A program made the translations under genes and the position numbers. DNA of 30,087 nucleotides from Nitrospinae bacterium RIFCSPLOWO2_12_FULL_45_22 (GTDB taxonomy: Bacteria > 2-12-FULL-45-22): assembly GCA_001803565.1 (NCBI GenBank), contig MHDQ01000222.1, positions 1-30,087 on the forward strand. The letters are read 5' to 3'. Below the pieces are notes generated by a model. It was not told the origin of the DNA, did no database searches, and saw only the letters and a list, made by a program, of their open reading frames with translations. Positions 1 to 30,087 of this stretch are shown in pieces (within the stretch, counting starts at the first letter, position 1; each line of letters starts with the position of its first letter).

Positions 1-64
1 AGGGGATAGGGAAGCTAGCCCCGACAAGGGTAGGTTAAACCTTGGCACCTATCTTTCCCCTTTA
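1..64 (+). promoter_or_regulatory. Foldable leader upstream of the integrase gene (partial)
   Basis: The two ends of this stretch can pair (AGGGGATAGG near the start with CCTATCTTTCCCCT near 50-60, leaving a small bulge). An inner hairpin of the form AGGTTAAACCT lies between them. It precedes the recombinase gene by about 50 bases and may be a leader structure or a terminator of an upstream gene. The window starts inside or right at it, so its true extent is unknown. Confidence 0.3.
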
Positions 65-112
65 TTTATAAAAGCCAGGATAAATAACCTTAGCTAAGGG
101 AGGGATCAAGAC

Positions 113-1195
113 ATGGGAATCTACAGGAAAGAGAAGAGCTGGTACCTTAACTTTTACTATCAGGGCCAGCGGTATCAAGAATGTATAGGGCCGGTAAGTA
201 AAACAGTTGCTAAAGAAGTTGAAGCCAAACGAAGGGCCGAAGTCATAGAAGGCCGCTACAACCTGAACCAGAAGAAGCTAACACCTTTCTTTGAACAATT
301 TGCTCAACAATATCTTGAAGTATATTCAAGGGAGAACAAACGCCACAAGTCTTACATCAGAGATATTACCGCTATTAATCATTTCAATACCTATTTCACA
401 AATAAACGACTTGCAGATATAACCAATTGGCAGATAGAAAAATATAAGGCTATGCGTAAAAGTAAAGGGGTGAAAGAAGGCACTGTCAACCGTGAGCTAG
501 GAATTATACGCCATATGCTCAATATGGCGGTAAAGTGGGGATACCTTAAAATAAGTCCATTTAGGGGTATAAAGCTATTTAAAGAGAACAATAGCCGGAT
601 GAGGATACTTTCCTTTGAGGAAGAGCGTATCCTGTTTGATGTCATAAGAGCTAACCCTATGGCCAGGCATCTTGATGCGATAGTCACTACTGCCTTAAAT
701 ACCGGTATGAGGAGAGGAGAAATCCTTAGTCTTAAAAAGGATCAAATCAACTTTGAGGATGGTTATATCCTGGTAGAGGGGACAAAGAACGGAGAGATTA
801 GGCAAATACCCATGAATACACAATTGACAAAGACCTTAAAAAATGTTACAAAAAATAGCAAGCCAGATGATTATCTATTTTCAAAGAGTGATGGTAGTCC
901 TTTCGGAAGCATAAGGACAGCCTTTGAAAAGGCTGTAAAGAAGGCCGCCCTTAGAGGTCTTAGGTTCCATGACTTAAGACACACATTCGCAAGCAGGTTA
1001 GTTATGGGTGGGGTTGATTTAACCACGGTAGGCGAACTACTGGGCCATAAAGAGCTTAAGATGACCAAGAGATATTCTCACCCTACCCCGGAACATAAAA
1101 AGGCAGCGGTAAAAATTCTGGATCAAGTAACTACTATTTTAACTACTCAAGATAATATTCTTTTAAGTGATAGTCCTAAAAGGCTTGATAAATAA
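113..1195 (+). CDS. Tyrosine recombinase / phage-type integrase
   Basis: This is a 360-residue site-specific recombinase that would integrate or excise a mobile element through a covalent tyrosine-DNA intermediate. The N-terminal ~50 residues resemble an arm-binding domain (YRKEKSWYLNFYYQGQRY). A SAM-like core-binding domain covers about residues 55-150, and the catalytic domain follows. The catalytic set is complete: R200 (in GMRRGE), K225, H286-x2-R289 (HDLRH), H312 (LLGHK) and the nucleophile Y321 (KRYSH). The ATG start has a GGGAGGG ribosome site about 10 bases upstream. Its stop lies 6 bases before tRNA-Gly, an unusual place for an integrase, since they normally sit beside the 3' end of the target tRNA. 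The rest of its element must lie left of the window, or be lost. Whether it also serves the element at 20.5 kb is unknown. Confidence 0.93.
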   Translation: MGIYRKEKSWYLNFYYQGQRYQECIGPVSKTVAKEVEAKRRAEVIEGRYNLNQKKLTPFFEQFAQQYLEVYSRENKRHKSYIRDITAINHFNTYFTNKRLADITNWQIEKYKAMRKSKGVKEGTVNRELGIIRHMLNMAVKWGYLKISPFRGIKLFKENNSRMRILSFEEERILFDVIRANPMARHLDAIVTTALNTGMRRGEILSLKKDQINFEDGYILVEGTKNGEIRQIPMNTQLTKTLKNVTKNSKPDDYLFSKSDGSPFGSIRTAFEKAVKKAALRGLRFHDLRHTFASRLVMGGVDLTTVGELLGHKELKMTKRYSHPTPEHKKAAVKILDQVTTILTTQDNILLSDSPKRLDK

Positions 1196-1201
1196 TGTAT
1201 T

Positions 1202-1276
1202 GCGGGAATAGCTCAGCGGTAGAGCATCGCCTTGCCAAGGCGAGGGTCGCGGGTTCAAACCCCGTTTCCCGCTCCA
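1202..1276 (+). tRNA. tRNA-Gly (GCC)
   Basis: The acceptor stem pairs GCGGGAA with TTCCCGC. The anticodon loop is CTTGCCAAG with anticodon GCC, and the T arm reads GGGTTCAAACCC. CCA is encoded in the gene. It is intact at both ends and sits directly after the recombinase stop codon, so any native promoter must now lie within the recombinase gene or be shared. Confidence 0.97.
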
Positions 1277-1286
1277 CTTCTTTCCG

Positions 1287-1361
1287 GGCGGCATAGCCAA
1301 GTGGTTAAGGCAGAGGTCTGCAAAACCTCCATCCCCGGTTCGAATCCGGGTGCCGCCTCCA
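1287..1361 (+). tRNA. tRNA-Cys (GCA)
   Basis: The acceptor stem pairs GGCGGCA with TGCCGCC. The anticodon stem-loop is GAGGT-CTGCAAA-ACCTC with anticodon GCA. The T arm is CCCGGTTCGAATCCGGG, and CCA is encoded. It lies 10 bases after tRNA-Gly and is probably co-transcribed with it. The following MFS gene starts almost immediately after. Confidence 0.97.
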
Positions 1362-1369
1362 ACTATGCA

Positions 1370-2533
1370 TTGACTAAATATCCCTCCCCTAATCCTTACC
1401 TATTTCTTATTCTCAATTTCTTTTATAGTTATATTAATTGGATGCTCCTGGCTTATCTCCCTATTTATCTCAAGGAGATAAATGTAGGTGATGGCCAGAT
1501 TGGGGTTATGATCTCTCTTCTTTCTCTTGCGACCTTAATTGCGATCTTACCATCAGGGATTCTTTCTGATCGTCTATTAGCGGGCCGGATAATCCAGGTT
1601 GGTACCCTGCTTTTGGGCCTATATCCAGCGGGCCTCTTATTAACTACGGATATCAGGTGGCTTTTTATAGCTATTTTCATGGGTGGTATAGGCAGTGCTA
1701 TGATTCAGGTATTTTTGACCTCTATATTCTACAAAACCCTACCTGGTCATAATACTGGCAAAAGGGTAGCCTTATTCTTTATCGGTGGTTCTTTAGGCTT
1801 TTCTCTGGGGCCGTTTACGGGCGGGATAATATTAACTTATCTGAGTATAGCCGAGGTCTTTTATCTGGCAATAGGTTTAGCGGGCCTTTTATTATTACTT
1901 GCCCGAAGAATCCAGGAAACCCTACCGCTAACATATTCCCTGAAAGACTATGGTAAGGACTTATTAAAGCCCAAGGTATGGCTTCTGATTTTATCGGTAT
2001 TTACGGCAGCTACCCATGCGGGAGTAGAACAGGCGAGTTACTCCCTTTTATTAAAGAGGACACTACTCTTCAGTGATTTTCAGGTCGGGCTCCTTTATGG
2101 TATTATTGGGTTATGGGTCGGAGCATTAGCCGTTGTATCTGGCCACTTATTCGACCGGAAACAAAGAATTGTCATGGTTTTATCAGGCTCTATTTTCCTA
2201 TCCGGCGTATTTCAATGGCTTACCGCTTATGCCTCGGGGGTTTGGGGGTTATTAGGGATCCGGCTTATTCATACCTTTGGTGATGCCTTCTATCTGAGTT
2301 TAAATGCCATCTTAATCTCCCTGGTTTTTCCCCATGAGCGAGTGGGGGGTAATTTTGGTGTCATACATACTGTCCATATATTAGCTGTCTTTGCTGGAGC
2401 TCTTGGGAGCGGGTTTATTAATTCCTATTATGGCTATCAGTATTCTTTTACCTTGAGCGGGATAGTCATGATGTTGGTGGCTGTATTACTGGCACTTAAC
2501 CGTAAAACGTTAAACCGGGCTTTGGTTCTTTGA
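1370..2533 (+). CDS. Major facilitator superfamily transporter
   Basis: This is an integral membrane transporter of about 387 residues with 11-12 hydrophobic segments. The MFS loop 2-3 signature is visible as [11 protein letters not shown], and a related motif recurs in the second half (GHLFDRKQR), as expected for the two-fold repeat. The substrate cannot be inferred. The open frame runs back through both tRNA genes, so the true start must be after 1361. The TTG at 1370 is the best candidate because it keeps all of membrane segment 1 ([22 protein letters not shown]). The ATG at 1441 would cut that segment. No clear ribosome site is visible. It converges with the DedA gene, with only 29 bases between the two stops. 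Confidence 0.8.
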
Positions 2534-2562
2534 TGGTAATGAGTTGATGTAATCCGTGGTTA

Positions 2563-3150
2563 TTAACGTGAGGTATAATTTTGCTTTATGATTACCAGTA
2601 TTATTACCACGAATACAACTACCACAGCCAGGTGTTCGAGATGGGTCAGACCTTTCTTTAGCATATCTAAGTGGTTGGCAAATAAGTAGCCCAAGCTCGT
2701 AAACAAAGGGACAGTTAAAAGGGCCCCTAAACCATCCATCAGGATAAAATTGACTGGCTTAACTTTCATGGTACCGGCTACCAGAAAGGTAGTGGCCCGT
2801 AGGATGGGAAAGTGTCGTGCCAGGAAGATGGTCTTGTTGCCATGTCGTCCAAAGAATAACTGGACTTTCCGGATCCTTCGCGGGCGTAATATCCTCTTTA
2901 TCATAGGCTTTTGCAGAATATTCTGACCATAGCGCCTGCCATAAGCATAGAGTATCAGGTCTCCGGAAACTACTCCCACAAGGCAGATGGGGATGCTCAG
3001 TAGGAATCGAATGATACCGTTGTAAGCCAGAAAACCACAGGTAATCAAGACCAGGTCTTCAGATACCGGTAACCCTAACCCGGCTGCCAGCAGGATAATC
3101 AATATACCAAGATAAGTAAACTGTTCTAAGTAGGGGGTAAAAAACTCCAT
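2563..3150 (-). CDS. DedA-family (SNARE-associated/VTT domain) membrane protein
   Basis: This 195-residue polytopic membrane protein belongs to the DedA family of putative lipid-carrier or proton-dependent flippases. Visible family features are the re-entrant-loop region GLGLPVSEDLVLITCGFLAYNG (residues ~25-46) and the motif FFGRHGNKTIFLARHFPILRATTFLVAGT (~103-131), with its typical G-R-x2-P-x-R-like core, followed by two C-terminal membrane segments. Length is normal for the family. The start is an ATG; the GAAG-like ribosome site is weak. Nothing nearby points to a specific substrate. Other members affect undecaprenyl-phosphate recycling, which would fit the neighbouring peptidoglycan glycosyltransferase, but this is inference. 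Confidence 0.88.
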   Translation of the reverse strand: MEFFTPYLEQFTYLGILIILLAAGLGLPVSEDLVLITCGFLAYNGIIRFLLSIPICLVGVVSGDLILYAYGRRYGQNILQKPMIKRILRPRRIRKVQLFFGRHGNKTIFLARHFPILRATTFLVAGTMKVKPVNFILMDGLGALLTVPLFTSLGYLFANHLDMLKKGLTHLEHLAVVVVFVVIILVIIKQNYTSR

Positions 3151-3386
3151 GCTTCTTAACGAATCACCATTGACAATGTTTTGCCAACCCTCTTAATAAA
3201 CCTACTGTGATTATATCGGATGTCCTATGTTAAAGCAAGGGCCAGCTAGGGCTGGGTGCCTATAGAATCAATGGCGGCGGCAGTGTAATGGGAGAATCTT
3301 CTGACGTCAGGGCACAATATAGCCAGACTCGTTGTAGATTACGGATAATCCGGTATATAACGTAGCCCCCTGCGCTTTCTTCAGTC

Positions 3387-4106
3387 TCATAGCTCATTCA
3401 GATAAACGACCCCGCCGAGAAGGCGCATCTGCGCTAAAATCCAGGTGCAACGTTTCCTTACATACGCTGATGGACGATTGACATGAAACTTCAATGGGTT
3501 TGGGAGCACGGCTGCCAGAAGAGCGGCCTCTTCAGGCTGGAGATGAGTTGGTAACTTCCCAAAGAACCTCTCGCTTGCCAAGGCCACGCCAAAAATACCG
3601 TTCCCGAACTCGGCCACATTGAGATAAACCTCGAGAATGCGTTGCTTGCTCCACAAAAGCTCGATCAGTACCGTAAAGTACGCCTCGACCCCTTTTCGCA
3701 ACAAGCTTTTGCCCGGCCATAGGAAGAGGTTTTTCGCGACTTGCTGGGAAATCGTACTGGCGCCCCGCAAGGATCGTCCCTTTCTGTGTTCTGCCCGGGC
3801 CTCCGCGATGGATTCATGGTCAAAGCCTGCGTGCTTAGGAAACTTCTGATCCTCCGTCGCAATCACCGCCAGCGCAGCATAGGGCGAAATTTTATCCCAG
3901 TTCACCCATCGGTAGTAAGGTTTATAGTCCTTTTGGTCCTTCCACCACGCTACGAGAGCGTGCTGTATCATGAAGGAGGTAGTTGGTGGCGGTATCCAGC
4001 GCAGAAGCAGGGTTAGGAGTACAGTTGCAAGGAGAAAGAAGAGACTCCCTTTACTGACCAGCAAAGCGATTGATCGCAAAAATTGGCAACCTCGCTCTTT
4101 TCTCAT
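3387..4106 (-). CDS. mtgA: Monofunctional biosynthetic peptidoglycan transglycosylase
   Basis: This GT51 glycosyltransferase polymerises lipid II into glycan strands on the outer face of the cytoplasmic membrane. It has about 239 residues, with one N-terminal membrane anchor (~18-36) and no penicillin-binding domain. The GT51 motifs are present in order: ATEDQKFPKHAGFD with catalytic E85, RGASTISQQVAKNLFLW (~114-130), KQRILEVYLNVAEFG (~154-168) and EEAALLAAVLPNP (~192-204). A GTG at 4136 would add 10 residues, but that stretch overlaps a degenerate intergenic repeat (a CCACAAA..GCACAAG type), so the ATG at 4106 is preferred. The gene looks more G+C-rich than its neighbours, which hints at transfer. 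Stand-alone mtgA is typical of Gram-negative bacteria. Confidence 0.92.
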   Translation of the reverse strand: MRKERGCQFLRSIALLVSKGSLFFLLATVLLTLLLRWIPPPTTSFMIQHALVAWWKDQKDYKPYYRWVNWDKISPYAALAVIATEDQKFPKHAGFDHESIAEARAEHRKGRSLRGASTISQQVAKNLFLWPGKSLLRKGVEAYFTVLIELLWSKQRILEVYLNVAEFGNGIFGVALASERFFGKLPTHLQPEEAALLAAVLPNPLKFHVNRPSAYVRKRCTWILAQMRLLGGVVYLNEL

Positions 4107-4160
4107 TATCCGTAAGAGTTTAGCCACAAAAAGCACAAGAGAATTTTTTGATTAACTTTT

Positions 4161-4283
4161 TTACCACAAAGACACTAAGGACACAAAGAAATAAGCAGTG
4201 AGCCGTTAGCCCTGTCTGCCGTCAGGCAGGAGTACGCAACAACTGCTCACTCCTTACTCCTAATTACATGCTTAGTGGTCTTA
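4161..4283. repeat. Nested imperfect palindrome upstream of the oxidoreductase operon
   Basis: The arms ATAAGCAGTGAGCCGTT (4191-4207) and AACTGCTCACTCCTTACT (4241-4258) are inverted copies. An inner hairpin of the form CTGCC..GGCAG sits between them. On the left the arm is extended by a CCACAAAGACACTAAGGACACAAAG stretch, a repeat type that recurs near 11602, 16622 and 17505. It fills most of the gap between mtgA and the ferredoxin gene. Confidence 0.6.
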
Positions 4284-4325
4284 AAATAGCCACACCCATA
4301 TCGCTCAATGGTTTTATCCTATTAC

Positions 4326-4353
4326 TTGAATAATTCGAAGAAGATTATATACT
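4326..4353 (+). promoter_or_regulatory. Candidate sigma70-type promoter of the 2-oxoacid oxidoreductase operon
   Basis: TTGAAT (4326-4331) and TATACT (4348-4353) are separated by 16 bases, close to the -35/-10 consensus. Transcription would start near 4360, giving a leader of about 30 bases before the ferredoxin ATG at 4391. The call rests only on motif match and position. Confidence 0.5.
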
Positions 4354-4390
4354 TAAAGGAAAAGTTTTTGCGAGATTTATCCCTAAAATA

Positions 4391-4618
4391 ATGTCAAAGA
4401 CAAACAAAGCTAAAGTAGTGATCCTGGAAGAGTATTGCAAGGGCTGTGGCTGTTGTAATGTGGCTTGCCCTAAAGGATTATTAACGCCTGGGACCCGGAT
4501 CAATATCTATGGTTATAACCCCGCGGTCTTTATAGATAACGATGGAGAATGTCAGGGTTGTGCCCTATGTGCCCGTTTCTGTTCCGATGCTGCTATAGAA
4601 ATATACCAGTATGACTAA
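4391..4618 (+). CDS. 2-oxoacid:ferredoxin oxidoreductase, delta (ferredoxin-like) subunit
   Basis: This 75-residue protein carries two [4Fe-4S] clusters, giving the complex its electron-exit wire to ferredoxin. The two cluster motifs are C16-x2-C19-x2-C22-x3-C26-P and C54-x2-C57-x2-C60-x3-C64, separated by the ~27-residue linker usual for KorD/VorD. It is the first gene of the four-gene set. Its stop overlaps the alpha subunit start by 8 bases, indicating translational coupling. The ribosome site is weak. The substrate of the complex (2-oxoglutarate or branched 2-oxoacids) cannot be decided from this subunit. Confidence 0.93.
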   Translation: MSKTNKAKVVILEEYCKGCGCCNVACPKGLLTPGTRINIYGYNPAVFIDNDGECQGCALCARFCSDAAIEIYQYD

Positions 4619-5687
4619 GCAGAGCTTGATCAAGGGGAATGAGGCGGTTGCTATGGCAGCTATTATGGCCGGCTGTCGTAAATATTTTGCCTATCCTATT
4701 ACCCCCCAAAACGAGATACCAGAATATATGGCTGCTCATATGCCCGAGGTAGGGGGTGTTTTTTTGCAAGCCGAGAGCGAGCTGGCGGCCATAAATATGG
4801 TTTATGGAGCGGCCGCAGCCGGCGAACGGGCCATGACTTCTACTTCGGGCCCCGGCTATTCGTTGATGTTAGAAGGTATTTCGGGGATTGCCCGGGCCGA
4901 ACTGCCAGTTGTGCTGGTATTAGTTATGCGTGGTGGGCCTGGTATAGGGAGCTTAGAGAATGCCCAGTTGGACTATTTTTCTGCTACCAAAGGTGGTGGA
5001 CATGGAGGCTATCGCAATATTGTACTGGCTGCTTCATCGGTACAAGAACTATTTGACTTGACCCAACTAGCCTTTGAACTAGCCGATTATTATCGGGTAC
5101 TGGTTATGTTGTTAGTAGATGGTATTTTGGGGCAGATCATGGAACCTATAGAGATAATGCCTTTTAGTAATGGTAAGACAAGGTCTTTACCGGCCAAGAC
5201 CTGGGCTTTGACCGGTACCGGGAGGCAGCGGCCGCAAAACATTATCTCTACCATGCTGATGCGGGAAGATGAGACTTATCAGTGGCACCAGCGTATGGCA
5301 GTTAAATACCAGAAGATTCAGGCGGAAGAAGTTAGATACGATTCCTATTGCCTGGAGGATGCCCGGATCGCAGTAGTCGCCTACGGTATGACGTCCCGGG
5401 TAGCAGAAACCGCTATTGATGAGTGCCGTGAGCAAGGGCTACCGGTGGGGCTTATCCGGCCTATCTCCCTCTTCCCGTTTCCTTACCAGTTTATTAGCCA
5501 ATATACTCATCGGATAGAGGGTTTTCTGGTGACAGAAGTGAGTATGGGGCAGATGGTGGAAGATGTGCGCCTGGCGGTTAATGGTCGGAGTGAAGTGAGC
5601 TTTGTGGGCCGTGGTGGGGGATTATTGTCCCATCAGGAAATAACCAGAGGGATAAGAGAACTATGGTTGAAGTTAGCAACAAAATGA
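4611..5687 (+). CDS. 2-oxoacid:ferredoxin oxidoreductase, alpha subunit (KorA/VorB type)
   Basis: This 358-residue subunit carries the pyrimidine-binding part of the thiamine diphosphate site and the C-terminal transketolase-like domain. Near the N-terminus, GNEAVAMAAIMAGCRKYFAYPITPQNEI is the classic alpha-subunit opening. It is followed by the conserved blocks QAESELAAINMVYGAAAAGER and TSTSGPGYSLMLEGIS (~residues 53-92). The complex oxidatively decarboxylates a 2-oxoacid to the acyl-CoA, reducing ferredoxin, or works in reverse for CO2 fixation. The overall sequence resembles proteins annotated as VorB (3-methyl-2-oxobutanoate), but the related KorA (2-oxoglutarate) has the same architecture, so no symbol is given. 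Placement next to leuCDB mildly favours branched-chain acid metabolism. Confidence 0.93.
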   Translation: MTKQSLIKGNEAVAMAAIMAGCRKYFAYPITPQNEIPEYMAAHMPEVGGVFLQAESELAAINMVYGAAAAGERAMTSTSGPGYSLMLEGISGIARAELPVVLVLVMRGGPGIGSLENAQLDYFSATKGGGHGGYRNIVLAASSVQELFDLTQLAFELADYYRVLVMLLVDGILGQIMEPIEIMPFSNGKTRSLPAKTWALTGTGRQRPQNIISTMLMREDETYQWHQRMAVKYQKIQAEEVRYDSYCLEDARIAVVAYGMTSRVAETAIDECREQGLPVGLIRPISLFPFPYQFISQYTHRIEGFLVTEVSMGQMVEDVRLAVNGRSEVSFVGRGGGLLSHQEITRGIRELWLKLATK

Positions 5688-6445
5688 CGGTAATGCCCGG
5701 GCTAAGGAAGATTTATGGCCGGCCCCAATCTCTCAAGGATGTCCGGACCCATTACTGCCCCGGGTGTGGTCATGGCATTATCCATCGCTTACTCTGCGAG
5801 GTAATAGATGAACTGGATATTCAAGGGAGAACCATCGGGGTTTCGCCCGTGGGCTGCTCGGTCTTTGCCTTTGACTATATCAATATTGATTTTGCCGACT
5901 CTTTACATGGCCGGGCGCCAGCCGTTGCTACTGGTATCAAGCGTTCTCAGCCGGACAAAATAGTATTTACTTATCAAGGCGATGGTGACCTGGCGGCTAT
6001 TGGCCTGGCCGAGATTGTTCATGCCGCTGTCCGCTCAGAGAAGATCACCACCATATTTGTTAATAATGCTAACTATGGCATGACCGGGGGCCAGATGGCC
6101 CCTACAACTTTGATCGGCCAGAAGACCACTACTACCCCTTTTGGACGGGATCATCGGGAATGCGGCTATCCGTTACGGATAGCGGAGCTTTTAGCCACGG
6201 TTGAAGGAGTAGTTTATCTGTGCCGTGAGGCCGTAGATACTTCAGCCAGGGTTATCCAGGCAAAGAAATCTATCAAAACCGCCTTTGAGCGGCAGATGGC
6301 GGGTGATGGTTTTAGCCTGGTAGAGATTCTCTCGCCCTGTCCCTCGGGCTGGGGTATGCCACCGATAAAGGCAAGAGAATGGCTCCGGGAGAATATGATG
6401 CCTCAGTATAAATTAGGGAAGTTTAAAGATACCCGGGAGGGATAG
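5684..6445 (+). CDS. 2-oxoacid:ferredoxin oxidoreductase, beta subunit (TPP-binding)
   Basis: This 253-residue subunit binds the diphosphate end of thiamine diphosphate. The N-terminal YCPGCGHG motif (C25, C28) is typical of KorB/VorA-type beta subunits. The TPP/Mg motif GDGD (~99-102) with the downstream NNANYGMTGGQ completes the site. SPVGCSVF and HGRAPAVATGIK are further family blocks. An upstream ATG at 5663 is in frame. The ATG at 5684 is chosen because it forms an ATGA overlap with the alpha stop, a common coupling arrangement, and because homologues usually start shortly before the KIYGRP region. Confidence 0.93.
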   Translation: MTVMPGLRKIYGRPQSLKDVRTHYCPGCGHGIIHRLLCEVIDELDIQGRTIGVSPVGCSVFAFDYINIDFADSLHGRAPAVATGIKRSQPDKIVFTYQGDGDLAAIGLAEIVHAAVRSEKITTIFVNNANYGMTGGQMAPTTLIGQKTTTTPFGRDHRECGYPLRIAELLATVEGVVYLCREAVDTSARVIQAKKSIKTAFERQMAGDGFSLVEILSPCPSGWGMPPIKAREWLRENMMPQYKLGKFKDTREG

Positions 6446-6451
6446 ATACTT

Positions 6452-6994
6452 TTGCAAAGAGAGGTGATAATAGCCGGGTTTGGAGGTCAGGGTGTATTAT
6501 TAATCGGGCAATTGATCGCTTACTCTGGCATGTTGGAAGGTAAAGCAGTAACCTGGCTCCCTTCTTATGGTCCAGAGATCCGTGGGGGTACTTGCCACGT
6601 TATAGTCATTGTCTCAGACAGGCGCATAGGCTCTCCCTATGTTACTCAGCCTGCCGCTATCATAGTAATGAACCGTCCTTCCCTGGACAAGTTTGAGGAC
6701 CGGCTTAATTCGGGAGGCATTTTGCTCATTAACAGCTCATTAACCGATCGGCTCCCTGAGCGCAAGGACATACGAGTAATTGCTATCCCTGCCACTGACC
6801 TAGCCCATAAGCTGGGCAATAGCCGGGTAGCTAACCTGGTTATGCTGGGGGGCTATTTAGGCGCTACGGAAGTAGTTGGTTTGCCGACAATGCTGCAGGC
6901 ATTGCAAGAGGTCTTTCCAGAGGATAAGCACCATCTTTTGCCCTTAAATAAAAAGGCATTAGAGGTTGGTATGAGCTATTTGACAGAGCCATAA
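6452..6994 (+). CDS. 2-oxoacid:ferredoxin oxidoreductase, gamma subunit
   Basis: This 180-residue subunit completes the four-subunit complex. The N-terminus EVIIAGFGGQGVLLIGQLIAYSG is the signature of the gamma (pyruvate/ketoisovalerate oxidoreductase) domain, followed by the conserved SYGPEIRGGTCHVIVIVSD block (~38-56). The start is TTG, supported by a GGGAGGGA ribosome site about 9 bases upstream and by the 6-base spacing from the beta stop. It is the last gene before a palindrome-bearing gap and leuC. Confidence 0.93.
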   Translation: MQREVIIAGFGGQGVLLIGQLIAYSGMLEGKAVTWLPSYGPEIRGGTCHVIVIVSDRRIGSPYVTQPAAIIVMNRPSLDKFEDRLNSGGILLINSSLTDRLPERKDIRVIAIPATDLAHKLGNSRVANLVMLGGYLGATEVVGLPTMLQALQEVFPEDKHHLLPLNKKALEVGMSYLTEP

Positions 6995-7009
6995 TTATTC
7001 AAGTGGATT

Positions 7010-7077
7010 CAGGAGTCAGAATGAAAGGACGATCTGCTATTTCCATCCCTTCTTTCTATTCTGAATTCTGGCTCCTG
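7010..7077. repeat. Inverted repeat between the oxidoreductase operon and leuC
   Basis: CAGGAGTCAGAAT (7010-7022) and ATTCTGGCTCCTG (7065-7077) are inverted copies with one mismatch, separated by 42 bases. It is one of the short palindromic units in the gaps of this window and could fold into a hairpin in the transcript between the two operons. It lacks a T-run and so is not a typical terminator. Confidence 0.6.
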
Positions 7078-7111
7078 TATGCTGACTACTGTATTTATCT
7101 GAATAGTGACT

Positions 7112-8371
7112 ATGGGAAGGACTATTACCGAGAAAATATTAGCTGCTCATGCGGGCCTGGCAGAGGTACATCCCGGGGAATTGATCAAGGCTAAGGTAGA
7201 TATTGCCCTGGGGAATGATGTTACTGCACCTTTAGCCATTGATGAGTTTGAAAAGGCTGGTGCCCAGAAGGTCTTTGATCCAAATAAGATAGTCCTTATA
7301 CCGGATCATTTTACTCCCAACAAAGATATTAAATCGGCCCAACTGTGCCTCAAAATGCGGCGGTTCGCTAAGGCACAGGGCTTGAGGCATTATTATGAGG
7401 TTGGCAGGATGGGTATTGAGCATGCCTTCCTGCCAGAGCAGGGTCTGGTACTGCCCGGTGACTTGATAATCGGTGCCGATTCGCATACCTGTACTTATGG
7501 GGCGTTAGGGGCCTTTGCGACCGGTATAGGGAGTACGGATTTAGCGGCGGCTATGATCACCGGTGAAGTCTGGCTCAAGGTACCGGAGTCTATAAAGTTT
7601 ATCTTCTGGGGCAAACTTAGACCATGGGTTTCGGGGAAAGACCTGATCCTTTATACTATCGGCAAGATCGGCGTAGACGGGGCCTTATATCAGGCAATGG
7701 AGTTTGTCGGGGAAGTGATGGATCAATTGGATATGGATAGCAGGTTTACCATGGCTAATATGGCGATAGAGGCGGGGGCAAAAAACGGGATCATTGCCCC
7801 GGACAATATAACCCTGGCTTATGTCAAATCCAGGGCCCAAAGGAATTTTAAGCTCTATCAGAGTGATAAAGAGGCCAGCTATAAGACCGTTTATGAGTTT
7901 GATGCGGCAGATATTGAGCCGCAAGTGGCCTTCCCTTCCTTGCCAGCTAATACCATGCCTATCAGCCAGGTTCCCAATATCTCTATAGATCAGGTGATAA
8001 TAGGCTCCTGTACTAATGGCCGCCTATCTGACCTTCGGGTTGCAGCTCAGGTATTACAAGGCCATAAGGTGCATCCAGATGTTCGGTTGATTATAATACC
8101 AGCAACGCAGGATATTTATAGACAGGCATTGATTGCGGGCTATATAGAGATTTTTTTAGATGCCCAGGCTGTAATCAGTACTCCAACATGTGGACCATGT
8201 CTGGGGGGGCATATGGGAGTACTGGCAGAAGGAGAGCGGGCAGTAGCTACTACCAACCGAAATTTTGTGGGCCGTATGGGAGACTCCAGGAGTGAGGTCT
8301 ATCTGACTAATCCGGCAGTAGCAGCCGCTTCAGCTATTATGGGGCGGATCGCTAACCCGGAAGAAATCTAG
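7112..8371 (+). CDS. leuC: 3-isopropylmalate dehydratase, large subunit
   Basis: This aconitase-superfamily subunit, with LeuD, isomerises 2-isopropylmalate to 3-isopropylmalate in leucine synthesis. It has about 419 residues, the shorter class shared with archaeal and HacA-like enzymes, so a homoaconitase-type activity is an alternative. Visible motifs are MGRTITEKILAAHAG at the start, ADSHTCTYGALGAFATGIGSTD (~125-146) and the iron-sulfur ligands in IGSCTNGRLSDLR (~297) and STPTCGPCLGGHMG (~355-368). A GTG at 7106 lies two codons upstream. The ATG at 7112 matches the usual family N-terminus. The downstream leuD and leuB support the leucine assignment. Confidence 0.93.
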   Translation: MGRTITEKILAAHAGLAEVHPGELIKAKVDIALGNDVTAPLAIDEFEKAGAQKVFDPNKIVLIPDHFTPNKDIKSAQLCLKMRRFAKAQGLRHYYEVGRMGIEHAFLPEQGLVLPGDLIIGADSHTCTYGALGAFATGIGSTDLAAAMITGEVWLKVPESIKFIFWGKLRPWVSGKDLILYTIGKIGVDGALYQAMEFVGEVMDQLDMDSRFTMANMAIEAGAKNGIIAPDNITLAYVKSRAQRNFKLYQSDKEASYKTVYEFDAADIEPQVAFPSLPANTMPISQVPNISIDQVIIGSCTNGRLSDLRVAAQVLQGHKVHPDVRLIIIPATQDIYRQALIAGYIEIFLDAQAVISTPTCGPCLGGHMGVLAEGERAVATTNRNFVGRMGDSRSEVYLTNPAVAAASAIMGRIANPEEI

Positions 8372-8387
8372 GAGGGAATAGATTGCG

Positions 8388-8681
8388 ATGGAAGCCTTAT
8401 TAGGAATAACAGGTGTTCTGGCGGCTATTCTTGGCCTTGTCCTTGCTTTTTATGCAGTCTTTGTTAATGGCCGGGCCAATAAAGAGATACTAAGGGAGAT
8501 ACAAAAAGGGACAGTGGAGATCCAAAAGGGGACGGTCGAGATGCAAAAAGGGACAGTGGAGATACAAAAGAGCGCTGAAAGACAGGTTCAGATACTTGAG
8601 AGGATAGAAGAGACGCAAAGACATATAGCAGAACTTGTCCGGATGGAAGGTGAAAAGACACGGTCCCTTATTAGCCGGTGA
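8388..8681 (+). CDS. Small membrane-anchored coiled-coil protein with heptad repeats
   Basis: This 97-residue protein of unknown function sits between leuC and leuD, 16 bases after the leuC stop. A GGAGGG ribosome site precedes the ATG. One N-terminal membrane helix (~4-26) is followed by four consecutive 7-residue units, E-I-Q-K-G-T-V or variants (residues 37-64), encoded by four 21-base direct repeats at 8496-8579. The rest (AERQVQILERIEETQRHIAELVRMEGEK) is charged and predicted to be coiled coil. The 7-residue period would continue a coiled-coil heptad. No link to leucine synthesis is evident. It may be a recent repeat expansion of a small membrane protein. Confidence 0.65.
   Translation: MEALLGITGVLAAILGLVLAFYAVFVNGRANKEILREIQKGTVEIQKGTVEMQKGTVEIQKSAERQVQILERIEETQRHIAELVRMEGEKTRSLISR
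8496..8579 (+). repeat. Four 21-base tandem repeats in a coding region
   Basis: The unit is GAGATACAAAAAGGGACAGTG. Copies start at 8496, 8517, 8538 and 8559. The first three differ by only a few bases and the fourth is diverged in its second half. The repeat keeps the reading frame and encodes EIQKGTV-like units. Confidence 0.9.
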
Positions 8682-8745
8682 GAGGTAACGAGCAGGTAGC
8701 GAGTATCGGGTAACAGTTACTGCTGTCATAGGAGAGACTGCCGGG

Positions 8746-9243
8746 ATGAAAATTATAGAAGGTAGGGTATGGAAATTTGGTGACAATATTGATACTGATG
8801 TTATTATACCGGCCCGCTACCTCAATACCTCAGACCCAGAAGAGCTGGCTAAACATTGTATGGAGGATATTGATTCTGGCTTTAGTAAGAAGGTCCGAAA
8901 AGGAGATCTGATAGTGGCAGGTGATAATTTTGGCTGTGGCTCATCCCGTGAACATGCCCCTATAGCTATAAAAGCGGCGGGCATAGCCGGCATCATAGCT
9001 AGATCTTTTGCCCGCATATTTTTTAGAAACGCTATTAATATTGGCTTACCAATCATTGAATGTCCGGAAGCGGTAGATAAGATTGAATCTGATACCCTGA
9101 TCCGGATAGACCTCTCTTCTGGGTTAATAACCGATATCAGGAATGGCAAGAGTTATCGGGCTACTCCTTTCCCACCCTTTATGCAGGAACTTATAGCGGC
9201 TGGAGGGCTAATGAATTACGTTATGCTTCAGCAGAGATTGTAG
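8746..9243 (+). CDS. leuD: 3-isopropylmalate dehydratase, small subunit
   Basis: This 165-residue swivelling subunit partners LeuC. It opens with [21 protein letters not shown] and carries the substrate-loop signature [14 protein letters not shown] (~60-73), both diagnostic of LeuD/aconitase small subunits of the short class. The ATG is preceded by AGGAGAG. It lies 64 bases after the small repeat protein, a gap with short degenerate repeats (GAGGTAACGAGCAGGTAGCGAG). Confidence 0.94.
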
Positions 9244-9314
9244 CCGCAGGGCCTTGCCCTGCCAGATAGGGAGGTTGATAAATTACGTCGTGCTAGAGCA
9301 GAGGAGCTAGGGTA

Positions 9315-10388
9315 ATGACATTTAAGATCGCTGTATTGTCCGGGGATGGTATCGGACCAGAGGTAGTCTCAGAGGCGGTAAAGGTCTTAAAGATAGTAGC
9401 GCATAAATATGGCATTTCTATGAGTTTTCAGGAGGGTATTATTGGTGGCCAGGCCCTTGATATTATGGGTGAGCCATTGCCACAGCAAACCCTTTCTCTC
9501 TGTAAAGATAGCCATGCCGTTCTACTGGGGGCGGTGGGTGGCCCTAAATGGGATAGGTTAGAGTTCCATAAGAGACCAGAGCGGGGCCTATTAGGAATAA
9601 GGGAGCAGTTGGGTCTCTATGCTAATCTTCGGCCAGCAAAGCTCTTCTCTCCTTTAGCCGATGCCTCGCCCCTTAAACGAGAAATTATTGAGGGGCTGGA
9701 TATTCTGGTGGTACGGGAATTGACCGGTGGTATTTACTATGGAAAACCTAAGGGCATAGAACCTATCCCGGGCGGCGAAAAAGGTTTTAATACCCTGGTT
9801 TATACTACTACAGAGATAGAGCGCATAGCCCGTTTAGCCTTCCAACTGGCTAACAGGCGCCGCCGGAAACTAACCTCGGTGGATAAGGCCAATATATTGG
9901 AGACGAGTGTCCTTTGGCGCAAAGTAGTTACCCGGGTAGCAGAAGAGTTCCCTGAGGTTTCTTTGAATCATATATTAGTAGATAATTGTGCTATGCAACT
10001 CATCAGGGATCCAAAACAATTCGATGTGTTGGTTATGGGGAATCTATTTGGGGATATTTTGAGCGATGAAGCGGCTATGCTTACGGGCTCTATAGGATTG
10101 CTCCCTTCAGCCAGTTTAGGCAGCGAGATAGGCCTCTATGAGCCGGTTCATGGCTCAGCACCGGATATAGCTGGTAAAGATATAGCTAACCCATTGGCTA
10201 CTATACTATCTGCAGCGATGATGCTGCGCTATTCCTTCAATAAGCCAGAAGTTGCTGATGAAATAGAAGGGGCCATTAACCAAATATTGGCAGAAGGGTA
10301 CAGGACCCAGGATATTTACCATAAAGGCACTAAGCTGGTAGGTACCAGAAAGATGGGGGACCTGGTAGTACAAAATATCTTTTTGTAA
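9315..10388 (+). CDS. leuB: 3-isopropylmalate dehydrogenase
   Basis: This 357-residue NAD-dependent oxidative decarboxylase converts 3-isopropylmalate to 2-oxoisocaproate, the last dedicated step before leucine. Family features are [12 protein letters not shown] at the N-terminus, [11 protein letters not shown] (~70-80), the substrate region [21 protein letters not shown] (~89-109), [12 protein letters not shown] (~132-143) and the metal-binding and signature block [27 protein letters not shown] (~243-269). Full length. It completes the leuC-leuD-leuB set. Confidence 0.95.
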
Positions 10389-10426
10389 TGAATTTTATTT
10401 CTGGACGCGGATAAGCGCAGGGATAT

Positions 10427-10498
10427 CCAGGGATCAAGATTCGGGGGGCAGGGATTAGCCCTACTTCTGACAGCCGATCCCCGAACCCTGACCCCTAG
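10427..10498. repeat. Inverted repeat between leuB and asd
   Basis: CCAGGGATCAAGATTCGGGG (10427-10446) pairs with CCCCGAACCCTGACCCCTAG (10479-10498), 16 of 20 positions complementary in direct comparison. A T-run (TGTTTTTTTG) follows about 35 bases further on, too distant for a standard terminator. It probably separates leuB from asd as a palindromic spacer. Confidence 0.55.
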
Positions 10499-10565
10499 TC
10501 AGTTCTGCGGGAGTCTGTGTCTTAATTCTTAACTGTTTTTTTGTCGAAGAAGAGGGTGGTCATTT

Positions 10566-11576
10566 ATGCGGAGAGATGGTTTGAAAGTGGCAGTGGCAGG
10601 GGCAACGGGTGCAGTGGGTAACGCTATGCTCTCTATTTTAGAAGAGCGCAATTTCCCGGTAGGTCAATTAGTGCCTCTGGCATCCGAGCGGTCAGAGGGC
10701 CGAAAACTTGTTTTTAAGGGGCAGGAGGTGACTGTCAGGAAATTGTCCGAGGACTCTTTCCAGGGCATAGATTTGGCGCTATTTTCTGCAGGGGCATCTC
10801 GGAGCGAAGTCTTTGCTCCAGTAGCAGTTAGTGCTGGGGCAGTCGTGGTGGACAATAGCAGTGCCTTCCGCATGAAGCCCGAAGTACCTCTGGTAGTGCC
10901 CGAAGTTAATCCCCAGGCCATTAAAAGGCACCAGGGTCTTATTGCTAATCCTAATTGTTCTACGATCCAGATGGTAGTGGCATTAAAACCCTTGCATGAT
11001 GCTGCCCGAATTAAGCGGGTAGTAGTATCCACTTATCAGTCGGTTTCTGGTGCGGGCCTTAGGGCGATAGAGGAATTGAGGCTCCAGACCCACGCATTAC
11101 TTAATGGGCAGACTGAAGTGGCAAAAAGCGTCTTTCCCCACCAGATTGCCTTTAATTGCTTACCGCATATTGATGCCTTTCTGGAAAACGGCTATACCAA
11201 AGAAGAGATGAAGATGATCCTGGAGACCAAGAAGATCATGGAGGACGAGAGTATTGCTGTCTCTGCTACTACAGTAAGGGTACCGGTATTTTATGCCCAT
11301 TCTGAATCGGTAAACATAGAAACCGAGAGAAAGCTAGGTGCAGCCGAGGCGAAAGAGATTTTGGCTAAGGCCCCGGGGATAATCCTGGTAGATGACCCCA
11401 TTAATAAGCACTATCCTCTGGCCATCCATTGTGCAGGGAAAGACCCAGTCTTTATTGGCAGGGTAAGGGAAGACCCATCTATTGAGAATGGTTTAAACCT
11501 TTGGATTGTGGCAGATAACCTCCGCAAAGGGGCGGCCTTAAACGCTATCCAAATCGCTGAGCTATTAATCCGTTAA
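10566..11576 (+). CDS. asd: Aspartate-semialdehyde dehydrogenase
   Basis: This 336-residue enzyme reduces aspartyl phosphate to aspartate semialdehyde with NADPH, the branch point to lysine/diaminopimelate, threonine and methionine. The nucleotide-binding motif GATGAVG is at 12-18, the catalytic cysteine C131 lies in NPNCSTIQM, and VVVSTYQSVSGAG (~152-164) and HIDAF..YTKEEMKM (~206-221) are family blocks. Length is standard. Following leuCDB, it places amino-acid biosynthesis genes together. A palindromic gap follows its stop. Confidence 0.95.
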   Translation: MRRDGLKVAVAGATGAVGNAMLSILEERNFPVGQLVPLASERSEGRKLVFKGQEVTVRKLSEDSFQGIDLALFSAGASRSEVFAPVAVSAGAVVVDNSSAFRMKPEVPLVVPEVNPQAIKRHQGLIANPNCSTIQMVVALKPLHDAARIKRVVVSTYQSVSGAGLRAIEELRLQTHALLNGQTEVAKSVFPHQIAFNCLPHIDAFLENGYTKEEMKMILETKKIMEDESIAVSATTVRVPVFYAHSESVNIETERKLGAAEAKEILAKAPGIILVDDPINKHYPLAIHCAGKDPVFIGRVREDPSIENGLNLWIVADNLRKGAALNAIQIAELLIR

Positions 11577-11601
11577 AAAACTAAAAACACAATAATTATT
11601 C

Positions 11602-11686
11602 AGCCACAGAGGCACCGAGGACACAGAGAAAACGATTTAGTTAACATTCATCCTTTTTTTCTCTGTGACTTCTGGGGCTCCGTGGC
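11602..11686. repeat. Large imperfect palindrome (CACAGAG-type) between asd and ccsA
   Basis: The left arm, 11602-11632 (starting AGCCACAGAGGCACCGAGG), pairs with the right arm, 11655-11686 (ending GGGGCTCCGTGGCT). It leaves a short loop with an A/T-rich run. It can act as a bidirectional hairpin, and the T-run at 11654-11660 sits inside it. It belongs to the same repeat type seen near 4165, 16622 and 17505. Confidence 0.65.
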
Positions 11687-11701
11687 TAATCGTCACGATT
11701 T

Positions 11702-12586
11702 ATGACTGAGGGAGAGATATTAGCACGGGATGCCTTTCTGTTATTATATGAGTTAAGACTCTTCTGGTTGATTGTTATCCTTTATCTACTGAGTTTTTTC
11801 TCTTACCTCGCCCACATCTTCACTCCTGAGTCCTCTTCTGGCCAATGGGCTAAGGGCCTTCTTAGTGCAGGGGTCTTGTTTCACACGGTGTTGATAATAT
11901 TTCGTACCATAGAAGGACAGAGCCCCCCTTTCCAAACCCTTTATGAGAGCTTATCCTGGTTTGCCTGGTCATCCATAGTTACTTACTTGTTTATAAGCCG
12001 ACGCTGGAGGGAGGTATATCTGCCAGGCATATGGGTTAGTGGTATAGCTTTAGCTGCTTGTCTGTATGCCCTTATAAGCCGGGGCCCGGAAATAACACCA
12101 CTAGCTCCAGCCCTCCAGAGCCAATGGTTTGTCTGGCATGTGGTCCTGGCCTTTATGTCTTATGCGGTCTTTGTAGTAAGCTGTGCTAACGAAATTACTT
12201 ACCTTATCATTTATCCCTGCTTGAAAAAAGGGATTGGTACTAGTTATGGCCTTTTATTAGAAAATATAGAAAAATTCCATGAGACTGCTTACCGCTTAGT
12301 ATTATTTGGATTTCCCTTGCTGACCTTTGGTATCATATCCGGGGCAGCATGGGCTGACGAGGCCTGGGGCCGATTCTGGTCCTGGGACCCCAAAGAGACC
12401 TGGTCATTAATAACCTGGACGGTCTTTGCCCTCTATTTACATGCCATGGTAATGCCTGCGTGGCGGGGTAAGCCCGCATCTATTTTTAATATCCTGGGTT
12501 TTATCTGTATGATAATGACCTTTGTGGGAGTGAACTGGCTGGCAAAACTATTAGGCATCGAGAGTTTACATTTATATGCTATTTAG
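11702..12586 (+). CDS. ccsA: Cytochrome c assembly protein CcsA/ResC
   Basis: This 294-residue polytopic membrane protein belongs to System II cytochrome c maturation. It presents haem to apocytochromes at the outer face of the membrane. About eight hydrophobic segments are visible. The tryptophan-rich WWD motif is intact at W222-K231 (WGRFWSWDPK), and candidate haem-ligating histidines are H61, H146 and H247. The gene overlaps resB by 11 bases. The order ccsA then resB is the reverse of the common resB-resC order. Presence of the pair implies that the organism makes c-type cytochromes. Confidence 0.92.
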   Translation: MTEGEILARDAFLLLYELRLFWLIVILYLLSFFSYLAHIFTPESSSGQWAKGLLSAGVLFHTVLIIFRTIEGQSPPFQTLYESLSWFAWSSIVTYLFISRRWREVYLPGIWVSGIALAACLYALISRGPEITPLAPALQSQWFVWHVVLAFMSYAVFVVSCANEITYLIIYPCLKKGIGTSYGLLLENIEKFHETAYRLVLFGFPLLTFGIISGAAWADEAWGRFWSWDPKETWSLITWTVFALYLHAMVMPAWRGKPASIFNILGFICMIMTFVGVNWLAKLLGIESLHLYAI

Positions 12587-14042
12587 GCCCTTACATTGTT
12601 TCTATGGGAAGTTTATCTCATTAAAAACTACCCTTATTTTTCTGGGCATCCTAATATTTTTTTACTTACTTGGGACTATCTTTCCCCAGGGCAAGGAATA
12701 TGCTTCGGACGGGGGAATCCTCCTGGCCATTATCAAATATCTGGACCTCCTAAACCTCTTTAGCTCACCCCTTTTCCTGCTCCTTTCGCTCCTGTTTTTT
12801 CTGCATCTAGGGCTCTGTACCTGGGAGCGGCTCCAGCACCTCTGGTCTAAACGACCGACAGCCAGCTTAGAGTTGGAAAAGGGCCAGTTAGTCTGTCAGA
12901 GCAAGACCATAATGCTTTCCTCTGGGCCGGCGACTAGCATGGATGCTATGAATAATATCTTTAAACAACTTGGGTTTCGGTCAGTAAAAGAAAGCCAGGA
13001 AGGTGAGACAGCAGTAATAGAAAAAGGATTATCCCATCACTGGCTCTCCCTGATCTATCATCTAGCCCTTTTTATTTGCCTTATCGGGTTCTTTATAACC
13101 TATCTCTTTGCCTTTGAAGGTGAGATAACCCTGCATCTACAGCAACGGCAGAAAGTCCCTGAACCTTCTTCTAAGCCTCGCTGGATCACTATACTGGAGG
13201 GGGTGAGGCTAAACCCTGGGCCGGTGCAGGGGTTGGAGCTAGAGTTAGAAAATTTTTCTACCGAGTATATCCAGCTAGCTAAACTCAACTACCCTAAGGA
13301 CTTTCTTGGCCGAATAGCCCTGGCTCTGGGCTTCTCTGCTCGTAAGCCCTTATATTCCGCTGATTCTAGCCTGTCCTATTTTCCTAAAGACTGGAAGAGT
13401 CATTTGACCCTCTATGATGAAGGTAAGCCGGTAAAAGAAAAGGCTATCGAAGTAAATGATCCCCTTCAATACCAGGGTCTTACCTTCTACCAGATGGCCT
13501 TCCAACAAGAGCTCAAACTGGTGATAGAAGCTAACCAGACCATAAGGGGAAAGGAAACGATCATATCGGTTAACTCAGGAGAAAAGTTTCGTCTGCCCCC
13601 ATTGCCGGGATATTTTAAGACCAGCACCTTACGCCTAGGGACCCTCTATAAAAAGGACGGAACCAAAGAAGATATTGTACCCTCAGCCAAGCTCTATTAT
13701 CTGGACCCAAAACCGGAAAAGGAACCAGTGGAGCTAGGCAGCTTAACCCTGAACCAGCCTTTGCCTTACCAGGGAATTTCTCTTACCCTGAGGGACTATT
13801 CTGAGGCCAGCATCCTGAGCTTCCGCTATGATCCGGGCAGACCCTGGCTCTGGCTGGCGTCGGTCTCGCTCTTGCTCTTCATGACGCTGCGGATCTGGGG
13901 TGGCTGGTATAGGGTCATATATTGGCTAGAGCGGGAAGCGGACGGTTGCTACCTACGCTATGTCTATAAAGGAATAGGGCTGGGAGCCGATGAAACCAGG
14001 CTCCTCACCCGCCTTAAACATTACCTGACTCAAAAAGAATAA
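12576..14042 (+). CDS. resB: Cytochrome c biogenesis protein ResB
   Basis: This 488-residue membrane protein forms the System II haem-handling complex with CcsA. Three hydrophobic segments lie in the first ~175 residues (around 13-35, 64-82 and 148-172). A large soluble domain follows (~175-420), then a final membrane helix (PWLWLASVSLLLFMTLRIWGG, ~425-445), matching the ResB layout. Family sequence is visible in DPLQYQGLTFYQMAFQQE and NQPLPYQGISLTLRDYSEASILSFRYDPGRPW. The start overlaps the end of ccsA, indicating translational coupling. Confidence 0.92.
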   Translation: MLFRPLHCFYGKFISLKTTLIFLGILIFFYLLGTIFPQGKEYASDGGILLAIIKYLDLLNLFSSPLFLLLSLLFFLHLGLCTWERLQHLWSKRPTASLELEKGQLVCQSKTIMLSSGPATSMDAMNNIFKQLGFRSVKESQEGETAVIEKGLSHHWLSLIYHLALFICLIGFFITYLFAFEGEITLHLQQRQKVPEPSSKPRWITILEGVRLNPGPVQGLELELENFSTEYIQLAKLNYPKDFLGRIALALGFSARKPLYSADSSLSYFPKDWKSHLTLYDEGKPVKEKAIEVNDPLQYQGLTFYQMAFQQELKLVIEANQTIRGKETIISVNSGEKFRLPPLPGYFKTSTLRLGTLYKKDGTKEDIVPSAKLYYLDPKPEKEPVELGSLTLNQPLPYQGISLTLRDYSEASILSFRYDPGRPWLWLASVSLLLFMTLRIWGGWYRVIYWLEREADGCYLRYVYKGIGLGADETRLLTRLKHYLTQKE

Positions 14043-14071
14043 CTGTTCTCTGCCGAGGGAACACTAAAAAG

Positions 14072-14100
14072 TTTACAAACCTTTATACCTGCTATAAAAT
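14072..14100 (+). promoter_or_regulatory. Candidate promoter of the selenoprotein gene
   Basis: TTTACA (14072-14077) and TAAAAT (14095-14100) have a 17-base spacer. The ATG is at 14237, leaving a long leader that contains the inverted repeat at 14113-14159. Motif match only. Confidence 0.35.
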
Positions 14101-14112
14101 AAGATCTTTGGT

Positions 14113-14159
14113 AGCAGTTTAGCCAAAATCTTCGGGATACTTTATTTAGCTAAACTGTT
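14113..14159. repeat. Inverted repeat in the leader of the DsbA-like gene
   Basis: AGCAGTTTAGCCAAA (14113-14127) and TTTAGCTAAACTGTT (14145-14159) are inverted copies with two mismatches around a 17-base loop. Placed between the candidate promoter and the ATG, it could be an operator, an attenuator-like hairpin or one more palindromic spacer. Confidence 0.5.
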
Positions 14160-14236
14160 ACGATTAGTGACAGATGTGATGCTGATAGTGGATAAGGCTT
14201 TGTGGTTAGTTTAACCGAGAGAAAGGAGAGAATCTT

Positions 14237-14875
14237 ATGCTTAAAAAACAAGGCGTGATGAAATATCTGGTGGGGTTTTCCCTGGTTTTCGTTGTCCTAG
14301 TCCTTGTCTTATCCTCGAGGTACTGGCATAAAGGAGGTACGGTAGGATACTCTAGCCAAGAGGTTTCTAATTATTCCCGGGGCCCTGATAGTGCCCCGGT
14401 AGTCCTTAAAGAATTTAGTGATTATCAATGACCCCATTGCCGCGAGATCCAGGTCGTGGTGGATCGCTTATTCCAAAAATATCCGGGGCAGATAAGGTTG
14501 GTACTCTACCATATGCCCTGGAGTCCCAAATCCTCCCAGGCCGCCGAGGCATCCCTTTGTGCTGGACAAGAGGGCAAATTTTGGGAATATCATGAGCTAC
14601 TGTTTGATTATCAAGAACAATGGCCGGGGACTCCTCATCCAGAGGAATACTTCATCGGCTATGCGAAGCTTTTAGGCCTGGATCAGCAAAAGTTCCGCAC
14701 TTGCCTGGATTCTCAGGAGATGAGAGATAAGGTAAGTCAGGATAAAAGCTATGGTAAATCCATTAATATTAATACTACCCCTACTATATTTGTAAATGAT
14801 AGCCGGATAGTAGGGGACGAGCCTATTGAGAAATATGAACGGGCAATAGAGCAGGAACTGAGGAGAAGTGGATAG
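14237..14875 (+). CDS. DsbA-like thioredoxin-fold selenoprotein (Sec at TGA 14429-14431)
   Basis: Read through its one in-frame TGA, this gene encodes 212 residues: a signal anchor (~8-27), a short linker and a DsbA-family thioredoxin fold. The active site reads EFSDYQ-U65-P-H-C68-REI, where relatives have C-P-H-C or C-P-F-C, so the TGA falls exactly on the nucleophilic cysteine. The helical insert (SSQAAEASLCAGQEGKFWEYHELLF) and the cis-proline segment NINTTPTIFVND are intact, and the frame stays open on both sides, so this does not look like a decayed pseudogene. A candidate SECIS hairpin follows. AAAGGAG lies about 9 bases before the ATG. It should act outside the cytoplasmic membrane in thiol-disulfide exchange. 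Its neighbours ccsA-resB and a MauE-like protein suggest apocytochrome thiol reduction or disulfide chemistry. The main alternative is a TGC/TGT-to-TGA mutation or sequencing error. Confidence 0.85.
14432..14467 (+). promoter_or_regulatory. Candidate bacterial SECIS element
   Basis: Directly after the TGA, GATCC (14446-14450) and GGATC (14461-14465) form a perfect 5-pair stem around the 10-base loop AGGTCGTGGT. The loop begins about 20 bases after the TGA and has G as its second base. Known bacterial SECIS hairpins have a loop G in the first two positions and a spacing of roughly 16-37 bases. A competing fold pairs 14437-14445 with 14454-14462 (a 9-pair stem, several G-U) and has AGG at the 3' end of its loop. 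Either could bind SelB. It lies within the coding sequence, as in other bacterial selenoprotein genes. Confidence 0.6.
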
Positions 14876-15401
14876 GTTAGATAAAAGAACACAGAGCCAA
14901 GATAAAAGAACACAGACTGGTCTTAGCTCTTTGTTCTTAGCTCTTAGCTCTTTCTCTTTCATCGCTGCCTTCCTTTTCAGAATGGTGGTAGGGATAACTT
15001 TCCTTGTCTCCGGTTTTGCTAAGCTCCTTTTGCCTCCAGAAGAATTTATCCAGGTACTACGTAGCTACCAGGTTATCCCAGAGGTATTATTTAGTCCCCT
15101 TACCATATTACTGCCAGGGATCGAGCTATTAAGCGGGAGTTGTCTTATCCTGGGCTTTTTCACCCGAGCGGCTTCCATAGTCATTCTTATCCAGTTAGGT
15201 AGTTTTATAGCCCTTATGTCTGTCGTAATATTTTCAGGAATAGAGCTGAAAGAGTGCGGCTGTTTTGGCAGTCTCGGTATTCAGGAGACACCAGAACAGG
15301 TTATAATAAGAGATGCTATCCTGTTGATAATGGCCCTGGTCCTTCTTATTACTAATAAGCATAGATATGCCCTGGATAACCTGTTCGATGGTAGCGATTG
15401 A
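14868..15401 (+). CDS. MauE/DoxX-like redox-associated membrane protein
   Basis: This 177-residue protein has four hydrophobic segments after a hydrophilic start. The core matches the MauE/DoxX family: FRMVVGITFLVSGFAKLLLPPEEFIQVLRSYQVIP, then LPGIELLSGSCLILGFFTRAAS, then the cysteine motif KECGCFGSLG. Relatives are membrane partners of periplasmic thioredoxin-fold proteins. It overlaps the selenoprotein gene by 8 bases, so the pair is probably co-translated and functionally linked, for example as electron carrier and membrane reductant. Residues 3-26 are encoded by a direct and inverted repeat cluster, so the native start may lie later, or the repeat has been absorbed into the gene. It ends 4 bases before the convergent mtnA stop. 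Confidence 0.85.
   Translation: MDRLDKRTQSQDKRTQTGLSSLFLALSSFSFIAAFLFRMVVGITFLVSGFAKLLLPPEEFIQVLRSYQVIPEVLFSPLTILLPGIELLSGSCLILGFFTRAASIVILIQLGSFIALMSVVIFSGIELKECGCFGSLGIQETPEQVIIRDAILLIMALVLLITNKHRYALDNLFDGSD
14879..14953. repeat. Direct and inverted repeat cluster at the 5' end of the MauE-like gene
   Basis: AGATAAAAGAACACAGA occurs at 14879-14895 and again at 14900-14916. GGTCTTAGCTCTTTGTTCT, just downstream, is the approximate inverse of AGAACACAGAGCCAAGATA, and TTAGCTC itself is repeated. The cluster resembles the intergenic palindromes elsewhere in the window but lies inside a reading frame. Confidence 0.7.
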
Positions 15402-15405
15402 AATC

Positions 15406-16470
15406 TCAGGTAAAAAGGCTCCTTATGCCTTCGGGAGTGGCTTTTGTTATTCCTTTTTCCGTTATGATACCGGTAATATAGGAGGCGGGGGTTACATCGA
15501 AGGCCGGATTTTTGGCCTTACTGCCCGGGGGAGAGACCCTTACGCGTTCAAAAATGCCCTGATCAGACCAACCCCAGGCATATAGCACCTCATCAGGGGT
15601 TCTCTCTTCTATGGGGATTTCCTCTCCAGAATGGCATTTAAGGTCAATAGTAGAAGTAGGGGCTGCTACATAGAAGGGGATACCGTTCTCTTTAGCTATT
15701 ACCGCACTGGAATAAGTACCAATCTTGTTAGCTACATCACCATTGGCTGTGATCCGGTCAGCCCCGACTATTACCAGGTCAATCTTGCCACTCTTCATAT
15801 AATATCCTGTTGCATTATCAGCAATAATAGTATGAGGTACTCCCTCCTGTCCTAATTCCCAGGCCGTAAGCCGAGAGCCCTGGCTGCGAGGGCGGGTCTC
15901 ATCTACATAAACAAATACCTTTTTTCCTTTGCGGGTAGCCAGATAAATGGGAGAAAGGGCAGTGCCCCAGTCTACAAAAGCCAACCAGCCAGCATTACAA
16001 TGGGTAGAAATGTTGTTTCCATCCTTGATCAATTCTTCACCATATTCGCCAATCTGCTTACAGGCCGCTACATCCTCATCTGCTATCTGCTGGGCCATGA
16101 CTACAGCCGCTTCCTTAGCCTTTTTAGGGTCAGCCTTTGCCTCTTCAATCTCTCCTAAGACTTTATCAATAGCATAGAAGAGGTTTTGGGCTGTTGGTCT
16201 GGTATTACGTAGGGCATAGGCTCCCCTACGGATATATTCTTCAAAATTGTCTGTCGGGGCTTCTAAGACCACCTGTGCCATACCATACCCACCGGTGGCC
16301 CCAATAGCTCCGGCACCCCGTACTATCATATCTTTTATGGCCTGGGCAGTAGCCCTGTGATCCTCCATAGCGACAATCTCGAACTTATGAGGAATCAAGG
16401 GTTGATTAATAAGCTTGACTATTGAGCCTTCCATCCACACCGTCCTATAATGCCTTTCCATTACCTTCAT
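15406..16470 (-). CDS. mtnA: S-methyl-5-thioribose-1-phosphate isomerase
   Basis: This 354-residue enzyme isomerises 5-methylthioribose-1-phosphate to 5-methylthioribulose-1-phosphate in methionine salvage. It belongs to the eIF2B-related isomerase family. The phosphate-binding RGAGAIGATGGYG (~51-63), the catalytic cysteine C158 in STHCNAG and the catalytic aspartate D238 in VGADRI are all present, as is the C-terminal NPAFDVTP block. Length is normal. The ATG is preceded by AGGAGAAGG. Transcription faces the MauE-like gene, and only four bases separate the two stops, with no obvious terminator between them. Some organisms use MtnA homologues for 5-deoxyribose disposal, which cannot be excluded. 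Confidence 0.94.
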   Translation of the reverse strand: MKVMERHYRTVWMEGSIVKLINQPLIPHKFEIVAMEDHRATAQAIKDMIVRGAGAIGATGGYGMAQVVLEAPTDNFEEYIRRGAYALRNTRPTAQNLFYAIDKVLGEIEEAKADPKKAKEAAVVMAQQIADEDVAACKQIGEYGEELIKDGNNISTHCNAGWLAFVDWGTALSPIYLATRKGKKVFVYVDETRPRSQGSRLTAWELGQEGVPHTIIADNATGYYMKSGKIDLVIVGADRITANGDVANKIGTYSSAVIAKENGIPFYVAAPTSTIDLKCHSGEEIPIEERTPDEVLYAWGWSDQGIFERVRVSPPGSKAKNPAFDVTPASYITGIITEKGITKATPEGIRSLFT

Positions 16471-16621
16471 AAATGCCTTCTCCTGATTTATCCCTAAAAA
16501 ATATTGTAACTCTCTTAATTTTGGTCCTACACATTTTACCTTTAACAGGGGTTTTGTTTATAGCCTTTTTTAATCCCGTAAGGGACATTAATTTTTCCCG
16601 CATCAATAGAAAATGGTTAGG

Positions 16622-16712
16622 AACCCACAGAGGGCACAGAGGAAAATGCATTTAAGATAACTTACTTGTAGGCACGAATTAATTCGTGCCTACTCTCTGT
16701 GGTCCCTGTGGT
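16622..16712. repeat. CACAGAG-type palindrome with a perfect 26-base inner palindrome
   Basis: The outer arms AACCCACAGAGGGCACAGA (16622-16640) and a CTCTGTGGTCCCTGTGGTT-like stretch (16694-16712) pair imperfectly. Inside them, 16668-16693 is a perfect palindrome built on GTAGGCACGAATT and its complement. The nested design resembles successive insertion of palindromic units. Confidence 0.75.
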
Positions 16713-16783
16713 TAATATCAGGAAAAGACTTTTGTCTATAAATTATGTTTAAACAAAAACCCTGTTTAAGCTTTATCAATTAG

Positions 16784-16902
16784 TTGCTAGTGAAAAATGG
16801 GAGATCGAGCAAGCTCGACCACTATATGGATCATTAAAACAGTGTTGCTATAATAAATATGTAGTGGCAGAGATTGCTTCGCAGAGATTTTTCACTGGCT
16901 AA
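16784..16902. repeat. Nested imperfect palindrome
   Basis: TTGCTAGTGAAAAAT (16784-16798) and ATTTTTCACTGGCTAA (16887-16902) form the outer arms. Each arm is followed inward by its own small hairpin (GAGCAAGCTC on the left, GCAGAGATTGCTTCGCAGAG on the right). It fills part of the mtnA-rel gap. Confidence 0.65.
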
Positions 16903-17035
16903 TTAAATAGTTTATATAGCAGTATGTGGAAAATGCAAGGATAATTTATTATGACACACGGTTCTTCAAGAAAGATAAGGGAGAGGGACTTGTGAAGGAT
17001 TTCGTCAAGCTTGCTTAAACCAAACTGTCAATTAA

Positions 17036-17230
17036 CTATTTTACCAGGTTATGATAATACCTGAGCAATAAAGGATAAAGATCCTTGCCCTTGGATTTTA
17101 TCTTTATATTTCTTAGGGGGGTCAACATTGCCAATAGTACGGAGAACAAAAAAGGCAACACGGTAATCATATCTGCTACTACCCTCAAGCCATTTTGCCC
17201 GGTGCCAGGAAAGGTATAAAGATTTTCCAT
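17036..17230 (-). CDS. Possible small membrane protein
   Basis: This 64-codon open frame is the only one in the mtnA-rel gap with a strong ribosome site: TAAGGAGG, 9 bases before the ATG. The product has one hydrophobic segment (about residues 22-40, MITVLPFLFSVLLAMLTPL), followed by a basic tail (NIKIKSKGK). No family is recognised. It would be transcribed away from rel. It may be a genuine small membrane protein, or a chance open frame in a repeat-rich region. The Shine-Dalgarno is the main support. Confidence 0.4.
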   Translation of the reverse strand: MENLYTFPGTGQNGLRVVADMITVLPFLFSVLLAMLTPLRNIKIKSKGKDLYPLLLRYYHNLVK

Positions 17231-17889
17231 TTTATTGTTCCTCCTTATTTAGAATTTAGCTTTAATTATTCATTCTATGAATATCTGTTCATTAAAATAA
17301 CATCTATTCCTTCTTTTGTCAACTTTTTCTGCCCTGGGTCTTTCTTCTGAGAATATCTTTTTGTCAGACTGGAACCCTGACCCATTAAGAACGACTAATA
17401 ACCATCATAGCTTGGGCGTCTCGGCTAAGTAATTTTTCGGCGTCCTTTTCCACAATTAATCCTACCAACGGTAATTACTCAATAAGTTGTGGAAAATGCC
17501 ATTGAACCGCAAAGACGCTGAGGCGCGGAGTCTTTATAATTAAACATTGTCCATTCATTTAGAACATGGATATAACGGATAGTTGGGATTAACACAGATA
17601 AAAAATTTAAGCAAACCTGTAGTGAGCGAAGCGAATCTATCTGTTAAAGCTGTGTTATCCGTGTCCCATTTAATTTCTTTTCCGCGCCTCTGCGGTGATA
17701 TTAATTCCCCACAAGATATTGAGCAATTACTACCAACGGATAAGATTCTAGGGAATGTCCAATATAAGAAAGGTTGCATAATTTATGCTAATAATGATAT
17801 TTTATTATCTAGAAAGCCAGAAAGATTTTAGTGACTTTCATTTTAAATCAGTTCAAATTTATGAGACAAACTACTAGTTTTAAGCTATT
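17231..17889. other. Palindrome-rich gap upstream of rel
   Basis: Most of this stretch is the large nested palindrome described at 17463-17740. The last 150 bases are A/T-rich and probably contain the rel promoter, but no convincing -35/-10 pair stands out. Short open frames on both strands here are mirror products of the palindrome. Confidence 0.5.
17463..17740. repeat. Large (~280 base) nested palindrome upstream of rel
   Basis: Several layers of inverted similarity are stacked. An outer pair is GGTAATTACTCAATAAG (17470-17486) against a stretch near 17712-17733 whose complement reads AGTAATTGCTCAATAT. A middle pair is ACCGCAAAGACGCTGAGGCG (from 17506) against CGCCTCTGCGGT (17686-17697). 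An inner pair is built on AACACAG near 17591 and CTGTGTT near 17650. CTACCAACGG also occurs directly at both ends. Confidence 0.6.
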
Positions 17890-20109
17890 ATGGATCCAGA
17901 AAAGAAGATAACCCGCTTAGAAGAAGTAATTGAAAACCTGTTGTCCTATTATCCCCAGGCAGATGTAGATATTATCTGGAAGGCCTATGTTTATATAGCT
18001 AAAGCCCACCGGGGGCAGACCCGTCTCTCGGGCAGTCCCTACCTTTCTCATCCCCTTGAAGTTGCCTATATCCTTACCCAACTAAAACAGGATCCTTATA
18101 CTATTGCCGCTGGTCTCCTTCACGATACTATAGAGGATACTTACTCAACCGCGGAAGAAATTCGAGATCAGTTTGGGCCTGAGGTTGAGTTGTTGGTGGA
18201 CGGGGTTACTAAGATCAGTAAAATGACTTTTTCTACCAGTGAAGAGCAACAGGCAGAAAATTTCCGCAAGATGCTTCTGGCCATGGCAAAAGATATCCGG
18301 GTGATCTTGATAAAATTAGCTGATAGATTACACAATATGCGTACTATCCTGTTCATTTCACCAGCGAAGCAAAAAGAGATTGTTCAGGAAACTCTGGATA
18401 TCTATGCCCCTTTAGCTAATAGGTTAGGGATAGGGTGGTTGAAATGTGAGCTAGAAGAACTTAGTTTTCACTGCCTATATCCTGATGCCTTTGCTGGACT
18501 TCAGGCAAAGATTGATAAAGGTCAAGAGGCAAGAGATAAGATAATTAATGAAATAGAGAAGGTAGTAACCTTGGAATTAGAGAAGGCCGTAATCCCGGCT
18601 AAAGTCCAGGGTCGTTCTAAGCACTTATATAGTATTTATCAGAAGATGGAACGAGAAAGTATTGATTTTCATGAAGTCTATGACCTCTTGGGCTTACGCA
18701 TTATAACTGATTCCATAAGGAACTGTTATGCCATCCTTGGCATTATTCACTCCCTCTGGAGACCCATACCCGGCCGCTTTAAGGATTATATTGCCTTACC
18801 TAAAGCCAATATGTACCAAACTCTGCATACAACCGTAATTGCCTCTCGAGGGGAGCGGGTAGAGTTTCAGATCCGCACGGAAGAGATGCATAGGATTGCT
18901 GAAGAAGGGATTGCGGCCCACTGGCGTTATAAAGAAGGAGGGGTTGGGGAAAAGGGTTATGATGAGAAATTTGTCTGGCTGCGTCATCTCTTGGACTGGC
19001 AGCAGGAATTAAAAGACCCTAAAGAATTTATGGATACCTTAAAGATAGATCTCTTCCCCGAAGAGGTGTATGTATTCACCCCCAAAGGCGATGTTAAGTC
19101 TTTCCCCTTCGGGGCTACCCCAGTAGACTTTGCCTATAGCGTCCATACCGATATTGGTAACCAATGTGTGGGTACCAAAGTCAATTCTCGCCTCGTTCCC
19201 TTAAATTATAAGCTAAAAAATGGGGATATAATAGAGATTCTCACTAACCCCCGACATACCCCCAGCCGTGACTGGCTGAAATTTGTCAAGACCTGCCGGG
19301 CCAGGAATAAGATCCGTTCATGGATAAAGGCAGAGCAGAAAGAACGTAGTAGAGAGTTGGGGCGCGAGATATTAGAGAAACAGGTAGCTAAGTATAACCA
19401 GGATCCGGCTACAGTCCTCAAAACTAAGGATTTAAATGATATAGCTAAGCGTCTGAATTACTCATCGGTGGAGGATCTGTTAGCAGCTATAGGGTTTGGT
19501 AAAATTACGGGTAGGCAAGTAGTGGAAGAATTAATCCCCCGGGAAGAGCTAGAAAAATATGATAAAGCTAGAGAGACTTCACCTTTAAAAAGGTTAGTTA
19601 AAGCAGTCAGCAAAAGAGCAGTCGAGGGGGCGGTTAAAGTAAAGGGAATGGATGATATATTTGTCCGGTTTGCCAAATGCTGTTCCCCAGTACCAGGAGA
19701 TTTTATTATAGGCTATATTACGCGGGGCCGGGGTATATCCATCCATACCCGCGATTGTCCTAGTATGGCTGGATTAGAATATGATGCTGAGAGGAAGATC
19801 GAGGTAGAGTGGGGAAAAAAAGCACAGAATGCTTATCCTGTCAGGGTAAATATTGGCACTGAAAATAGGCCAGGGCTCCTGGGCATGATCAGCTCAGCTA
19901 TTGCCTCTTGGGATGTAAATATTAGTTGGGCTAATGTAGAGACTTTTGGTGATAAGACAGCAACCCTTGATTTTGATATCGAGATTACTGACCTGGATCA
20001 ATTGAATAAAGTAATAAGCACTATCAAGAATATAAAGGGGGTTACTAGAGTGGAAAGGATCAGGAATCCATCTAAGTATAAAGCCAAAATAAAAGGTAAG
20101 AGGTTATAA
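17890..20109 (+). CDS. Bifunctional (p)ppGpp synthetase/hydrolase (Rel/SpoT)
   Basis: This 739-residue stringent-response enzyme makes and degrades (p)ppGpp. The hydrolase HD domain is intact (H54, H78-D79 in LLHDTIED and a later aspartate in KLADRLHNMRT). The synthetase domain includes KHLYSIYQKM (~244-253), LLGLRII and YQTLHTT. It carries RFKD (in GRFKDYIALP), the variant of the bifunctional branch; monofunctional RelA has an acidic motif there. TGS (~395-455, VYVFTPKGDVKSFPFGATPVDFAYSVH), the zinc-finger-like CC region (FAKCCSPVPGD) and the C-terminal ACT domain (~660-730) complete the architecture. Its stop abuts the rpmB stop on the other strand. Confidence 0.96.
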   Translation: MDPEKKITRLEEVIENLLSYYPQADVDIIWKAYVYIAKAHRGQTRLSGSPYLSHPLEVAYILTQLKQDPYTIAAGLLHDTIEDTYSTAEEIRDQFGPEVELLVDGVTKISKMTFSTSEEQQAENFRKMLLAMAKDIRVILIKLADRLHNMRTILFISPAKQKEIVQETLDIYAPLANRLGIGWLKCELEELSFHCLYPDAFAGLQAKIDKGQEARDKIINEIEKVVTLELEKAVIPAKVQGRSKHLYSIYQKMERESIDFHEVYDLLGLRIITDSIRNCYAILGIIHSLWRPIPGRFKDYIALPKANMYQTLHTTVIASRGERVEFQIRTEEMHRIAEEGIAAHWRYKEGGVGEKGYDEKFVWLRHLLDWQQELKDPKEFMDTLKIDLFPEEVYVFTPKGDVKSFPFGATPVDFAYSVHTDIGNQCVGTKVNSRLVPLNYKLKNGDIIEILTNPRHTPSRDWLKFVKTCRARNKIRSWIKAEQKERSRELGREILEKQVAKYNQDPATVLKTKDLNDIAKRLNYSSVEDLLAAIGFGKITGRQVVEELIPREELEKYDKARETSPLKRLVKAVSKRAVEGAVKVKGMDDIFVRFAKCCSPVPGDFIIGYITRGRGISIHTRDCPSMAGLEYDAERKIEVEWGKKAQNAYPVRVNIGTENRPGLLGMISSAIASWDVNISWANVETFGDKTATLDFDIEITDLDQLNKVISTIKNIKGVTRVERIRNPSKYKAKIKGKRL

Positions 20110-20304
20110 CTACGCAATAGCCTTAAGTACCCGGCCTCCCTTTATGCAGCGAGTACACACCCGCATCGTTTTGGAACCACTGCTTGTATTAACTTTTATC
20201 CTCTGTAAATTGGGGTTCCATCTTCGATTAGTCACATTGTGGGCATGACTTATCCGATGACCGAATTGGGGCCCTTTTCCACATATAGCACACCTTCTCG
20301 CCAA
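20110..20304 (-). CDS. rpmB: 50S ribosomal protein L28
   Basis: This is a 64-residue basic ribosomal protein. It opens with MARRCAICGKGPQFGHRISHAHN, and the later NRRWNPNLQRI is diagnostic of L28. It is the four-cysteine, zinc-binding form (C5-x2-C8 and C50-x2-C53), which marks zinc-dependent L28 as opposed to the cysteine-free paralogue induced by zinc shortage in some bacteria. It is convergent with rel with zero bases between stops, so transcripts from both must overlap unless terminated inside the opposing gene. Confidence 0.97.
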   Translation of the reverse strand: MARRCAICGKGPQFGHRISHAHNVTNRRWNPNLQRIKVNTSSGSKTMRVCTRCIKGGRVLKAIA

Positions 20305-20495
20305 GTCCTATGTCTCCTCTACTATCCTTTAGTTACCCAGAAGAGCTTTTACTTAAATGAATGATGCCAAACATAGCATATTATCTTTTAGATAGCAATA
20401 TAAAAAATGGTGGGCATGGCGTAAAACCTCCATTAAACCGGGGGGGCCGAAGAGATTATCAAAGACATCCTCTATTCTGGATTACTTGATTTTGC
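20305..20495. other. Chromosomal flank between rpmB and the attachment site
   Basis: The stretch is non-coding. It presumably holds the rpmB promoter on the minus strand, plus short C/G-rich runs (AAACCGGGGGGGCCG near 20435-20449). No gene or clear regulatory motif is visible. Confidence 0.4.
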
Positions 20496-20550
20496 TGGTG
20501 CCGAAGGGGGGACTCGAACCCCCACGAGGATACCCCCACATGACCCTGAA
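20496..20550 (-). other. Attachment-site remnant: 3' half of tRNA-Leu (CAG)
   Basis: On the minus strand this reads from the anticodon loop (TTCAGGGTCAT) through a long class II variable arm (GTGGGGGTATCCTCGT) and the T arm (GGGGGTTCGAGTCCCCC) to TTCGGCACCA. The matching 5' half (GCCGAAG, D arm and 5' anticodon-stem strand ATGAC) is absent upstream. The break falls at the anticodon loop, a known crossover point for tyrosine recombinases. This is therefore the left junction of an element lying to the right. An intact tRNA-Leu should be found at the far junction. Confidence 0.85.
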
Positions 20551-20706
20551 TAATATGATTGCAATTTGGCTGTTCTAAATATCCTTATTTTTCAATGACT
20601 TACGAGGAGTCAATTTATTCCGTTGGACTCATTTTGGGGTCATTTCGGGGTCATTTCGGACACGCTCACGCCATAGGGACGCCATAAAGTTCTGGGGCTA
20701 ATCCCT
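20551..20706. other. Junction-proximal non-coding region of the element
   Basis: The stretch is non-coding between the tRNA-Leu fragment and the first element gene. It contains three tandem 11-base units (20630-20662) and the partially inverted pair GGAGTCAA / TTGGACTC near 20606-20630. This is where recombinase arm sites and Xis sites normally lie. Confidence 0.5.
20630..20662. repeat. Three tandem 11-base units beside the attachment site
   Basis: CATTTTGGGGT (20630-20640), CATTTCGGGGT (20641-20651) and CATTTCGGACA (20652-20662). Spacing of 11 bases places them on roughly the same helix face. About 80 bases from the crossover point, they are candidate arm-type integrase or Xis binding sites. 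That role is inferred from position only. Confidence 0.55.
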
Positions 20707-20988
20707 TTATTTTTGCGCTTTTAGGGCACGGCGAGCGATATTTTGCAGTTCATTGTGGGAGAGAATATTTTGTTTGACCTTATAGTTTTTCCTATGCCGA
20801 TCCTTTAACCACTCAATCACGTCCAGGGGCATGAAACGCCACTCCTTGCCTATCTTGAATCCCGCTTGCATACCTAATCCCTCAGCTAGATAGTCCTGGA
20901 GGGTGTATTTGCTGACCCTCAAGTATGCTTTAAGTTCCTCAAAGGTCATGGGAAAATTAGGATCAACTGGTTGTCTGGTATCACACAT
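20707..20988 (-). CDS. Excisionase-like helix-turn-helix DNA-binding protein
   Basis: This is a 93-residue protein with an excisionase/MerR-type winged-helix domain (~16-58): MTFEELKAYLRVSKYTLQDYLAEGLGMQAGFKIGKEWRFMPLDVIEWLKDR. This is the common 'HTH_17' arrangement of recognition helix, K-x-G-x-x-W-R wing and final W-L. A basic tail follows. It is the element gene nearest the attachment site and the last of the packed minus-strand operon, so a recombination directionality factor is likely. A simple transcription regulator is the alternative. No strong ribosome site precedes the ATG. Confidence 0.75.
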   Translation of the reverse strand: MCDTRQPVDPNFPMTFEELKAYLRVSKYTLQDYLAEGLGMQAGFKIGKEWRFMPLDVIEWLKDRHRKNYKVKQNILSHNELQNIARRALKAQK

Positions 20989-21005
20989 AGATTATAAAAT
21001 CTTAT

Positions 21006-21719
21006 CTACTGGTACTCTTCTTCATACTCTTCATCTAAATCAACCAGCATCTCGCTATTCTCTTTCCCCACTTCTATAGCATTTTTTTGCTGCCCAGGAT
21101 TATTAAGTGTAAGCCGCATCTTGACCAAAACCCCTGGGCCCATACCCTCTCTTTTTTCTGCCTCCCCTAACCCAGACAACTGTGCCGCTAGCTTCATAGC
21201 CGCTATCCTATCCCCTGCATCCCCACCGACTTCACTGGCCATAATGGTCCTCCAGGCCTCGGTTTCTAAGGCTGCCTGTACAGCCTTCTTGCGCTTGGGG
21301 TCTTCCCATCTGGCCTTTTTATGGTGCCAGTTCCGATAGTAGGCATGATAGCCCAGGTCTTTAGACGTGATGTTAAAATAGTTATGCAGAACCGGGCTAG
21401 GAGTGCCTGCTATGTATAATTCCTCAAGTAGCTTGAGTTTATCGCTCTCAAGATTACACACAGAGCAAGTATCGGAGTTCTTACAGAAGTCTTTTCGGTA
21501 TTGTTCTATGACTGTCTGATTGCGAGAGGGGTTACAGGGGGGGGTAGCATGTGTCACCTGATTGTCGCCTTGATTGCTAGTTGTTGTCACCCGATCCTTA
21601 TAGGTCCCCATTTTTACCAGGACCCGCTTTATAGCATTAGGATAAGTGTTTAATTCCTTGGCTATGGCTTTGATGCCTTTACCTGCCCGATAGAGTATCA
21701 GAGCCTTTTCCTTATCCAT
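21006..21719 (-). CDS. Helix-turn-helix protein of unknown function
   Basis: This protein has about 237 residues. An N-terminal HTH (~1-40: KALILYRAGKGIKAIAKELNTYPNAIKRVLVKMG) resembles resolvase-type or small-terminase DNA-binding helices. It is followed by a polar linker, a cysteine pair (SDTCSVCN), and a second region with YIAGTPSPVLHNYFNITSKDLGYHAYYRNWHH that may be another HTH. The C-terminus is acidic. A phage small-terminase-like role is conceivable but not shown. The N-terminus is clearly related to that of the next upstream gene. The ATG at 21719 follows AAAGGATAGG. An in-frame ATG at 21737 lacks a ribosome site. Confidence 0.7.
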   Translation of the reverse strand: MDKEKALILYRAGKGIKAIAKELNTYPNAIKRVLVKMGTYKDRVTTTSNQGDNQVTHATPPCNPSRNQTVIEQYRKDFCKNSDTCSVCNLESDKLKLLEELYIAGTPSPVLHNYFNITSKDLGYHAYYRNWHHKKARWEDPKRKKAVQAALETEAWRTIMASEVGGDAGDRIAAMKLAAQLSGLGEAEKREGMGPGVLVKMRLTLNNPGQQKNAIEVGKENSEMLVDLDEEYEEEYQ

Positions 21720-21742
21720 TTTGCCTATCCTTTTCATATTTG

Positions 21743-22042
21743 CTATTTAGACAGAAGTTTTTGGAGAGCTATGATAGCTTCGTCTAATAAAGCGAAGTTA
21801 GAGTTATTGACCTGGTTATCAGAGGTATCACCTAAGCCCTCGATATTGGCTATTCTAGCTGATAACGGGTTATCGTCCTGGATACTGGTAGAGGTTATCA
21901 TTTCCTGGTTATGCCCTTGCAAAAGCCCCAATTTGATTAACCTCTTCCTTACTGCCGGCTGGCTAATGCCTAATTGCCTGGCTATCTCCCGTTGTCCCTT
22001 GCCTTGACGGTACAATTTTATTATTTCGTTATCCTGAATCAT
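21743..22042 (-). CDS. Small helix-turn-helix DNA-binding protein
   Basis: This 99-residue protein has a single resolvase/Trp-repressor-type HTH at residues ~1-42 (NEIIKLYRQGKGQREIARQLGISQPAVRKRLIKLGLL) and a short C-terminal tail. The ATG follows AAGGAGC by 7 bases and directly abuts the stop of the PC4-like gene. It shares its layout with the following gene (L-Y-R-x-G-K-G-x3-I-A, then a TS-x-Q-x-DN linker), so the two look like duplicated, then diverged genes. A regulator or DNA-binding partner of the element's replication proteins is plausible. Confidence 0.72.
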   Translation of the reverse strand: MIQDNEIIKLYRQGKGQREIARQLGISQPAVRKRLIKLGLLQGHNQEMITSTSIQDDNPLSARIANIEGLGDTSDNQVNNSNFALLDEAIIALQKLLSK

Positions 22043-22285
22043 TTAAAGCTCCTTTTTTTGTTGCTGAGTTAGGGCCTTATCCAGTGCCTGTATGGCTTTC
22101 TTTAGCTCTGGTAGTAATCCTATCGCCAGGGTTAAACCTTTCTTGGTGGGCCGCCAGTCCCCATCTTCCCGGTAATATAGGCGGATATCAAAATAGTCCT
22201 TCCCTTTGTATTCAGTCAAAGAGACCCGGACTACCTCAAGATCATTTTTCTGGATTTCAGCTACCAGCTTGTTTTCTTGGCTCAT
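22043..22285 (-). CDS. PC4/p15-like ssDNA-binding protein (YdbC type)
   Basis: This 80-residue protein has the transcriptional coactivator p15/PC4 fold: VVRVSLTEYKGKDYFDIRLYYREDGDWRPTKKGLTLAIGLLPELKKAIQAL covers the four-strand sheet and final helix. In bacteria and phages this fold usually binds single-stranded DNA. It lies in the same packed operon as the primase, so a role in protecting or presenting ssDNA during element replication is likely, though a transcriptional role cannot be excluded. A weak AGGGAT site precedes the ATG. Confidence 0.82.
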   Translation of the reverse strand: MSQENKLVAEIQKNDLEVVRVSLTEYKGKDYFDIRLYYREDGDWRPTKKGLTLAIGLLPELKKAIQALDKALTQQQKKEL

Positions 22286-22288
22286 AGT

Positions 22289-22429
22289 TTATATCCCTAT
22301 CTGGCTAATAATTCCTTGTAATCTGATTTGTTCCTGTTCTTCTGTTTCTTGCACTTGTGCCAAAAGCTCTAATGATTTCTTTTGAAGGCCCCCTCTCTTT
22401 TTTAGCCCTCTTGTTTTTACAATTGCCAT
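22289..22429 (-). CDS. Very small basic/acidic protein (46 aa)
   Basis: This short frame reads MAIVKTRGLKKRGGLQKKSL, then ELLAQVQETEEQEQIRLQG and a final IISQIGI. It has a basic N-terminal third and a helical, glutamine/glutamate-rich remainder. It fits exactly into the gap between the TubC-like gene and the PC4-like gene, 11 and 3 bases from them. All neighbours are equally tightly packed, which supports translation. A GAGG lies about 11 bases upstream of the ATG. No family is recognised. Confidence 0.5.
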   Translation of the reverse strand: MAIVKTRGLKKRGGLQKKSLELLAQVQETEEQEQIRLQGIISQIGI

Positions 22430-22440
22430 CCTTTTTAACC

Positions 22441-23052
22441 TCAATCTAGCCCTACATATTCGTCTTTGCCATTGTCCCGCCAGCGGAGGACATCACTATA
22501 CTGTTCTTTGAACCGACTCCACCAATCCTTAGTAGGCCCGTGCTGTAATACAATCCCCTGGGATATAGTCTTCCCTCGGTTGAGCAGGTCGAAGGCTACC
22601 AGGACATAATAGGTGTAATGTTTCCTGGATAAACCCTCAATGTCAGGTGCGACGTATCCATCCGGGTCAAAGCAATCAGGCCTAGGGGGAACGGATTTCT
22701 CTTGTTCACCCTTATTGTGGCTTCTATTCTCCTCTAACCATTTAAGCCGCTTTTGCCACCATGCAAGCAGATGTTTACACTCTTTGGCCTTGTATATGTA
22801 GCATGGCGGGTTACATTCTTCGGCAGGTACGGCCATTTCTTGCCATGAGCAGAATTTGGTCTGGGGAGTACGGGTAGCATCCTGAGCAGATAGAAAATCA
22901 ATGGCATCTTGCTTCCGAGACTTAAGTTCTTTTATTAAAGGCTCCGCCGCTATCCGGTTAGGCCGAATGCCAGGTAAAGGTTTAAGGCGAATATTTTCAC
23001 CATGTACATTTATCTGATAACCAAGCCCTTCAAGTGCTGCAATAACTTCCAT
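22441..23052 (-). CDS. Replication-associated protein with TubC-like N-terminal domain
   Basis: This protein has about 203 residues. Residues ~1-52 (MEVIAALEGLGYQINVHGENIRLKPLPG..LIKELKSRKQDAIDFLS) resemble the small TubC-like docking domain often found in phage and plasmid replication operons. The rest is unassigned. It has several cysteines (C-x-P-P-C-Y and KECKHLLAWW), and a C-terminal segment rich in aromatic residues. The ATG at 23052 lies 2 bases after the primase stop, with GAGGAG upstream. An in-frame ATG at 23082 would overlap the primase gene. Its position suggests that it works with the primase/helicase. Confidence 0.65.
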   Translation of the reverse strand: MEVIAALEGLGYQINVHGENIRLKPLPGIRPNRIAAEPLIKELKSRKQDAIDFLSAQDATRTPQTKFCSWQEMAVPAEECNPPCYIYKAKECKHLLAWWQKRLKWLEENRSHNKGEQEKSVPPRPDCFDPDGYVAPDIEGLSRKHYTYYVLVAFDLLNRGKTISQGIVLQHGPTKDWWSRFKEQYSDVLRWRDNGKDEYVGLD

Positions 23053-23053
23053 T

Positions 23054-25258
23054 TCAGATAACAATCTCCTCTTCTTCATCAAATAATATGTTGTCTACCC
23101 CTTCGGCAACATGTCCCTCTTGTCCCTCTTGTCCTAAACCATTATCAGTATTGGTTTCTGAGAGGGACATTTGTCTGGACATTAGGGACAAGTCATTATT
23201 TTGGCTATTACCGCATGACCCTATGGAAACGCTTATCTGAGCGTTATCTTGGACATTAGGGTCATTAGGGTTGACTTTTCTAACCCCGTGCTTCTCAAAA
23301 AGTTTTTCCATTTTTTCAGGGTCGATTATTCTCTGTCTGACATCAGAAGATTTCGCCGGTTGAATCCCTAATGCACTAAGCCGCATCCCTATCTTTTGGC
23401 TGCTCACTTGCCATTTCTCAGGAACACCCTCATTAACCATCTTTGTAATTTCCCCTACCTCGATCTTTCCATGCCGAATCTTATCCCAAAGCTTCGCTAT
23501 GGCCTCCAAAATCCTTCCATCTAGGGTTTCCCTCCTATCGTTTTTTCGCTGGGACTCTAACTCTTTAAGCACATTAATAAGGATGTTTTCTCGATCAGGA
23601 TTGACTAACCTGATGGTCTGAATAAGGGGACGGGCAATATCACCTAAACGACCATCAGTGGGTTTACTGGCTTGTGGTAACTCTTTATCCAAGCATCTTG
23701 CCCGGAAGGCCACGAGCCGTTCTTTAAGGGATAGGGCATCTTCAGGGGTGACATCATTTTCAAAGCGTCTAAAACTGTCCGGCATACTAATCTGAAGCGC
23801 CCGGCTCTGTAGGATCTGGCTCACCGGTTCATTGGTAGCTACGACCGTTGCCCCAAAAACGTTAAAATAAACTGTATCTCTATGAGCACCTCGCTCAGGA
23901 TAAAGCACCCGTGGGACACAAGCGCCTCTCTCATATCTGTGTAATAATAAATCCTCCGTCCCGTTTTTCTCGGCCTTACGCCACAAATCCAGGGTATCAA
24001 TGAAGAGAGTAGCGCAGTAATTATTAGCAACTCTAACTAGGTAGGCATCTCTTAAAGATTCAACATGAATACCTCGATAAGCAACATAAATCAATCCTTT
24101 ACCGGTGCGGCTTTTCCCCCGCTCCGGGACTGCAAAAAGGTAAAGATAAGGTGAGTATTGAACCTGCTCTAGCAGATAAGTATGAAAATCCCAGGTGGCT
24201 AATAAGTCATAATAGGAATCGCTGGGCAGCTCTGATATGCCCCTATGATAAGTAATCAGATCATTATAAAGGGCTTGATCACTATCTTCTTTGTAAAAGC
24301 GCAAAACCATATCTGCCCGGGGCACCAACCAAGGTATTTTGTCCTTTGGTGGGGGTAAGTAGCAGATCCCCTCTAGCTCAACCTGGCTTAATATTTTTAA
24401 CCCGCGACTTTCTTTAACTAGAAAAGCAGGTTTGTCGTCGTATTCGACAATGTCTACTAAGCCTGGGAATAGCGCCGTATAATTCTCCTTAGCTTCCGTA
24501 GTGACTTTGGCATCTTTCTTCCAGTTCTTATACCATTTTTTAACTTGCCCGAAAGCTGAATGATCAAGGGTTATTAATCTTAGCTTCTTTAGTCCCTCTA
24601 CACCCTCTGCTACCAAGAAATCGTCTATGCCTTGTTTTTCTGCCCCCCGCTGGGGTATAACTGCTATCTTGGCATTAGCCCCGCGGTTCTCTAATTCTTT
24701 TGCAAAAACATAAAGAGCCTGCAACGCAGAAGGGTTGGCCCATATATCGCTATCGAAATATATCGTCTCTTCTCTATCTACGTGAGCGATTCTGTCTATC
24801 TCTGCGATTGCTTCCTTTGTGTCAGAAGCCGTCCAGTTCCAAATCCCGCCAAGCCCAATACAGGGGATTCCCTCCTGGCACCCTTTAAGAGCCTTCTTTT
24901 CGCCCTCCGTCCAGGCCAGAGGGATAGAGGGGTCTTTTAACACCTCTTGAACCGGGTGAGGGATGTAAAGATGAACTCCAGAACCTGAAGCCTGATAGTA
25001 GCGCATTGTGTGCCCATTTTTAATTTGCAGGGGTGGAAACAACTTAAATCTTGTAAAGCCATTACAGCCGGGATAGGGAAAGGCAAGAAGGGATTTTAGC
25101 TCAGGGGGGTCCCATCCGATTATTCTTTTGATCTCACCGGGGCATACGCTATAGATACCATGTTGCGCTATAGTTTCATCCGATAAGCCACTCTGACGCA
25201 CGTCGGCTAAATGGGCTGGGTGTACTTTTGATTCTATATTGGATGGGTCAGATCGCAT
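23054..25258 (-). CDS. Primase/helicase-like replication protein (DUF3854 TOPRIM + ATPase)
   Basis: This 734-residue protein is the largest of the element. The N-terminus (VHPAHLADVRQSGLSDETIAQHG) matches the usual opening of DUF3854 primase-like proteins. A TOPRIM-type region follows: WTEGEKKALKGC..GIPCIGLGG (~117-143), then IYFDSD (~171-176) and GIDDFLV. A second half (~345-560) looks like a helicase-type ATPase with PERGKSRTGKGLIYV at the nucleotide-loop position and ATNEPVSQ-like sensor sequence. The loop has GKSRTGKG where GxxxxGK[ST] is expected, so ATPase activity is uncertain. The ATG at 25258 has GAGGG 8 bases upstream. It probably initiates element replication. Confidence 0.78.
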   Translation of the reverse strand: MRSDPSNIESKVHPAHLADVRQSGLSDETIAQHGIYSVCPGEIKRIIGWDPPELKSLLAFPYPGCNGFTRFKLFPPLQIKNGHTMRYYQASGSGVHLYIPHPVQEVLKDPSIPLAWTEGEKKALKGCQEGIPCIGLGGIWNWTASDTKEAIAEIDRIAHVDREETIYFDSDIWANPSALQALYVFAKELENRGANAKIAVIPQRGAEKQGIDDFLVAEGVEGLKKLRLITLDHSAFGQVKKWYKNWKKDAKVTTEAKENYTALFPGLVDIVEYDDKPAFLVKESRGLKILSQVELEGICYLPPPKDKIPWLVPRADMVLRFYKEDSDQALYNDLITYHRGISELPSDSYYDLLATWDFHTYLLEQVQYSPYLYLFAVPERGKSRTGKGLIYVAYRGIHVESLRDAYLVRVANNYCATLFIDTLDLWRKAEKNGTEDLLLHRYERGACVPRVLYPERGAHRDTVYFNVFGATVVATNEPVSQILQSRALQISMPDSFRRFENDVTPEDALSLKERLVAFRARCLDKELPQASKPTDGRLGDIARPLIQTIRLVNPDRENILINVLKELESQRKNDRRETLDGRILEAIAKLWDKIRHGKIEVGEITKMVNEGVPEKWQVSSQKIGMRLSALGIQPAKSSDVRQRIIDPEKMEKLFEKHGVRKVNPNDPNVQDNAQISVSIGSCGNSQNNDLSLMSRQMSLSETNTDNGLGQEGQEGHVAEGVDNILFDEEEEIVI

Positions 25259-25269
25259 AACTATTACCC

Positions 25270-25503
25270 TCAAAGATTACGAGTTAAAGCTTTTATGTCC
25301 TTTATCGCGTTAATAAAAGACCGGATCTCCACCAAGCCGCCGTTATAGAATGTCTTATGCAACTCCTTACGACGAGGGGTTTCTTCAAAGAAAAAATTAA
25401 CCCTTCGGGGGTCTTGGGTGTCTCTCGCATAATCAACAACCGGCAGTCCATGAGATTTGAGGTAGGCTGTTAGATAAAGGTCTGAGGTGCTGTATAATTG
25501 CAT
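25270..25503 (-). CDS. DUF5659-like small protein
   Basis: This 77-residue protein begins MQLYSTSDLYLTAYLKSHGLPVVDYAR, which resembles DUF5659 proteins often found next to DUF3854 primases. The middle (RRVNFFFEETPRRKELHKTFYNGG) is basic and aromatic, and the C-terminus (VEIRSFINAIKDIKALTRNL) helical. GGGAG lies 9 bases before the ATG. It ends 11 bases before the primase start. Function is unknown; a primase accessory role is inferred from position. Confidence 0.72.
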   Translation of the reverse strand: MQLYSTSDLYLTAYLKSHGLPVVDYARDTQDPRRVNFFFEETPRRKELHKTFYNGGLVEIRSFINAIKDIKALTRNL

Positions 25504-25545
25504 AGAGATACTCCCATAAATCTTTTTATTTTTGTGGATAAAATC

Positions 25546-25677
25546 TTATCGGCAGACATAGACTACCATCTTGCACACCTCGGCTAAATGGGCTGGGTGG
25601 AGTTTTCCGCTAGGATTTATCAAGCGCATATTCCCCCACCCTTTTCCCCGTGAATCCCACAAAGCAAAAGTTCTCAT
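25546..25677 (-). CDS. Small 43-aa protein sharing a motif with the primase N-terminus
   Basis: The frame starts with an ATG that overlaps the upstream XRE-like stop as ATGA, and reads MRTFALWDSRGKGWGNMRL, then INPSGKLHPAHLAEVCKMVVY and VCR. The phrase KLHPAHLAEV mirrors KVHPAHLADV in the primase, and the DNA repeat TCGGCTAAATGGGCTGGGTG (plus strand) is identical in both. It may be a tiny genuine gene or a remnant of a primase N-terminal duplication. Its overlap with the preceding gene favours translation. Confidence 0.4.
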   Translation of the reverse strand: MRTFALWDSRGKGWGNMRLINPSGKLHPAHLAEVCKMVVYVCR

Positions 25678-25826
25678 CTGAACAACTCACTCTTTTTAGT
25701 CTGAAGAATCTTTGCAATCCGGGCTTTAACAGATTCAGGCATGGGCATCAATCCCCTGACCATCTTACTAAAGTTGCCCTCAGCAATGGCAAGCCTATGG
25801 GCCAATTCACCTAGTGTATCTATCAA
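25674..25826 (-). CDS. Small XRE/Cro-like helix-turn-helix protein (50 aa)
   Basis: Starting at a TTG placed directly after the MerR-like stop, the 50 residues read as a compact Cro/CI-type HTH: LGELAHRLAIAEGNFSKMVRG is helix 1-turn-recognition helix, followed by ESVKARIAKILQTKKSELF, the typical closing helices. The start is TTG without a separate ribosome site, consistent with translational coupling to the gene above. It was probably missed because of its size. With the MerR-like gene it forms a likely regulatory pair at the head of the replication operon. Confidence 0.65.
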   Translation of the reverse strand: MIDTLGELAHRLAIAEGNFSKMVRGLMPMPESVKARIAKILQTKKSELFR

Positions 25827-26012
25827 TCATCTAATCCGCTCTAAGTTTAAGTACTTTAGAAGTTTTTCACACTCAGATAGCGCAAAACGCCGGTGTCCAT
25901 TCCTATCCCGTTGCGCAGAGATTATCCCAGCCCGCTCTAAATTTCTTACAGTGTCTGGATGTATCCCTGCCTCCGCAGCCATCTCCGCTACTCGATAAAA
26001 CTTCTTTTTCAT
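25827..26012 (-). CDS. MerR-like DNA-binding protein
   Basis: This 61-residue protein is essentially one MerR-type winged-helix domain: KFYRVAEMAAEAGIHPDTVRNLERAGIISAQRDRNGHRRFALSECEKLLKYL, with the diagnostic D-x-N-G-x-R-R-F wing. There is no effector or dimerisation domain, as in excisionase-like or phage MerR proteins. The ATG at 26012 follows GGGGGGT by about 7 bases. An in-frame ATG at 26039 is less likely. It is the first gene of the packed operon running down to 20707 and probably controls it. Confidence 0.78.
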   Translation of the reverse strand: MKKKFYRVAEMAAEAGIHPDTVRNLERAGIISAQRDRNGHRRFALSECEKLLKYLNLERIR

Positions 26013-26191
26013 AAATATTACCCCCCGGGGATTTCTCATCTTGGGTTTCTTGTCTAAATCTAATGATTTACCTCGATTTTAAAGCAAAAAAAATTTTTGA
26101 GCAGAGTATCAGATAAGAAATAAGGGGGGACTTATGGAGCCTTATCCAGACGGGTTTTTAGAAAAACATCGGGGGGGGTAGACAATGAAAA

Positions 26192-27430
26192 TTATTCTTT
26201 ATTTAACGCGGTGCTAATCAGTTCCTCAGCCTTAACTACATAGTAACAGGCCCGGACTATAAGGGCTATTAGCCCTTTACTTTTCTTCGAGGGGTTTTGT
26301 CCATAAAATTTATCTTCAGCCTCCTTTACTGCTTTCGCCTTCGGTATTCCCTTAGCAATCAGGCTTTCAGCATATCTCTTACATTCTTCTTGTTTTGCCA
26401 CCAGTTCATTATATTCATCATCTGTGGGAATCCGATCCCAAACCTTATTAATAGGTTGATTCTTTTTCTCTAACCTGGCGTATTCCTTAGGCCATAATAT
26501 CTTAGCAATTTCTGGATAACTCTTTTCCTCCTGGCGCAAATCCCATGCTTTGTAATATTTTTGGTGGTCTCTGAACCTAGTCCCAGAGCTTTTAAACCGT
26601 TTCGCTACCTGCTCTTTTATCTGATTTATCAACTCCTTCCGGGGCACCAGATCAAGGTCAAATTCTAAAATTAAATGGCCATCATCTCTTATTTCGCACA
26701 TAGTAATAGCATTAGCCTCTACATCTCTCAGGAATTTTTTAGTTGCTTTACCAGGCCTGAACCTTACTATTTGGCCAGCTATTTGATACAGTAGTTGCTC
26801 CAGGGTCATACCAAGGGATAAGTGGATGTCTAACTTCAAGTATCTACCTTCCCTTAACTCCTCGTAAACTGGGGTTTTCTCCCAATCAAACTCCTCATCC
26901 CCTATAAACCCTTTAAACCCTTCAATGCCTTCAAGGGGGGAAGGGTTAGCAGAGATTACCTTTACATTTACCGGCGGTTTAACAAAGATAGGGTCAGTAG
27001 TAAAAATCTCTTTAGGATATTCCTGGTAGGGGTCTAAGGGGTAGAAAATATCAAAACCAGCCCTTATTTCTTCCTGAATAGTGGCTATTTCTCCCTCAAT
27101 AATTCCTATTTCTGTCTCAATATCTCTTATACGTGGTTCAATATTCTTTATTCCCCTTTTTGATACCGAAAGAGGTAAGGGGGCCAGGAAAAGCTCAGGG
27201 GAGCGACTTCGTAGTTTCTCCGAAGCGAGGCAGAAAAAGCGGGTTGTATAAAACCCTAAACGGTCTTCTAATCTTTGATGCTTGTTTTTCTTTTCTTGAA
27301 GCCTACCCTCTGCTTCCTGAAGCCTCTCCCATAATCTCCGATACTCACCATGCCTCTTTATCCTTTCCCATCGGTCATAATTAAACTCAATTAAGTATCG
27401 CTTAAGGTCATCCTTAGCCCTTTTTGCCAT
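26192..27430 (-). CDS. Unknown 412-aa protein with N-terminal coiled coil and C-terminal HTH-like region
   Basis: The product is unrecognised. Residues ~25-60 (RRLWERLQEAEGRLQEKKNKHQRLEDRL) and ~90-122 are coiled-coil-like. A middle region (~125-260) has mixed strands and helices. The segment KAWDLRQEEKSYPEIAKILWPKEYARLEKK (~295-325) resembles a small DNA-binding helix-turn-helix seen in element-encoded regulators. The C-terminus is basic (YGQNPSKKSKGL) and ends in a hydrophobic helix. AAGGAGAG lies 8 bases before the ATG at 27430. A structured leader motif lies about 50 bases upstream. A DNA-binding or structural element protein is the most that can be said. Confidence 0.65.
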   Translation of the reverse strand: MAKRAKDDLKRYLIEFNYDRWERIKRHGEYRRLWERLQEAEGRLQEKKNKHQRLEDRLGFYTTRFFCLASEKLRSRSPELFLAPLPLSVSKRGIKNIEPRIRDIETEIGIIEGEIATIQEEIRAGFDIFYPLDPYQEYPKEIFTTDPIFVKPPVNVKVISANPSPLEGIEGFKGFIGDEEFDWEKTPVYEELREGRYLKLDIHLSLGMTLEQLLYQIAGQIVRFRPGKATKKFLRDVEANAITMCEIRDDGHLILEFDLDLVPRKELINQIKEQVAKRFKSSGTRFRDHQKYYKAWDLRQEEKSYPEIAKILWPKEYARLEKKNQPINKVWDRIPTDDEYNELVAKQEECKRYAESLIAKGIPKAKAVKEAEDKFYGQNPSKKSKGLIALIVRACYYVVKAEELISTALNKE

Positions 27431-27481
27431 TACCATCTCTCCTTATGGTTCTCCATTAAGGGAAAAAGACCCCAGGCGGGT

Positions 27482-27524
27482 GGAGATTGCCCGCTCTTCG
27501 CCCTGCAGAAAGCTAGGGGCCTCC
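27482..27524 (-). promoter_or_regulatory. Structured leader motif, copy 1
   Basis: On the minus strand GGAG + GCCC pairs with GGGC + CUCC across an AAU bulge, enclosing CUAGCU..CUGCAG..GCGAAGAGC. The same motif with a base-pair change (A-U for G-C) is found at 29265-29305, also just upstream of a minus-strand gene. It is probably a 5' leader RNA element, but no known riboswitch class is recognised. Confidence 0.5.
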
Positions 27525-27902
27525 AAATTGTTCTTCTTTAATTATTAATTATAAATGATTATGGGATTATCTTGCACATTTGCCAAATAAGCTAGGTTCT
27601 CATCTAACTCCATATAAACCCATTAGGATAGAGCAAGAACCCCCGCATATGGCTTGTTTTGGGCCTTGGATTCCCCAGCTTGGGTTCCCTTCTCTTTGGA
27701 GGTGTTCATTTAATCTTATAGAAGGGGGGAAATAGTAGCAGATGGTCATACAGGGTTGCTTGTAGCTAAGAATATTGCAGCAACAGATATATCAGTTTAT
27801 GGGTATAATTTTTTGAATGATGGGTGGAAGATGGAAAGGTCAAAAATACAATCTTTTTGGTCTACTATAGATTACCGTTGGCTTATTGTCGGATAACAAA
27901 AA
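27525..27902. other. Gap between the 412-aa gene and the TPR gene
   Basis: The minus strand has no gene here. The plus strand holds a protein-like open stretch without a start (27714-27896), listed separately. The rest is A/T-rich with no clear promoter. Confidence 0.4.
27714..27896 (+). pseudogene. Possible C-terminal gene fragment
   Basis: Sixty codons are open from just after a TAA to a TAA at 27894. There is no ATG or GTG near the front and no ribosome site. The second part (VYGYNFLNDGWKMERSKI and QSFWSTIDYRWLIVG) looks protein-like, with a balanced composition and an aromatic-rich end. It may be the tail of a decayed gene. A chance open stretch is equally possible. Confidence 0.25.
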
Positions 27903-29234
27903 TCAGTATCCCAAATTGGTCGCTCTATTTATAAAATCTTGAACATCCTCTTTTTCATAATCAGGATATTTGCTTCTCAATTCCAAAAGATATTCTTTTG
28001 CCTTTTTATAATTTCTCTTGTTCCAATAAGTTAGCGCAATGTTATATTGGACGTTAGCCAGACAGAGTGAACCGTATGGATTACCCCACTTTTTGGCATA
28101 TGCTAATATTTCCCGATAATAACTCCTTGCTGCACTATAATCTTTCTTATCAAAAGCCTTATCTGCCTTTTCTCCTAACATAGCGATATTCTTAACGATA
28201 GAAGCTTTTTTACAATCGTCTATTAGAGTTTTTATCTTTTTAGTATTATATTTGGGAAAATCTTTTTGCAGTTGGGTTAAAAACTTTTTTGCTTCCAAAT
28301 AATTTTCTTCATTATAGTAGCTAATGGCAATATTATATTTTACTTCTGGAATTATATCCCTATAGTATATATCTCCTCTTTCGTAATTTATTACGGCTTC
28401 TTCCCAATGTTTCCTGGCTGTTTTATAATCCTCTTTTTTAAAAGCTTTGCTACCGAGATCGTTTAATTCAGTCGCAAAATAACTATATCTATATTTTCTA
28501 AGCTCCTCTCTGTCACCCAAATGGTGATAATAAACCATCCAAGCATATTGTGATATTGCTTCCCGTGCTTCCTCATACTTCCCCTCCAGCCAAAAAGTTA
28601 TAGCAAAATTGGCCCTATTTTCACAATGTTGCCCCATAGCTTCATAATAAAAATAATATTCCGATTTAATCTCATCACCACTCACCGTACTCAAGTTAAA
28701 ATTTTCCTCCTCCCACTTGTCTACTGGTGGCAATTTTGCCAATGTCCAGTCTAGCCCAAATTCCCTCTTCGTTAATTCAGCTTTGGATGTGAAATATAAA
28801 CCCTCCCTTTCATAATTGGTCCTTGCTAATTTATAATCCTTTTCTTGCATAGCCTTTTCAGCTTCTTCTCTGTATTTCTCAGCTACCTCACTATAAGTAT
28901 TTTTTAATAAGCTATAAGAGCTCCTCCGCAAATCGGTTACTTCTTTTGTCTTTGCTTCCCTATAAACTATCTCTAACACTTCAATTGCTTGCTCTTCATG
29001 TTTTGCCTTTAGCAATAACCTGGCCAAATCAAACTTAGTTTTTATATCATCAGGATTTCTTATTAAGTATTTTTTATAGTTCTCTATTGCCTTATCATAT
29101 TCCCCAATTCCTTCATATCCCTTGGCCTCTTGGAGGTATTTCCTCACAGAGTAGTAAGAGTAATATTCATAGCCAGCTACACCTATACCTAAAACAACTA
29201 TTATGGATACCACCCAAATTAATATTCTTTTCAT
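27903..29234 (-). CDS. Membrane-anchored tetratricopeptide-repeat protein
   Basis: This 443-residue protein has an N-terminal membrane anchor (~4-24, ILIWVVSIIVVLGIGVAGYEYY) followed by several TPR units. Clear ones are YEGIGEYDKAIENYKKYLIRNPDD (~38-61), NIAISYYNEENYLEAKKFLTQLQKDFP (~305-331), AFDKKDYSAARSYYREILAYAKK (~365-387) and NIALTYWNKRNYKKAKEYLLELRSKYPDYE (~399-428). The soluble part is probably extracytoplasmic. GGAGG lies 8 bases before the ATG at 29234; a TTG two codons earlier is less likely. It follows a secreted repeat protein, with a structured leader motif between them. A scaffold for a surface complex is inferred. The A/T content is higher than that of the chromosomal genes. 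Confidence 0.85.
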   Translation of the reverse strand: MKRILIWVVSIIVVLGIGVAGYEYYSYYSVRKYLQEAKGYEGIGEYDKAIENYKKYLIRNPDDIKTKFDLARLLLKAKHEEQAIEVLEIVYREAKTKEVTDLRRSSYSLLKNTYSEVAEKYREEAEKAMQEKDYKLARTNYEREGLYFTSKAELTKREFGLDWTLAKLPPVDKWEEENFNLSTVSGDEIKSEYYFYYEAMGQHCENRANFAITFWLEGKYEEAREAISQYAWMVYYHHLGDREELRKYRYSYFATELNDLGSKAFKKEDYKTARKHWEEAVINYERGDIYYRDIIPEVKYNIAISYYNEENYLEAKKFLTQLQKDFPKYNTKKIKTLIDDCKKASIVKNIAMLGEKADKAFDKKDYSAARSYYREILAYAKKWGNPYGSLCLANVQYNIALTYWNKRNYKKAKEYLLELRSKYPDYEKEDVQDFINRATNLGY

Positions 29235-29264
29235 AACCAAGCCCTCCTCTCTGGTAATTAAGCC

Positions 29265-29305
29265 AGAGATTGCCCGCTCTTCGCTGCGTCCAGCTAGGGG
29301 CCTCT
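29265..29305 (-). promoter_or_regulatory. Structured leader motif, copy 2
   Basis: On the minus strand AGAG + GCCC pairs with GGGC + CUCU across an AAU bulge, enclosing CUAGCU..GCAGCGAAGAGC. It starts 6 bases beyond the stop of the repeat-protein gene and ends about 30 bases before the TPR gene ATG. A second hairpin (CTCTGG..CCAGAG) follows and partly overlaps its 3' end, so the two may be alternative folds. Confidence 0.5.
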
Positions 29306-29310
29306 AAGCC

Positions 29311-29601
29311 CTATTTTGGCCACTCATACAGGTAAGGCTTATACCGGTTATAGGACTTATTAGGATTATCATACCGATAGGGATTCAAGGGATTGTCCAA
29401 CCGATAGCGATTGTAAGGATTGTAAGGGTTATCCAGCTTATACCGGTTATAAGGATTGGCTGGATTGTCCATCCTGTAGCGGTTAGATGGGTTATAGGGA
29501 CTGTCTGGCCTCCGGGAATGCTTAGGGTTCAAGTCCCATTCCGCAGCCATCACCCAGCACGGTACTAAAACCATAATTAAGGCAATAATAACCTTCTTCA
29601 T
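29311..29601 (-). CDS. Secreted asparagine/tyrosine-rich repeat protein
   Basis: This 96-residue protein has a clear Sec signal peptide (MKKVIIALIMVLVPCWVMAA, cleavage after ~20). The rest is built from a 10-12 residue repeat: DNPANPYNRYKL, DNPYNPYNRYRL, DNPLNPYRY and DNPNKSYNRYK, with a diverged first copy DSPYNPSNRYRM. The repeats are also visible in the DNA. There are no cysteines in the mature part. GGGAGG lies 8 bases before the ATG. No function is known; the pattern suits a surface-exposed or adhesive peptide, or a partner of the membrane TPR protein encoded next. Confidence 0.75.
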   Translation of the reverse strand: MKKVIIALIMVLVPCWVMAAEWDLNPKHSRRPDSPYNPSNRYRMDNPANPYNRYKLDNPYNPYNRYRLDNPLNPYRYDNPNKSYNRYKPYLYEWPK

Positions 29602-29633
29602 AACATGACCCTCCCTCTGTTAATTAAGCCAGG

Positions 29634-29662
29634 GGGTAGCCGACTTATCGGTTGCGCTACCC
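29634..29662. promoter_or_regulatory. Nested hairpin upstream of the secreted repeat gene
   Basis: GGGTAGC (29634-29640) and GCTACCC (29656-29662) pair perfectly, enclosing a second hairpin CCGACTTATCGG. It lies about 30 bases upstream of the minus-strand ATG at 29601, inside the probable leader. It could be a terminator-like or regulatory hairpin. Confidence 0.5.
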
Positions 29663-29909
29663 TATCCCCCAAAGTAATCTTTTATCCTGTCTGGTGTTTA
29701 GGCTAACTCCTGTATTAGTCTTATTTTACTACATTAATTTAGGTAGTGACAGGATTAGCTATTTCTGATAAAATTATAACTAACCTTTTTAACAAATGCC
29801 GAAAAAACCGAATAAAGCCCAACTTATACGTGGGTATCATAGTCCCTGCCCCTGGGGCTATAGTAAATTATGAGTTGTGGGCTATATCATTGCAAGGAGG
29901 TAAGGGGAA
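29663..29909. other. Divergent intergenic region with inverted repeats
   Basis: No gene is present. GGCTAACTCCTGT (29702-29714) and ACAGGATTAGCT (29749-29760) are inverted copies. A second pair, AAAGCCCAACTTATA (29814-29828) with TATGAGTTGTGGGCTAT, precedes the small plus-strand gene. The region should contain the divergent promoters of the secreted repeat gene and the 58-aa gene. Confidence 0.45.
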
Positions 29910-30086
29910 ATGAAAACTAAAGACCCAGAGAAAATGAGGAAGGCTGCTGAAAGATTAGATCAGATAGCTAAAGAAGCAGCAAAGAATAGAGAGAAAATTC
30001 CTGGAGGTAGAGAATTTAATAGTACTGTAGCGTTAAGGCAAATGAGGTATGGAGCTGATCATACCAGACGCAAGCGTAATCCTTAA
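29910..30086 (+). CDS. Small charged protein (58 aa)
   Basis: This is a complete 58-residue frame with an excellent ribosome site (AAGGAGGT, 8 bases before the ATG). The product is highly charged and helical: MKTKDPEKMRKAAERLDQ, IAKEAAKNREKIPGG and REFNSTVALRQMRYGADHTRRKRNP, with a basic C-terminus. It is the only plus-strand gene in the element part of the window and has a pair of inverted repeats upstream that may be an operator. No family is recognised. A small DNA- or RNA-binding protein is possible from its charge. Confidence 0.72.
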   Translation: MKTKDPEKMRKAAERLDQIAKEAAKNREKIPGGREFNSTVALRQMRYGADHTRRKRNP

Positions 30087-30087
30087 A

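Follow-up and report, generated by a model that had tools for sequence, protein, structure and literature searches.

Gene order and reading frame at the locus

The window, by which we mean the whole stretch of DNA analyzed here (30,087 nucleotides from Nitrospinae bacterium RIFCSPLOWO2_12_FULL_45_22), carries the gene order ccsA-resB-dsbA(Sec)-mauE on its plus strand. The first two genes encode System II cytochrome c biogenesis proteins, one of the CcsA/CcsB type (positions 11702 to 12586; TIGR03144, 210 bits) and one of the ResB family (12576 to 14042; profile match), and the last encodes a MauE/DoxX-family membrane protein with an ECGCFG motif (14868 to 15401; Pfam MauE, E = 3e-20). Upstream of mauE, and overlapping it by 8 bases, lies a DsbA-like gene (14237 to 14875, plus strand) that, judged from its sequence, is almost certainly a selenoprotein gene. 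Its predicted product of 212 amino acids, here called Sec-DsbA, would have selenocysteine (Sec) at position 65; an AGGAG lies at 14224 to 14228, 8 bases 5′ of the ATG.

The frame contains a single internal stop, the TGA of codon 65 (14429 to 14431), and its terminal codon is TAG. The translated motif around the TGA reads KEFSDYQ-U-PHC, with the TGA at the first position of a CPHC-type motif, and the stop-free run 3′ of it is 147 codons long (chance of ~3e-4 at the stop frequency of the window). Homology spans both sides of the TGA in comparisons with profiles and with the sequences of solved structures. The read-through protein matches Pfam Thioredoxin_4 (PF13462; E = 2.1e-26, 93.5 bits versus a cutoff of 23.2) and Pfam DSBA (PF01323; E = 3.9e-17, 63.1 bits versus a cutoff of 25.6), both in matches that cross the TGA. 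A preliminary description of this DNA had placed the TGA on the nucleophilic cysteine of a CxxC thioredoxin-fold motif, in a frame that stays intact downstream, and had predicted that gene callers would break the gene there. These claims are borne out, the last by a standard open reading frame (ORF) list, which splits the gene at the TGA into ORFs of 64 and 139 codons.

Sec-DsbA is predicted to consist of an N-terminal membrane anchor helix followed by a probable DsbA/thioredoxin fold with U65-P-H-C68 and a cis-Pro-type loop, TP182; the TP at 181 to 182 is present in every full-length TGA form. Its predicted structure has a DsbA-like order of helices and strands, and Foldseek matched the model to DsbA chains at E values of ~1e-8 but with TM-scores of only ~0.4. 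The nearest solved relatives by sequence are the corynebacterial DsbA/TsdA proteins (4PWP and 7UNN) and Bacillus subtilis BdbD (PDB 3EU3), which are CxxC proteins, unlike the UxxC protein of the window. As a separate observation, Cys 108 and Cys 156 of the window protein (14558 to 14560 and 14702 to 14704) are present or absent jointly across more than 200 homologs, which suggests that some members of the family have a structural disulfide here.

Distribution of Sec and Cys forms among homologs

A search of ~500 genomes and of contigs from named genomes yielded 233 DsbA matches. The domain is interrupted by an in-frame TGA in 26 distinct genes, including that of the window (27 rows, with L180 and L195 being one gene that was counted once). 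In all 26, the TGA occupies the nucleophile codon and the resolving Cys is kept. The only other TGA among the collected matches, in L058, is that gene's own end, and the remaining matches are Cys forms. Aligning homologs at position 65, as the preliminary description had suggested, shows that any TGA within the domain is confined to this one catalytic position. Among the Entotheonella-order genomes searched, the TGA form was found in four of four, two of them (L062 and L063) being Candidatus Entotheonella. When Sec and Cys are placed on a tree of 116 proteins, seven changes are required. Seven core loci pair the dsbA gene with mauE; their grouping on the tree is weakly supported (56/16), and they come from three lineages only.

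Evidence for a SECIS element and for Sec machinery

The candidate bacterial SECIS hairpin lies at 14446 to 14465 on the plus strand, with a stem at 14446 to 14451 and 14460 to 14465 and a loop, GGUCGUGG, at 14452 to 14459. The sequence GAUCCA-(GGUCGUGG)-UGGAUC places the start of the loop 20 nucleotides 3′ of the UGA. The published bSECIS model allows a loop of 3 to 9 nucleotides, a stem of 4 to 16 bp, and a UGA-to-loop distance of 16 to 37 nucleotides, and it requires that one of the two leading loop bases be a G (PMC13188914). The hairpin agrees with this model, having a 6-bp stem, an 8-nucleotide loop beginning with GG, and a 20-nucleotide spacing, so the bSECIS check that had been proposed for the region 3′ of the TGA comes out in its favor. 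The preliminary description had reported a hairpin ~20 bases after the TGA, as in bacterial SECIS elements, with an AGGU loop; its position and conservation stand, but the "AGGU loop" is in fact the last A of the stem followed by the loop bases GGU.

Taking every TGA of the window, ~4% are followed by an equally good G-loop hairpin, so that the hairpin is only moderately unusual and on its own would not be convincing. Its folding z-score is about −1.3, and the minimum-energy fold of longer stretches favors a competing hairpin at ~14439 to 14460. Because plain folding prefers this different hairpin, we relied on covariation, using a gap-free alignment of eight related TGA genes over 45 bases starting with the TGA. 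In this alignment, the hairpin (columns 18 to 23 and 32 to 37, corresponding to 14446 to 14451 and 14460 to 14465) has 97.9% of its cells paired, and sliding the hairpin partner lowers pairing to 27 to 40%. Two stem pairs show double-sided changes (C-G, A-U, G-C, and G-U in one; C-G and G-C in the other), and the covariation score was reached by 0 of 500 shuffles. A covariance model (R1) built from the seven other sequences, leaving out the window and the TGA codon, has its top match in the whole window at 14441 to 14473 (19.4 bits, E = 0.006), the next match scoring 8.8 bits (E = 2.8). The strength of the case is this covariation together with the held-out covariance model, by which the hairpin is conserved through compensatory changes. 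An Rfam scan of the window returned two tRNAs and an int-alpA RNA only, with no SECIS match; this silence does not count against the element because bacterial SECIS elements are too variable.

The genome that holds the window is a draft of 3.67 Mb in 321 contigs, is 85% complete, and belongs to a phylum represented by only two species in the genome collection used. A search of it for selA, selB, selC, and selD, which the preliminary description had named as a check, found all four, in favor of a selenoprotein. The tRNA-Sec scores 75.3 bits against an Rfam gathering cutoff of 47 and is corroborated by ARAGORN, with the anticodon TCA. The selA (588 bits) and selB (372 bits) genes are adjacent on contig C264, and selD (401 bits) has its own in-frame TGA in GGT-GGT-TGA-GCC-TGC-AAG (GG-U-ACK motif), where SelD proteins usually carry Sec.

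Relation to known selenoprotein families

DsbA-like UxxC selenoproteins have been catalogued since 2006 (PMC1794560), again in 2008 as DsbA 1-3 (PMC2398784), and in a 2026 review (PMC13188914), the names given being DsbA-like, "DsbA 1/2," and "DsbA-like protein form 1," respectively. They are an established class, as the preliminary description had held, and the window gene is a further member. It shares with the catalogued proteins (PF01323) the DsbA family, Sec as the nucleophile of UxxC, a SECIS element directly 3′, and a scattered occurrence in bacteria and metagenomes. It differs in belonging to a UPHC subgroup that combines a membrane anchor with a MauE encoded just 3′ of it, whereas the catalogues give the family only; we found no description of this subgroup in the open-licence literature. 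The best curated model for Sec-DsbA and its relatives is NF041057, the Rcas_1661 thioredoxin-like (seleno)lipoprotein (111.3 bits), a family of UxxC selenoproteins described as DsbG-like in PMC13188914. Sec-DsbA falls below the cutoff of that model (190 bits), has no lipobox that we could see, and forms a separate subgroup.

Two side observations concern other Sec-containing thioredoxin-fold proteins. The window genome encodes a second DsbA-like selenoprotein, of the UPFC type and most similar to the Rcas_1661 (seleno)lipoprotein family, on contig C282 (L056, 8609 to 9421). A second cluster of the 2-oxoacid:ferredoxin oxidoreductase-like type lies near it, and genomes G074 (L057) and G102 (L158) have UPFC proteins of this type as well. 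Short U-P-W-C matches with a TGA (L150 and L151) were seen in two Entotheonella-order genomes and possibly belong to another Sec thioredoxin-fold family.

MauE as a candidate redox partner

MauE lies directly 3′ of the TGA gene in the window lineage, in all four genomes from the Entotheonella order, and at L053 and L192, which come from two genomes of a third phylum. A more distantly related UPFC gene (L187) has the same 3′ neighbor, and MauE also lies beside one Cys form (L084). Among the collected matches, and with kinship ignored, this adjacency was found in 8 TGA forms versus 1 of 206 other forms. By contrast with MauE, neither ccsA nor resB was found in the neighborhood of the six remaining core genes or of the more distant pair, so the link to both is confined to the window: the G095 copy, for example, has an enolase-like gene after it, and in G074 the copy sits between lytB on its 5′ side and a ferritin-like gene on its 3′ side (enolase and ferritin being named by eye from the sequence). 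Because MauE recurs 3′ of TGA genes while ccsA and resB do not, the conserved partnership of Sec-DsbA is, on gene-neighborhood grounds, with MauE and not with cytochrome c maturation. The role beside a cytochrome c maturation operon to which the preliminary description had pointed is accordingly an association local to the window genome, and a partnership of that kind beyond this genome is unsupported. We found no description of the Sec-DsbA/MauE pairing in the open-licence literature, where absence is weak evidence.

The MauE model has an N-terminal helix followed by four long helices, the last two of which are joined by a loop that carries the CGC motif; CGCFG does not vary among the six aligned MauE proteins. 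By the positive-inside rule, the CGC loop would lie on the outer side of the membrane, which is also where DsbB has its second redox loop. Foldseek with the MauE model gave nothing below an E value of 0.8, and a sequence search of the PDB with the MauE profile gave no match. Neither DsbB (PF02600) nor VKOR (PF07884) has a match in the genome, an absence that is weak given its 85% completeness; one CcdA homolog is present.

Known pairings offer partial parallels. BdbD works with the DsbB-type BdbC and not with MauE. In methylamine utilization clusters, the thioredoxin-fold protein MauD is encoded together with MauE, presumably to help an exported enzyme form its disulfides. Unlike Sec-DsbA, MauD belongs to another thioredoxin-fold family and has no Sec, and no mau structural genes were seen in the window.

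The best overall explanation of these data, and a highly probable one, is a membrane-anchored, outward-facing DsbA-fold thiol oxidoreductase that contains Sec and has its UGA decoded by way of the hairpin, with MauE as a tentative partner. In this scheme, the UGA at 14429 would be decoded by Sec-tRNA and SelB under the direction of the hairpin at 14446 to 14465. The DsbA domain, by analogy with its family, would face outward and exchange disulfides with exported proteins through U65-P-H-C68, and MauE would use its CGC cysteines to relay electrons between the membrane and the U65-C68 couple, taking the place of DsbB or VKOR. It is from the outer-side CGC loop and the lack of a DsbB or VKOR match, along with the gene pairing, that MauE is proposed as the recycler; that it is the dedicated membrane redox partner of Sec-DsbA is a tentative suggestion. 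We lean slightly toward MauE reoxidizing Sec-DsbA rather than reducing it. A two-gene extracytoplasmic redox relay, with MauE standing in for DsbB or VKOR as the recycler of a Sec-containing DsbA, is likewise conceivable for deep-branching bacteria, those of the Entotheonella order among them, and we put it forward with reserve. Should MauE indeed recycle Sec-DsbA, it would join DsbB and VKOR as another way of driving extracytoplasmic disulfide exchange from the membrane. The pairing offers a testable approach to the function of MauE/DoxX proteins, and the locus adds a well-supported selenoprotein, one whose gene is split in two at the TGA by standard gene callers.

Alternative explanations

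Sec-DsbA could well be a real selenoprotein whose physiological redox partner is something other than MauE, with the neighbor present for another reason. MauE adjacency is absent in 18 of the 26 TGA forms, so the family can work without it; what speaks against this reading is that mauE follows immediately, overlapping or nearly so, at the seven core loci, drawn from three lineages, and at one distant locus.

It is unlikely, if possible, that the selenoprotein acts in System II as a reductant or isomerase that keeps the CXXCH thiols of apocytochromes reduced, in the manner of ResA/CcsX and with electrons from MauE or CcdA. Sec generally lowers the redox potential and so suits reductive or isomerase roles, and the gene order in the window and the CcdA homolog in the genome fit such a role. 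Against it, the family is DsbA rather than TlpA/ResA, ccsA and resB do not accompany the other core members or the distant pair, and resB is separated from the dsbA gene by 194 bases that contain a promoter-like site at 14072 to 14100 (such matches being near chance level). A role of Sec-DsbA in cytochrome c maturation is thus possible but not favored over the one proposed with MauE.

Readings that deny the selenoprotein altogether fare far worse. A misread TGC or TGT, or a recent nonsense mutation producing a pseudogene, might be entertained for a single draft genome, in which a TGA is one step from either Cys codon; we rejected this very improbable explanation because the same residue is encoded by a TGA in 25 further genes, spread over many lineages and assemblies, and the conserved hairpin and full Sec machinery also oppose it. 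Genome-wide reading of UGA as a sense codon, such as Trp, could account for one in-frame TGA but has a negligible probability and was rejected, since the TGA sits on a catalytic Cys and not on a Trp, a scan of the window found no other conserved gene broken by a TGA, and tRNA-Sec (TCA) and SelB are present.

Other features of the window

Some features of the window lie apart from the dsbA-mauE locus. A phage-type tyrosine integrase gene (113 to 1361) stops 6 bases short of a tRNA-Gly/tRNA-Cys pair, an arrangement like that at the boundary of an integrated element. A probable mobile element at 20700 to 27520 encodes, on the minus strand, small DNA-binding proteins and a large primase/helicase-like protein (functions assigned by eye), together with the int-alpA RNA found by Rfam (27453 to 27523). 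Between two leuC/leuD-like isopropylmalate dehydratase genes, positions 8388 to 8681 encode a 97-amino-acid protein with a repeated EIQKGTVE unit and no Pfam match.
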